A stretch of DNA of 47,079 nt from Actinomycetota bacterium (lineage in GTDB: Bacteria > Actinomycetota > Thermoleophilia > RBG-16-64-13). Positions 1-47,079 of the stretch are shown one piece after another. The stretch spans positions 1 through 47,079 of the forward strand of contig JAAYZX010000049.1 in NCBI GenBank assembly GCA_012514635.1. Direction: 5' to 3'. Below the pieces are notes generated by a model, which searched no databases, was not told the origin of the DNA, and worked only from the letters and a program-made list of their open reading frames with translations. The stretch's first letter is position 1; every line of letters begins with the position of its first letter. Both the position numbers and the translations under genes were made by a program.

Positions 1-293
1 AGCAGCAGCGCCAGGCCGGGTGCGTGCTCAAACCGGCGCTCGTGCCGGAACATGACGGTCTCCTCGCCCACCGTCACCGCCCGTTCGCCCACCCCTACCG
101 TGATCTTGCGGATGGGGGGAGCCGCCGCCTCGCCCAGCTCTGCCGCCAGTTCGGGGCTCACGTGCGGGCACTTCTCGATCTCCACTTTGCCCCCCGCCAG
201 CTGCATGGCAAAGGCCATACACGTTGGAAACCCGCAATCCTTGCAGTTGGTCTTGGGCAACAGCTTATAGACCTGAAGGCCGCTGAGGGCCAC
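1..293 (-). CDS. acsC: Corrinoid iron-sulfur protein large subunit, N-terminus (cut by window edge)
   Basis: Large (gamma) subunit of the corrinoid iron-sulfur protein, which carries the methyl group to acetyl-CoA synthase in the Wood-Ljungdahl pathway. Only the first 97 codons lie in the window. The translation begins VALSGLQVYKLLPKTNCKDC and continues through GFPTCMAF and EKCPHVS. This gives the C-x2-C-x4-C...C pattern that binds the [4Fe-4S] cluster at the N-terminus of AcsC/CdhE proteins. GTG at 293 is chosen because AAAGGAG lies 7 bases upstream; an ATG at 298 is in another frame. Its partner acsD is 25.6 kb away at 25925, on the same strand, with an integron-bearing island between them. 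The cobalamin-binding part lies outside the window. Confidence 0.88.
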   Translation of the reverse strand, partial: MALSGLQVYKLLPKTNCKDCGFPTCMAFAMQLAGGKVEIEKCPHVSPELAAELGEAAAPPIRKITVGVGERAVTVGEETVMFRHERRFEHAPGLALL

Positions 294-519
294 GGCATCG
301 CTCCTTTCGTCGACCGGCACGGCCGTGGAGGGCGCGCGGACGCCTTCCGAAGCCATTGGAGAAGTATATCTTGCTTGCCCGCGGAGGGGCGGTCCTCGGG
401 TAGTGGCACAGCCGACACAGGTGAGCAGCGTCGGCCGGGAGACAGACTAGGCGCTCAATACCCCCGCGCTGCGGGCGTGTAGGAACCGGCGGCCAACGAG
501 GAACTGGCCCGCCCCCCTT

Positions 520-1407
520 TTATGTACCAGCAGCAATGAGAGTCCGTTGTTCATTGCTTGTTGGAGCCTGACCTGGAGCGAGGGGCATATCCCCGAGCGG
601 AAGGTCAGGCTGCCGGGCCGCAAACTCGGCCGGGGTGAGGTACCCGAGCGAGCTGTGCGGCCGTTCCACATTGTAGTCGCGTTTCCATATGCGGGCGAGG
701 GCTTGGGCTTCCCTGAGGTTGGCGAAGCTCTCGACGTTCAGGAGTTCATCACGCAGCCGAGACTGGAAGGCTTCGGCATATCCGTTCTCCCAGGGAGCAC
801 CCGGCTCCACGTAGAGGGTGCCCACCTGGGCGCGGGCAAGCCAGTTCCTGATGGCCTTGGCGATAAACTCCGGTCCGTTGTCGCTGCGTACGTGGGCGGG
901 CGCTCCTTTCTGGTTCATGAGGCGGATGAGCTCGTCGATCACGTCGAGCGAGGTGAGATGACGCTCGGGGCGCAGGGTGTGGCACTCGCGGGTGAACTCG
1001 TCGATCACCGTGAGCCATTTGAGAGACCGGCAGCGCTCATCCCGGTCGAAGATGAAGTCCCAGGCCCAGATGTGATTGGGGTACTCGGGCCGGAAGCGGG
1101 CGCAGCCGTTCTCGCCGCTGCCGAGGCGGCGACGTTTATGCTGCACCTGGGGCACCTTGTAGCCCTCCCGTTTCCAGAGACGATAAATGCGCTTGCGGTT
1201 CACCTGGAAACCCTCCCGGCGTAGCAGGGCCCAGATGCGCCGATATCCGTAGCGGGGATGCTTGCGCACGAGCGCCTGCATACGGGCGAGGATCACCGGC
1301 TCGTCTGCCGGGATCTCCAAGAGGTAGCGCTGGGTTGATCTGTTCTGCCCGACCAGGCGGCAAGCCCGGCGTTCGGAAAGCGCAAACTCGCTCATCAGGC
1401 GATTCAC
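520..1407 (-). CDS. IS3-family transposase OrfB (DDE integrase core)
   Basis: Catalytic half of an IS3-type transposase, 295 aa. An N-terminal HTH_21-like stretch (KHPRYGYRRIWALLRREGF) precedes an rve integrase core. The acidic triad is visible as WAWDFIFDR (first Asp), VRSDNGPEF (second Asp) and ENGYAEAFQSRLRDE (Glu), and the C-terminus has the usual YNVERPHSSLGYLTPAEF. The reading frame is intact. It lies 24 bases after the end of OrfA; in IS3 elements OrfAB is usually made by a -1 frameshift near this junction. Its family is certain, its activity is not, because OrfA is broken. Confidence 0.93.
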   Translation of the reverse strand: MNRLMSEFALSERRACRLVGQNRSTQRYLLEIPADEPVILARMQALVRKHPRYGYRRIWALLRREGFQVNRKRIYRLWKREGYKVPQVQHKRRRLGSGENGCARFRPEYPNHIWAWDFIFDRDERCRSLKWLTVIDEFTRECHTLRPERHLTSLDVIDELIRLMNQKGAPAHVRSDNGPEFIAKAIRNWLARAQVGTLYVEPGAPWENGYAEAFQSRLRDELLNVESFANLREAQALARIWKRDYNVERPHSSLGYLTPAEFAARQPDLPLGDMPLAPGQAPTSNEQRTLIAAGT

Positions 1408-1758
1408 AGCGTGGCGGCGACGGGCCGGGCTTAGAAGTTTCCCTCGGCCAGCTCCTTGAGCATGGCGTTATCTAGGGAGAGATCGGCGACCAGCTTCTTT
1501 AAGCGCAGGTTCTCGGCTTCCAGCTCCTTGAGCCGCCGAAGCTCGGTCGTGGTCATGCCACCGTAGAGCTGCTTCCAGCGATAGTAGGTCTTCTCAGAGA
1601 TGGCGAGATCCTGACAAATCTCAAGCAATGTGACGACCGGCGGCACGGCCGGCCTCTACTTCCCGGAGCAATCTCACGATCTGCTCGGGCGTATGCCTCT
1701 TTCCTTTGGACATCGACGATCGTCCTTTCCGGCCTTCACGGCCATTCAAGGACTCTCA
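537..1758 (-). mobile_element. IS3-family insertion sequence, probably inactive
   Basis: An insertion sequence about 1.2 kb long holding an OrfA/OrfB transposase pair read leftward. The proposed ends share the 9-base inverted repeat TGAGAGTCC (537-545 on the plus strand and 750-758 on the minus strand), starting with the TG usual for IS3 ends. The orfB reading frame runs 17 bases beyond the left repeat. I see no target duplication: the flanking triplets are CAA and GTC. The ends are therefore provisional. OrfA is frameshifted, so the copy is probably not autonomous. It sits directly upstream of acsC. Confidence 0.7.
1431..1713 (-). pseudogene. IS3-family transposase OrfA, frameshifted
   Basis: DNA-binding subunit of the IS3 transposase. 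A good start (ATG at 1713, AAAGGA seven bases upstream) opens MSKGKRHTPEQIVRLLREVEA. The frame then shifts near 1640-1650, and the rest (LEICQDLAISEKTYYRWKQL, then the leucine-rich coiled coil ending LKELAEGNF) is in the next frame. Joined, the two parts match the full HTH plus leucine-zipper layout of OrfA. A single missing or extra base explains the break. It could be a sequencing error, but the neighbourhood is rich in other broken genes. Confidence 0.8.
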
Positions 1759-1902
1759 GTCTAGCTGGTATCAATCGGGGGGCGCATTCCAGAACCACGG
1801 GGCTTCCATCCATGAAATCCGCATCACAAATAACCCCACGGCGCCTACCTCCAACCATGGTCTTATGACACGGCAGAGCCACCCCGACAGTGTATGCTTG
1901 TG

Positions 1903-2121
1903 ATGAAAGTCAGAGACACCATCAAGCTACTTCTGGACGATACCTGGTACCAGGTATCCCAAACCGGGAGCCACCGTCAATATAAGCACCCGACCAAACC
2001 CGGCCGGGTAACGGTGGATGGCATGGTGGAGCTCCATCTCGAAGGAATGGCAGAAGACGGGCTCTTGACAGACGAGACGAGCGAGATACTGGTGCGTCGC
2101 ATTAGCGTGGTCGCAGGGTAG
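1903..2121 (+). CDS. HicA-HicB remnant fused by internal deletion
   Basis: A 72-codon frame whose first 40 or so residues are a HicA mRNA-interferase N-terminus (MKVRDTIKLLLDDTWYQVSQ, then GSHRQYKHP with the catalytic His). The last 30 or so (VELHLEGMAEDGLLTDETSE) are the end of the HicB antitoxin's partly degraded RNase-H-like domain. The join is near codon 40, after KPGRVTVDG. A deletion therefore removed the end of hicA and most of hicB in frame. HicA normally runs to about 60 residues, with a further strand and helix; those are missing, so toxin activity is doubtful. Start ATG 1903 gives the standard HicA N-terminus; an in-frame ATG at 1894 is possible. Confidence 0.7.
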   Translation: MKVRDTIKLLLDDTWYQVSQTGSHRQYKHPTKPGRVTVDGMVELHLEGMAEDGLLTDETSEILVRRISVVAG

Positions 2122-2586
2122 TCCATCGGGGACATTTGCACGAGCGAGCCCGGCAGACCACCCAGCACGGAGCGCAGACCCAGTGCACCTCTTTGTCCCC
2201 TGTCTCTCGGTATTTGCACTCCGCCACAGTGCCCGGCGCAGTACGGGGAAGAAGTTGACGGTATCGAATAGCCCAGCCGGGGTAACCGAAGAACACGACG
2301 CTGTCAACCGCGTCAAGTCCTGCTGCCCTAGTCTCGGATAGCATGAGTTATGTGTGCCAACTATGTGTGCCAACCGACCGGAAGAACGCCACCGACGATG
2401 CCGGTGACAGTCCACAGTCCAGAGACGCTACGGTAGACCAGGTAGGTCGTCAAGAAACAGTTGCTCTACGGGTGTCTCTGTCAGTATTGAATACCCGCTG
2501 GTCAGAGCGCATTCCCGGAAACAACATCCCTATTATGGACCTCAAGTCAAGCTCGAGATGCCGCCCGGCGTCACAAACCTCGCGCC
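2122..2586. other. Region without recognisable gene
   Basis: About 465 bases between the HicA/HicB remnant and the nuclease pseudogene. Open frames exist on both strands, but none has a convincing start, ribosome site or family motif. I see no strong promoter, hairpin or repeat. It probably holds decayed accessory DNA. Confidence 0.5.
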
Positions 2587-3678
2587 CTATGCTATGTCGA
2601 ACCGCTGCTTCAGACGTTCGATCGTCAAGTCCCACTTCGAGACTCGTGGCTTGGCTACAGTATTCTGGTTACCGAAGAACCCCTTTTCCCTGACGGCCTG
2701 GCTGACCGGGACGGTCTTCAGCCACTTCATGCGAACCAGGTAGGCAGCCTTATCGTCATCTGCGGCTTTGTTCAGCCCTGCAGCCTTGACCGGCAGGTCT
2801 ATAAGTCGCACTTGTTGTCCCGCGTCGTTTGCCACCATGAAGTCATCGACAACTACGGCTTCTTCCAAGACTTCGCCAACACCTACGTAGCCGATTGCCG
2901 GTACGTTCACCCACAGCCTGCTTCCAGGCTGAAGAAGGAACAGTGTCTTCGTATACCAAGAGCCACCCTGAGCGCAGAAGAAGCCGTATTTGACCGCTTC
3001 CTCCCAGACCATGTGTTCGTCCACCCCAAAAGAGCCGTAATACTCACCGTTCCATTCACCCAAGGAGTCGGTCGGCTTCGACTCCACCATGGATGACTCG
3101 TTCAGCTAAGCGCGGGCCAGGTATTCACGTTCGTCGTCTCTGAAGGCACAGAAGAAGATGGCATTTATCTCTACGCCGTAGGTCACGGCCAGATACCTCA
3201 CCACGCGCTCAGCGCCGGGGTCCAGACTGGATGCTACGATCACCAGCTGGTGGGCAGTGTTAAGGTCCTCGGGCATCGCCTTGACCTTGAACCGAGTGCA
3301 GAACGCTTGGTCCAGTGACTCTCTGATTCGCTCCGGGTGATACTTCTTCTGGTAGGCATCGAAGATGCTAACCAGGTGTTCCGTCCGCAGGTCCTTCACC
3401 CAAGAACCGTAATCGAGCAGTTGAGCCACGATGTCCCGGTAGGTGGTATCCCGCTTGAGCTCCAACACGACCGGGTTGCCATCGGGGTCTATGGCAAGAA
3501 GGTCGATGAACTTGCCGTGGCTGGTCGGCACCTGCCGTCCGATTACCATCCAGTTGGGAGCTGCCACGGTGATGTCTTCGTCAAGGATGTCTTCCAAATG
3601 AGCCTCAATCTCAAGCGGGCTGAAGGTGAGCGCACGGAGGCCCTGGTCGATACGCCACATACCGAACTCCACTGTCAT
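2587..3678 (-). pseudogene. NucS/DUF91-like PD-(D/E)XK nuclease gene split by an in-frame amber codon
   Basis: Two open stretches in the same frame, separated only by a TAG at 3108-3106, together give a protein of about 363 aa. The first part has a PD-(D/E)XK nuclease core (GKFIDLLAIDPDGNPVVLEL followed by KR), as in NucS-like endonucleases. The second part (EWNGEYYGSFG ... VNVPAIGYVGVGEV ... GFFGNQNTVAKP) is the C-terminal half that I recall following this nuclease in full-length homologues. The sequence around the stop reads EYLARA-stop-LNESS. A tryptophan is expected there, so TGG to TAG is the simplest change. Start ATG 3678 has GAGGG six bases upstream. Either a pseudogene or two separately made halves; the second half has no good ribosome site. 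Confidence 0.72.
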
Positions 3679-3895
3679 GCAATCCCTCAATCATCAAGTG
3701 TCGGTGGCGAGATCCGGTTAGGCCACAACATCCCCGCAGATATAAGCACTTCCGGAAGCCCAGAAATGCTTCACAGCTGTCATGCCCTAGACAAGCAAAT
3801 GTCAACCTAATTTCAACCCAATCTTCATATTACAACCCCGAGCGGATAGACAGAAACCAGCGAGCACCCACGCACTTCCGCGACTGCAACCTCCC

Positions 3896-4294
3896 CCCAC
3901 CCGAAGCCTCACGGCCACCAGCGCCACCTTCGGCGTGCTGCTGTTCATCTTCCACGCTGCGGAGGCGGAGTTCCGCACGGCATGGTTCATCGAATCGGTG
4001 ATCTCGGCATCGCTGGTTGTTCTCGTCATCCGGACGCGCAGATCGATCTTCCGCAGCACCCCCAGTTGGAAGCTGCTGATTGCCACTCTGGTGGTAGTGG
4101 CGGCGGTGATGGTGCTCCCCTTCACGCCGCTGCGCGGCCCCTTGGGTTTCGCAGGCCTTCGGCCCGTGGTCTTCGCGGTCATCGGCGCGATCATCGCCAC
4201 CTACGTGTTGGCGGCCGAGGTGGTGAAGTGGCTCTTCTACCGCGCTGAAAGCCGAACCGGGCCGGGAAGGGGGCAAGTTCAGGAGCGGTTATGA
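3896..4294 (+). pseudogene. C-terminal fragment of a cation-transporting P-type ATPase
   Basis: A plus-strand frame that encodes only the last membrane helices of a P-type ATPase of the Mg2+/cation type. Readable parts are TATSATFGVLLFIFHAAEAE, FRTAWFIESVISASLVVLVI, RTRRSIFRSTPSWKLLIATL, and a final helix ending AEVVKWLFY. There is no ATP-binding or phosphorylation domain upstream, since the frame stops being recognisable before about 3896. It is a truncated leftover, with nothing nearby to complete it. Base composition is high-GC like the core genes. Confidence 0.75.
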
Positions 4295-4399
4295 TGAATA
4301 GGCTGTGGTCGGCCGAGACCTCAAACCTCCCGTGCGGCCACTGCCCGAGAGCGAGGTTGGGGGGAATCGACAAAACGAAGGGAAAGAGATTGCAGAGTG

Positions 4400-7300
4400 T
4401 CAGATGGCCGGCGTAACGAAATCGTCCCGCATCCTGAATGCGGCGGAAGAACCACTCGCGACAAGAGCATCGAGCACGTCCAGGACCGCCTTGCGCAGGG
4501 CCGGATCGCGCTTAAGTTCCATCGGCCGTGCGTAGACATGCCGCTGGAGAAGAACTTCGAGCATGAAGACGGTGTTGGACTCGCGCAGCATATCGGTGGG
4601 ATCTCCGCGTCCGAGTGCATTTGCGACGTGCACGAAGGCAGTAGGCATGGACCGCTCCCCGATGTGATAGAGAAAGCGCACGTAGCTATCTAGCACGATC
4701 CAGACCGACGGCAGCGCGTTGAAGAGCGCGTCCACGTTGTGCGCATAGCCTTCAAGACTCCGCCAGTGGCGGACGTTATCTTTCCACCACGCAGTCAGAA
4801 AGATCACCGACAGAACTTCGCTGCCATCAGGATGTTCCGTGTCCAGATGCGCGAGCCACTCGGCGCGCTTGACCCGCTCGGCAAACAGGTTCCATAGGAA
4901 CCAGTAATGCGGCGTATTGGGTTTGTTGTCTTCAATGCTCGTTAACCCCTGAATAACCCAGTGGGTCTCGCGCGGATGTCGATCAACAGCATCGAGAATC
5001 GGCAGCAAGACCTGTGCAGCATTCCCATCTGACGTGCGCATCGCAAATCGCTGAATGCAGTCGGATATTGCTTGCTCGCTCTCAAAATGCCTGTCAGGCC
5101 GATCGGGAGAAGGATCGTGCCGACGGTCCCAGCACTCCACGAGGTCTTCGCTCGCGCGTCGGTGCGCGGCCACGGCCAAAGGCTCGTTTGGAACCTGACT
5201 CAGGATCGTGAGGATCTTCGCGTGCGCCTTGGCTCCGAATATTCCACTGATGTCGAACCCGACATGCGCATCTTCAGCGATTTCCCCTTCAGTCCAGAAC
5301 CGCCTGCGAACGTCTGCGGCTGCCGCGGCGGAGATCACGCCCAGTGTGCCCCGCTTCTCGTAACGCTTCTTCTCTTCGGCGTTCCAGTCGCGATCGGCAA
5401 GAGCGGCCTCGGTTGCGATGGCATTGACGGTGCGCAGGGCAAGAGCGGGGTTGGCAGCCCAAAACTCGGCGTTCATGCCCCAGGTAGTGTGCCAACGGAC
5501 CTCGTCGATCGGATGGGTTAGCGCGACAACAAAGGCTTCATGCACGCGCGGCGTCTGGGTTTCCGTCAGCGGCTTGGAGAGCAACAGCGGCACGACGGAG
5601 GCACAGGGGCGATCAGCCAGCATCGAAAACCGCTGCACGCGGTCGATGGTTCCCCGCTGGTCCGCGTGTCTGGAGATCTCAGAGCAGATGACGTCGATGC
5701 ACCACTCCTTCTCTTCCGGGAATAACTCATCCCAGTGATCACGCACGCAGATGGCAGCCACGAATCCGGGAGCGTTGTGGGTGTTATCGGGATGCTCTAC
5801 GTCGCGATCCATGCCCTTCGCGCTTGCCAGCTTTTCACGCCACAGAGCAGGATCCGCAGAGCCAGTCTCGCGTTGAAAAATCCTGTTGGCCCAGACATAA
5901 ACGCCCAAACGGGCATTCATCTTGCCCATCTTCTTCGTGCTCTCGTCAATGAGTTGCTGAACTTCCGGAGCCGGAGGCTTGGGTTCGAGGCGGATGTAAT
6001 TCTTTGGAGGTTCCTCTTTATCCGCTGCCGATGCTTCGTTCGTAACGGACTGATCAGAGGCCACGTCGTACTGGCGCAGGTCCATCCTGTAAAGGGCGAG
6101 CTGCCATGTGAGATCCCGTTCGTTGCGCTTGTCCGGCGGGGGCAGCGCCGCGATGTGGCGATCGATGATGGCGTGAACCCGCGGGGCTAAAGGACCGAGT
6201 TGCAGGTTTGCGATGGCCGCCTCAAGGTCGTGCTTGCGGTGCGGCAGCGCGTTCGACTTCTTCCGCTCCTCTTCGTAGATCTTGTTTTCAGCGCGGAAGG
6301 TCGGGAACAATCCCGTGAGGCTCGAGGTCTGGTGCTCGCCGGCCATACGGCTGCGATCGATCTCGACGTAATCCTGCACCGACAGCAACACCAGAAGGGC
6401 TTCGCCTGACCGATGCGGGTGAGCGGTCGCGACGCTTGCGACGACGGCTGCGAGCGCGGCGGAATCGCTGCGCTGGAGGATCTCAAGCAGCACCGCGTCG
6501 AGTCCCGCGGGATGGGATTCAGCGTAATCGAGCAACCACTTCTCGAAGGCCATCAGCAACGAATGGAGCAAGTAGGGCCCGACGGATGTGCCGCGATACA
6601 GGCCCCAGAGGCACGGGTTCACCCACTGCTTGCGCGTCGTCCCGTTGGCAAACGTGAGCTCGATTTCCCACGCGGGTTCAAAGCGGTCAGGGAGGCGCGG
6701 ATGCGCGTACCACTCGGCACTGTGGTTGAAGACCTGGATCAGGAACTCGAGACCCTTTCTCGGCTGGTGCGTGAGCAGGTTGATCCACGGCCCCCTGAAG
6801 GCGCTGGCTGGGAAGAAATCATGGGCCAGGTATTTTTTGATGCCGAAGTAAAGGTCAACGTCGATGGATGAGCGGCCATAGGGTTCCGCGCACAGATATT
6901 CCTCCGTGGCTAGGAAGGTATCTAGGGCGACGGAGATCAAGAGGTCCGGCAGGTCACGGGCGGCGGGTGCACCGTCCAGGCCTGCGAGGAGGATGCTGCG
7001 GAATTCTTCGGCAATGGGATCGCGGCGGCGCCCTTCCTTGATCTGCCCGCGTAGGACGGCTTCAAAGCGCGCGGGGTCGGCGTTCGGAATCTTCGCAATC
7101 ACCTTCAGAATGCGTTGGCGCGTATCCCCTCCCCCATAGTAGTCAAAGCACGAGAGGAGCCAATGGGCAATGCCGGCAACATGTTCGGCCCCGTCGATGT
7201 CGGGTGCCCACCAGCTGACGCCCCGCACGGCATCCTCGATCAACGCGAGAAGCAGCGGTGTGTCTTCCGGTCCGAAACTGCCTATGTTGCGGTGCACCAG

Positions 7301-9481
7301 TCCCACGACGGTTGCCCAGACCGCGCCTTCCGGCACGCTCAGGATCGAGCTGTGGCCGCGCACGTCGGCGAGCCACGAGGGAGATGTCACACAGGCGACA
7401 CGCAGCAGGTGGATGACCCGCTTGAGGATCGCACGGTCATTGGCGAGTAGCTCGGCCTCGTGCCGCGTCAGGAATTCTGACGCCGACGGCGCCTTGAGCA
7501 GCGAGACCAACGTATCGTCACGGAACTGGGCAGGCACGTCGGCTTGCGCGATGGCCGCGCTGAACAGCCGGTCCGCTGCGGGTGCGTCGCGGTCGACCAG
7601 TTCCGCAACCCATTTGCGGTAGGAACGGCGGACGGCCGGGTGCGGGCCGACCGCGGATGACAGGGCGTTAAACGACGTCTCATCCGTGAGGTGTTGCTCC
7701 TCGATCCATTGCAGGATGGCCCAGTCCTCAAGGACGTCGTGCGCAGTCGCCACGAGCAAAGCATTGGTGCCCGGTGAAACAACCAGGGAATCCTGTTTGA
7801 GGAGAGTAATGGCTGCGGCGTCGAGTTCCGTTGCCGGCACGTAATCCGACAGGGCACGCGCCCTGCGCACGGCCAATTCCTGCAAAGCTTCTTCGCGCCG
7901 ACGCGGCATGCCGTATGCCGGGTTCTGGTCCGCCCGCACGATCTGCCGCCAGAAGAGGGCGCGGAAATCACGCTCGTTCTCCGGGAGCGGGCGACCCGCA
8001 TCCCACGGAATCTGCAACGCCTTGTCGATGAAGTACGGGTTGCGCAGGATCTCGCGCAGGACCGGTTTGGCGAGCGGCACTGCCAGAGACGGAAAGGCGG
8101 TCTCGATTTCCTTCAGCTCGGCATCGTCGAGCGGCGGGACCTTGACGACGGCGGGATCAATTCCCGCTGGCTGGAGAAAGCTGGCCTTCACCTGCTCCAC
8201 AGAATAGTCGCGGCAGGTCATGAGGATGCTGAGGCCATTGTCGGACTGGGCGAGCGTCATGAGGTCGCTGAACCCGTCGCGCGTCGGTTTCTCAAGCAGG
8301 CGTTCGACGCTCTCGATCACGAGTACCTTGCGGCCCTGTGCGCCGAGGATGGCCTGAAGCTCTGTGGCACGCGCCGGAATCTGGCTGTTGTGGAGTGTTT
8401 CGTCGATGTGGGCGACGGCGAATTCCTCGACCCGGAACCCGAAGGTGAAGAATTCGCGGGAGAGAAAGGTTACCGCTTCCTTCCCGATGACGGATTTGCC
8501 GCCGCCTGCCGGGCCCGTGATCAGGACGACTTGCTTTGCCTCGATGGCCGCAAGCACTTTGTGAACGATGCCAGCGCGCCGCAGGTGGAAAGCAGGCCCA
8601 ATCGTCGTGCGGATCTTCTGCAGAACCAATTCCGTGTGGTCCTTCAGTGTCGTCAGTATGCGCTGCTCGTGCGCGTTCACCTCGCCGTACGCCTGGACGA
8701 GAGCGGCTGGGAGGTCGGCGCGTTTCAGGCTCCGTGCTGCCGGTCCGACCTTGCTCGCGAAGGTCAGAAGAGCATCCCACGCGGCATCAGCACTCGCGGC
8801 AGGATCCGAATCGGTCATTTTGAGGGCGAGCAGCGTCTTGATGTGCGCCTCGGTCTGGCGCGTTGAGGTGTGCAGGTCGAGACTCAGGACGTGAAGCACA
8901 CGTAGGAAAGGCCACAGATCTTTAGCAGTGATACAGGTTTCTTCCAGTGCGCTGACGATCCTGCAAATCTGGTTGCACTGGTCCACCGACCTCTTCGAAA
9001 TGAACCCGTCGAGGGACAGCCGCCGTTGGAAGTCTTCACCGTCTGCCGCGCCTCTGGCACAGTCCAGCAGTCCGACGAAATTATCGAGAAGCGTGTTCGT
9101 GCCGCGCAGGGTGACGAGGACGATGCGATCGTGCTCAGGATTGAACGGGTCGGCCTTTTTGAAGTCTTTCCAGAAATCGCCAATCGCCTTCTCACACTCG
9201 TCGTTGACAGCACTGATGGTGAAGCTACGCTTCACCTGCCCGACGAGTCGTGCGGTCGGTGCGCCCGCACGCGCGCAGACAATGAGGAAATCGTCGGTGT
9301 TGAAGCCCAGATGCTCGGTCTGAAAATAGACTTTGGTGACAACTCTGTCGGTCAGGATGGGCGGGATGCTTCGGACGAGGAGCTGAGCCAGCCAGTACGC
9401 TGCCACGTGCTGTTCGAAGAATACACCCTCGTTGCCGGTAGAGATTGGGCTTGAAACTCTTTTCTTGCTTGGGTCGTCCAT
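4400..9481 (-). CDS. Giant STAND-like P-loop NTPase with N-terminal Cap4/DUF4297-like nuclease domain
   Basis: A protein of about 1693 aa. Counting from Met at 9481, residues 15-180 look like a PD-(D/E)XK nuclease of the Cap4/DUF4297 type: FFEQHV, then TDDFLIV (Asp63/64) and QVKRS (Gln82-x-Lys84). Residues 310-500 form a P-loop ATPase: LITGPAGGGKS (Walker A, about 321-331), KVLVIESVERLLE (Walker B region) and ILMTCRDYS. The remaining 1200 residues are helical, repeat-like and unassigned. This domain order (nuclease, NTPase, long sensor) is that of antiviral Avs/STAND proteins, so a defence role is inferred. Start 9481 (MDDPSKK) is preferred because the upstream codons to 9631 look non-coding, but no clear ribosome site is visible. 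A palindrome lies just upstream. Confidence 0.8.
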   Translation of the reverse strand: MDDPSKKRVSSPISTGNEGVFFEQHVAAYWLAQLLVRSIPPILTDRVVTKVYFQTEHLGFNTDDFLIVCARAGAPTARLVGQVKRSFTISAVNDECEKAIGDFWKDFKKADPFNPEHDRIVLVTLRGTNTLLDNFVGLLDCARGAADGEDFQRRLSLDGFISKRSVDQCNQICRIVSALEETCITAKDLWPFLRVLHVLSLDLHTSTRQTEAHIKTLLALKMTDSDPAASADAAWDALLTFASKVGPAARSLKRADLPAALVQAYGEVNAHEQRILTTLKDHTELVLQKIRTTIGPAFHLRRAGIVHKVLAAIEAKQVVLITGPAGGGKSVIGKEAVTFLSREFFTFGFRVEEFAVAHIDETLHNSQIPARATELQAILGAQGRKVLVIESVERLLEKPTRDGFSDLMTLAQSDNGLSILMTCRDYSVEQVKASFLQPAGIDPAVVKVPPLDDAELKEIETAFPSLAVPLAKPVLREILRNPYFIDKALQIPWDAGRPLPENERDFRALFWRQIVRADQNPAYGMPRRREEALQELAVRRARALSDYVPATELDAAAITLLKQDSLVVSPGTNALLVATAHDVLEDWAILQWIEEQHLTDETSFNALSSAVGPHPAVRRSYRKWVAELVDRDAPAADRLFSAAIAQADVPAQFRDDTLVSLLKAPSASEFLTRHEAELLANDRAILKRVIHLLRVACVTSPSWLADVRGHSSILSVPEGAVWATVVGLVHRNIGSFGPEDTPLLLALIEDAVRGVSWWAPDIDGAEHVAGIAHWLLSCFDYYGGGDTRQRILKVIAKIPNADPARFEAVLRGQIKEGRRRDPIAEEFRSILLAGLDGAPAARDLPDLLISVALDTFLATEEYLCAEPYGRSSIDVDLYFGIKKYLAHDFFPASAFRGPWINLLTHQPRKGLEFLIQVFNHSAEWYAHPRLPDRFEPAWEIELTFANGTTRKQWVNPCLWGLYRGTSVGPYLLHSLLMAFEKWLLDYAESHPAGLDAVLLEILQRSDSAALAAVVASVATAHPHRSGEALLVLLSVQDYVEIDRSRMAGEHQTSSLTGLFPTFRAENKIYEEERKKSNALPHRKHDLEAAIANLQLGPLAPRVHAIIDRHIAALPPPDKRNERDLTWQLALYRMDLRQYDVASDQSVTNEASAADKEEPPKNYIRLEPKPPAPEVQQLIDESTKKMGKMNARLGVYVWANRIFQRETGSADPALWREKLASAKGMDRDVEHPDNTHNAPGFVAAICVRDHWDELFPEEKEWCIDVICSEISRHADQRGTIDRVQRFSMLADRPCASVVPLLLSKPLTETQTPRVHEAFVVALTHPIDEVRWHTTWGMNAEFWAANPALALRTVNAIATEAALADRDWNAEEKKRYEKRGTLGVISAAAAADVRRRFWTEGEIAEDAHVGFDISGIFGAKAHAKILTILSQVPNEPLAVAAHRRASEDLVECWDRRHDPSPDRPDRHFESEQAISDCIQRFAMRTSDGNAAQVLLPILDAVDRHPRETHWVIQGLTSIEDNKPNTPHYWFLWNLFAERVKRAEWLAHLDTEHPDGSEVLSVIFLTAWWKDNVRHWRSLEGYAHNVDALFNALPSVWIVLDSYVRFLYHIGERSMPTAFVHVANALGRGDPTDMLRESNTVFMLEVLLQRHVYARPMELKRDPALRKAVLDVLDALVASGSSAAFRMRDDFVTPAI

Positions 9482-9498
9482 GCAAACCATCAAAGTCC

Positions 9499-9515
9499 GT
9501 ACAGCGTAGCTGTAC
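9499..9515. promoter_or_regulatory. Palindrome upstream of the giant NTPase gene
   Basis: GTACAGC-GTA-GCTGTAC, a perfect 7-base inverted repeat with a 3-base spacer, 18 bases before the preferred ATG of the NTPase. Its size and place fit an operator. It would be transcribed within the leader or lie just downstream of the promoter. No good -35/-10 pair was found next to it. Confidence 0.4.
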
Positions 9516-9814
9516 TGAGTATACTGAGAGGTCGGTTCAAAATGCAGCTTAAGAGCGGCCTTATCAGAGCGGCTGCACAACCCGCCCCATAGTCCCACGA
9601 ATGAACTGTAACAAGAACGCTCGACATACAACTGGTATGGTGGCGCTCCCGTTGAGACTGCAATAGTGGCCGACAGCGGACCATCGCGGAACGACTGTCG
9701 TCTGCGTTCAATGCCGCGTTACTGTTGACGCATATGCTTCGTGCCCCAAGGCTTCAGGACAGCGGAACCTTTGTGAGCATCAGCTTGATGCCTGGACTTG
9801 ACACGCACATCCGT

Positions 9815-10393
9815 TCAGACAGCGATCACCCCGCGGTTCTTCAGCTCAAAGAAGCAGCAGGCGCACGCCGCTGCGTCCACTCCGGCATCATGGGCCCCGG
9901 CGAACTCAGTGCCGAAGAGCAGCGCGTACAGCTCCTCCAGCTTGGGCCACTTGTAGCCGCGCGGTCCACCGGGCAGACGGCAGTATTCCGTACTGCTCTT
10001 CATCGTGCAGATCATGCAGTCCGGGGTGAGCGGCGGCTGCCAACCTTGACGGAAGAACTCTGCCGCTATGACCGCACCGTCGAAGCCGGCGTTGTGAGCA
10101 ATGAAGTACTGGGCGTGCTGAGCGGCGAGGTGCAGCTCGTACAGAACGTCGCGGACGGGAAAGCCATCCCGCAGAGCCTGCTTGTTGTTGATACCGTGAA
10201 TCCGAGCAGCCTCAGGTGGGATGGTAAAACCGTCCGGTCTAATCAGGCGCGTGGCGCAGCGGACCTGACGATGCTGATCGTCGTAGAGAGACCATGCTAT
10301 CTGCACGGCGCGAGGCCAGTTATCCAAGTCAGTGATTGGAGCCCGCCAATCCCGGGGCAGACCGTTCGTCTCACAGTCGACAATGAGATACAT
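9815..10393 (-). CDS. DEDD-family 3'-5' exonuclease (DnaQ/RNase T-like)
   Basis: A 192-aa single-domain exonuclease of the DnaQ fold. Exo I is MYLIVDCETNG with the Asp-x-Glu pair at residues 6-8. Exo II lies in YFIAHNAGFDGAVIAAEF. Exo III is GAHDAGVDAAACACCF with the catalytic His-Asp of DEDDh enzymes. There are no polymerase or helicase domains, so it acts alone or with a partner. It lies directly upstream of the giant nuclease-NTPase gene on the same strand, and 98 bases after the SDH-type protease gene. A shared defence locus is possible but the gaps are too wide to prove an operon. Confidence 0.85.
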   Translation of the reverse strand: MYLIVDCETNGLPRDWRAPITDLDNWPRAVQIAWSLYDDQHRQVRCATRLIRPDGFTIPPEAARIHGINNKQALRDGFPVRDVLYELHLAAQHAQYFIAHNAGFDGAVIAAEFFRQGWQPPLTPDCMICTMKSSTEYCRLPGGPRGYKWPKLEELYALLFGTEFAGAHDAGVDAAACACCFFELKNRGVIAV

Positions 10394-10490
10394 GGCTCCC
10401 CTGTTTCCCTCTGCTGTGCTAAGCGACCGGCGTTGAACCGCAAACGAAGTAAGTTAGTTCAATCAAACTGCTTGTTAAACTACTCTGCCG

Positions 10491-11396
10491 CTACTGTGCA
10501 GGCTGAATAGTCACCTGCTGGATGTAGGCTGTGCCGTCGTGGTTCTCTATGATCTTTACGGCCCCAGTCGAGGACAGCGTAAGTGCGCAAGCATGATGGA
10601 GTGAGAGGACTGCGTCTTGCAGCTCGTTGTCATCCTCAAGCTGTTCGACCACGACGCCGATCTCCTGGGCTCTTTCCGTCGATATGTGTCGGCTGTGTGA
10701 CTTGGTCTCGGCGTGATCCGAGAGCTCCGTCACGATCCGTTCTGCCTTCTTCTCAGCCTCCGCGTCGCCATAGAACATGCTGGAGATTAGCCACGTTTTT
10801 ACGATTTCCTGCGCCCACAGCGTGGCCTTCTCGCACTCGCCGACGAGCGTGGGAGTGTACTTCGCGATGATGGGCTGCCATACAGGTATCTTGCTTGGAT
10901 CAGCAGCGATCTCTTGACTCGCGCGTTCGAACTCCTCTATGACACCGTGCGCCGGAATCCCGCCGATTTGCGGGTCGATGGGGCCTAGGCTTGATTGCTT
11001 TCCCATGAGTATCGACTTACAAGAGAGTGCGATCATGGTCCCAGCAGACATCGCCAACTGCGGGACGACCGCGCGAATATTGGTGTCGAACATCAAGCGC
11101 AGATAGTCCACCAAGGACTCGGTCGCGGCGATCTCGCCGCCTGGGGTGTGGAGAACAAGGTCCAAGCCCTTGCTACGATCTAGCTTGTGTATAGCGGACA
11201 TGAAGCCGTTCTTGTCCGCGTCGTTCAGCGAGAACAATTCGGCGGGAAGACCGACCTTGTGCAGCCAGCCAGAGTAGTAAACGATGACGTTGCGTCCGGT
11301 CTTCTGCGCGAGCAGCTGGATATACTTGCGCCGCAGAGCATCCTGTGGACTGCCGCTCGCCTTAAGCTCGTCTTGGAGCATCTTTAGGTTTGGCAT
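10491..11396 (-). CDS. Serine dehydrogenase proteinase family (ClpP/crotonase fold)
   Basis: A 301-aa protein of the SDH_sah family (PF01972 type), membrane-protease-like serine hydrolases with the ClpP fold. HTPGGEIAATESLVDYLRL is the oxyanion-hole region. AMSAGTMIALSC carries the predicted nucleophile Ser117. MGKQSSLGPIDPQIGG carries the Asp after the typical Leu-Gly-Pro-Ile-Asp-Pro motif. There is no signal peptide, although members often associate with membranes. The small gene at 11399-11602 ends 2 bases before its start, so the two are co-transcribed and probably translationally coupled. The substrate is unknown. Confidence 0.85.
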   Translation of the reverse strand: MPNLKMLQDELKASGSPQDALRRKYIQLLAQKTGRNVIVYYSGWLHKVGLPAELFSLNDADKNGFMSAIHKLDRSKGLDLVLHTPGGEIAATESLVDYLRLMFDTNIRAVVPQLAMSAGTMIALSCKSILMGKQSSLGPIDPQIGGIPAHGVIEEFERASQEIAADPSKIPVWQPIIAKYTPTLVGECEKATLWAQEIVKTWLISSMFYGDAEAEKKAERIVTELSDHAETKSHSRHISTERAQEIGVVVEQLEDDNELQDAVLSLHHACALTLSSTGAVKIIENHDGTAYIQQVTIQPAQ

Positions 11397-11398
11397 GA

Positions 11399-11602
11399 CT
11401 ATCGACAGTCAATGCTGTCAACAGTGCCAGTCACCTCGATGGAGTAATAGGTTGGCTGGGTACGCATCTGACCGAAGTCACCCATCTTGATGAAGTGCTC
11501 GCGTTGCGCAGCCTGGCCTAACTGCATCGCCTTGAACACCTCAACGACTTTTCGCTCTGGTAACGAAGATACAACACGCCGGTCGCGCGCCTTGGATGAC
11601 AT
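11399..11602 (-). CDS. Small protein coupled to the SDH-type protease
   Basis: A 67-aa basic protein beginning MSSKARDRRVVSSLPERKVV. ATG 11602 is chosen because AGGAGG lies six bases upstream; a longer frame from 11632 lacks a ribosome site. It ends 2 bases before the protease start. I do not recognise a family. The tight pairing suggests an adaptor or substrate-handling partner, but that is inference only. Confidence 0.7.
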   Translation of the reverse strand: MSSKARDRRVVSSLPERKVVEVFKAMQLGQAAQREHFIKMGDFGQMRTQPTYYSIEVTGTVDSIDCR

Positions 11603-11693
11603 GCCCAGCCTCCTCATATTCTGTATAATCACATCCTACCACTCGAGCCGCGACCTCAAGCGTCCGTTCTCTGGGTCCTATGACGCCGGTTCG

Positions 11694-11700
11694 GTCCAAC
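11694..11700 (-). other. Isolated integron core site (GTTGGAC on minus strand)
   Basis: GTCCAAC on the plus strand reads GTTGGAC on the minus strand, a perfect GTTRRRY core. It lies directly past the 3' end of the truncated integrase copy (11706-12027) and upstream of the small gene and protease pair. This is where attI lies relative to the intact integrase. It may be a relic attI/cassette junction; a lone 7-base match is weak evidence. Confidence 0.3.
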
Positions 11701-11705
11701 AACCA

Positions 11706-12027
11706 TTACGCCGTCGGCGCCTCTCCATTGCGGCAGCATCCGGTGCTCGCATAACGCGCATCTCGGGTTACGAGGTATCCCCCCCAATCGGCTTGGCGGG
11801 CAGCTTCCGCTTCGGAGGCACCCTGCAGCGAGTCAAGCAAACTACGCACGCCCCCACTACCGCGGCTCAGAACATGGGTGTAGATCATGGTGATGCGCAC
11901 GTCTTTGTGACCTAGGAGTTCTTGGATGGTGCGGATGTCGTATCCCGCCTCCAGCATGTGGGTGGCGAAGAAATGCCGGAAGGTGTGGCAACCCACGTGT
12001 TTGGTGATGCCTGCTCGGCCGGCCGAT
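11706..12027 (-). pseudogene. Truncated second integron integrase (C-terminal fragment)
   Basis: The last third of a second integron-type tyrosine recombinase. [20 protein letters not shown] and [16 protein letters not shown] then [11 protein letters not shown] match the intact integrase at 21234-22208 almost residue for residue, including the His-x-x-Arg, the second His and the nucleophile Tyr. Homology starts abruptly near 12027 with no N-terminus. The tail after DSLQ differs from the intact copy. It marks an older or duplicated integron platform at the left of the array. Confidence 0.88.
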
Positions 12028-12040
12028 CCTTCCCAGCATC

Positions 12041-12234
12041 CGGGGTCGGATCTTATTGCCCTTCACCTTCCCGATCTGCGGTGGGTGGACATCGCAGGCC
12101 TGGTTCCCAAAGGTCAGGTCGGATCAGTGCAGGTCTCCGGTGACACCGTGTTGCTCACCGTCAGTCCGGCGATCGAACCAATGCCTCACAACGAACCCGA
12201 CTGGGTGGCTCTTCAGGTACTGAGATTGGAGTAG
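12041..12234 (+). other. Possible 3' fragment of an unrecognised gene
   Basis: A plus-strand frame ending at TAG 12234, with the readable end VDIAGLVPKGQVGSVQVSGD ... PDWVALQVLRLE. Its codon pattern looks coding, but it has no start, because homology to the integrase copy occupies the upstream bases on the other strand. The family is unknown. Confidence 0.25.
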
Positions 12235-12263
12235 TCGCCCCCTGATGGTAGGGGAGTCGAGAG

Positions 12264-12509
12264 CTACCCGGCCAAAACGCGGACCACGTAAGTCATCTCA
12301 CCTATCTGCGCCGGCTTCACGCCTTCACCCTCCTTCCCCTTGAGCGCCCGCCTGAGTCCGGCCCTCAGCGTCGCGGGCTTTATCCCCTCGATGGTTACCT
12401 GCACAGACTCCGCCTCCTGAGCCACAAAGTCGGCGATGATGTCCGCGTAGAGGCTCTCGGTGCGGCGCACGGGGACCGGGCTCTCGGTCAGCTTGTAGCT
12501 CCTCGTCAT
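12264..12509 (-). CDS. Small hypothetical protein next to a recombinase relic
   Basis: An 81-aa protein, MTRSYKLTESPVPVRRTESL then YADIIADFVAQ, ending GEMTYVVRVLAG. AAGGAG lies 8 bases before ATG 12509, so it is probably expressed. It lies 68 bases downstream of a phage-type recombinase fragment on the same strand, which suggests it belonged to that integrated element. I recognise no family. The predicted mix of strands and helices with no membrane segment gives no function. Confidence 0.65.
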   Translation of the reverse strand: MTRSYKLTESPVPVRRTESLYADIIADFVAQEAESVQVTIEGIKPATLRAGLRRALKGKEGEGVKPAQIGEMTYVVRVLAG

Positions 12510-12577
12510 GGTAGGGCTCCTTCCCTCTTGGCGTGGCCCAAAGAAGTATTGAGCACCAAGGCAGGGAGGGAACTGGG

Positions 12578-12820
12578 CTACTCCCCTACCGCACGATCGA
12601 AGAGGGCGTCGAACTTCTTGACCGCCGCTTCCTGCATGCCGGGTAGCACATTAGAGTAGACGTCCAGGGTAATCGAGGCGGTAGCATGACCCAGTCCCTC
12701 GGAGACCACCTTGACCGGCATCCCTTGACGCAACAACCGTCTCGCGTGCGTGTATCTGCCGATATAGGCATACTGCCTCAGGTCATGAAACCGGCACCGG
12801 ATGCTCTTCTGCCCGGCGGG
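12578..12820 (-). pseudogene. C-terminal fragment of a phage-type tyrosine recombinase
   Basis: Reads FHDLRQYAYIGRYTHARRLL, then RQGMPVKVVSEGLGHATASI, then TLDVYSNVLPGMQEAAVKKF. These are the His-x-x-Arg, Gly-His and Tyr motifs of a phage/ICE integrase. An in-frame stop (12823-12821) cuts the 5' side, and a short insertion breaks the normal LRHTHA segment. It lacks the integron-specific insert, so it is of another subfamily than the integron integrases nearby. Confidence 0.8.
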
Positions 12821-12888
12821 CTACACCGGAGAAAGAGGATGGGCCGCGGCGTCATCGCGACTCCTGCTCGGCCCGCGTGTTCTATGGG

Positions 12889-13248
12889 TCACCGACCAGC
12901 CTGGGCTCGGATCCGGACCGCTCCCGGTGAGACCACTGCGAAGGCGCCGGTCATCTCCTCGCCATGTGCAGCGACGGCTTGGGCGACGACTTCGGCCCTG
13001 GTCTCCGGAGTAAGGCCGGTGAGTCGCAGCAGGAGGACTCCCCAGGGCGAACGGCGCAGGCGAAAGACGAGTTCGCCGAAGTCCTTGTCAGTAGTGAGGA
13101 GGAGGCGCGCTTCGGCATTGGCCAAGTCGAGCACAGCGTCGTCGGTGATGCCGGGCGCAAGCTCAGCGACGTAGGCGAGGTCATGACCATCACCGCGCAG
13201 GCGAACGACAGTCTGGGCATCGACGCCCTCATCGGCAAGGAGCCTCAC
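12889..13248 (-). CDS. DUF5615 PIN-like toxin
   Basis: A 119-aa PIN-like nuclease of the DUF5615/Mut7-C type. MRLLADEGVDAQTVVRLRGD carries the N-terminal Asp-Glu. GITDDAVLDLANAEARLLLT followed by TDKDFGELVF carries the Asp cluster of the active site. It overlaps its upstream DUF433 partner by 4 bases, the usual order for this toxin-antitoxin pair. No attC site was found after it, so it is not clearly an integron cassette. The pair looks intact among broken genes. Confidence 0.85.
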   Translation of the reverse strand: MRLLADEGVDAQTVVRLRGDGHDLAYVAELAPGITDDAVLDLANAEARLLLTTDKDFGELVFRLRRSPWGVLLLRLTGLTPETRAEVVAQAVAAHGEEMTGAFAVVSPGAVRIRAQAGR

Positions 13249-13484
13249 GCCACGGACTTGGTGAGAGGATAGACAACATCAGCGTGCATGACTTCCGCGC
13301 CGAAGCGCAGGGCCGCCAGGATGCCCTCGCGAGTCAAGCGCGGGTGTGCCTCCAGGAGTTCCTCTACAGAACGACCGGCGCCGAGTTCCCCAAGGATCTG
13401 CTCAACGGTGATGCGGGTACCCACGACGACCGGCTTGCCCATCATGACGGCGGGATCGGATTGGATTCCCTGCGTAGTCACCAC
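13245..13484 (-). CDS. DUF433 antitoxin
   Basis: A 79-aa DUF433 protein with the typical PVVVGTRITVEQILGELGAG and a helix-turn-helix-like stretch LEAHPRLTREGILAALRF. It is the antitoxin and probable DNA-binding autoregulator of the DUF5615 toxin that overlaps its 3' end. The start is GTG, and GAGGAGG lies close upstream; a second GTG at 13487 is equally usable. Confidence 0.85.
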   Translation of the reverse strand: MVTTQGIQSDPAVMMGKPVVVGTRITVEQILGELGAGRSVEELLEAHPRLTREGILAALRFGAEVMHADVVYPLTKSVA

Positions 13485-13555
13485 TTACACCTCCTCTACA
13501 CCATAGGATACCACCGTCGGCAAATGACCGGCTTGACTCCGAACTCGCTAGATAA

Positions 13556-13705
13556 GCACCGGCCCACGTGCGCGGATACCATCCTCTCTTGGCCGTCCTG
13601 CCTGAGACCGGCGAGGTCGTACATGCCCAACTCCGCGGCGGCCCGGCTCACACCGCCCAAGGGATCGAGCGCTTCATCGCCAGACGCATGCCCGCCTGCG
13701 CAGGC
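13556..13705 (+). pseudogene. Transposase fragment (DDE type, IS1380-like)
   Basis: A plus-strand frame after a TAA at 13553-13555 reads HVRGYHPLLAVLPETGEVVH and AQLRGGPAHTAQGIERFIAR. This is the central part of a DDE transposase of the IS1380 or a related group. Nothing remains before or after it. It abuts the broken methyltransferase gene at about 13700, which it probably truncated. Confidence 0.65.
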
Positions 13706-14001
13706 CGGGGGCACCGAGAGTGATGAAGGACGCGTACAAGGGATGACGGACCCACCGATATGCGCCTTCCACACAGAAGCCGCGACCGCGCTGTGCCGCC
13801 GGAAAAGACCGGAAGGACCACACGAGACCTGCAGCTGTGGCCAGGCCTGCGCATGCGAGCACGGCATATCGGATAGGCACTGGAAAGCCCGAGTGCGCCG
13901 GAGGGCGGCCTACTCCGGGCCCAGAGGGCAAGGCCGATAGAGGCGATAGAGAGCAGAACCCCGAGGGGGCCCGCGCCGAAGACGCGAAGGAGGGCGTTCA
14001 T
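13674..14001 (-). pseudogene. Isoprenylcysteine/phospholipid methyltransferase-like gene, frameshifted and truncated
   Basis: Starts MNALLRVFGAGPLGVLLSIA in one frame (ATG 14001). It continues after a shift near 13925 as VPIRYAVLACAGLATAAGLV ... EGAYRWVRHPLYASFITLGA. The RHPLY motif and the hydrophobic helices are those of the ICMT/PEMT membrane methyltransferases. The S-adenosylmethionine-binding end is missing because transposase-like sequence begins at about 13700. It may be the remains of the last (oldest) cassette in the array. Confidence 0.7.
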
Positions 14002-14033
14002 GACTTCATCTCGTGCGCGAGCTGTGCCGCTGC

Positions 14034-14137
14034 CTGGCACATGGATCAGCTGCGCCGTGCGCAGCTGATTGAAGATAGACGGTCCTGCCGGCACCTACAA
14101 GTCTACTGCGCGCCATCAGCTGATCCGGTTGTTGGGC
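14034..14137 (-). repeat. attC10, partly degenerate
   Basis: R'' is GTTGGGC on the plus strand (14131-14137) and equals the first seven bases of its cassette on the minus strand. Imperfect inverted arms GGATCAGCTG-A-TGGCGCGC and GCGCACGGCGCAGCTGATCC flank a loop. The R' core at the left end is not a good match to GTTRRRY. Confidence 0.5.
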
Positions 14138-14510
14138 GGCGGGAAAGCCCGCCAGTGCACGTTCGAACACGGCTCGCCGCGTCGTCTTGTGCCGCAGGAA
14201 CTCGTCGTGGCTGTCGACTGGTTCCACCGAGAGCGCGACCGCAACCGGCGTGCTCGGCTTGACCCTCTCATCTGTCAGCACCATCGCTCCGTTCGCCGCG
14301 AGCTCGAGCCACACCTTGCGTGGCTCTTGAGACAGCTCCCGGGAGTAGTCGGAGAGCCGTCTTCGCACCTCAGCGAGGTCCATGGCGAAGCGAAAGCAAG
14401 AGGCGGACCACTCCAAACGCCGCAGGTGGTAGTCCAACAGGAAATAGCCGCCCGGCGGTTACCAGAGGAGGGCCTCGTAGAGTACGAAATCCTGGCTCAT
14501 CGCTTCCACT
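14138..14510 (-). pseudogene. PabC-domain fragment carried as an integron cassette
   Basis: Encodes part of an aminodeoxychorismate lyase (aminotransferase class IV) domain of the type fused to PabB: SQDFVLYEALLW, a TAA stop at 14461-14459, then GGYFLLDYHLRRLEWSASCF ... FLRHKTTRRAVFERALAG. The protein ends where the attC10 site begins, so the downstream half of the domain was never included or was lost. A shorter open frame from ATG 14383 remains. It cannot be an active lyase, because the C-terminal half of the PLP site is missing. Confidence 0.7.
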
Positions 14511-14539
14511 CGCATCGCGTCGCCGAACCCCCTACGTCC

Positions 14540-14599
14540 GCCCAACGCGTTCGTGGATAACCCGCGAGCGCAGCGAGTCGGGTTATCCACTGGTTAGGC
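14540..14599 (-). repeat. attC9
   Basis: A 60-base site. Left core is GCCCAAC (14540-14546) and right core is GTTAGGC (14593-14599). Between them the arms GTGGATAACCCG and CGGGTTATCCAC form a perfect 12-base stem around a short loop. It ends the kinase cassette, whose stop codon is 8 bases away. Confidence 0.85.
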
Positions 14600-14606
14600 C
14601 CACCCG

Positions 14607-15791
14607 TCAGAACGGAATCTCATCATCCGGGAGTAGGCAGTATCTCTCAATCGCGTCGAGCCGAGTGTACAGGTTTGCAATGATGATACGGCGCTTCTCG
14701 GGTGACGCGCTCTTGATTATCTGGAGGAAGGCCTTCACGGCAGCGACTTGTAGCCCCTTCTTCTTGTAGCGATACGCGCCCCGGACGAAGCAGCTGATAA
14801 CAGTGGCGGAGTCCGGCACGAACTCCTCAAGCATGAAGCCGCGGTATGCGTCGTCCACGGCTGCAATCGCCTTGCCCAAGTCCTCCTGGTACTTGGTGTT
14901 GTTCTCAATCCTCGAGAGACAGGCCTCTAGTTGGTCAGCGAACCACCGATATGATGCGGTCTCGTCTTCCGTGAAGGCAATCTCGAAGAACCGGTCGCTC
15001 TCGAGGTGCCGCTGAATCTCCGAGAATGTGGCAACCCGGTCTGCGAGGTCACGCTGGCACATTCGCTCCAGCATTGCGGTGTACTTGAACTGGCCGAGGC
15101 CGTTGTCCCGAATGATGCGCTCGAACAGCTTCCCGACGAAGTAGACCTCAGTTGAGAAGTTGTAGACGTCGCTAGAGAAGTCCACGGGTGGGTCACACCA
15201 CCAATTCAGGCTCACGCTCTTCTCGAAGTCCTCTGGCTTCTCGATTGCCTTTCCGAATCCGAAGTCTATGATCTTCACGACGTCGTCTGCCCCCACGAGC
15301 ACGTTCTGGGGTCGGATGTCCCTGTGCAAGATGCCATTGGCTTCAAGGTGGCCGAAGCCAGCGACTGCCTGCAGGAACACCTCGTTGACCCTCTCAGGAT
15401 TCGTGGCAAGGTAGCCCTCCACATCCGAGCCGTTGATGAACTCCATCAAGATGTAGCCCGAGAAGCGGTCGGGATACAGGTAGTAGTTGAACACCCGCAC
15501 AACGTTCTCGTGATAGAGACGGTGCAGCATCTTGACTTCACGGACGAAGTTCTGATACAGGTCTGGTCGTCGATTCTCGTCGTAGGGGCTGTACTTCTTG
15601 CAGACGAACTGCTCGTTAATCAGGTCATCGCGCAGGAGTACGGTCCGGCCGCACGCCCCTTGTCCGAGCTCCCGGACGAAGACGTAGTCACGCCGGCGAA
15701 TGAACGGTAATATGTCGCCTTGTTCTGGCGCAGCCCCTCCAGTCGTGGTTGGATTTCGAGATTTGGCGTCTTGGCCGCGCCCGTCGTCCAT
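14607..15791 (-). CDS. Hanks-type serine/threonine protein kinase in an integron cassette
   Basis: A 394-aa cytoplasmic kinase. The glycine-rich loop is ELGQGACGRTVLL (residues 41-53), the ATP-binding lysine lies in FVCKKY (65/66), the catalytic loop is ILHRDIRPQNVLV (HRD 156-158) and the metal site is KIIDFGFGK (DFG 176-178). Arg replaces the usual Lys two residues after the catalytic Asp (HRDIRPQN). About 150 residues of helical C-terminal region have no known domain, and there is no membrane segment. At 1.2 kb it is the longest gene in the array. No promoter or good ribosome site is visible before ATG 15791, and a later start is possible. Confidence 0.88.
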   Translation of the reverse strand: MDDGRGQDAKSRNPTTTGGAAPEQGDILPFIRRRDYVFVRELGQGACGRTVLLRDDLINEQFVCKKYSPYDENRRPDLYQNFVREVKMLHRLYHENVVRVFNYYLYPDRFSGYILMEFINGSDVEGYLATNPERVNEVFLQAVAGFGHLEANGILHRDIRPQNVLVGADDVVKIIDFGFGKAIEKPEDFEKSVSLNWWCDPPVDFSSDVYNFSTEVYFVGKLFERIIRDNGLGQFKYTAMLERMCQRDLADRVATFSEIQRHLESDRFFEIAFTEDETASYRWFADQLEACLSRIENNTKYQEDLGKAIAAVDDAYRGFMLEEFVPDSATVISCFVRGAYRYKKKGLQVAAVKAFLQIIKSASPEKRRIIIANLYTRLDAIERYCLLPDDEIPF

Positions 15792-15844
15792 GGTACTCCA
15801 TGCATCGGGCGACGCCGGATGTCAGCTGCAGACGCTGGTTAGAG
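15792..15844 (-). repeat. attC8, degenerate
   Basis: R'' is GTTAGAG on the plus strand (15838-15844), one base different from the start of its cassette (GTTAGAA at 16136-16142 on the minus strand). Short complementary arms follow. No R' core is recognisable before the kinase start, so the left boundary is a guess. Confidence 0.4.
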
Positions 15845-15850
15845 GTTGCG

Positions 15851-16115
15851 CTACCGACCATCGAGTTCACGGAAAAACGACTTGAGCTCGGCCCTGCACT
15901 CGGTCGTCAGCAGGGAATCGGCAATGCCTTGAATCGCCCCCTCGAGTCCATAGAGCATGTGAAGGCACGCCCCGGGGTCGGCACGTCTGACGGATCCGGG
16001 CGAAGGCCTTCCGAGAGCCGATCCGAATGAGCTCCTCGGGACTATCGATTCCCGCGTTACGCAGGTTCGAGGCGAGCACCGGACCCACGTTGGGCATGTC
16101 AATCAACTCGGTCAC
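15851..16115 (-). pseudogene. TfoX C-terminal domain protein, frameshifted
   Basis: A stand-alone TfoX_C-like helix-hairpin domain. The first part from GTG 16115 (GGGGG upstream) reads TELIDMPNVGPVLASNLRNA, GIDSPEELIRIGSRKAFARI. A one-base shift near 15995 then leads to RADPGACLHMLYGLEGAIQG and ends AELKSFFRELDGR. Joined, it is a complete domain of about 88 residues. TfoX proteins regulate competence in proteobacteria, but single C-terminal domains occur widely with unknown roles. The cores on both sides show it was a normal cassette. Confidence 0.78.
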
Positions 16116-16135
16116 GATTCCCCCTAGGCGCGTAC

Positions 16136-16213
16136 TTCTAACGCCCAAGATCACCCGCCAACGGCACGCAGCCAAGCTGCGGGATGGCGGTCGGCCGCAG
16201 CGAATTGTTGGGC
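16136..16213 (-). repeat. attC7
   Basis: Left core TTCTAAC (16136-16142), right core GTTGGGC (16207-16213), 78 bases. The arms CCGCCATCCCGCAGC and GCTGCGTGCCGTTGGCGG pair around a TTG loop, with unpaired bases on one side as in known attC hairpins. It ends the NYN cassette. Confidence 0.8.
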
Positions 16214-16219
16214 ATTAAG

Positions 16220-16786
16220 CTAAATTGGCTGAACAACTCGACCGTCCTTGATGAAGGAAATTTGGTTGTAATGCTTATCCAGTGACACAAACTCGCCATG
16301 ATCCTCCGCGAATTGGCGAAGCCGTCGGTGACAGGAGTGCTCCCAACTTATTAGGCGCAGCTTCCAGCCTTGACTAATAAAACCTTCGCAGTCGTATAAG
16401 AAGCCTTCCTCGTTTTCGTAACCTTTGCCATCACCAGTTGCAAGTATTAGAATGCCGGGATCGTCCTTGTATTTACGAACGTGCCTGTACATACATAGCT
16501 GAATTCTATGGTCTACTGTCTCTTGCTCGCCAGCACCCGAGCGCTCAAGAAGTTGAGGGTTGATGGCCATTTCTTCACGTAGGTACTTCCACACACTATC
16601 GTCAGGTGGAGGGATGCTTCCAGCCCAAATTACCTCATCAGGCGCTGAGCCACCAAGGCAGAGTTTGACGAAGTTTGGGAAGTAAATACGAAACCCGGAA
16701 CGCTCCTCGCCAGCGGTAGCTGCTGCGTAGCGCTGGCCTTCTACAAATATATTTGAGTTATCTACATAAAAGCATGTTCTTGTCAT
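16220..16786 (-). CDS. NYN-domain (PIN-like) nuclease
   Basis: A 188-aa NYN/PIN-like protein, predicted metal-dependent RNase. Asp residues of the site are seen in TCFYVDNSNIF, QETVDHRIQLCM and ILILATGDGKG. The start ATG 16786 has AAAGGAG seven bases upstream, immediately inside the R' core of the cassette boundary. The gene is visibly richer in A and T than its neighbours, which fits a different origin. It has no promoter of its own in the cassette. Small NYN proteins can act as toxins or defence nucleases; the role here is unknown. Confidence 0.85.
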   Translation of the reverse strand: MTRTCFYVDNSNIFVEGQRYAAATAGEERSGFRIYFPNFVKLCLGGSAPDEVIWAGSIPPPDDSVWKYLREEMAINPQLLERSGAGEQETVDHRIQLCMYRHVRKYKDDPGILILATGDGKGYENEEGFLYDCEGFISQGWKLRLISWEHSCHRRLRQFAEDHGEFVSLDKHYNQISFIKDGRVVQPI

Positions 16787-16801
16787 ATGCTCTCCTTTGG
16801 C

Positions 16802-16873
16802 GCCTAACGTGAAAACTCAGCCGCCGCGAGATCGCGCAGCGGTTGAGCAGTCGGCTGGAGTGCCTTGTTCGAC
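16802..16873 (-). repeat. attC6
   Basis: Left core GCCTAAC (16802-16808), right core GTTCGAC (16867-16873), 72 bases. Arms CTCAGCCGCCGC and GCAGTCGGCTGGAG pair imperfectly. GTTCGAC is the exact start of its own cassette (17333-17327 on the minus strand), a non-consensus core kept at both ends. Confidence 0.85.
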
Positions 16874-17317
16874 GAATCTTTCCATGAGTTCGAATGAAAT
16901 ACCATGTTCGCGAAAAATGGGGTGTTCTGGTGCCTGACCCGGAGCGGTTTGAAATCCAAGCATTCTGAAGAACTCACCAGACGTATTGCGGGCGATGGTA
17001 TGAATACGTTCGCAGTTCTTGGTTTTGGCGATACGGTAGAATTCCGTGACAAGACTGCGGCCGATACCGTGCCCTTGGGCATGAGACGCGACGGCCAGAT
17101 GCCGGAGCTCAATTTCCGTACCTCCAGTCCATACAGCAACCAGTCCTCCGACCACTTGTCCATTTTCTTGAGCAAGCAACTCGAATTCCTCGCCTTCCAA
17201 GCTGAGTGTGTGGCGTATATCGCGCGGCAGGCCCAAGGGTTGCCACAGAACTACCCAAAGGAGTTCATCCAGCTTAGCGGCAGCATCGGCTGTCGTTACG
17301 GTCTTTACTGTCGCCAT
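16817..17317 (-). CDS. GNAT-family N-acetyltransferase
   Basis: A 166-aa GNAT acetyltransferase. IELRHLAVASHAQGHGIGRS is the core strand plus the acetyl-CoA-binding Q-x-x-G-x-G loop. ARNTSGEFFRMLGFQ is the C-terminal motif B. The substrate cannot be told. The last 19 residues or so (FVEQGTPADCSTAARSRGG) are encoded by the attC6 site itself, because the frame runs through it, so the tail is not part of the enzyme fold. ATG 17317 lies 10 bases inside the cassette boundary with only a weak ribosome site. Confidence 0.85.
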   Translation of the reverse strand: MATVKTVTTADAAAKLDELLWVVLWQPLGLPRDIRHTLSLEGEEFELLAQENGQVVGGLVAVWTGGTEIELRHLAVASHAQGHGIGRSLVTEFYRIAKTKNCERIHTIARNTSGEFFRMLGFQTAPGQAPEHPIFREHGISFELMERFVEQGTPADCSTAARSRGG

Positions 17318-17326
17318 GCTTTTCTC

Positions 17327-17387
17327 GTCGAACGACTCACCCGGTCAGCGGGGGCCGACGGCTGTCCGCCGCAACGGCTTGTTAGCG
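17327..17387 (-). repeat. attC5
   Basis: Left core GTCGAAC (17327-17333), right core GTTAGCG (17381-17387), 61 bases. Inner arms GGTCAGCGGGGGCCGACGGC and GCCGCAACGGC pair in part. About 70 percent identical to attC2, so these two sites are related. Ends the MazEF cassette. Confidence 0.75.
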
Positions 17388-17395
17388 GCCGACAA

Positions 17396-17731
17396 TCAGT
17401 ACACACACGCGTCCAGAATCGCCAGCACTTCTTCGAGCACCGGCTCGGGCGCGGGACCGATGCGTTTGACACCTCGAACCCGGTAATCGAGCGACTTCAC
17501 CTGCTCCACCATCACCACTCCGGTCACTTCCAGCCCTTCGGGAACAGATACGTGAAAGGGATAGTCTCGGCGGGTGTTCGTCACCGGGCAGACGATGCAC
17601 AGACCGGTTGCCTTGTTGAAGAGATCGTTGCTGACGACAAGCGCGGGACGGCGGCCTTTCTGTTCATGACCCGACTGCGGGTCGAAGTCCACCGCGATGA
17701 AGTCTCCTTTGCGGGGAACGTAGGCCGCCAC
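17396..17731 (-). CDS. mazF: MazF-family mRNA interferase toxin
   Basis: A 111-aa PemK/MazF toxin: YVPRKGDFIAVDFDPQSGHE then QKGRRPALVVSNDLFN, and later VCPVTNTRRDYPFHV. The Arg and Thr-Asn-Thr positions are those of the RNA-cleaving site. It follows the AbrB-type antitoxin directly (ATG 17731, stop of the antitoxin at 17732). Its stop lies 8 bases from the attC5 core. With its partner and a promoter it makes a self-sufficient addiction cassette, common in sedentary chromosomal integrons. Confidence 0.93.
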   Translation of the reverse strand: MAAYVPRKGDFIAVDFDPQSGHEQKGRRPALVVSNDLFNKATGLCIVCPVTNTRRDYPFHVSVPEGLEVTGVVMVEQVKSLDYRVRGVKRIGPAPEPVLEEVLAILDACVY

Positions 17732-17980
17732 CTACCAGACCTCGCGGCCTGTAGGCGCACCCCAGTCAATTTCTCCCGGCCGATAGTCCTCGGGTACACG
17801 TGCTACCAGATCCTCCAAACTCCGCCCACCGCGTACACGATGGGCAGGCGTGACTATGAGCGAACCTCCCTGGACACTCACATGGACCGGGTCGCCGACT
17901 TCCATGTGAACATCCGCGAGCAGTTCCTTGCTAAGCCGCAACCCTTGGCTGTTGCCCCATTTCTGGATCTTCGTGATCAT
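17732..17980 (-). CDS. mazE: MazE-like AbrB-fold antitoxin
   Basis: An 82-aa antitoxin with an N-terminal SpoVT/AbrB swapped-hairpin domain (MITKIQKWGNSQGLRLSKEL, then VGDPVHVSVQGGSLIVTP) and an acidic C-terminal tail that should bind MazF. Start ATG 17980 has AAGGGCGG upstream. A strong promoter lies just upstream inside the cassette, so the pair does not need a promoter from attI. It would be autoregulated, as is usual for MazE. Confidence 0.9.
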   Translation of the reverse strand: MITKIQKWGNSQGLRLSKELLADVHMEVGDPVHVSVQGGSLIVTPAHRVRGGRSLEDLVARVPEDYRPGEIDWGAPTGREVW

Positions 17981-18006
17981 ACGCCGCCCTTAGTTTGGAT
18001 AGCCGA

Positions 18007-18035
18007 AGTATACCCCCAAAGAGGGCACCGGTCAA
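18007..18035 (-). promoter_or_regulatory. Promoter of the mazEF cassette
   Basis: TTGACC (-35, 18035-18030) and TATACT (-10, 18012-18007) with a 17-base spacer, on the minus strand. It lies wholly inside the cassette, between the R' core at 18050 and the mazE ribosome site. Confidence 0.8.
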
Positions 18036-18049
18036 CACGGGGCTGTGAC

Positions 18050-18136
18050 GCCTAACGCCTCAGCGCGTCAGCCGCGGCCGATGCGCCCTCTACATAACAC
18101 GGCGCTCGCGCCGTCGGCTCGATGCGCTTGTTGGGC
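18050..18136 (-). repeat. attC4
   Basis: Left core GCCTAAC (18050-18056), right core GTTGGGC (18130-18136), 87 bases. The long arms AGCGCGTCAGCCGCGGCC and its partner around 18100-18127 pair well. One arm has an extra G (ATCGAGCCG against GTCAGCCG), like the extrahelical base that sets strand choice in attC folding. The cleanest site in the array. Confidence 0.9.
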
Positions 18137-18140
18137 AGTG

Positions 18141-18554
18141 CTATTTCTGCCGAGCGACCAGCAGCATGACGAGAGCTCCTGCGAGCCCAACGAGTATGGA
18201 TGGCACGATCAAGAACGCAAGTATCAATGCGAGGGCGCTGCTACCTAAGTCAACTGCGGTAGCAATGGGTTCCGCAACGTGACCTCCGGTGAGCGAGACG
18301 TCGATCGCGATGAGAATCCCGACCATGATCGCGCTCAGGCCAAACGCGATGACGGACAGCACGAAGAAGCGCTTCATCGATTGCCAATGGTGAACGAAGG
18401 CCGTCACGAGCATTGTGCCCGCGAGTACAGCGAGGGCGAGGCCCGGGGGATTGTCGTCTACACCGACCAGAACGGCACCCGCAGCTGAAGCGGCCGCAAG
18501 TACCATCAGGATCAGACTGACCCTCCGATACGGAGACCTGAACAACTTGAACAT
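18141..18554 (-). CDS. Small integral membrane protein in an integron cassette
   Basis: A 137-aa protein with four predicted membrane helices: SLILMVLAAASAAGAVLVGV, LALAVLAGTMLVTAFVHHW, FFVLSVIAFGLSAIMVGILI and LALILAFLIVPSILVGLAGA. A basic N-terminus (MFKLFRSPYRR) should face the cytoplasm. No family is recognised. The cassette has exact matching cores at both ends (GTTGGGC), so it is probably a recent, complete unit. No promoter is evident in the 90 bases before its start. Confidence 0.8.
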   Translation of the reverse strand: MFKLFRSPYRRVSLILMVLAAASAAGAVLVGVDDNPPGLALAVLAGTMLVTAFVHHWQSMKRFFVLSVIAFGLSAIMVGILIAIDVSLTGGHVAEPIATAVDLGSSALALILAFLIVPSILVGLAGALVMLLVARQK

Positions 18555-18642
18555 CGGTCCTCCCCGAGCCCCGCCATTCCAGGGACGACATCACTGAACC
18601 GGGAGCGTGACCAGTCCCCGCTTCAGGACTCCCGTCGCATCT

Positions 18643-18729
18643 GCCCAACGTTCAGCCAATGAGCTGCGCCGACTGCGGCTGGAGAGTACACCACGCTCCC
18701 TGGGCGCCTGCTCGATTCGCCTGTCAGCA
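18643..18729 (-). repeat. attC3
   Basis: Left core GCCCAAC (18643-18649), right core GTCAGCA (18723-18729), 87 bases. Arms GAGCTGCGCC and GGCGCCTGCTC pair. The right core departs from GTTRRRY at one base, in the same way as attC2, and matches the start of its own cassette (GTTAGCA) at six of seven bases. Confidence 0.7.
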
Positions 18730-18736
18730 CCTGACC

Positions 18737-19024
18737 TCAACCGGCGACCTTGAGTGGCCGGACGGCCTGCGTTGGCCGACTGCGCGCGAGGTCGTGTGCC
18801 GCCTGCAGGTTGAGCCAGTACTCAGGCGTGGTGTTGAGCGCCTGGGCCAGCAGCCAGGCGGTCTCGGGCGTGACGCCGCGCTTGCCGCGCACGAGCTCGT
18901 TGACGCGCTGCACGGGCACGCCGAGGTGCGCCGCCAAGGCGACCTGCGAGGTGCCCAGCGGAGCGAGGAACTCTTGCGCGAGGATCACGCCGGGATGGGT
19001 GGGGATGCGGTTCTCGGGGATCAC
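18737..19024 (-). CDS. higA: HigA-type antitoxin (second HigBA cassette)
   Basis: A 95-aa XRE-family HigA antitoxin: HPGVILAQEFLAPLGTSQVA then LAAHLGVPVQRVNELVRGKR, a helix-turn-helix, followed by TPETAWLLAQALNTTPEYWL. It follows higB by 13 bases, the toxin-first order usual for HigBA. It would bind the palindrome between -35 and -10 upstream of higB. The stop codon is 8 bases from the attC3 core. Confidence 0.92.
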   Translation of the reverse strand: MIPENRIPTHPGVILAQEFLAPLGTSQVALAAHLGVPVQRVNELVRGKRGVTPETAWLLAQALNTTPEYWLNLQAAHDLARSRPTQAVRPLKVAG

Positions 19025-19037
19025 GGTGTGCCTCCCT

Positions 19038-19328
19038 TCAGTGGTAGTCGGTCAGGCGCACGTCGTAGGCGTCGTTGCCCTGCCAGCGGAAGACAAGCCG
19101 CCACTGGGCGTTGACGCGCATCGCGTGCAGACCCTTCATGTCGCCTTTCAGCGCCTCGAGCCGGTTGCCCGCCGGCGAGCGCAGGTCGAGCATCGAGGCG
19201 GCGCCGTTGAGTGAGTCGAGCTTCACCAGGGCCGCCTCCACCACGTCGCCCGGGAAGCGCCGCGCCCGCGCCGTGGGCCGGCCGTGATAGAGGTCTTCGG
19301 TCGCGCGGTCCCCGAACGATGCGATCAT
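19038..19328 (-). CDS. higB: HigB-type RelE-fold toxin (second HigBA cassette)
   Basis: A 96-aa HigB/RelE ribosome-dependent mRNase: MIASFGDRATEDLYHGRPTA, DLRSPAGNRLEALKGD and WRLVFRWQGNDAYDVRLTDY. The ATG at 19328 is 7 bases after the -10 box, so the message should be leaderless or nearly so. It is similar to the HigB of the neighbouring cassette (both end DYH), but the DNA differs, so the pairs are not a recent duplication. Confidence 0.93.
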   Translation of the reverse strand: MIASFGDRATEDLYHGRPTARARRFPGDVVEAALVKLDSLNGAASMLDLRSPAGNRLEALKGDMKGLHAMRVNAQWRLVFRWQGNDAYDVRLTDYH

Positions 19329-19334
19329 GCTAAG

Positions 19335-19363
19335 AGTGTACCGCTTACACGGTTACCGTGCAA
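19335..19363 (-). promoter_or_regulatory. Promoter and operator of the second HigBA cassette
   Basis: TTGCAC (-35, 19363-19358), 17-base spacer, TACACT (-10, 19340-19335). The arms TTGCACGGT and ACCGTGTAA, one base apart, form a 19-base palindrome with one mismatch that starts in the -35 box and fills the spacer. This is the place where HigA repressors bind. Confidence 0.8.
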
Positions 19364-19391
19364 GAGTGACAATCGCGGCTCGGGGGAGTGG

Positions 19392-19453
19392 TGCTAACGT
19401 CTCAGCCGGTCAGCGGCGGCCATCAGGCTGTCGGCTGCAACGGCGTGTCAGCT
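19392..19453 (-). repeat. attC2
   Basis: Left core TGCTAAC (19392-19398), right core GTCAGCT (19447-19453), 62 bases, with arms CAGCCGGTCAGCGGCGG and GGCTGTCGGCTGCAAC. The right core differs by one base from the start of its own cassette (GTTAGCT). Similar to attC5. Confidence 0.7.
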
Positions 19454-19455
19454 TT

Positions 19456-19767
19456 CTAACGTCGCACCGCCACGGCATGACCACGGATCTCGTGATCAAG
19501 ACGCTCCCCTAGCTCATCCTCGGCAACGTTTAGGTCATAGTCGGCCTGGAGGCCGAGCCAGAACTGCGGGGTCGTATCGAAGTACCGCGCCAGACGCAAC
19601 GCCGTCTCGGCAGTCACACGGCGCTTGCCCAAGACGATCTCGTTTATGCGCCTCGGCGGTACGCTGATGTTCAAGGCCAGCCTGTTCTGGCTCAGGCCCA
19701 GGGGCTTGAGAAACTCCTCCAGTAGCACCTCACCGGGATGTACCGGCGCAAGCTTCTTGGTCGTCAT
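19456..19767 (-). CDS. higA: HigA-type antitoxin (first HigBA cassette)
   Basis: A 103-aa HigA antitoxin: MTTKKLAPVHPGEVLLEEFL, helix-turn-helix LSQNRLALNISVPPRRINEI, then TAETALRLARYFDTTPQFWL. Start ATG 19767 has AGGAGG upstream; a longer frame to 19830 overlaps higB and has no ribosome site. It follows its toxin gene by 14 bases. It probably represses the promoter at 20071-20099. Confidence 0.92.
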   Translation of the reverse strand: MTTKKLAPVHPGEVLLEEFLKPLGLSQNRLALNISVPPRRINEIVLGKRRVTAETALRLARYFDTTPQFWLGLQADYDLNVAEDELGERLDHEIRGHAVAVRR

Positions 19768-19781
19768 GACAGGCCTCCTTT

Positions 19782-20063
19782 CTAGTGATAGTCCACGATC
19801 TCTACGTCGTACGCGTTTCCGTCTTGCCAACCGAAGCAGATTCGATACTGATCGTTGACACGGATACTGTATTGACCCTCTCGAGCCCCCGAGAGCTTCT
19901 CGAGCCTATTGGCCGGTGGGCTGCGAAGGTCGTTGATGGCATGTGCGTTACTGACCATCCGCAGTTTTCGCAAAGCCACAGATTGGATGTCGCCGGCCAG
20001 CTTCCGAGAGAACTCCCGATTAAACACCTTCTCGATTTCAGCATCAGCAAACGACTTGATCAT
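19782..20063 (-). CDS. higB: HigB-type RelE-fold toxin (first HigBA cassette)
   Basis: A 93-aa HigB toxin: MIKSFADAEIEKVFNREFSR, DLRSPPANRLEKLSG, YSIRVNDQYRICFGWQDGNA, ending DVEIVDYH. The start at 20063 gives the family's standard MIKSF N-terminus. It lies 7 bases after the -10 box, so translation is expected from a leaderless message. The longer frame upstream would run through the promoter. Confidence 0.93.
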   Translation of the reverse strand: MIKSFADAEIEKVFNREFSRKLAGDIQSVALRKLRMVSNAHAINDLRSPPANRLEKLSGAREGQYSIRVNDQYRICFGWQDGNAYDVEIVDYH

Positions 20064-20070
20064 TAGCCAC

Positions 20071-20099
20071 ATAGTATGACGCGTCGCATCATACGTCAA
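20071..20099 (-). promoter_or_regulatory. Promoter and operator of the first HigBA cassette
   Basis: TTGACG (-35, 20099-20094), 17-base spacer, TACTAT (-10, 20076-20071). The arms TATGATGCG and CGCGTCATA, one base apart, make a 19-base palindrome (20075-20093) with one mismatch that fills the spacer. Same architecture as the other HigBA cassette, with a different palindrome sequence. Confidence 0.82.
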
Positions 20100-20108
20100 C
20101 CGTTATGA

Positions 20109-20208
20109 AGCTAACGATTCAGCCGGTCAGCAGCGGCGCGCCAGCAAGCACTTGCCACCCGAGTCTACCGTACGAGACGCGCCGTCTGTGTGGAAGCGCG
20201 GGTTAGGC
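20109..20208 (-). repeat. attC1
   Basis: Left core AGCTAAC (20109-20115), right core GTTAGGC (20202-20208), 100 bases. Arms CAGCAGCGGCGCG and CGCGCCGTCTGTG pair imperfectly. The stop codon of the first cassette gene lies inside the right core, and the right core is identical to the cassette's first seven bases. Confidence 0.8.
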
Positions 20209-21027
20209 CGGCTCCGTGGCGGATGCGTCTGCTTCCTCGTTCTTTGCTCGTGAGGTGTCAGTGAACTTACGCAGGCCGTCTTTGACCATCACGGCGACTA
20301 CGCGACCGAGCGGCGTGGGCTCGTATGCCGGTTGACCATCCTCGAACTGTCCGACCGCACGAATTAGCTGCTTGTCGAGAAGGCGAGGTATCGAGGCCAT
20401 GCCGAAGAAGTCGACGGTTCCCTTGCTGATTCGTCCGAAGACCGTCCCCGGTGCCCACTCAGCGATCTGTCGCAGCATGACTACTTCGTCGTTGCTGATG
20501 CCCGCAAGGGCGAGTTCGACGCGCGCGTCCTGGACCAGCTGACGCTCCCTCAATCGTGCGAGTAGCGCTTCCTGCAGCGCCGGGACAGCTGAGGCTGGAT
20601 TCGTGAAGTCGATCTTCATGTGAGGGATCGAACTCACGTCGAAGAGGAAACGATCCTCGTCGTCCCTGACGAGTAGTACTTCGCTGGAATGCCGACACGC
20701 CAGAGCTATCCCAACCTCATACATGACGTTGCCGTTGCGATAGGCCACGCCAGTAACGGAGTCTTTGCCCACACTGGACACATCCGCCAGCACAATCTGC
20801 GAGTGGGCGATTCCGTCAACGATGTCCGTAAGAATCGAGTCGCCGCTCTTGGACAAGTCCACGCGAAATGCTGAGAGCGGTTGATCACCGACTGTGATAC
20901 CTCTGACTGCAGGTGCGATGACGTTGTCGAAGCGCCCCTGGTACTGAGGTGCGAAGCTCATAGCCACAAACACCTGTGGGCGCAGTTCCAAGCGCCAGAA
21001 CGTCTTCAAGAACGCTTGTGGATGCAT
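20203..21027 (-). CDS. TIR-like / nucleoside-deoxyribosyltransferase-like protein, first cassette
   Basis: A 274-aa protein. Residues 15-175 form a Rossmann-like nucleotide-binding domain: QVFVAMSFAPQYQGRFDNVI, AHSQIVLADVSSV, GNVMYEVGIALACRHSSEVL (probable catalytic Glu in MYEVG). This pattern is shared by TIR-like and nucleoside 2-deoxyribosyltransferase-like proteins. Residues 180-255 look like a winged helix (VMLRQIAEWAPGTVFGRIS ... YEPTPLGRVVAVMV). The start ATG 21027 follows GGGGGAGGGGC. As the first cassette it is nearest attI and probably the latest gained. NAD+-consuming defence is one possible role, unproven. Confidence 0.7.
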   Translation of the reverse strand: MHPQAFLKTFWRLELRPQVFVAMSFAPQYQGRFDNVIAPAVRGITVGDQPLSAFRVDLSKSGDSILTDIVDGIAHSQIVLADVSSVGKDSVTGVAYRNGNVMYEVGIALACRHSSEVLLVRDDEDRFLFDVSSIPHMKIDFTNPASAVPALQEALLARLRERQLVQDARVELALAGISNDEVVMLRQIAEWAPGTVFGRISKGTVDFFGMASIPRLLDKQLIRAVGQFEDGQPAYEPTPLGRVVAVMVKDGLRKFTDTSRAKNEEADASATEPA

Positions 21028-21064
21028 GCCCCTCCCCCGGTATCCGTTTCGATGCTCGTGCTCG

Positions 21065-21233
21065 GCCTAACAACAATTATCCAGTCTGTGTAACTCCGAT
21101 AGACGGCTCCCGGGTGTCTGTGTAACAACGCCGACACCACCCACGAAGACCGCTGGAAGACCGCGCCCATAGCGGGATGGTCGCTCCCCGCTCCGCTCAT
21201 CGTACCGCAATTAGCCAGACTGTATAAGCCGCT
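21065..21233 (-). other. attI-like site with three integrase-type repeats
   Basis: The region between the integrase stop and the first cassette. It ends in a perfect core GTTAGGC on the minus strand (21071-21065). Upstream on the minus strand are GTTACACAGAC at 21094-21084 and again at 21126-21116, 32 bases apart. A longer related copy at 21208-21227 matches 21074-21093 at 17 of 20 bases. attI sites of known integrons hold a core plus two direct integrase-binding repeats, which is what is seen here. No attC-type hairpin is present. Confidence 0.75.
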
Positions 21234-22208
21234 CTAGGTCAGGTCGAGTGGACTGCGGACGCCCTGCCCTCCCCTGTTCAAGACATGGGTGTAGATCATG
21301 GTGGTGCGCACGTCTTTGTGACCTAGGAGTTCTTGGATGGTGCGGATGTCGTATCCCGCCTCCAGCAGGTGGGTGGCGAAGGAATGCCGGAAGGTGTGGC
21401 AGCCCACGTGTTTGGTGATGCTTGCTCTACTCACGGCCTCTTTCACTGCCCGCTGGACCATGGTTTCATGGATATGATGCCAGCCCTCTTGCCCCGTCTT
21501 CGCATTCTTCCAGCGGTTGGCCTGGGGAAAGACCCACTGCCGGCGCCGGTCGCCAGGTGCGTTTGGGTACTTGCGATCGAGGGCGTAAGGCAGCATGACC
21601 CGGCCCCAGCCGTCAGCCAGGTCTCGCTCGTGAGTGTTCCGTACCGAGCGCAAGTGCTCTTGCAGAGGCCTCACGAGCGATCCTGGCAACATCGTCATGC
21701 GGTTCTTGCCGCCCTTGCCATCATGCACCGTGATTTTGCAGCGGGAGAAATCCACATCCTTGATTCGAAGGCGAAGGCATTCCAGCAACCGCAACCCAGA
21801 ACCGTACAGTACAGACGCAATCAGCCATTTGTCGCCCTCAAGCTGGTCCAAGACGTCTCGTACCTCGGCACGTGTCATCACTACCGGCACCGTCGTGGTG
21901 TGCCTCGCTCGGATGACCCCTTTCAGATCGCCGACATCCCTCACAAGTACCTGCCTGTACAGGAAGAGCAGTGCGGCAAGCGCCTGATTCTGGGTGGAGG
22001 CGCTGACATTCTCACGTACCGCGAGATGAGTGAGAAAGGCGTTGATCTCGGGCTCACCCATGTCCGCGGGGTGGCGCAGATGGTGGAAGTAGATGAAACG
22101 CTTCACCCAGAGACAGTACGCGCGTTCGAGGCGCAGACTGTAGTGGCGGGCGTAAAGCGCCTCGCGCATCTGATCGAGGAGTCTGGGCGGTCGATCCATC
22201 CGGGCCAC
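21234..22208 (-). CDS. intI: Integron integrase
   Basis: A 324-aa tyrosine recombinase. The N-terminal SAM-like core-binding domain spans residues 1-100. Catalytic residues are Arg140 (GSGLRLLE), Lys in KGGKNR, His271-x-x-Arg274 (CHTFRHS), His297 (LLGH) and Tyr306 (TTMIYTHV). Residues 201-230 ([20 protein letters not shown], then WVFPQ) are the extra segment found only in integron integrases, where it grips the folded attC. The C-terminus VRSPLDLT also matches them. Start is GTG 22208, or ATG 22199. The 3' end faces attI and the cassettes, so it reads in the cassette direction. No LexA box was seen upstream. Confidence 0.95.
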
Positions 22209-22329
22209 GTTGGCACATGGTTACACGGCGGAGAATAGGACTTTGGGCCGACGATGGCCGGCGTATGGGTCAAGCGCTGCGCGTGCCCTGGCCGGCGCCG
22301 GTCGCCGGCGCTTCGCCGACGGTCCTTCC

Positions 22330-22491
22330 CTACCCCCGCCCGGCCTTCTTGCGCTCCTCGAGGTCGAGGATGGCTTTGCGCCCGCGCACCGATTTCGGGG
22401 TGAATTTGACCGGCTCGTCGTCGGCGATCTATTCCAGGGCCTGACTGGGAGTCATCTTGCGGGGCACCTTGAAGCCGACGTCGATCCTCAT
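22330..22491 (-). pseudogene. C-terminal scrap of TypA/BipA GTPase
   Basis: Reads RIDVGFKVPRKMTPSQALE, a TAG at 22431-22429, then IADDEPVKFTPKSVRGRKAI followed by LDLEERKK. This is the last 50 residues of the translation GTPase TypA/BipA, with an amber codon where an aromatic residue is usual. Nothing of the rest of the gene is present. A ribosome-site-like GAAAGGAGAG lies before the ATG at 22491, so it may once have been a cassette or part of an insertion. Confidence 0.7.
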
Positions 22492-22806
22492 CGCGGTAGC
22501 GGGTCTCTCTCCTTTCCTACCCGACCGCCGTGGATGCCGCCACCGGGTTATGCAGATGGATTACTCATCCACGTCGCCGTGCCGTTCCCTCTCGACTCCC
22601 AATAGACCTTCATTCTTTCCTTTACCCTTATTGTCATGACGGTGATCCATACGGCACCGGGAAGGCAAGTTTGTCATTTGGAAGATCTCCAACCCCAGAT
22701 TAACTCAAGTCATCCGATTCGCCTGCCGATGCATATCCAAGGATTCACCGTCACCCTCGGCGCTGGCGGCATACGATAACGGGTAATTCCCCAAGGAGCG
22801 AGAGTT
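22492..22806. other. Region without recognisable gene
   Basis: About 315 bases between the typA scrap and the prepilin gene. No motif-bearing frame was found on either strand. The ribosome site AAGGAG at its right end belongs to the prepilin gene. Confidence 0.5.
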
Positions 22807-23535
22807 TTGGGCGCACACTCCCCGCTGAGTAGGCAAAGCGGCTTCACCCTCATAGAACTCTTGGTTGTCATAGCGGTGATCGCAGTAATAGCAGCCGCTG
22901 CCATCCCTGTATTCTTTGGCCAACGCGCCAAGGCCGTGCAAACCGATTGCCTGACTACTAGAGCCCACGCCGACCGAGCGCAGGTCATATACACTCTTGA
23001 ACACGGGACGCACACCGACGACTTCGCCGACCTCATTAGCGAAGGCTTGATCGACAGCGCCCCGGTTTGCCCATCGGGTGGGATCCTGAGCTGGACCCAG
23101 GAAGGAAGCCTATATCGGCTGGACTGCTCAGCCCACGGACAAGCGGCGTCCGCCACCTCACTTACGTCATTGGGGTCAACATTCAGCGATATTTCCGGAG
23201 GGCTCATCCGCCTCATAGACGACTTTTACAGGAATCACGGCCACTATCCACGCTCTTGGGGTGATCATGCCTGGGAGGACATCGGCCTTGACCCCGCTGA
23301 CTGGGAGAATCCGGCAGACAACCTGATATACAAACCCGTGGGGAACAGGATTACAGTGACCCCAGCCGCCGGATACGCTATTGAGGTCCAGGCTACCGAT
23401 GGGACCACTCGAGTACTTACCAGCAGGTTAAACTGGAGCCTCGTGTACTCGCTCGACACCAAGCAATGGTATTACCACTCCATCCATCCGGATAACGAGA
23501 TCAGCATTTCCACGATGAACGTGCATCAGCAATAG
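22807..23535 (+). CDS. Type IV prepilin-like protein
   Basis: A 242-aa prepilin. The N-terminus has a short basic leader, then GFTLIELLVVIAVIAVIAAA with the prepilin-peptidase cleavage site after Gly, Glu5 and the hydrophobic helix, then AIPVFFGQRAKA. Two further regions follow, both with tyrosine- and tryptophan-rich strands (HYPRSWGDHAWEDIGLDPAD ... SLDTKQWYYHS). The start is TTG 22807 with AAGGAG eight bases upstream. It is alone: no pilus assembly genes are in the window. It converges with acsB (41 bases between the stops). Major pilin or pseudopilin cannot be decided. Confidence 0.85.
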   Translation: MGAHSPLSRQSGFTLIELLVVIAVIAVIAAAAIPVFFGQRAKAVQTDCLTTRAHADRAQVIYTLEHGTHTDDFADLISEGLIDSAPVCPSGGILSWTQEGSLYRLDCSAHGQAASATSLTSLGSTFSDISGGLIRLIDDFYRNHGHYPRSWGDHAWEDIGLDPADWENPADNLIYKPVGNRITVTPAAGYAIEVQATDGTTRVLTSRLNWSLVYSLDTKQWYYHSIHPDNEISISTMNVHQQ

Positions 23536-23576
23536 CGCAATTGTGGTGGAGGTTTGGGACCCCGCCTCACCGTTCC

Positions 23577-25928
23577 CTAGAACATTGCCTCCATATCAAG
23601 CGCGGGGTGACCCACCCGGGCCAGAAAGCTCATGACCTCTTCTTCCTCCACCGCATCGTCTTCGGTAGCGATCTTCTCCCAGAGGTCCGGATGGCCGACA
23701 GCTACAGCCGCCGCCTCGATCTCTGCGCGTAGCGACTCCTTCAGGTATCGCGGCATCCACACCAAACGCAGAATGCCGCCGTCCCCGCTCAAGAACCTGG
23801 GCGACCCTACATAGAGACGCGAGTGGGCCAGAAAACCCGGTGTCTGTGCTCCGCCTCTCACCATATCGGCCAATGTGGAGAGCTTCACCCCAATGGGGAT
23901 CATGCCGGAATAGTCGCGATCCACGGTGAAGATGCCGTTGCACAGGGGCAGCACTCCGGAAATGCATTCGAAGCAGCCGCACGAAGTCATGGGGTACTCC
24001 AGGAGAGAATAAAGATCGATGCGTTCAACCGCTCCATGGGAGGCATCGTGCACGAACGAGTTGATCCCCTCCCATGAGCCACGCGCCGCATCCAGCACAT
24101 TGTCTTTGCGGATTGGTCGACTGGGTCCGGCAGGATTGATCTGGAAAGATATTTTGCCGTCCAGCCAACTGTACGCGCCGCAGAGCCCGCAGCGTTCCGG
24201 GGTCATGATGCAGACATGGTTTGGAGCGAAACTCTGGCAGATGGTGCAGGAGTAGAACTCATCAACATCTTCATCAGTGAGAGAACCGATACGTTCGTCG
24301 CGCTCGCGGTAGACGGCCTGTGCCCGCTCTAGGAGTGTCAGTACCATCTCTGTCTGCGTGAAGACGGTGACCTGTACCCTATCGACGATCTGGCTGTACT
24401 CTGCATGCATTATGGAGTGAATGATGCGCCCCAAGTGTTCGAAGCGGAAACCTGCCTCCACCGCTCTGTGGCTCAGATGCATACCCAGTACGTCTCGTTG
24501 ACCCATATGACGCAATCCCTGGACCTCATTGAGCAAATGGTGGAGTTGGCGCTCAAGAATAGGCTCAAAGTCCTTCTGCATCCTGCGCCCCGCCACCTCC
24601 ACCAGAACGCCCAACGGGACGGTGGAGCCAAACGATAGATCTTCCACCTCTGGGCCCACCACGGTCACGCGGCCATCCTCCACATCCTCGGCAGTTAGGA
24701 GTAGCTCGCAACCCGGAGCCTTCGGGCTCCCCATTTCTAAGTGCAGATCGTCGTTGCGTATGCGCTCCCCGGAGAAGACATGGCCGTAGGCCACCGGAAT
24801 ATCCATCTCGCCCACCACAGTTTTCAGACCGCGCACCTCAATAGACCGCGCTACCAGATCATGTGGGGGAACACGAGGCACCACCCGCCAACGCGTACAG
24901 TCAGTGGAAGGCAAGGTGGTCGGGATATCATGCGTAGCGATGGCGGGGAGGCCAAAATTCATAGCGCCTGCCGCAACCACGCATTGCAGATCGGTTACCG
25001 GGCCCAGCAGCACAACAAAGGCGGGCACCCTGTCCTCAACATAGGCGAAAAGTGTGCGGCAATCGCCGGGTTCCACACCTCCAAAAGCCATGGCCACACG
25101 CACAGCAAAGCCAATGGAGTGCACATGAGCAAATGCCTCACGACCGAAGGGGACCAAACGCGTGTCCCAACCCAGCTGCACCCCTCCTTCGATCAGTTGC
25201 TCCGCCAAAGTGGTCCCGCCGGCACCGATAGTTGGCAGCCTATCGAAGCCGTCGCCCGTCGCGAGGCACTCCCCGCCTTCGCCGGCCATAAAGACATATA
25301 GCGACTTTTGCTGCATCTCATGCGCAAGGGCCACCGCTGTCTCCACCGAGGGGGCCTCGCCAATGACCGCAGCAAAGCCGGGAGTCGACTCCTCTATAAA
25401 CTCTATACCCCGGGCGCGCATAATGCCGTCGGCAGCCGCACCGAGCCAGATATCATCCACAGGCGCCGGACCGACGCCCAGGTATTTCAACGCCTCGATC
25501 ACTTCTGCCAGCCAGAGCACCGCCATGCCGACATCGAGTGCTGCACTCGAGTGAGAGATCCTCAGCTGGGCCGCCGACTTAGAGTTGATGCGCTGCTCGG
25601 CCTCTTCCAGTACCCAAGCTACGTCCGCCAGCATACGAATGGGCCTGCCCGTTACGCCGTAGATAATAGGCAGATGGTAGATACTTCCGGGAAACTCAAG
25701 GCGCGTAGAGACATCGTGAGCGGCAAGCGCCTCCTCGCAGCGCTTCCTGGCCAGATGTAAACAGGCGACGGCGCACCTTACAAAACCATCGGCGCCGTCG
25801 GCCGGTCGGCCCGGTTTAACGCCGATCACAATGTCTGAATCGGCCGGGTCGGTGGCCCGGACCCGGCCCAATGAGCCCGGCGCCGCAGGCGCCGAGCAAC
25901 TACCCGGGCCCAGCAACTCCTCATTCAC
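23577..25928 (-). CDS. acsB: Acetyl-CoA synthase (CODH/ACS alpha subunit)
   Basis: A 783-aa bacterial-type acetyl-CoA synthase, which joins CO, a methyl group from the corrinoid protein, and CoA. All A-cluster ligands are present: Cys561, Cys564, Cys573 and Cys583 (CTICQSFAPNHVC, then TPERCGLCG) hold the [4Fe-4S] cubane. Cys650-Gly-Cys652 (TSCGCFEC) holds the nickel site, at the same spacing as C506-C528 and C595-C597 of Moorella. The N-terminal CODH-contacting domain is present, unlike archaeal CdhC. Start GTG 25928 overlaps the end of acsD by 4 bases. It is the last gene of the cluster before the accessory island; no CODH subunit gene is in the window. Confidence 0.96.
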   Translation of the reverse strand: MNEELLGPGSCSAPAAPGSLGRVRATDPADSDIVIGVKPGRPADGADGFVRCAVACLHLARKRCEEALAAHDVSTRLEFPGSIYHLPIIYGVTGRPIRMLADVAWVLEEAEQRINSKSAAQLRISHSSAALDVGMAVLWLAEVIEALKYLGVGPAPVDDIWLGAAADGIMRARGIEFIEESTPGFAAVIGEAPSVETAVALAHEMQQKSLYVFMAGEGGECLATGDGFDRLPTIGAGGTTLAEQLIEGGVQLGWDTRLVPFGREAFAHVHSIGFAVRVAMAFGGVEPGDCRTLFAYVEDRVPAFVVLLGPVTDLQCVVAAGAMNFGLPAIATHDIPTTLPSTDCTRWRVVPRVPPHDLVARSIEVRGLKTVVGEMDIPVAYGHVFSGERIRNDDLHLEMGSPKAPGCELLLTAEDVEDGRVTVVGPEVEDLSFGSTVPLGVLVEVAGRRMQKDFEPILERQLHHLLNEVQGLRHMGQRDVLGMHLSHRAVEAGFRFEHLGRIIHSIMHAEYSQIVDRVQVTVFTQTEMVLTLLERAQAVYRERDERIGSLTDEDVDEFYSCTICQSFAPNHVCIMTPERCGLCGAYSWLDGKISFQINPAGPSRPIRKDNVLDAARGSWEGINSFVHDASHGAVERIDLYSLLEYPMTSCGCFECISGVLPLCNGIFTVDRDYSGMIPIGVKLSTLADMVRGGAQTPGFLAHSRLYVGSPRFLSGDGGILRLVWMPRYLKESLRAEIEAAAVAVGHPDLWEKIATEDDAVEEEEVMSFLARVGHPALDMEAMF

Positions 25929-26884
25929 TGTGCGACGCCTTCACCAGCGCCCCCCGCACCTAAATCGGCAAACGTCGCCCGCAGCAGCTCCGCGCTACGC
26001 GGATGGCGAAGAATCAGCAGGTCCGCGCCCGCCAGGCTCAGCGCCAACCCGGTGACTGCCTCCCATAGTATGCCCCGCGTCTCGGCAACACCCATTCCCG
26101 GCATCTCGTCATCGCCTGCTCGACTCTCTTTAGCCTTCCAGGTCTCTTCTCCAACTGCAGCCACTATAGGTAACTGCATCTTTTGATCGTTTTGGAACAA
26201 GGCCGCCAACCGGGTGCGCTCAAAGACGGAATATGAGTACTCCAAACCGTAACCCAAGGCGCCGGTAGTGGGGTCCATAACCAGACTGTTCTCCTCGAGT
26301 CCAAGCCGAGTCAGCAACACATTGAGTTGTTTCGCCAGATTAATATCGATTGGCGATGACGCAATTACACCGTGTCCGTAGCCCAGGGCCGCTGCACCTA
26401 TAGCGCGGTAGTTCTCCTCGGAGGCAGGTCCAAGCAGTACGCGGCGGCCTTCCAAACGAGGAGCGACGGCTTGGACCACCTCAGCATCAACCTCCGGAGC
26501 TCCCGGTCCCACCACTGCCAACGGTACGTCGATGGCATCCGCTACCATTTCGGCCACGCCTGCCGCTTCTGCGATCGACCGCGACAGCCCGTTGGGATCT
26601 GTGCTCATCAGTTTCAGGTAGACGGCCTCTGCTCCCAGTTCTTCAACCACCATACGCGCCCATGCAACTGGTTCACTCCACACCCCGGAATACACATGCG
26701 CCAATGGCTTTGCCCAGTCTGTGGGAGCCACATCCCAAACCTCGAATCCCACACGCGGAGGGTTGGAAAACTCGCCTTCGAACCAATGGAACGGCAGAGC
26801 CGTCTGGCCCCCAAGCTGCAGCCCGTTCAGCACCACCTCTATCACGCTGCCTTTGGCAGTTTCCACGGGAGCTTCGAACGCCAC
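25925..26884 (-). CDS. acsD: Corrinoid iron-sulfur protein small subunit
   Basis: A 319-aa CFeSP beta subunit (AcsD/CdhD family), a TIM-barrel protein resembling methyltransferases that pairs with AcsC. Typical pieces are VGFEVWDVAPTDWAKPLAHV, LMSTDPNGLSRSIAE, GYGHGVIASSPIDINLAKQL and MDPTTGALGYGLEYSYSVFE. It carries no cluster or cobalamin itself. It is translationally coupled to acsB through a 4-base overlap and follows folD by 26 bases. AGGAG lies just upstream of the ATG. Confidence 0.95.
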   Translation of the reverse strand: MAFEAPVETAKGSVIEVVLNGLQLGGQTALPFHWFEGEFSNPPRVGFEVWDVAPTDWAKPLAHVYSGVWSEPVAWARMVVEELGAEAVYLKLMSTDPNGLSRSIAEAAGVAEMVADAIDVPLAVVGPGAPEVDAEVVQAVAPRLEGRRVLLGPASEENYRAIGAAALGYGHGVIASSPIDINLAKQLNVLLTRLGLEENSLVMDPTTGALGYGLEYSYSVFERTRLAALFQNDQKMQLPIVAAVGEETWKAKESRAGDDEMPGMGVAETRGILWEAVTGLALSLAGADLLILRHPRSAELLRATFADLGAGGAGEGVAQ

Positions 26885-26910
26885 CGCGCGTCTCCTTTCT
26901 CCTGATCACC

Positions 26911-27882
26911 CTACGCTTCGCCCTCAGCGGCCGCCTCCGCCGCCCGCACTGCATTGCGCGCCAACATCATGTTGGTCACCGCGCCGACACCGCCGGGTAC
27001 GGGCGTCACCGCGCCTGCCATTTCGGCCACCTCATCAAACCGCACATCACCCACAGTGACTGTTTGGGGGTCTTCCAAACGGCCGCCGCAGGCCATACAG
27101 GCACCTGTGGCTTCGTGATTGTGTGCACCGCAAGCTCCACAGACGAACAGCTGGTTTATACCCACATCGACGACCACGGCTCCGGGAGCGACATGCTCCC
27201 TACCTATGAATCCCGGTACACCCACCGCCGCCACCAGGAACTTGGCACGACGCGTGATTTCAGCCAGGGTTCCGGCCCTATCCGTATAGGAGTGGCATAT
27301 AGTCACAGTAGCGTGCCGGTTGAGCAGCATCGCGGCAAGGGGCTTCCCTACCGACGGCGATCGTCCCACCACTACGACCTGATCACCTGCAAAACCCCGT
27401 GCAGGATCACGATCTTCGATCTGGAGTTGCCGTTCCAGCAACTCCAGGCAGGCGGCGGGCGTGGCCGGAGGCCACGCCCGCCGCCCCAGCATCAGTCGTC
27501 CCAAGTTGCCCGGGCTCAGACAATCGATGTCTTTCAGAGGGGCAATGCGGTCGACAATCTGAGCCTCATCCACTCCAGGTGCCAACGGCCGCAGAACAAG
27601 AATTCCTGATACCGCAGGATCTTCGTTCAAAGACATCACCACATCGAGCACCTCGCTCGTAGTGGAGGTGGCGGCCAGACTTTCGTCCCGGAAAGCCAAG
27701 TTCAAACCCGAACACATGCGGGCCACAGCATCGCGATACATGGACGCGCCGAAATCGTCCCCCACCTGCACCGTGGCGATTCCGCAGGTGATCCCTCGCT
27801 CCCGGAGTATCTCAATGTCCTCTACCAGGCGGCTACGCAATTCCGCCGCTACTGCACGCCCATCTATAATTCGCGCCGTCAC
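26911..27882 (-). CDS. folD: Methylene-THF dehydrogenase (FolD) lacking cyclohydrolase residues, with a Cys4 insert
   Basis: A 323-aa FolD homologue, the NAD(P)-dependent methylene-THF dehydrogenase of the methyl branch. The fold is complete: PLKDIDCLSPGNLGRL, VVVVGRSPSVGKPLAAMLLN, AVTPVPGGVGAVTNMM. Aligned by eye with E. coli FolD, the catalytic Lys54 of IYVASKRK is Val (MYRDAVAR) and the Gln of VQLPLP is Leu (VLRPLA). Both serve the cyclohydrolase reaction, so this enzyme is probably only a dehydrogenase, and fchA beside it would supply the missing step. After DVGIN there is an insert of about 30 residues with CGAC and CMAC, a zinc-ribbon or cluster-like knuckle. Confidence 0.93.
   Translation of the reverse strand: MTARIIDGRAVAAELRSRLVEDIEILRERGITCGIATVQVGDDFGASMYRDAVARMCSGLNLAFRDESLAATSTTSEVLDVVMSLNEDPAVSGILVLRPLAPGVDEAQIVDRIAPLKDIDCLSPGNLGRLMLGRRAWPPATPAACLELLERQLQIEDRDPARGFAGDQVVVVGRSPSVGKPLAAMLLNRHATVTICHSYTDRAGTLAEITRRAKFLVAAVGVPGFIGREHVAPGAVVVDVGINQLFVCGACGAHNHEATGACMACGGRLEDPQTVTVGDVRFDEVAEMAGAVTPVPGGVGAVTNMMLARNAVRAAEAAAEGEA
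27451..27485. repeat. Perfect 16-base inverted repeat inside folD
   Basis: GGCGGCGGGCGTGGCC, loop GGA, then its exact complement. It lies in the codons for GRRAWPPATPAA, a stretch of the same length as in other FolD proteins, so it was not simply inserted. Its ends resemble the GC-rich hairpins at 38625 and 45260. Confidence 0.8.
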
Positions 27883-27893
27883 TTCACACCACC

Positions 27894-28535
27894 TCAGGAC
27901 ATGCGGGTTTGCGAAGTCGCCAGCGCCCGCGCCACGGCCACGTCGGTACGTGCCGTAATCTCGTCCATCTCCGCCAGCGCTACTGCGCCCGCTTCCTTGT
28001 CTGAGATGGAGGCCGCATTGATAGCCACATTGAGCCGAGCCGTCTTCACCGCCGCCTGGGCCAGCAATCCGGCCGCCCCTGCATCGCTGATAACGTTCAC
28101 GTTCCCAATTTCAGCAGCTTCAAGCGCCAGCTGTGCCACCGTGTCGACGCGTCGTGCAACATCCAACGGCACCGCCATGGCCCAATGCAGGGCTTTCTGT
28201 AGCTCTTCCGAGCGGACCTGTTTTTCTTCGTCCGATTCCTTGGGCAGTTTCATCGCCTTCGACACCGATGCAAACGCGACCGCATCCGTTTCTACCAAGT
28301 CCTGCAATTCCTTGAGTAACGCCGCGCTCCGCTCCAGCAACACCTTTGCCGCTGGGTGCGCATCCTCCCATCGTGGTGACGAAATGGTCAGGTTCGCTAC
28401 CATACTCACCAGCGCCGCCGCCAGGGCGCCCGCGAGCGCGGCTGCGCTACCACCTCCCGGCGTGGGACTGGATGAGGACAAACCGTCCAGATAACCTCGC
28501 AACGAACCGTCCAGATACTGTGGTCTATCCGTCAC
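27894..28535 (-). CDS. fchA: Methenyl-THF cyclohydrolase (FchA family)
   Basis: A 213-aa helical protein of the formiminotransferase-cyclodeaminase/FchA family, which interconverts methenyl-THF and formyl-THF. The signature SSSPTPGGGSAAALAGALAA near residues 20-40 and the later EIGNVNVISDAGAAGLLAQA are typical. Start is GTG 28535 with AAAGGAG about seven bases upstream. It lies 11 bases before folD. Its presence explains how the pathway can run with a FolD that lacks cyclohydrolase residues. Confidence 0.92.
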   Translation of the reverse strand: MTDRPQYLDGSLRGYLDGLSSSSPTPGGGSAAALAGALAAALVSMVANLTISSPRWEDAHPAAKVLLERSAALLKELQDLVETDAVAFASVSKAMKLPKESDEEKQVRSEELQKALHWAMAVPLDVARRVDTVAQLALEAAEIGNVNVISDAGAAGLLAQAAVKTARLNVAINAASISDKEAGAVALAEMDEITARTDVAVARALATSQTRMS

Positions 28536-28604
28536 ACCAACTCCTTTCCTCGCCTTCGCCTGCCTGATATGCGTTCACCACCTGGAGTCTACCTACGCCT
28601 GTTG

Positions 28605-28768
28605 ATGCTAAGAGGGGTGGCCGCTGAGGTGCTTCGAATGGGCCTGCACGGCCAAGATCGGCGCCTCGACACGTCTGGCTCGTCGGCAATCAAGGAGAGT
28701 GCATTGAAGGTCGTTTTGCCGGTGCCGCTCCTGCCCGTCTCGGCCACGAGACCATCGCACGGTCCCGG
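28605..28768 (-). pseudogene. Relic of an AcsF/CooC-type nickel-insertion ATPase
   Basis: Between acsV and fchA, one frame reads DGLVAETGRSGTGKTTFNAL, a deviant Walker A of the CooC/AcsF MinD-like ATPases (normally GKGGTGKTT). After a frameshift, VEAPILAVQAHSKHLSGHPS matches their PILAVDADPN segment. The remaining 200 residues are gone. It is in the right place and strand for an AcsF maturation gene of the cluster. The short match makes this moderately sure. Confidence 0.55.
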
Positions 28769-28776
28769 GCCATCTC

Positions 28777-30783
28777 TCACGCCGGATCCTCAGGGACGCT
28801 TCCCAGAAGTCTCCGTTCCATCTTCGGGAAGAGGGCCATGTCGGTGTGGGGCAGGAAGTTGGCGGCCATGTAATTGTCGACAAAACGTTGATTATCGCTG
28901 AGCTCCACATTTGTCATACCCAACGCCACATTATGCGCAGCCTTCAGCATGTCTATGGAGAACGAGCCCAATGCCGCGCCCAACAACGATCCGTTACCTA
29001 CGAAGTGAAAACGATCGTGAGGGAGCTCCGGAAAGAGGCCCAACGCCATAGCCTGCTCCAGACGGAGATACCGCCCAAAGCCACCGGCAATCATGATCTG
29101 CTCCAAGTCTTTCCAGCTCAACATGACACTTTCCAGCAGTGTCTGCACTCCCGCGAAGATGGCGGCCTTGGCACGAACAACGTTGTCGATGTCGCTCTCC
29201 GTGATAACGATGTCGTCACTTATCCCCGAGTATTGAGATTCCACCAACACGTATTCGGCTGCCCCCTCCGGCCATCGCACACGAGAGGTGGCAATGTCGG
29301 GGTTGAAACGTCCGTTCTGCCCAATCAAGCCTGCTTTCAACAGTTCCGCCACCGCATCGATGACACCGGACCCGCATATGCCCAACGGCGCCTGATCACC
29401 CACCGTGAGTATGGAAGGCTCGTAGGTGAGCGGATCAATCCGCACGGCCTCGATGGCTCCCGGAGCCGCCCTCATACCGTGACGCAGCCCTCCACCCTCA
29501 AAGGCCGGTCCCGCAGAACATGATGCGGCGATCATCCATTCGCGATTCCCCACCACCGCCTCACCGTTGGTACCAACGTCCAAATAGAGCGTGATTTTCT
29601 CGGTTTCCGTAAGTCCCGCGCCCACAACGCCGGACACGATATCGCCCCCTAGGTAGCTGGCCACCGTGGGGAAGGTGTACACGTGCACACGTCGGCCCAC
29701 GTGAATGCCATCGCCCAGATTGACGGCACGAACGGGGGGAATGAAATCCGCAGGGGGAACGTATGGCTGAAGGCGAAGGTATTTGGGGTCGATACCCACC
29801 AGCAGACAGGTCATAGTGGTGTTACCGGCCGCCATGATATGACTAATGCTGGTGCGATCCACACCGGTGGTTCCTACCAGTTGATCGAGCACCTCGTTGA
29901 TGGTGTCCACGACGGCCTGCTGCAATGCCTCACGACGTCCGGGTCCCTGTGAATACACCACCCGGCTGATCACGTCCTCACCGTAGCGGATCTGGTGATT
30001 GTATGCCGATGCTTCGGCCAGGGCTACTTGGTGATTAAGATCCAGCAATTGACCCCATACAGTGGTGGTACCGACATCCAGGGCTACTGCATAGGCTTCA
30101 TCGGTACGGACTCCCGATTCGAGATTGATGACCTTATATCCGTAAGGTGTGTGCACCACCGTGGCCGTGACCAGCCACCCTTCCTGTCGCAGGACGGCGG
30201 GCATGTTCCGGATCCAGATAGAGTCGACCGACACATTGGTGAGCCCAAACTCATCGCTCAGAGCCTTCCGAAAGCGCGCGAGATCGTTCAGGTTATCGCG
30301 ACCGGACGGCGGCTCCAACTGCATACCAAAAACCTTCACCACCGGAACCACCGGCCTGCGTCCCAGCAGATCTTCCACTTGTTTGGACACCATGAGGGCA
30401 TGGCCCTCACCGGAGGCCAATGTGTCACGCACCCGAGATTCCGCCAGCCGCGATGAATCGGGTATCTCACATTCCAGGTCAGATGTAACCTGTGCCTGGC
30501 AGGCCAGACGCCAGCCCTGCGACCACTCCTCTTCCGTCAACGCGACTGAAGGCCTGCTGTCCACCTGTCCACGCACAATTCGTACACGACACCGGCCACA
30601 GGAACCCGTGCCACCACAGGGAGCCATGATGTCCAATCCGGCCTCCAGTGCCGCCCGCATGATGGTGGTTCCAGAAGCGATACCCTCCACCCGCCGATCA
30701 CCTGGTTGGAACACCAAAGTATGGGAGAGGGGGGGTGACACGCACATGGGCGGAGGTAGTTCTCCAGCGGCTGGGATATCCAT
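28777..30783 (-). CDS. acsV: Reductive activator of the corrinoid iron-sulfur protein (RACo)
   Basis: A 668-aa ASKHA-type ATPase with an N-terminal [2Fe-2S] ferredoxin domain. It returns inactive Co(II) corrinoid to Co(I) in an ATP-dependent step. Cluster ligands are Cys56, Cys62, Cys65 and Cys95 (MAPCGGTGSCGRCRVRI, then LACQAQV). The ATPase part shows AVALDVGTTTVWGQLLDL, MAAGNTTMTCLLVGIDPKYL, YLDVGTNGEAVVGN and IMIAGGFGRYL. Length and order match RACo of acetogens. It follows fhs with no gap (ATG 30783, fhs stop 30784). Confidence 0.95.
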   Translation of the reverse strand: MDIPAAGELPPPMCVSPPLSHTLVFQPGDRRVEGIASGTTIMRAALEAGLDIMAPCGGTGSCGRCRVRIVRGQVDSRPSVALTEEEWSQGWRLACQAQVTSDLECEIPDSSRLAESRVRDTLASGEGHALMVSKQVEDLLGRRPVVPVVKVFGMQLEPPSGRDNLNDLARFRKALSDEFGLTNVSVDSIWIRNMPAVLRQEGWLVTATVVHTPYGYKVINLESGVRTDEAYAVALDVGTTTVWGQLLDLNHQVALAEASAYNHQIRYGEDVISRVVYSQGPGRREALQQAVVDTINEVLDQLVGTTGVDRTSISHIMAAGNTTMTCLLVGIDPKYLRLQPYVPPADFIPPVRAVNLGDGIHVGRRVHVYTFPTVASYLGGDIVSGVVGAGLTETEKITLYLDVGTNGEAVVGNREWMIAASCSAGPAFEGGGLRHGMRAAPGAIEAVRIDPLTYEPSILTVGDQAPLGICGSGVIDAVAELLKAGLIGQNGRFNPDIATSRVRWPEGAAEYVLVESQYSGISDDIVITESDIDNVVRAKAAIFAGVQTLLESVMLSWKDLEQIMIAGGFGRYLRLEQAMALGLFPELPHDRFHFVGNGSLLGAALGSFSIDMLKAAHNVALGMTNVELSDNQRFVDNYMAANFLPHTDMALFPKMERRLLGSVPEDPA

Positions 30784-32448
30784 CTAAGAGAGGCCGACTA
30801 TCTCGCCGTCAACTAAGTCGATGCGCTCGGCGGCCGGGCGTTTAGGCAAACCGGGCATGGTCATCATTTTACCACAGACAGGCACCACCATTCCCGCGCC
30901 CGCCGACAGCCGCACCTCACGCACCAACAGCCGCCAACCCCGCGGCCGACCCAACAGCGTGTTATCGTCGGAGAGCGAAGTCTGCGTCTTGGCCATGCAC
31001 ACCGGCAGATGACCGTAGCCGTGGGCCGTGAAGCGATCCAACGCCCGTTCGGCACGTGAGTAGAAATCCACGCCCTCGGCCCCATATATGCGGGTTGCGA
31101 TCACCTCAATCTTCTCCTTCAATTCTTGATCACTTCTATACAGGAAGCGGAAATGTTTGAAGTCGGCCGCGGCGCAGATCCGTATGACCTCAGCCCCTAA
31201 GTCAACTGCTCCCTCACCCCCATCCTTCCACGCGCTGCAGCGCACAACCGGTAATCCTATCTGCTCCACCTCGTGCTCCAATGAGACCAATTCCATCTCA
31301 GTATCCTCAGTGAAGACGTTGATAGCCACCACCACCGGAACACCGAACAGTTCCATGTTCTCGCAATGCTTCCGTAGGTTCTCAAAGCCTGCGGCCACAG
31401 CAGCAGGGTTCGGCTCACCAAGCCGATTTGCCGGAACACCTCCGTGCATCTTCAAGGCCCGTACGGTTGCCACCATCACTACACAATCCGGCCGCAGCCC
31501 TGCGTACCGACATTTGATGTTGAAGAACTTCTCGGCTCCCAAGTCGGCGCCGAACCCCGCCTCCGTCACGCAGTAGTCGGCCAGTTTCAAACCCATCTGC
31601 GTAGCCTGCACCGAATTGCAGCCGTGCGCGATGTTGGCGAAGGGTCCACCATGCACAATAGCGGCCGTATTCTCAAGCGTCTGAACCAGATTGGGTTTTA
31701 TCGCATCCTTCAGCAGAGCGGCCATAGCCCCTGCCACGTTGATATCCGACGTAGTCACCGGCCGTCCACGACGGCTCCACCCCAAAAAGATCTTGCCCAG
31801 ACGCTCGCGCAGGTCTCGCGGGCTCGTAGCCAAACACAGAATAGCCATGACTTCTGAGGCGGCCGTGATATCGAATCGGGTCAGGCGCTCAACACCTTCA
31901 CCGCGCTGGCTGACGGTCACATTGCGCAGTGCTCGATCGTTCATATCCATGACGCGCGGCCAGTAAATGAGATCCGGCTCAATATCGAGTTCGTTACCAT
32001 GAAACATGTGATTATCGATGATTGCGGCGCATAGGTTGTGAGCCGCCGTCACGGCATGCATGTCCCCCGTGAAATGTAGGTTGATCTCCTCCATGGGCAC
32101 TACCTGTGAATATCCACCACCTGCAGCACCACCCTTGATGCCAAACGAGGGACCTAACGACGGCTCCCGCAATGTGGTTACTACTCGCTTACCCAGTCTC
32201 GCCAGCCCCATGGACAGACCGATATTGACCGTGGTTTTGCCCTCACCCGCGCGCGTTGGGGTGACGGCCGTACAAAGAACGAGCTTCCCGTTAGGCCCTT
32301 GGGCTCGTGTATCCAGCGCGTCGAGTTTGATCTTGGCCTTGTAATCGCCGTAAGATTCGATTTCTTCTGATCCCAAACCCAGCCCATCGGCGATCTCACG
32401 GATGGGCAACAAGGACGCTTCATGGGCGATCTGCAGGTCGGCTTTCAA
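30784..32448 (-). CDS. fhs: Formate--tetrahydrofolate ligase
   Basis: A 554-aa formyl-THF synthetase, the first THF step of the Wood-Ljungdahl methyl branch, of the usual length. The P-loop TPTRAGEGKTTVNIGLSMGL replaces the common TPAGEGKTT by one longer turn. Family motifs REPSLGPSFGIKGGAAGGGY, VTAAHNLCAAIIDNH and ANIAHGCNSVQATQ follow. The start is TTG 32448 with AAGGAAG six bases upstream. It lies 61 bases after larC on the same strand and is followed at once by acsV. Confidence 0.97.
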   Translation of the reverse strand: MKADLQIAHEASLLPIREIADGLGLGSEEIESYGDYKAKIKLDALDTRAQGPNGKLVLCTAVTPTRAGEGKTTVNIGLSMGLARLGKRVVTTLREPSLGPSFGIKGGAAGGGYSQVVPMEEINLHFTGDMHAVTAAHNLCAAIIDNHMFHGNELDIEPDLIYWPRVMDMNDRALRNVTVSQRGEGVERLTRFDITAASEVMAILCLATSPRDLRERLGKIFLGWSRRGRPVTTSDINVAGAMAALLKDAIKPNLVQTLENTAAIVHGGPFANIAHGCNSVQATQMGLKLADYCVTEAGFGADLGAEKFFNIKCRYAGLRPDCVVMVATVRALKMHGGVPANRLGEPNPAAVAAGFENLRKHCENMELFGVPVVVAINVFTEDTEMELVSLEHEVEQIGLPVVRCSAWKDGGEGAVDLGAEVIRICAAADFKHFRFLYRSDQELKEKIEVIATRIYGAEGVDFYSRAERALDRFTAHGYGHLPVCMAKTQTSLSDDNTLLGRPRGWRLLVREVRLSAGAGMVVPVCGKMMTMPGLPKRPAAERIDLVDGEIVGLS

Positions 32449-32509
32449 CAGGCACTTCCTTCACCGGGGAGTTGGCGTGTAGCAGCACATACGCGATGAC
32501 AGAAACATA

Positions 32510-33739
32510 CTACACAAGAGCACGGGCGGCGGCGGCGGCGGCGCTCATAACCGATTCGAGTGAACGACCCAACCGACGCGCCGCCGCCGCCGCATCCTCA
32601 TACTCTGCGGCCACCGTCACCGGTTCGCCGTGCCACCAGCCCACCTTCACGCGCACCGCCACCCCTTCCACATCCACCTCTACCCAAGATCGGTCCACGC
32701 GCTGTCTCTCCACCCAGCGCCGCCGCACACCCAATGTTCCGGATTCACGTATCAAGATGCCTTCCAACTCATCTTGATTCTGTGCCGTTCCCAGCACCGC
32801 AATCTCCATACCCGGACGCCCTTTCTTCATGACAACCGGTCTCAACCAGGCATCAAGAGCACCCGCTTCCAAGAGACTGCTCTGTACATAAGCCAGACGC
32901 TCGCCGGCGCAATCGTCGAGCTGAGTCTCCAGCAACCACACCCCTTCCACCCTGCCCTCACGAGACGACGACTCTGTCGCCGCTCCGCTCTCCGCGCCCA
33001 ACATGACCCGCATCACATTGGGACCGTGCTCCAGATCCATGTGGCCCGCCCCATAACCCACTGCTTCCAAAACCATGGACGGGAGGACACCCCACGCCGA
33101 CGCCAGTTCCGTCACCATAAGTGCACCGGTAGGAGTTGTGATTTCCCCCCGCTCTTCTCCGGCCCTCACAGGTATACCCCGACACAACTCAAGTGTGGCG
33201 GGTGCCGGGATTCCCACCAAGCCGTGTGCGATCCGCACGGAACCTGCACCCAGAGGCAGAGGGCCACACACTACCTGTGGCGCCCCCAGTGCATGCCACA
33301 AAGCGAAGCCTCCCACCACGTCAACCAGCGTGTCCACGGCTCCCAGCTCGTGGAAGTGCACCCTTTCCACGGGAATGCCGTGAATGGTGGCCTCCACCCT
33401 CGCCAACCGTCGCAACGCATCAACCGAGCGCCTGGTGACCTCCTCGGGTAGCTCCGCTGCCAGCACAACGGCCTCAGCCTCTGCAGGGCCCCGAACGACC
33501 CCGTCGCACGGATCCACCACATCCAGACGAAGAGCGCCGATTCCTTTCGACGTCACCCGCTCTATCACCAGCTCCACGTCTCCTACACCGAGTCGTTTCA
33601 CGGTCTCCAGCAACAGCTCTTCCAGCGGTCTCGGTTCCGTGATGTCTTTAGCTGATGACGATTCCAAGTCGAGCAACGCCGACAGCAACATGTCGCCGGC
33701 CGCTCCCGCCCAAGGGTCGATGTAGAGAATCCGAGACAC
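32510..33739 (-). CDS. larC: Nickel-pincer cofactor biosynthesis protein LarC
   Basis: A 409-aa LarC homologue, the CTP-dependent nickel-inserting cyclometallase that completes the pincer cofactor of lactate racemase-type enzymes. The N-terminus ILYIDPWAGAAGDMLLSALL and VHFHELGAVDTLVDVVGGFA (His-rich) are typical. The C-terminal domain (ETQLDDCAGERLAYVQSSLL ... VVMKKGRPGMEIAVLG) completes the single-chain form. GTG 33739 has GGAGGAGG five bases upstream. It is upstream of fhs on the same strand, so a nickel-handling gene leads a cluster whose end product AcsB is a nickel enzyme. No larA or larB is seen. Confidence 0.9.
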   Translation of the reverse strand: MSRILYIDPWAGAAGDMLLSALLDLESSSAKDITEPRPLEELLLETVKRLGVGDVELVIERVTSKGIGALRLDVVDPCDGVVRGPAEAEAVVLAAELPEEVTRRSVDALRRLARVEATIHGIPVERVHFHELGAVDTLVDVVGGFALWHALGAPQVVCGPLPLGAGSVRIAHGLVGIPAPATLELCRGIPVRAGEERGEITTPTGALMVTELASAWGVLPSMVLEAVGYGAGHMDLEHGPNVMRVMLGAESGAATESSSREGRVEGVWLLETQLDDCAGERLAYVQSSLLEAGALDAWLRPVVMKKGRPGMEIAVLGTAQNQDELEGILIRESGTLGVRRRWVERQRVDRSWVEVDVEGVAVRVKVGWWHGEPVTVAAEYEDAAAAARRLGRSLESVMSAAAAAARALV

Positions 33740-33769
33740 CGATGCCTCCTCCCATAGCCTGCAGCCTGT

Positions 33770-33806
33770 CGCAGACCAGTTTACTCGACACCCGCGCAGA
33801 CCGGTT
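33770..33806. promoter_or_regulatory. Direct repeat between larC and the XRE regulator
   Basis: CGCAGACCAGTT (33770-33781) and CGCAGACCGGTT (33795-33806), 25 bases apart, in the 148-base divergent region. They could be operators for the adjacent regulator. A TAAACT (-10-like, minus strand) lies between them. Confidence 0.4.
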
Positions 33807-33887
33807 CGATTGCAAAGCGGCCACGAAGCCCGTACACTGCGAACACACGCTGTTGGGGGACACGCGCGCTACCAGCGGACGGGGCTC

Positions 33888-34268
33888 ATGGTCGATCACA
33901 AGCGCTTGGCCAACTACATCGGCCTTACCGTGCGGCGACTCCGCCAGGATCGCGAGTTCACGCTGCAGGCTTTAGCCGACGAATCAGGGGTCTCCAAGAG
34001 CTACTTGGGAGACATTGAGAAGGGTCGCAAGAACCCTACTACCGATGTCCTGGAAGCCATCGCTCAAGCTCTAGAGGTCGCGCCGCGCCGCCTCCTGTAC
34101 CATGCCGCCCTCGATGAAGAGGACCCCTTCTTTGAGCCCGAGCAGTTGACCCTGGAGGCCGATGCAGAAGAAGTGGTGGAGACGCGCGAACTGGCGCAAT
34201 TGGCCCGTCGCCTCCGCCCGGCCGACCGGCGCCTACTGATAGACCTGGCTCGTCGACTGTCTCGCTGA
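33888..34268 (+). CDS. XRE-family transcriptional regulator
   Basis: A 126-aa regulator with an N-terminal Cro/C1 helix-turn-helix (LQALADESGVSKSYLGDIEK, GRKNPTTDVLEAIAQALEVA). The acidic C-terminal half (PEQLTLEADAEEVVETRELA) may serve dimer contacts. ATG 33888 follows GGACGGGG. It diverges from larC and so from the Wood-Ljungdahl cluster, making it a candidate regulator of that cluster or of the protease gene 8 bases downstream. Confidence 0.85.
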   Translation: MVDHKRLANYIGLTVRRLRQDREFTLQALADESGVSKSYLGDIEKGRKNPTTDVLEAIAQALEVAPRRLLYHAALDEEDPFFEPEQLTLEADAEEVVETRELAQLARRLRPADRRLLIDLARRLSR

Positions 34269-34276
34269 ACCGTCGT

Positions 34277-35305
34277 ATGGAGAAGCCGCCTCCCATCATA
34301 GATACACGGTACGAGCCTATCTTTTGTCCATGCTGCGGGCAAACGATAGAGGATCTTGACAACGCCGTCATGTGTGGCACCTGCCGCGAACTCCATCACC
34401 TGGAGTGCTGGGAGGGCAACCGCGGGTGCTGCACACCCGGTTGTCCCGCTGCGCCGCAGCAGGCCGCGGCGCCTCCCCCCTTCGCGTCGGCTTCGCCGGA
34501 CGCGCCCTATCACACCACCCACTCCCCGACTCCCCCCTCCTACCAGCCGTGGTTTCCACCCAGCGGTCCTGTTTCCGGTGTTCCGTCCCCGCATGGAGGG
34601 TTGCACGAGTTCGCTCGTTACGGTAGCTGGCTGTGGGTCATCAGCCTGCTGGTGCTGGTGGTATTGCTCTCTACTACACTGTCATTGCCCATCATTGTCG
34701 CGCTGGCCCTTCATACAGGAGACCCCGCTGCCGTCCTCGCCAATCCGTTCGTGTTGTTCGTGATCATCGCTTTAGAGGACGCTGCGTTTGTGGGTGTGGT
34801 CTACTTTCTGTTGGTTCGTCGCAAAATCACCAGTTGGCGCGACATGGGGTTGCGCGGCGCCCCCACTCTGCGTTCGTTGGGCCTGGGTGGGCTTTGGGGA
34901 ACCCTCTTCGTGATCGCGTCCTCAGCCGTTGAGCTGCTTATGCGACTCTTTGGCGTCGAACAAACGCAGGGGGCTCAGTTCCCCCTCGGTCAGGGTGGTG
35001 TAGCGGGAACCGTTGCTATCTGGGTGGCAGGAATCATCCTCGCCCCCATCACAGAAGAGATCTTCTTCCGAGGCTTCATCTTCCGAGCCATGGCGCTCCG
35101 TAAAGGCTATGTGAAGGGTGTGGTGTACAGCTCACTCGTCTTCGGCCTGGTGCACCTTAACCTTGAGGCCTTCCTGCCGATCAGCATCGGCGCAGCAATA
35201 CTGGCTGTGGGGTATAAGCGCAGCGGCGACCTTTGGGTTCCCATCATAGCGCACGCACTCAACAACCTTGTGGCCTTCCTCCTACTCACCTTCACCGCCG
35301 GCTGA
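34277..35305 (+). CDS. CPBP-family intramembrane protease with N-terminal RING-like zinc domain
   Basis: A 342-aa membrane protein. Residues 17-56 are a RING-like cross-brace (CPCCGQTIEDLDNAVMCGTC, then LHHLECW and CCTPGC). A Pro-rich linker follows, then seven or eight membrane helices with the CPBP/Abi motifs EEIFFRGFIFRA (Glu-Glu-x3-Arg), FGLVHLN (Phe-x3-His) and HALNNLVAF (His-x3-Asn). It is a predicted site-2-like Glu protease. The zinc domain resembles the prokaryotic RING modules I know from actinobacteria and chloroflexi. It follows the XRE regulator by 8 bases. Confidence 0.87.
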   Translation: MEKPPPIIDTRYEPIFCPCCGQTIEDLDNAVMCGTCRELHHLECWEGNRGCCTPGCPAAPQQAAAPPPFASASPDAPYHTTHSPTPPSYQPWFPPSGPVSGVPSPHGGLHEFARYGSWLWVISLLVLVVLLSTTLSLPIIVALALHTGDPAAVLANPFVLFVIIALEDAAFVGVVYFLLVRRKITSWRDMGLRGAPTLRSLGLGGLWGTLFVIASSAVELLMRLFGVEQTQGAQFPLGQGGVAGTVAIWVAGIILAPITEEIFFRGFIFRAMALRKGYVKGVVYSSLVFGLVHLNLEAFLPISIGAAILAVGYKRSGDLWVPIIAHALNNLVAFLLLTFTAG

Positions 35306-35372
35306 CTGAGACGGTGGCGCCGGTGCGCCATACACCTGCTTACAGCTTCAGGCTACCTCATTGGTGTGAGTT

Positions 35373-35750
35373 TCAGCCCCAGCCCAACTCCTCCAGACGC
35401 TCGTCGTCGATGCCGAAGTAGTGCGCCACCTCATGCAGGACGGTCGTCCGCACCTGAGATCTTATGGCGTCTGCATCCTGGCCCGCCACCATCTCTATGG
35501 GTTGCTGGTAGATGGTGATCAAGTCGGGCTCCACCCCCGCGTACCACACACCGCGCTCAGTCAACGGGACGCCATGATACAAACCGAGGAGTGTGCGCCG
35601 GCTCTGAGGAGAAATCCCAACACGCTCCAGCTCCTCAGCCGTCGGCCGGTCTTCCACAATCACCTCGATGTTTTCCAGCGCGTTCAGGAACTCATCCGGC
35701 AGCGAGGCCAGCGCCTCTTCCACCAGAGCCTCAAACTCCTCACGTCTCAC
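35373..35750 (-). CDS. Small zincin-type metallopeptidase (minimal MMP-like)
   Basis: A 125-aa protein with the zinc motif VRTTVLHEVAHYFGIDDERL (His-Glu-x2-His) near the end, and LYHGVPLTERGVWYAGVEPD in the middle, as in the DUF1025/minimal metallopeptidase family. Start GTG 35750 is chosen: GGGAG lies seven bases upstream and it gives the family N-terminus VRREEFEALVEEAL. The longer frame to 35846 would overlap rdgB. It is the last gene of the murI-rph-rdgB run. Confidence 0.88.
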   Translation of the reverse strand: MRREEFEALVEEALASLPDEFLNALENIEVIVEDRPTAEELERVGISPQSRRTLLGLYHGVPLTERGVWYAGVEPDLITIYQQPIEMVAGQDADAIRSQVRTTVLHEVAHYFGIDDERLEELGWG

Positions 35751-35772
35751 AAATCGTCTCCCAGCACACCCT

Positions 35773-36399
35773 TTACCCCAGGATGTCGAGTTCCCGCAAA
35801 CGAGCCACAAGCGCCCGCGCTGCATTTCCACGGTGCGATACCGCATCCTTGTCCTCTGCCCCCGCTTCCGCCAGGGTTACATCCCATCCCTGCGGGCGGA
35901 ACACGGGATCGTAACCGAACCCCTGTGTGCCTCGTGGTTCGTGCTCGATCTCGCCTCTCAACACGCCGCGCGCATTCACTATCAGCATCCCGTCGCAACC
36001 AGATATGGGCGCTGTTGAGGCGGGAGGCGCCAGCAATACCAACTCGCACACAAACTGCGCACCCCGCTCCCCAGACCCCTCCAACTCCTGCAAAAGACGT
36101 GCCACGTTATCGCTGTCGTCGGCGGCTTCACCTGCGAACCGCGCAGAGCGAACGCCCGGCCGTCCTTCTAGCGCATCCACTTCCAAACCTGAATCGTCGG
36201 CCAGTACGGCCACCGTCCCACCGAGGGTCGCGAAGGCCGATTGCGCCTTCAGTTCGGCATTTTCGGCGAAGCTGGTACCGGTCTCCTCCGGCAGACTTAT
36301 AGTTTCGGGCAGCACATCTACCGACAGGTCCGGTCCCAGCAGTCTGGCAAATTCACGTGCTTTGCCGACATTGCGGCTGGCCAGCACTACGTGGAGCAT
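35773..36399 (-). CDS. rdgB: XTP/dITP diphosphatase
   Basis: A Ham1/RdgB house-cleaning pyrophosphatase of 208 aa that removes ITP and XTP from the nucleotide pool. MLHVVLASRNVGKAREFARL is the N-terminal motif. TSFAENAELKAQSAF, VLADDSGLEVDALEGRPGVR and FGYDPVFRPQG carry the metal and base site, and AVSHRGNAARAL ends the enzyme. ATG 36399 gives the usual N-terminus; ATG 36426 overlaps the rph end and is possible. Confidence 0.93.
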   Translation of the reverse strand: MLHVVLASRNVGKAREFARLLGPDLSVDVLPETISLPEETGTSFAENAELKAQSAFATLGGTVAVLADDSGLEVDALEGRPGVRSARFAGEAADDSDNVARLLQELEGSGERGAQFVCELVLLAPPASTAPISGCDGMLIVNARGVLRGEIEHEPRGTQGFGYDPVFRPQGWDVTLAEAGAEDKDAVSHRGNAARALVARLRELDILG

Positions 36400-36418
36400 A
36401 ACCGTCGCCTGCGAATCA

Positions 36419-37210
36419 TTACCCATCCCGTCCGGCTCGAGAGCGATACACGTCGGTTATCACCTCCGTCTGCACCGCAGAGATAGTCCGTAAACCTTCT
36501 TCCGCCAGATCCAGCAATTGGTCAAACGCTTCCCTGCTGAAGGGAACGATCTCAGCCGTAGCCTGCACCTCGATGAGCTTTCCGGCTCCGGTCATCACCA
36601 CATTCATATCCACATCTGCCGCAGCGTCCTCTGCGTATTCCAGATCAAGAATGGGCATTCCCGCCACCACGCCCACGCTCACCGCCGCAACAGAATCCGC
36701 CAGCGGCAGAGCCCGCAGCCGTCCTTCATCCACCGCTTTCATCAGGGCCAGATGCAGTGCCAAGTAGCCGCCGCTCACAGCGGCACAGCGAGTGCCTCCG
36801 TCGGCTTCAATCACGTCGCAATCCACGTAAAGTGTACGTTCACCGAGAGCACCAAAATCAACCACGGCACGTAGGCTGCGCCCGATGAGACGCTGTATTT
36901 CAACGGTGCGCCCGTCCTGGCGACCCCGTGATGCCTCCCGAGGGGTGCGCTGATGAGTAGAGGCGGGAAGAAGTGAATATTCAGCCGTCAACCAACCTTC
37001 GCGGCTGCCACGCCGCCAGCCCGGCACCCCATCCACCAGACTGGCCGCACATATCACACGGGTCCTTCCCAATTCCAGAAGCACGGACCCATCCGCCGGC
37101 CCTATAAACCCCGGAGTCACATGCAGAGAACGCAACTCTCCGGGGTCTCGCCCGCCCATCCTGGGCTTAGTCGGTGGTCCGTCGGTGTACTGTATATCGA
37201 GATCAGCCAT
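36419..37210 (-). CDS. rph: Ribonuclease PH
   Basis: A 263-aa phosphorolytic 3'-5' exoribonuclease for tRNA trimming. GSVLLELGRTRVICAASLVD, TAEYSLLPASTHQRTPREAS, RGRQDGRTVEIQRLIGRSLR and YVDCDVIEADGGTRCAAVSG are the family motifs. The phosphate-site residues are in place. Start ATG 37210 gives MADLDIQYTD and overlaps the murI end by 8 bases. The longer frame upstream would sit inside murI. It overlaps or abuts rdgB, as in many genomes. Confidence 0.95.
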   Translation of the reverse strand: MADLDIQYTDGPPTKPRMGGRDPGELRSLHVTPGFIGPADGSVLLELGRTRVICAASLVDGVPGWRRGSREGWLTAEYSLLPASTHQRTPREASRGRQDGRTVEIQRLIGRSLRAVVDFGALGERTLYVDCDVIEADGGTRCAAVSGGYLALHLALMKAVDEGRLRALPLADSVAAVSVGVVAGMPILDLEYAEDAAADVDMNVVMTGAGKLIEVQATAEIVPFSREAFDQLLDLAEEGLRTISAVQTEVITDVYRSRAGRDG

Positions 37211-38093
37211 CTGCAACAGTAACTCCCACTGTCTCTTCGCAAGAATCGCCCGTCTCTCCCCACAAATGCACCCGGCGAATAGGCAACTGCAGAAAGCGTG
37301 TACCCACAGTCCTGAAGCCTTCGGGATCCGACGTAGCATAGAACTTATACGAGCCTTCGCGCTCACGTTCATTCCCAATCTGCTTGCGCTCCAGGATCTC
37401 CACCACTTCCCGAGCGATCTCTTGCGCCGAGTTCACCAACGCCACACTCGGACCCAAGACCCTTCTCAACATGGGCATGAGCAGAGGATAGTGTGTACAG
37501 CCTAGGATAACCGTGTCCACAGCCGCTCGTTTCAGCGGCGCCACGTACTCTCGTACTGCGCTCTCCACCCGTTCCGAGAAGACATCGCCCTCCTGGATCA
37601 AGGGAGCCAGTAGAGGACAGGCCACCGCCTCCACTTCGATACCCGCATCAAGCGCACGCAGGGCTTTTTGGTAGCTGGCAGAGAACACCGTAGCTTCGGT
37701 GGCCATCAAGCCCACGCGACGACTGCGCGTAGCCTGCACTGCGACACGCGCGCCCGGCATGACCACCCCTACCACAGGCGTGGCAAACGCAGCCTGCAAC
37801 TGCGGGAGGGCCACAGCCGTAGCCGAGTTGCAGGCCACGATGACCAGCTTGACCTGTCGCTCCACCAGGAAGCCGGCGTTGCGCAGAGCGAGACCTCTCA
37901 CTTCCTCGTGACTACGCGACCCGTACGGGAAGGAGCTGGTATCACCCAGATAAATGAAATCTTCGTGTGGAAGGCTGACCAAGCACTCATGAAGCACAGT
38001 CAGACCCCCCACACCCGAATCAAAAACCCCGATGGGACGCGGGTCTGGCTTGTGTCTGTCGTGCTGATGTGCGTCCGGGATGCGGCCTGACAT
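37203..38093 (-). CDS. murI: Glutamate racemase
   Basis: A 296-aa glutamate racemase that supplies D-glutamate for peptidoglycan. PIGVFDSGVGGLTVLHECLV holds the N-terminal Asp and Ser. LVIVACNSATAVALPQLQ and VILGCTHYPLLMPML carry the two catalytic cysteines. It has a short hydrophilic N-terminal extension with several His. It heads the murI-rph-rdgB-peptidase run on the minus strand. Confidence 0.95.
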   Translation of the reverse strand: MSGRIPDAHQHDRHKPDPRPIGVFDSGVGGLTVLHECLVSLPHEDFIYLGDTSSFPYGSRSHEEVRGLALRNAGFLVERQVKLVIVACNSATAVALPQLQAAFATPVVGVVMPGARVAVQATRSRRVGLMATEATVFSASYQKALRALDAGIEVEAVACPLLAPLIQEGDVFSERVESAVREYVAPLKRAAVDTVILGCTHYPLLMPMLRRVLGPSVALVNSAQEIAREVVEILERKQIGNEREREGSYKFYATSDPEGFRTVGTRFLQLPIRRVHLWGETGDSCEETVGVTVADG

Positions 38094-38149
38094 ATCTTGG
38101 GCATTCTACCAGAACGCCCTCGTTCACCTAGGCTGCGACCTCGGGTATC

Positions 38150-38458
38150 CTACGGAACACGTACTCCCGGGAACCGGCAGCAAAAGCTCTCCACCACCGT
38201 ATTGAGCCGCGCCACGAGACCCTTCTGACACAAGGCGTCCAAGCACAACACCAAAGATTCCTCAGAAAGCCCGCAGGCGATACGAAGCTTCCCCATAGTT
38301 GCCCCGGTGGGATGACCCGCCACAGCATTGAGAACAAGGGCTTCCTCATCCGTGAGCCGCGCCAGAACGGCTCCATCCGATGAAGATGTCTGTGCCTTTT
38401 CGTTCTTCAGCCGAGCTTCGAGATCGAACGCTTTTCCTCTCGACATTGCCTCTTGCAT
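38150..38458 (-). CDS. Small winged-helix-like protein
   Basis: A 102-aa protein. LTDEEALVLNAVAGHPTGAT, MGKLRIACGLSEESLVLCLD and ALCQKGLVARL have the helix pattern of a winged helix. The Cys residues near the end have no clear motif. ATG 38458 has AAAGGGG about six bases upstream; the longer frame has none. It lies 56 bases before murI on the same strand. The function is not recognised, and a DNA-binding role is an inference. Confidence 0.6.
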   Translation of the reverse strand: MQEAMSRGKAFDLEARLKNEKAQTSSSDGAVLARLTDEEALVLNAVAGHPTGATMGKLRIACGLSEESLVLCLDALCQKGLVARLNTVVESFCCRFPGVRVP

Positions 38459-38624
38459 GGGAGCCCCTTTCACTCCCGGCCCATGCGTCCAAACGAAAGT
38501 TACACCCATCGCAACACTCACAGGCCAACGTCATTCCTCGGTGCATGTTGTCTTCCCACTCCGATGCAGATACAAACCAACACAACACCTCGGGACCTGT
38601 GCGAGGCAACCGTCAGACAGAAGG

Positions 38625-38667
38625 GCGGCGGCCCCCGCACGGCACAGTTCCGTGCGGGGGCCGCCGC
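38625..38667. terminator. GC-rich hairpin after sod
   Basis: GCGGCGGCCCCCGCACGG, loop CACAGTT, and its exact complement: an 18-base perfect stem 20 bases past the sod stop codon. No run of U follows on the minus strand, so it is either a U-less terminator or a transcript-stabilising hairpin. Confidence 0.7.
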
Positions 38668-38687
38668 CGCTTCGCTTCTAACCCAAT

Positions 38688-39275
38688 CTAACCGGCTTTG
38701 GCGTAGTTTTCCGCTACGAAATCCCAGTTGACAAGCGACGCCAGAAAGACCTCGAGATATTGTGGGCGGGCATTGCGATAGTCGATGTAATAGGCGTGCT
38801 CCCATACGTCTACGGTGAGCAGCGGAATCTGTCCGTGCTTCTGCGGCAGATCGGCGTTACCGGTCTTGGTAACCTTGAGCTTACCGTCTTCCAGTACCAG
38901 CCATGCCCAACCGGACCCAAACTGCGTAGCTCCTGCCTGCGCGAACTCGGTCTTGAAAGCGTCGTACGATCCGAAGTCACGAACAATGGCCTCGGCCAGT
39001 GCGCCTGTCGGCTCACCGCCGCCGCCCGGCTTCATGCAATCCCAGTAGAACGTGTGGTTCCACGTCTGTGCCGCATTGTTGAAAATCCCACCCTCTGACT
39101 GCAGTATGATCTCCTCAAGCGTCTTGGCCGCGAAGTCCGTCCCTTCGATGAGGCCGTTGAGGTTGGTGACGTACGCGTTATGGTGCTTACCATGATGAAA
39201 CTCCAGCGTCTCCGCGCTCAGGTACGGCTGAAGAGCATCCTTGGCATACGGAAGATCAGGCAATACAAAAGCCAT
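38688..39275 (-). CDS. sodA: Superoxide dismutase (Fe/Mn type)
   Basis: A 195-aa cytoplasmic Fe/Mn superoxide dismutase. Metal ligands are visible in FHHGKHHNAYVTNLNGL (His), WNHTFYWDCM (His), and LTVDVWEHAYYIDYRNARPQ (Asp and His). QAGATQFGSGWAWLVLEDGK is typical of the family; metal choice cannot be told. For an anaerobe it indicates defence of oxygen-labile enzymes. It is a single-gene unit with a strong hairpin after it. Confidence 0.95.
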   Translation of the reverse strand: MAFVLPDLPYAKDALQPYLSAETLEFHHGKHHNAYVTNLNGLIEGTDFAAKTLEEIILQSEGGIFNNAAQTWNHTFYWDCMKPGGGGEPTGALAEAIVRDFGSYDAFKTEFAQAGATQFGSGWAWLVLEDGKLKVTKTGNADLPQKHGQIPLLTVDVWEHAYYIDYRNARPQYLEVFLASLVNWDFVAENYAKAG

Positions 39276-39376
39276 CTTTATCTCCTTCGCGAAGTGGTAA
39301 GAATGACTGCAACAGAGTCCATCTACCCGACCTCAACCGCGCACAAACCCTCTCTTCCTTCTTGTCCCGAATACCC

Positions 39377-40711
39377 TCAGTCACCCAACCCATATTCCTT
39401 GAGGAACTTATCGAGCACCGCGGTCAGCGACGGCTCGCCGGTTTCACTCAGTTCATACGTTACCCGCACGATAGGTTTGTTCACGTTAATCACGCGACAT
39501 ACGTCGGATGGCGTGGCTACAACCACTACATCGGCCGGCACAGCCTCGATGGTGGCCTCCAGGTCCCGGAGCTGCTCCGGGAAGTATCCCACTGCCGGCA
39601 GAACCGGCCCCAGATGAGAGTATTTCTCGTACACAGAGGCCAGCTCGCCCACTGCGTAGGGACGCGGGTCAACTATTTCCGCTGCACCATATTGCCGAGC
39701 GGCCTGCTCCCCGGCTCCCGTCTCCATGCCACCGTGAGTCAATGTGGGGCCGTCCTCCACCACCAGGACCCGCTTCCCCTGAATCAGATCAGATTCGTCG
39801 GCCATGATCAGGGAGTCCGCCCGCACGATGACGGCATTTGGGTTGACTTCTGCCACGGTACGCGCCAGCTGCTCCACATTCTCCTCCGGAGCAGATCCGG
39901 CTTTATTGATGACTACTACTTGGGCACGCCTCAGGCTGACTTCTCCTGGATGATAAGACATCTCATGGCCCGGGCGGAACGGATCAACCACCACGATATC
40001 GAGGTCGGGTTTGACAAACGAGAAATCGTTGTTGCCGCCGTCCCAGATGATAACGGAGGCCTCCCGTTGAGCCTCCTCCACGATGGCTGCGTAGTCCACC
40101 CCCGCGTAGACAATCAGACCGCGCCGGAGATGGGGCTCGTACTCCTCCCGCTCTTCCACTGTGGTCTCGTGGAGCTCCATGTCGTCCAGTCCCGCGAAGC
40201 GCTGTACCCGTTGCCGCACCAAATCTCCATACGGCATAGGGTGCCTGATTATCACCGGTTTCACGCCGTGAGCCAGCAGCAGATCTGCAAGAAACCGCGA
40301 CGTCTGGCTTTTCCCCGCTCCTGTGCGCGTGGCTCCCACGGAGATAACGGGCACCTCCGCCGCAACCATCGTCGCCTCCGGGCCTAATAGCGCAAAATTG
40401 GCCCCGGCCGCAAGCACCCGCGAGGCCTGGTGCATCACGTACTCATGCGACACATCACTGTACGCGAACACCACTTCGTCAATGCTCTCGCGCTTGATGA
40501 GTTCTTCGAGATCATCTTCCGGAACAATGGCAATCCCCTCAGGGTACCTCTCTCCCGCCAACTCAGCCGGATACCGACGACCGGCGATCCGGGGGATCTG
40601 CGCTGCCGTAAACGCCACCACTTTCACGTCTGGGTCTTCCCGGTAAACAGTGTTGAAGTTATGGAAGTCTCGGCCGGCTGCTCCCATAATCACTATTCTC
40701 CGCTCCGCCAC
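39377..40711 (-). CDS. Cyclic 2,3-diphosphoglycerate synthetase-like P-loop protein
   Basis: A 444-aa protein of the COG2403 predicted GTPase/cyclic-2,3-diphosphoglycerate synthetase family. A Rossmann-like N-terminus (ERRIVIMGAAGRDFHNFNTV, RYPAELAGERYPEGI) precedes a P-loop domain (VGATRTGAGKSQTSRFLADL, then VIIWDGGNNDFSF and VINKAGSAPEENVEQLARTV). Start GTG 40711 has GGAGG seven bases upstream; the longer frame does not. cDPG is a thermoprotectant of some archaeal methanogens. Bacterial relatives are mostly untested, so the product is unproven. Confidence 0.8.
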   Translation of the reverse strand: MAERRIVIMGAAGRDFHNFNTVYREDPDVKVVAFTAAQIPRIAGRRYPAELAGERYPEGIAIVPEDDLEELIKRESIDEVVFAYSDVSHEYVMHQASRVLAAGANFALLGPEATMVAAEVPVISVGATRTGAGKSQTSRFLADLLLAHGVKPVIIRHPMPYGDLVRQRVQRFAGLDDMELHETTVEEREEYEPHLRRGLIVYAGVDYAAIVEEAQREASVIIWDGGNNDFSFVKPDLDIVVVDPFRPGHEMSYHPGEVSLRRAQVVVINKAGSAPEENVEQLARTVAEVNPNAVIVRADSLIMADESDLIQGKRVLVVEDGPTLTHGGMETGAGEQAARQYGAAEIVDPRPYAVGELASVYEKYSHLGPVLPAVGYFPEQLRDLEATIEAVPADVVVVATPSDVCRVINVNKPIVRVTYELSETGEPSLTAVLDKFLKEYGLGD

Positions 40712-40796
40712 GTGACCGCCTCCCGCTAATATCGGATTTCTTTCTGCCATACCGCCCCGCGGCCAACACGCAACTGCCGCGGAGATGCGACTGGTG

Positions 40797-40830
40797 GCGG
40801 GGCCCCTGCCGCCAACGGCAGGGGCCCCGC
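40797..40830. terminator. Hairpin at the 3' end of the RNase P RNA gene
   Basis: GCGGGGCCCCTGCCG, loop CCAA, exact complement: a perfect 15-base stem directly past the RNA's 3' end on the minus strand. There is no U-run. Confidence 0.75.
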
Positions 40831-40832
40831 TT

Positions 40833-41197
40833 TAGCAGCCCTGTAAGCCGGATTCTGTCGAGGACAGCCATCCATCTGGGACGCACGTTACCGTACGCCT
40901 CGTGCGGCCAACCCGGAAGCTTCGGACGAGCAGTCCTCAAGCGCTTCCCTTCGCGGCCTTGCTCCAGGTGGGGTTTGCCTGGCCGCCGTGTCACCACGAC
41001 GCCGGTGCGCTCTTACCGCACCATTTCACCGTTACCCGCCATGGGCGCACCCACGACAGGCTGTGTCATTTCTGTGGCACTTTCCCTAAGGTTTCCCTCG
41101 CTGGACGCTATCCAGCACCCTGCTCTACGGAGTCCGGACTTTCCTCGAAGGACGCTGGAATTAACCAACTCCCCCGTAGCTGCCCAGGCTGCACTTC
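40833..41197 (-). ncRNA. rnpB: RNase P RNA, bacterial type A
   Basis: Catalytic RNA of RNase P, which matures the 5' ends of tRNAs. On the minus strand the conserved pieces appear in order: GAGGAAAGTCCGGACTCC, GGGAAAGTGCCACAGAAA, GGTAAGAGCGCACC, GGCAAACCCC and ACAGAATCCGGCTTACAG. Helix P1 forms from GCAGCC near 41190 and GGCTGC near 40840. About 365 bases in length, standard for type A. The ends are set by P1 and the following hairpin and may be off by a few bases. It lies between the cDPG synthetase-like gene and oppF. Confidence 0.95.
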
Positions 41198-41234
41198 GCA
41201 GTGTACCACCATGTGGCCACAAGAACCGAGTTGG

Positions 41235-42281
41235 TCAATTCTCACCGGGCTCCAATGGGAAGAAGCACGCGGTCGAGTGACCATTCCCGCTGTTCTCCAT
41301 GGGCGGAACCTGCTGTGAACATATCTCCTGAGCCCGAAAGCACCTGGGGTGAAAGACGCACCCACTGGGTGGATTGGTAGGACTGGGCACGTCGCCCTCC
41401 AGCATTTTGTGGGTTCTGCGTCGTTCCACTTTGGGATCAGGAATGGGAATAGCGGCCAAGAGCCCAAATGTGTATGGATGTCTAGGATTGCGATACAACT
41501 CGTTGCTGGGCGCGATCTCAACCACCTTACCCAGATACATCACCGCCACTCGATCCGACACGTGCTTAACCACAGACAGATCGTGCGCTATGAAGAGGTA
41601 GGTCAGGTTGAGTTCCTTCTGCAGTGATTCTAGAAGATTGAGCATTTGGGCCTGGATAGAAACATCGAGCGCGGATACGGGTTCGTCGCAGATGATGAGT
41701 TTGGGGTTTAGTGCCAACGCCCGCGCCAGACCGATTCGCTGCCTCTGCCCCCCGGAAAACTCATGAGGATAGCGATTCGTGAACTGCGGATTAAGACCCA
41801 CAACATGCAGAAGCTCGCGAACTCGTTCTCTCCTTTGCGAACGCGTTCCCATACGGTGAATGGCCAGAGGCTCGCCCACGATAGTGCCCACAGTCATACG
41901 CGGATTGAGGGAGGCATACGGATCCTGGAATACGATCTGCATGTTGCGCCGTAGGTCCTGCAGTCCCTGGCCCTTGAGTTGCGTCAATTCCTGACCCATG
42001 AAAACAATGCTGCCGGATGTGGGGCGATGCAGCTGCAGAATACAGCGACCCGTGGTGGTCTTGCCGCATCCCGACTCACCCACAAGACCGAGAGTCTCAC
42101 CCTCCCCTACCTCAAAGGACACATCCTCCACAGCATGGACGTGGCCCACAATGCGCTGGAAGATCACGCCCGACATGATGGGGAAACGCTTGACCAGATT
42201 CCTGACCACCAAGAGCGGTGATACGCTCGTACCGGAAGCGTCGGCCGAGGAACCCGGTTGTGTCGCAACCACAGTATCCAT
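41235..42281 (-). CDS. oppF: Oligopeptide ABC transporter ATP-binding protein OppF
   Basis: A 348-aa ABC ATPase. Walker A is [15 protein letters not shown], the signature is [15 protein letters not shown], Walker B is [15 protein letters not shown], followed by the switch His (YLFIAHDLS). The C-terminal oligopeptide-transporter extension has the Cys motif [20 protein letters not shown], which may bind an Fe-S cluster as in other OppD/F proteins. ATG 42281 overlaps the oppD stop (TGATG). It is the last gene of the opp operon and is followed by rnpB. Confidence 0.95.
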
Positions 42282-43282
42282 CAGCAACCATCCTTGTCGT
42301 TCGCGACGTTATGCGGATGCCGGCAGGCGACCAAGTGTTCAGTCCCATCGCAGGATGCGAGGAGGGGCTCGTCTCCCTGTCGGCATCGATCTGTGGCAAA
42401 TCGACAACGCGAATGGAAACGACACCCAGCGGGAGGTTCCACTAGATCTGGAGGTAGTCCGGCAATGCTGGCCAGACGGCCGCGTTCTTCTGCATCCAAT
42501 CGGGGAATAGAGTTCAAGAGCGCAATGGTGTAGGGATGTTGCGGATGCTCGAACAGCTCCAGCGTCTCGGCCTGCTCGACTATTTTCCCCGCGTACATCA
42601 CACACACGTGGTCGCTCACTCCGGCTACAACGCCCAGGTCATGGGTGATCAGCAGGATGGACATCCCAAAGCGATCCTGTAGGCGCTGCAGAAGATCCAG
42701 AATCTGAGCCTGAATGGTCACGTCTAGAGCCGTGGTGGGTTCATCTGCAATCAGTAGCTTGGGATCACAGCTCAGCGCCATAGCGATCATCACGCGCTGC
42801 CTCATCCCGCCGGAGAACTGGTGCGGATAGTCACGCAGGCGGCGACGGGAGTCCGGCATACCAACCGCTTCGAGCAGCTCAACGGCACGGTCTTCGGCCT
42901 CACGTCTGCTCAAACCGAGGTGCAGGTGGATCCCTTCCGTCATCTGCACGCCGATCTTCACAACCGGATTCAGTGATGTCATGGGGTCTTGGAAAATCAT
43001 GGAGATCTGGTTGCCACGGATATCCCGCATCTCTCTGTCCGACGCGCGCACCAGATCGCGACCTTCGAACATGATGTTTCCCTGCACGATCTTTCCCGGG
43101 GGATCGGGGATCAAGCGCATGATGGACATAGCGCTGACGCTTTTGCCACAGCCCGACTCTCCTACGAGTCCCAACGTCTTGCCCTTTTCCACGGAGTAGC
43201 TGACCCCATCCACGGCATGCACTACCCCTTCTCGCGTGAAGAAATGTGTCTTGAGATCCTTCACTTCTAGAAGCGGGCTCAC
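42281..43282 (-). CDS. oppD: Oligopeptide ABC transporter ATP-binding protein OppD
   Basis: A 333-aa ABC ATPase pairing with OppF. Walker A is [15 protein letters not shown], the signature is [15 protein letters not shown], Walker B is [15 protein letters not shown]. The C-terminal extension includes [20 protein letters not shown] with four Cys. GTG 43282 overlaps the oppC stop by 4 bases. Confidence 0.95.
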
Positions 43283-44217
43283 ACCTTGCTCTCCTTGGTT
43301 CGCGGGTCAATCGCATCACGGAAGCCGTCGCCCACGAAGTTGAAGGCCAATACCGTGATCGATATGAAAAGGCCAGGCAGGATGATGAGCCAGGGGTATG
43401 AGCGCAGCGCCTTCCATCCCTCTTCAGCCAAGGTGCCCCAGGATGCATTAGGAGCCGAAATTCCAAGCCCCAGGAAGGAAAGAACGGCCTCACCCAGAAT
43501 CATGGCGGGTACTTCCAAGAACATCGCCACTACGATGATGCCGAGCGTGTTCGGTAGTAGATGCCGCCACACCACACGCGCCCGCGAGGCGCCTAGAGCC
43601 CGAGCCGCTTCAATGTACTCGTTCTGCTTGAGGGTGAGTATTTGCCCACGTACCAAGCGCGAGGGGGTCAACCAGGAGACGATGGCCAGAGCCAGAAGCA
43701 TGGGGACCACGCCTGAGCCCAGAATGACGAGCAGGATAATAGCGAAGGGCAGGTACGGCATACCATAAAGAACATCGACGAACCGCATCATCATATCGTC
43801 GACTTTGCCACCTACGAACCCCGAAATCGACCCATACAACACTCCCACCACCAGCACCACCGCCGTAGCTGCAAACGCCACCAGCAGCGACACCCGCCCC
43901 CCCATGGCCGTTCTCACGAAGAGATCACGTCCAAACATATCCGTACCGAACCAGTGTTGAGCATTGGGCAGTTGGTGTGCAATGGAGAAATCCTGATCCG
44001 CGAAGCCGTAGGGCCTGATCCACGGCCCAATTGTTGAGTACAGAACCATCAGTACCAAAACCGACAGACCCAACATGGCCGCGCGATTACGCACGAACCG
44101 CCGCACCACATCTCCCCACAGAGTGGTCTGGCGTATGGTCAGAGGAACGCCGGCGTCTCGCTCTTCAGCGATATAGGCAACCGAGGAGTCGACTTTGTGC
44201 GTATCGGATTCGCCCAT
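43279..44217 (-). CDS. oppC: Oligopeptide ABC transporter permease OppC
   Basis: A 312-aa inner-membrane permease with an N-terminal helix ([20 protein letters not shown]), a DppC-type core and the ATPase-contact motif [23 protein letters not shown] 44217 is chosen because AGAGGAGGAGGCG lies directly upstream; the longer frame starts inside oppB. Translation is probably coupled to oppB, 13 bases away. Confidence 0.94.
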
Positions 44218-44230
44218 ATCGCCTCCTCCT

Positions 44231-45148
44231 CTACTCATACCGAATCCGAGGATCCAGATAGCCGTACAAGATGTCCACCACCAGATTGGCCACTACAACC
44301 ACGGCCGACAGCAACACCGCCAACCCCATCACCACGGAGTAGTCCCGGTTGGACACGCTTTGGATGTAATGTCTGCCTAATCCTGGAATTGCAAATATGT
44401 ATTCTGTGAGGAAGCTACCGGTGATAACGAAGCCCAGTAACGGCCCTGCCTGTGTCACTACGGGGATCAGCGAGTTGCGCAGGATATGTCTCCGCACAAC
44501 CAGTCGTCGCGGCAACCCTTTAGCCTCTGCAGTGCGTACAAAATCCTGTTGCAGTGTCTCCAAGATGCTACCCCGCGTCAGCCGCGCAAAATACGCGGAC
44601 AACGATATCCCCAACGTGATCGTGGGCAGTACCCAATACTCAGGACCCTCCCACCGTGAGGTTGGAAACCACTTGAGCTTCAAAGCGAAGAAGTAGATCA
44701 GAATGGGGCCGGTGATGAACACGGGCACAGCCCAGCCGATGGTGGAGTAGAAGATGGCGTTATAGTCCATCCATGTATTGTGCTTCAATCCGGCGATAAT
44801 CCCTGCCGGAAGCCCTATCAGTATGGCAAGCAGAAACGCCTGCACACCTAAATGCATGGAGACCGGAAATGCGCTCCCGATGATATCCATCACCGTGCGT
44901 GACTTCTGAGTCATTGATACGCCCAGATCACCTTGGAACGCGTGCCAAACGTATCTTGCGTACTGCTCGTACCAGGGCTTGTCCAGCCCGTACTTGGCAT
45001 GCATGTTGGCCAGAATCTCGGCCGGAATGCTCTTCTCTTGGGTGAAAGGCCCGCCCGGAATGGCTTTCATCAACAAAAAGGTGAACAGAATCACCAAGAG
45101 CAGTACGGGTATGCTCCAGAGAATTCGGCGAACTATGAACTTCACCAC
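44231..45148 (-). CDS. oppB: Oligopeptide ABC transporter permease OppB
   Basis: A 305-aa permease. The first helix RRILWSIPVLLLVILFTFLL and the family segment PGGPFTQEKSIPAEILANMH are typical, and DFVRTAEAKGLPRRLVVRRH is the EAA loop that docks to the ATPases. GTG 45148 has AGGGGG about ten bases upstream and gives a normal N-terminus. It is separated from oppA by 176 bases that contain a strong hairpin. Confidence 0.93.
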   Translation of the reverse strand: MVKFIVRRILWSIPVLLLVILFTFLLMKAIPGGPFTQEKSIPAEILANMHAKYGLDKPWYEQYARYVWHAFQGDLGVSMTQKSRTVMDIIGSAFPVSMHLGVQAFLLAILIGLPAGIIAGLKHNTWMDYNAIFYSTIGWAVPVFITGPILIYFFALKLKWFPTSRWEGPEYWVLPTITLGISLSAYFARLTRGSILETLQQDFVRTAEAKGLPRRLVVRRHILRNSLIPVVTQAGPLLGFVITGSFLTEYIFAIPGLGRHYIQSVSNRDYSVVMGLAVLLSAVVVVANLVVDILYGYLDPRIRYE

Positions 45149-45259
45149 AGTATGGCCACCCCCTGCCGAGTGAACCAAACGCCACATTATTACACGGCCG
45201 ACTCACACAATGAAGCCGTCGGCCAACCGAGACCTAAGGTGAGGCACACGGCGAAAACA

Positions 45260-45288
45260 GGCGGCGGCGCGCTCCGCGCGCCGCCGCC
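45260..45288. terminator. GC-rich hairpin between oppA and oppB
   Basis: GGCGGCGGCGCGC, loop TCC, exact complement, 37 bases past the oppA stop. There is no U-run. Its place fits partial termination that would leave more oppA message than oppBCDF message, as is common when the binding-protein gene comes first. Confidence 0.7.
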
Positions 45289-45324
45289 GCCGCTTCTACC
45301 CTTCGCCTCACATGAGCAGTTCTT

Positions 45325-47022
45325 CTAGTGCTTGAGGATCTTCACCGTCCAGAAGTTGGTGAGCTCGCCCAGTGGGTTAGGCTCGTATCCGGAGACGTAT
45401 TCCTGCACAAGCTCCGGGTTTGTGTACCAGTAAATGGGAGCAACCGGCATCTCGTCCTGGAGAATCTGTTCCATGTCGGAGTAGATTTGGAAGCGGGCGT
45501 TGTCGTCCGCTGCCTGGAGAGCATCGGCCAAACCCTTGTTGTATGCGTCGCTGGCCCACCGCGTATAGTTGTTACCGCCACCACCGCGCAACACATCCAA
45601 GAAATTGTATGCATCGGCGAAGTCGGCAACCCAACCCATCCGGTAAACCATGGTTTCGTCGTTATTCTGCACGAAGTCAAGGTACTGCTTCCACTCCATA
45701 TTCTTCAGGGTGGCCTTGATTCCCACCTGCTTCCACTGCTCTTGAATGGCCGTGGCAATAGCCTGGTGAGCTTCGTTGGTGTTGTAATAGATCACAATCT
45801 CCGGCATACCGTCGCCTTCGGGGAAGCCGGCGTCGGCCAGGAGCTTCTTGGCGTTATCTATGTCGGCCGTGGGCTTGATCAGATCAGACTTGTTGTACAC
45901 ATCCCAGCCCGGCATACCCTTAGGCGTGAAGGAAAGCGCCGGCAACTGGTCGGCCTTGGCCACGTTCTCAATCACGGATTCGCGATCAATGGCCAACGAC
46001 AGGGCCTGACGCACTTCCACGATATCCAACGGAGCATGCGTCACGTTGAAGCCGTAATAGTAGATGCCCAGCATGGGATAGAGATTGTACTCGGGCAGCT
46101 CTTTGAGGCGGTCCATGTCCGCAACAGGGAGTTCCGGTTGGATATCGATCTCACCGTTTTCGAACGCCGCCACCCCAGTGGTGGCCTCAACAATCATGAC
46201 CATCTTGATGGTATCGAGAGTTATCTCAGAAGCCAGACGATGGTCTTCCCATTTGTCCATAACGATATCGGACTCATGCTTCCACGTAGTCAGCTTGAAC
46301 GGACCGTTGGTCACGATATTATCGGCCTCAGTCCACTTATCACCGAACTCATCCACGGTATCCTTATGGATCGGGAAGAACGCCTGGTGCGCCATCATAG
46401 GCACGAACCACGGTGTCGTACCGACCAGGGAAACTTCGAGTACCTTGGGATCAGTAGCGTCAATGGCCACGTCTTCAGCCTGACCTTCGCCCGCATTGAA
46501 CTCTTCAGCGCCTTCGATCACGAAAAGCATGTAGGCATAGTCCGCACCGGTAGCAGGATCCAGAATACGTATCCACGAGTCTTTGAAGTCCTGGCTGGTC
46601 ACTACGTCACCATTGGTCCATTTATCAGTGCCGCGCAAATGGAAGGTATAGGTAAGACCGTCATCCGAGACTTCCCATTCCTCGGCGGCGCCCGGGAAGA
46701 CGCTCCCGTCGTAAGCCATGTGGATCAGGCCTTCGAATACGCTGTTGATGACTTTCACCGAGGTTGTGTCGGTGCCCAGGTTGGGGTCGACACTGGGCGG
46801 CTCAGTGTTGATGTTGATCCGCAGCGTCTGGTCCTCGGCTAGATCATCTCCCTCTTGATCTTCCCCTTCTGTTGTGTCGGTGCTTTCTTCAGAAGTTGTG
46901 CCGGTACCGGCCGTTGTAGTTGTGCCACTTTCTCCACATCCGGCAGCAACCAAGCCCAAAGCGACAACCAAAAGGGCTACCAATACGAATAATCCCCACC
47001 TGGGGTGTTTTGAACTCTCCAA
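45325..47022 (-). CDS. oppA: Oligopeptide-binding lipoprotein OppA
   Basis: A 565-aa family 5 solute-binding protein that captures peptides outside the membrane. The N-terminus has a basic stretch, the hydrophobic run FVLVALLVVALGLV and the lipobox LVAAGC, so it is lipid-anchored. A Thr/Glu-rich linker follows, and then DQTLRININTEPPSVDPNLG and YTFHLRGTDKWTNGDVVTSQ, typical of the family. The start is TTG 47022 because GAGGAGG lies five bases upstream; an ATG at 47055 is in frame but has no ribosome site. It is the first gene of the opp operon. Confidence 0.95.
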   Translation of the reverse strand: MESSKHPRWGLFVLVALLVVALGLVAAGCGESGTTTTAGTGTTSEESTDTTEGEDQEGDDLAEDQTLRININTEPPSVDPNLGTDTTSVKVINSVFEGLIHMAYDGSVFPGAAEEWEVSDDGLTYTFHLRGTDKWTNGDVVTSQDFKDSWIRILDPATGADYAYMLFVIEGAEEFNAGEGQAEDVAIDATDPKVLEVSLVGTTPWFVPMMAHQAFFPIHKDTVDEFGDKWTEADNIVTNGPFKLTTWKHESDIVMDKWEDHRLASEITLDTIKMVMIVEATTGVAAFENGEIDIQPELPVADMDRLKELPEYNLYPMLGIYYYGFNVTHAPLDIVEVRQALSLAIDRESVIENVAKADQLPALSFTPKGMPGWDVYNKSDLIKPTADIDNAKKLLADAGFPEGDGMPEIVIYYNTNEAHQAIATAIQEQWKQVGIKATLKNMEWKQYLDFVQNNDETMVYRMGWVADFADAYNFLDVLRGGGGNNYTRWASDAYNKGLADALQAADDNARFQIYSDMEQILQDEMPVAPIYWYTNPELVQEYVSGYEPNPLGELTNFWTVKILKH

Positions 47023-47079
47023 GTTATCCTCCTCTATCCTTGCCTCAAAGGCCAACGCAGCCTTCTTGCTGACTGTCCC

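Follow-up and report, generated by a model that had tools for sequence, protein, structure and literature searches.

An inverted-type integron in a member of the anaerobic Actinomycetota, a thinly documented host phylum

Integrons whose integrase gene and cassettes share one reading direction are already known: inverted integrases (IntIs) form a described sub-clade among those of soil and freshwater (PMC8352920), and in Treponema denticola intI is transcribed toward attI, in the same sense as the cassettes (PMC3607928). A 2022 survey of RefSeq genomes with IntegronFinder 2.0 reported no complete integron in Actinobacteria; the near absence from this group and from Firmicutes was called intriguing, and incompatibility with the genetic background was suggested (PMC9024848). 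A 2021 review lists Actinobacteriota among the phyla with integrons, without detail (PMC8618304), and in the open-licence literature we found no description of a complete integron from Actinomycetota. The locus described here lies in a window of 47,079 nucleotides (the whole stretch of DNA analysed). Like the T. denticola type of inverted chromosomal integron, it has an intI directed toward attI and cassettes in the same sense, but its host belongs to the Actinomycetota and its array is short, at about ten cassettes. With class 1 mobile integrons and proteobacterial chromosomal integrons it shares the IntI family, an attI ending in GTTAGGC, and attC sites with R''/L''/L'/R' boxes; in those systems, by contrast, the integrase gene points away from the cassettes, and IntI1 is about 51% identical to the window IntI. 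Coriobacteriaceae bacterium EMTCatB1 and the MAGs L041, L050, and L054, which belong to other classes of the phylum and carry different cassettes, share this layout and have attCs of a closely similar type. Both EMTCatB1 and the window have 87-nt attC sites beginning GCCYAACAAGCGCATC, and we found no published description of the integrons in EMTCatB1 or the three MAGs. We consider it very probable that the integron in the window is sedentary and chromosomal, belongs to the known inverted type and is native to an anaerobic lineage of Actinomycetota, a reading that draws on the integrase, attI, the attC sites, the same-sense cassettes, the host phylum and recurrence in relatives. Its features are as follows.

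21234-22208, minus strand: intI, integron integrase, 324 aa, GTG start (TIGR02249, catalytic motifs, tree)
21065-21093, minus strand: attI core, ending in GTTAGGC, conserved downstream of IntI in relatives
20109-21064, minus strand: cassette 1, ORF 20203-21027 (274 aa, unknown family); attC 20208-20109 (arm scan 34.8)
19392-20108, minus strand: cassette 2, HigB toxin and HigA antitoxin (PF05015, TIGR02607); attC 19453-19392 (R2)
18643-19391, minus strand: cassette 3, second HigBA pair (profile matches); attC 18729-18643 (R2)
18050-18642, minus strand: cassette 4, 137-aa hydrophobic membrane-like protein (18554-18141); attC 18136-18050 (R2, fold)
17327-18049, minus strand: cassette 5, MazE and MazF (PF02452, E 9.7e-29); attC 17387-17327 (R2)
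16802-17326, minus strand: cassette 6, GNAT acetyltransferase (PF00583); attC 16873-16802 (R2, R1)
16136-16801, minus strand: cassette 7, 188-aa protein, NYN-like by eye, without a Pfam match; attC 16213-16136 (arm scan)
15851-16135, minus strand: cassette 8, frameshifted TfoX_C-domain gene (PF04994), attC lost
14540-15791, minus strand: cassette 9, protein kinase (14607-15791; PF00069, E 1.3e-29); attC 14599-14540 (R2)
14032-14539, minus strand: cassette 10, broken aminotransferase class IV (pabC-like) fragment (PF01063, weak); degenerate attC 14137-14032
11841-12016, minus strand: second, truncated intI copy (90.3% nucleotide identity over 176 nt; TIGR02249, 108.8 bits)

The original prediction of an integron integrase carrying the IntI-specific segment is borne out by profile search. 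The ORF at 22208-21234 scores 469.5 bits (E 5.5e-141) against TIGR02249, the curated cut-off of which is 265 bits; the match includes the extra segment, and the score far exceeds those that the same ORF obtains with the XerC and XerD models. In a quick tree of 103 IntIs, with branch support by SH-aLRT only and rooted on two Xer proteins from the same genome, the window protein nests within IntI, the placement that had been anticipated, rather than with XerC/D. Its nearest neighbours are integrases of its own family (L012/L039, L014, and L079; SH-aLRT 90); own-family IntIs are 74-76% identical to it, and those of other phyla less so. It belongs to a clade of 51 rows (support 98, starred; inner branches less well supported) that also holds IntIs of Treponema/Spirochaetota, Planctomycetota, Chlorobiota, and some cyanobacteria, and thus spans many phyla.

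On the 3' side of the IntI stop codon stands the element AGTTACACAGACTGGATAATTGTTGTTAGGC (21095-21065), and the same element follows the IntI stop codon in many relatives. A search pattern based largely on an Omnitrophota relative (L040) has a single match in the window, at 21093-21065, and none in 100 shuffles, so the attI-like region expected behind the integrase is present. Candidates were identified in 19 loci, the window included, of which 12 reach 20 of 31 positions, a level never attained by shuffled sequences. Partial repeats related to attI occur at 21228-21211 and 21129-21114. A sigma-70 promoter scan near intI and attI found none, and no LexA-like box was seen.

Nine attC-like sites, all on the minus strand, follow cassette ORFs. 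Eight are well formed (those listed for cassettes 1 to 7 and 9), and one, at 14137-14032, is degenerate, with a decayed R' and an arm-scan score of 31.4-31.7; at the boundary of cassettes 8 and 9 the attC is lost, and an R''/L'' remnant near 15843 is all that can be read from the sequence. The claim that every cassette ends in an attC-like site therefore holds for the eight, holds in degenerate form for cassette 10, and fails for cassette 8. A strict R''/R' motif search recovered three array sites along with some chance pairs, and because it fell short, scans with degenerate cores and covariance models were used. The arm scan, derived from the arms of known attCs (class 1 cassettes, Gemmatirosa, and one Omnitrophota array), reaches 33 or more at four places, all at cassette ends, against 0.08 expected per shuffled window; attC 7 (16213-16136) scores 29.3. 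The covariance model R2 was trained on 20 attCs from same-class and other Actinomycetota loci, all well formed and lying 3' of their IntI, with no window sequence among them, and its training pairs covary (0.229, vs 0.097 when shuffled and at most 0.088 in slid versions). Because known attCs seeded the scan from which the training sites were chosen, a match to R2 measures relatedness to known attCs and not an unseeded signal. Across the whole 2.34-Mb genome at E<=1, all five of its matches fall within this array, on the minus strand and at cassette ends: 18136-18050 (49.2 bits), 14599-14540 (33.4), 19453-19392 (33.3), 18729-18643 (26.8), and 16873-16802 (26.7). Weaker scores were obtained at 17387-17327 (17.3 bits) and 16213-16136 (10.5 bits). 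The 49.2 bits at 18136-18050, obtained with filters on, drop to 14.3 with filters off, probably because the site exceeds the length allowed by the unfiltered search. At E<=0.001, R2 has no match in 8 of 18 family genomes, which serves as a specificity control. A weak second model, R1, built from known attCs outside Actinomycetota, has array sites as its best four matches (E 0.008 to 2.9), and gives 20.6 bits to 16873-16802 and 10.1 bits to attC 7, which is thus weak in both models. The covariance check proposed for the minus strand, carried out in substance with R1 and R2, thus locates attC sites at cassette ends. Folding as single-stranded DNA gives z scores of -4.3 for 18136-18050 and -2.6 for 14137-14032; folding energy alone separates just three of the nine sites from shuffles, and is mostly uninformative in GC-rich DNA. 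At the gathering threshold Rfam gave no attC match, its sole match being RNase P.

The array comprises nine to ten cassettes, in agreement with the approximately ten first estimated, and all of them read in the direction of intI. By one published rule of thumb a long array has more than ten attC sites, and this one, with eight to nine, falls short of it. The cassette 1 protein has no Pfam match, and a structure prediction made for it without relatives (mean pLDDT 34.6) was useless; its attC has a similar counterpart in EMTCatB1. The kinase of cassette 9 matches the PADLOC mad6 and PD-T4-6 defence kinase models.

The attCs, cassette ORFs and intI all lie on the minus strand, which confirms the same-sense (inverse) layout of the original prediction; the accompanying claim of rarity needs correction for this sub-clade. 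Within the 51-row clade, attCs lie 3' of IntI in 24 of the 25 loci with high-scoring attCs (44 sites vs 1, although about twice as much 5' as 3' sequence was searched), and outside it both layouts occur. The inverse layout is thus the rule in the IntI clade of the window, and is already described; the shared sense, together with placement in the tree alongside Treponema and Planctomycetota, assigns the window integrase to the inverted-IntI sub-clade. In other Actinomycetota families, IntIs outside the 51-row clade (L154, L156, L157, L159, L162, and L164) also have their attCs on the 3' side, and this second actinobacterial group suggests that the inverse layout may predate the clade.

In operation, intI is transcribed toward attI, and its product would recombine the folded bottom strand of an incoming attC with attI at G^TTAGGC, which would place each new cassette immediately behind the integrase gene and in the same orientation. 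Given this shared direction, transcripts from the intI promoter could extend into the first cassettes, and the toxin-antitoxin cassettes may stabilise the array; recombination, read-through and stabilisation are the parts of the explanation that we infer.

A variant of this explanation, which does not exclude it, is that the integrase no longer recognises attC and the integron is a frozen relic, which we regard as possible but on balance doubtful. The window IntI carries three substitutions, T27L, W223R, and R243W, at alignment positions with 99-100% invariance among approximately 100 other IntIs; T27L affects the N-terminal part, and the other two the IntI-specific region, which in IntI structures contacts the extrahelical bases of attC. 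Substitutions at such near-invariant positions cast doubt on the activity of this integrase, and a frozen state would also fit the broken IntI copy nearby, the frameshifts and truncations among the farthest cassettes, the degenerate R'' of attC 2 and 3, and the pseudogene integrases of the family member G004. Against it, the frame is open, the catalytic motifs are intact, and the attC of the first cassette is well formed. Moreover, comparison with L012 and L014 (dN 0.18, dS 1.6-1.8) gives a dN/dS of about 0.1, which points to long purifying selection on intI. Judging by these comparisons, the integrase was functional over long times, and may now be impaired, although we lean toward its being intact; the older cassettes at the far end of the array are decaying.

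Returning to the sedentary integron as the preferred reading, its placement in the Actinomycetota could in principle reflect an integron contig binned into the wrong genome, as the assembly comprises 129 contigs and many phyla are represented in the wider IntI clade. This is very unlikely. Of this 47-kb contig, 23 kb are taken up by genes of the Wood-Ljungdahl pathway and housekeeping genes, including acsB, acsD, acsV, ftfL, fchA, folD, RNase PH, and RNase P RNA, core genes which also make the location chromosomal; among plasmid records, none has an IntI more than 58% identical to that of the window. acsB is present in 12 of 18 family genomes (that of the window and 11 further ones), in one case as a partial gene at a contig edge. 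In one family member (G002), the acs genes and the integron are on different contigs (C17 and C30), and this genome therefore lends no support to a conserved neighbourhood of the two. Among 399 class genomes, 13 encode an IntI above the cut-off, as do 16 of 397 phylum genomes; attCs were detected in 10 of 18 family genomes (R2, E<=0.001), and several members of the family and the class have close IntIs with same-type attCs, including arrays of several attCs in the same arrangement. Named Actinomycetota records contain sequences identical to the loci of two same-family genomes (G011 and G012) and one same-class genome (G044); the G044 record carries the genus name Bog-752, and the Actinobacteriota genera Bog-752 and RBG-16-64-13 have been listed jointly among active peatland methylotrophs, in a paper that does not spell out which genus falls in which phylum (PMC10805028). 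G004, with 19 attCs at E<=0.001, has integron parts of this kind, its integrases decayed, on a single 4.6-Mb contig, and EMTCatB1, a member of the Coriobacteriia that shares the phylum but not the class of the host, has its integron on a 1.8-Mb scaffold. Recurrence of integrases or attCs across family, class and phylum renders contamination unlikely, and the host is an anaerobic member of the Actinomycetota, matching in substance the Gram-positive host with a Wood-Ljungdahl pathway that had been predicted. G004 also has twelve attC matches on one strand at C1:1195204-1229996, with no IntI match nearby.

That the locus is instead a defence or toxin-antitoxin island with an Xer-like recombinase and chance palindromes, as the company of toxin-antitoxin pairs, a kinase and an Avs4-like gene might suggest, is extremely improbable, since the integrase is an IntI by family score and tree, and the palindromes fit attC models, end cassettes and lie on one strand only.

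Several observations concern the DNA beyond the array. A DUF433 and DUF5615 pair at 13484-12889 (minus strand), past the last attC, is toxin-antitoxin-like by look. Behind the truncated intI, which the original prediction did not mention, TAATGGTTGTTGGAC (11708-11694) resembles the last part of attI, and the pair may be what is left of a duplicated integron platform. An older cassette behind the truncated intI, ending at 10480-10415, was set aside, its attC being supported by no model. Further on, a 1743-aa Avs4-like STAND NTPase (9631-4400, minus strand; PADLOC PDLC02169, E 1.1e-141) is preceded by an SDH-type serine protease (11396-10491) and a DEDDh exonuclease (10393-9815), and the three probably constitute a defence island outside the integron. 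Adjacent ORFs at 3690-3106 and 3090-2587 (minus strand) correspond to the first and second halves of the candidate defence family PDC-S11, either through a frame break that splits a single gene or through an error in the assembly.

The machinery described here is known, and its host phylum is thinly documented. The proposed extension of host range is upheld insofar as no complete integron was known in Actinobacteria in 2022, such that the window integron extends the documented hosts of an established system, and is tempered by earlier mention of integron parts there. A complete actinobacterial integron, together with the recurrence of IntI and attC in class, phylum and family, argues against a general incompatibility. 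It is possible, though somewhat less likely than not, that anaerobic Actinomycetota harbour a long-resident integron lineage of their own, with a shared attI and attC type, and that the reported absence reflects the sampling of mainly cultured aerobes rather than genetic incompatibility. Actinobacterial integrons add a little-known pool of cassettes.

Follow-up and report, generated by a model that had tools for sequence, protein, structure and literature searches.

In methylotrophs, FchA and MtdA divide the cyclohydrolase and dehydrogenase work between them, with MtdA belonging to a different dehydrogenase family. The yeast enzyme Mtd1 is reportedly a monofunctional NAD-dependent methylene-THF dehydrogenase, as Barlowe and Appling are said to have described in 1990. 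Among acetogens, Acetobacterium woodii has the gene order fhs1-fchA-folD-rnfC2-metV-metF (PMC10472528), so a split between FchA and FolD is already known and is not in itself new in kind. For the bifunctional human enzyme MTHFD1, Lys56 and Gln100 have been named as catalytic, and Lys56 has been proposed as the proton carrier of the cyclohydrolase step (PMC3368264; PMC6443876); a later analysis doubts that Lys56 is catalytic in the dehydrogenase step and regards it mainly as a binding residue (PMC9173628). A survey of Actinobacteria with the Wood-Ljungdahl pathway describes fch as absent and FolD as bifunctional, yet lists an ftcD gene in the neighborhood (PMC7325909).

The window analyzed here, a stretch of 47,079 nucleotides from an Actinomycetota bacterium, contains a Wood-Ljungdahl operon in the order LarC, Fhs, AcsV, FchA, FolD, AcsD, AcsB. 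The genes that surround folD are as follows.

30784..32448, minus strand: fhs, formate-tetrahydrofolate ligase, which catalyzes the step that precedes FchA (NCBIfam PRK13505, 824.7 bits, above cut-off)
28777..30783, minus strand: acsV, RACo-type corrinoid activation protein (PF14574, 319 bits; PF17651, 167 bits; NCBIfam AcsV, 622.6 bits, under cut-off)
27894..28535, minus strand: fchA, methenyltetrahydrofolate cyclohydrolase, 213 aa (PF04961, 191.9 bits; NCBIfam FchA NF045657)
26911..27882, minus strand: folD, methylenetetrahydrofolate dehydrogenase, predicted to lack cyclohydrolase activity; 323 aa from a GTG start (Pfam, AlphaFold2, Foldseek)
25925..26884, minus strand: acsD/cdhD, acetyl-CoA decarbonylase/synthase delta subunit (Pfam and NCBIfam)
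23577..25928, minus strand: acsB, acetyl-CoA synthase alpha/beta (NCBIfam CODH_ACS_al_bet, 870.7 bits, above cut-off)

The fchA stop lies at 27894 and folD starts at 27882, which agrees with the 11-base spacing given by an earlier, sequence-only reading of this DNA. The FchA match to NF045657 (E 1e-56, 191.7 bits) is under the 275-bit cut-off of that model. Ahead of the GTG start of folD, the sequence AGGTGG resembles a ribosome-binding site. Both domains of the protein score well above their Pfam cut-offs (PF00763, THF_DHG_CYH, 88.8 bits with a cut-off of 32.8; PF02882, THF_DHG_CYH_C, 161 bits with a cut-off of 27), and the NAD(P)-binding domain is thus retained. An AlphaFold2 model built with alignment A1 has a pLDDT of 89.2, and its best Foldseek matches are exclusively FolD/MTHFD; among the NCBIfam matches listed for this protein, all 25 of 25 models are named bifunctional. 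The genome, which is 98% complete, has a single PF00763 match and hence one copy of FolD, and a search of it with PF00763 for a second, intact FolD found none. Near the cofactor site (residues 172-201, approximately 27280-27369, minus strand), the window FolD and that of one relative (G007) have VGRS and CHS where the other aligned family members have GHS and HVYTS or HVFTS, a difference that perhaps reflects a change between NADP and NAD.

The residues of the cyclohydrolase site were placed with a phmmer alignment of the window FolD to human MTHFD1, which is gapless across both catalytic sites and gives these positions.

27724..27726, minus strand: Val53 codon, at the place of the catalytic Lys (human Lys56, E. 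coli Lys54; MTHFD1 alignment, Val invariant in A1)
27592..27594, minus strand: Leu97 codon, at the place of the catalytic Gln (human Gln100, E. coli Gln98; MTHFD1 alignment, A1)
27589..27591, minus strand: Arg98 codon, at the place of human Leu101 (MTHFD1 alignment)
27523..27525, minus strand: Asp120 codon, the conserved substrate-binding Asp (human Asp125; MTHFD1 alignment, A1, survey)

The replacement of Lys54 by Val and of the VQLPLP Gln by Leu, which the earlier reading had made out from an ungapped alignment by eye, is therefore also seen against the human enzyme: the lysine of the YxxxK motif is Val53, and the glutamine of VQLPLP is Leu97. The active-site Tyr is retained (Tyr49, human Tyr52). 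No substitute Lys was found in the helix stretch YRDAVARM. Together, these residues support a loss of the cyclohydrolase site, and by extension a probable loss of cyclohydrolase function. The step from loss of the Lys to loss of activity is not airtight, because Lys56 has been viewed as mainly a binding residue (PMC9173628).

The same replacements define the family to which the window FolD belongs. Sixty relatives were covered by the search; this family (f1) comprises the window genome and 17 others. In all of its complete FolDs (17 of 17, the window included), Val occupies the Lys site, Leu occupies the Gln site, and an insert with four cysteines is present; the eighteenth FolD is truncated by contig ends and stands outside these counts. 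The folD gene adjoins fchA in 17 of the 18 genomes, and in the remaining one (G011) folD begins at a contig end and fchA is on another contig. A second family from the same class (f3, nine genomes) carries Ile in place of the Lys and Leu in place of the Gln; it is without the insert, and fchA adjoins folD in 9/9. The three further members of the class with a FolD that was read (L023, L029 and L031) have both Lys and Gln and no adjoining fchA.

The surrounding operon varies among these relatives. The order Fhs-AcsV-FchA-FolD-AcsD is kept in four of the ten f1 genomes examined more widely (G007, G002, G014 and G004). In five f1 stretches (L269-L273), Fhs-FchA-FolD occurs with no acetyl-CoA synthase genes in the DNA covered; genes read by eye downstream include a lipoamide dehydrogenase in L271 and L273 and MetF in L273. 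The acsB and acsD genes directly overlap in the window (23577-26884), and in one f1 relative (L276, 6137-8113) they are separated by a gene that was identified by eye as CO dehydrogenase-like; no counterpart turned up among the window open reading frames of at least 150 aa. The nickel-pincer cofactor gene larC adjoins fhs in the window (32510-33739) and in L268, L275-L277 and L283-L285, which represent two families, and it could be asked whether larC in folate/Wood-Ljungdahl operons relates to nickel supply to acetyl-CoA synthase. Elsewhere in the window, IS3-type transposase and integron-type tyrosine recombinase reading frames were noted by eye (520-1407 and 21234-22208).

To place the residue changes in a wider context, 164 distinct FolDs were surveyed, comprising those of the relatives, a broad comparison panel (FolDs from a profile search of genome contigs with A1, all without the ribbon described below) and FolDs that adjoin FchA in samples of three phyla: that of the window, that of a Chloroflexi genome and that of a Clostridiales genome. 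Every FolD adjacent to fchA is without Lys, Gln or both (82/82): 52 are without both, 23 without Lys only and 7 without Gln only. The co-loss suspected by the earlier reading is therefore general, but not as a loss of Lys alone, and the 23 Lys-only and 7 Gln-only cases make the rule one of Lys or Gln. The seven that keep Lys have Glu in place of Gln (L035, L169, L222, L223, L230, L232 and L233), which is apparently a different way of giving up the cyclohydrolase. Among FolDs that do not adjoin fchA, both residues are present in 78/82. The four exceptions are L013, where the residue-losing FolD begins at a contig end and no fchA neighbor is visible; L043 and L096, where it stands in tandem with a FolD with intact Lys and Gln (paralogues in L309 and L290) and FchA was sought in the genome and not found; and L102, where fchA is located elsewhere in the genome. 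The association of fchA adjacency with loss of Lys or Gln has a Fisher p of 3e-42, a value that ignores relatedness. On the tree, 2-4 changes suffice for each of the two traits, residue loss and fchA adjacency, so the claim is one of a consistent pattern over few origins and not of many independent events. Since FchA-family genes are also present in some genomes with an intact FolD, it is adjacency, and not the presence of fchA alone, that predicts the loss. The pairing of residue loss with an adjacent fchA is strongly supported by this comparison of sequences, and it extends wider than the earlier reading knew.

An Arg at the position of human Leu101 is found in 42/56 of the FolDs without both Lys and Gln and in 0/78 intact ones, and may be a compensation in the former. 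As if offsetting a lost positive charge, this distribution could be taken to mean that FolD is still bifunctional, with Arg98 or another residue replacing Lys56. We consider this improbable: it would leave unexplained both the fchA beside all 82 such genes and the intact paralogues in the two genomes without fchA, and Arg98 may serve the dehydrogenase step instead.

The second distinguishing feature of the window FolD is located between the DVGIN and VGDV motifs.

27067..27147, minus strand: four-cysteine insert, residues 246-272, C248-x2-C251-x10-C262-x2-C265, a probable zinc ribbon (A1, Pfam, AlphaFold2)

The cysteine pairs, 248-CGAC-251 and 262-CMAC-265, occupy a site at which ordinary FolDs mostly have a loop of 10-18 residues. 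Structure prediction, which had been suggested as a check on the insert, gives a confident model of it (pLDDT approximately 88-91), a small beta element flanked by strands 243-247 and 273-277. Ordinary Acidobacteriota FolDs also have long loops at this site (31-37 aa, free of Cys), which indicates that insertions can be accommodated here independently of cyclohydrolase loss. Given this tolerance in unrelated FolDs, the insert might be a neutral loop without function. That reading is very unlikely. In A1 all four cysteines are invariant although the distance between the two CxxC pairs ranges from 10 to 17 residues, and the insert is present in every complete copy of the family despite this variation; chance is therefore a poor account of it.

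As expected of a zinc ribbon, two CxxC knuckles with 4/4 conserved Cys occur in all complete f1 copies. Matches to zinc-ribbon families in Pfam are below their thresholds (zf-ChsH2, 17.7 bits for the window FolD with a cut-off of 23.2; Zn_ribbon_3, at best 20.3 bits with a cut-off of 27; DZR, 19.3 bits, under the gathering threshold). Of the two ligands proposed earlier, zinc or an Fe-S cluster, these sub-threshold matches favor zinc, which the insert likely binds, and the Fe-S part is not borne out, the Cys spacing and the matches being those of short zinc ribbons. Four conserved cysteines in an anaerobic, metal-rich pathway, in CxxC pairs that resemble rubredoxin knuckles, might still suggest bound iron (rubredoxin-type or Fe-S) that moves electrons into or out of the folate reaction. 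We regard this as extremely unlikely. FolD passes hydride directly to NAD(P), and the domain that binds it, PF02882, is kept. In addition, a related clade from the phylum of the window (f22, f28, f36, f43, f48 and f50) has a 27-residue, Cys-free hairpin at the insert site (NRVKVLDEKGEPVLNEKGKPKTKTVGD), and the order Fhs-AcsV-FchA-FolD-AcsD is found in 5/5 of its genomes examined. The electron transfer suggested by the earlier reading thus finds no support, since the existence of enzymes of the group without cysteines argues against such a role and for a structural one.

The stretch at the insert site is 27 residues long in the hairpin clade; most ribbon FolDs have 37 residues there, and many ordinary FolDs have 10-11. 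The first Cys knuckle of the ribbon aligns with LDEKG of the hairpin. A FolD tree, calculated with the insert columns omitted, was at first read as showing that the hairpin is a ribbon after loss of its cysteines. This reading was set aside, as the AU test fails to reject a single ribbon clade (p 0.59), which has a slightly better likelihood; the tree and the test are compatible either with Cys loss in the hairpin clade or with Cys gain in the ribbon clade.

Ribbon FolDs were sought outside f1 in 397 genomes of the window's phylum, 300 of a Bacillota phylum and 222 of the Chloroflexi phylum, and none turned up, in keeping with the earlier statement that ordinary FolD lacks the insert: among the sampled genomes the ribbon is seen only in f1. 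One match in the sample of the window's phylum (G169) is an unrelated ribbon protein and not a FolD. Of the matches in the Bacillota and Chloroflexota samples, L153-L164 hold no FolD and L262-L267 are 12-bit noise only. A literature search for an earlier description of a FolD with a zinc ribbon found none, and it returned nothing relevant on FolD K54S. The four-cysteine insert is thus the new part of the finding, and the loss of Lys and Gln beside FchA is not new in kind.

The position of the insert bears on what it might do. Ile242 of the window FolD corresponds in the alignment to Ile238 of the human enzyme, which belongs to the substrate site (PMC3368264), and the insert begins four residues later, which puts its start near the rim of the cleft. 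Together with the adjacency of fchA and folD in nearly all f1 genomes, this placement gives some grounds for a docking module that would channel methenyl-THF between separate proteins, with FchA, MetF or the CODH/ACS complex as the partner. Such a role, which is compatible with the explanation preferred below, is possible but doubtful. The ribbon is kept with Fhs-FchA whether or not ACS genes are nearby, which would favor FchA over AcsD; its persistence in Fhs-FchA-FolD genomes without ACS genes nearby makes AcsD the less likely partner. Most FolDs adjacent to fchA, including those of f3 from the same class, have a loop of 10-11 residues and no ribbon, and no fusion of FchA and FolD was seen, both of which count against docking. 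The further proposal that the ribbon, added at the active-site rim upon loss of the cyclohydrolase, holds FchA and passes on methenyl-THF so as to restore the channeling of a bifunctional enzyme, with the hairpin of the related clade doing the same without metal, is rather unlikely.

Based on these observations, the window FolD is quite probably a dehydrogenase-only enzyme of a Wood-Ljungdahl operon that is supplied by FchA and has a structural ribbon, presumably of zinc, that possibly aids docking. Fhs would produce 10-formyl-THF, FchA would turn it into methenyl-THF, and FolD would reduce this to methylene-THF with NAD(P)H in the methyl branch of the pathway. The Lys/Gln pair would no longer be needed because a dedicated cyclohydrolase is encoded beside FolD; in its place are Val and Leu, with an Arg adjoining, and the functional effect of this replacement is predicted from the residues. 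The insert would be a small zinc ribbon that lengthens the loop after the DVGIN strand; placed where the active-site cleft has its rim, it would have a structural role and make the loop rigid. It may also offer a contact surface to a partner, for which FchA would be the first candidate.

Compared with the bifunctional FolD/MTHFD1 enzymes, the window FolD has the same fold along its full length (Foldseek E 3.9e-26 for E. coli, 1B0A, and 1.2e-26 for human, 1A4I) and keeps the active-site Tyr and Asp and the NAD(P)-binding domain; it differs in Val/Leu for Lys/Gln, Arg at the Leu101 position and the four-Cys insert. These differences suggest a simple sequence rule, whether or not Lys and Gln are both present, by which dehydrogenase-only enzymes could be told from bifunctional FolDs, as which they are now annotated. 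If the lineages of the Actinobacteria survey overlap those examined here, its reading of an absent fch and a bifunctional FolD would need correcting (PMC7325909). The FchA and FolD pair of A. woodii, compared here by gene order, likewise has separate, neighboring cyclohydrolase and dehydrogenase genes after fhs; unlike that pair, the window FolD carries a ribbon. The FchA and MtdA of methylotrophs show the same division of labor with another dehydrogenase family. Yeast Mtd1 is likewise a dehydrogenase with the FolD fold, very distant from the window FolD (E 4e-5), and its structure (1EDZ) is not known to have a ribbon. Finally, most f1 members have a pattern like the CPxCG-x(9)-CxxCGxxL of short zinc ribbons (Zn_ribbon_3, Zn_Ribbon_1 and DZR). 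In contrast to these, the f1 ribbon sits inside an enzyme loop and scores under the Pfam family cut-offs; it would represent an uncommon metal-binding module, with zinc the predicted metal, inserted in a central folate enzyme whose metal-free relatives allow comparison.
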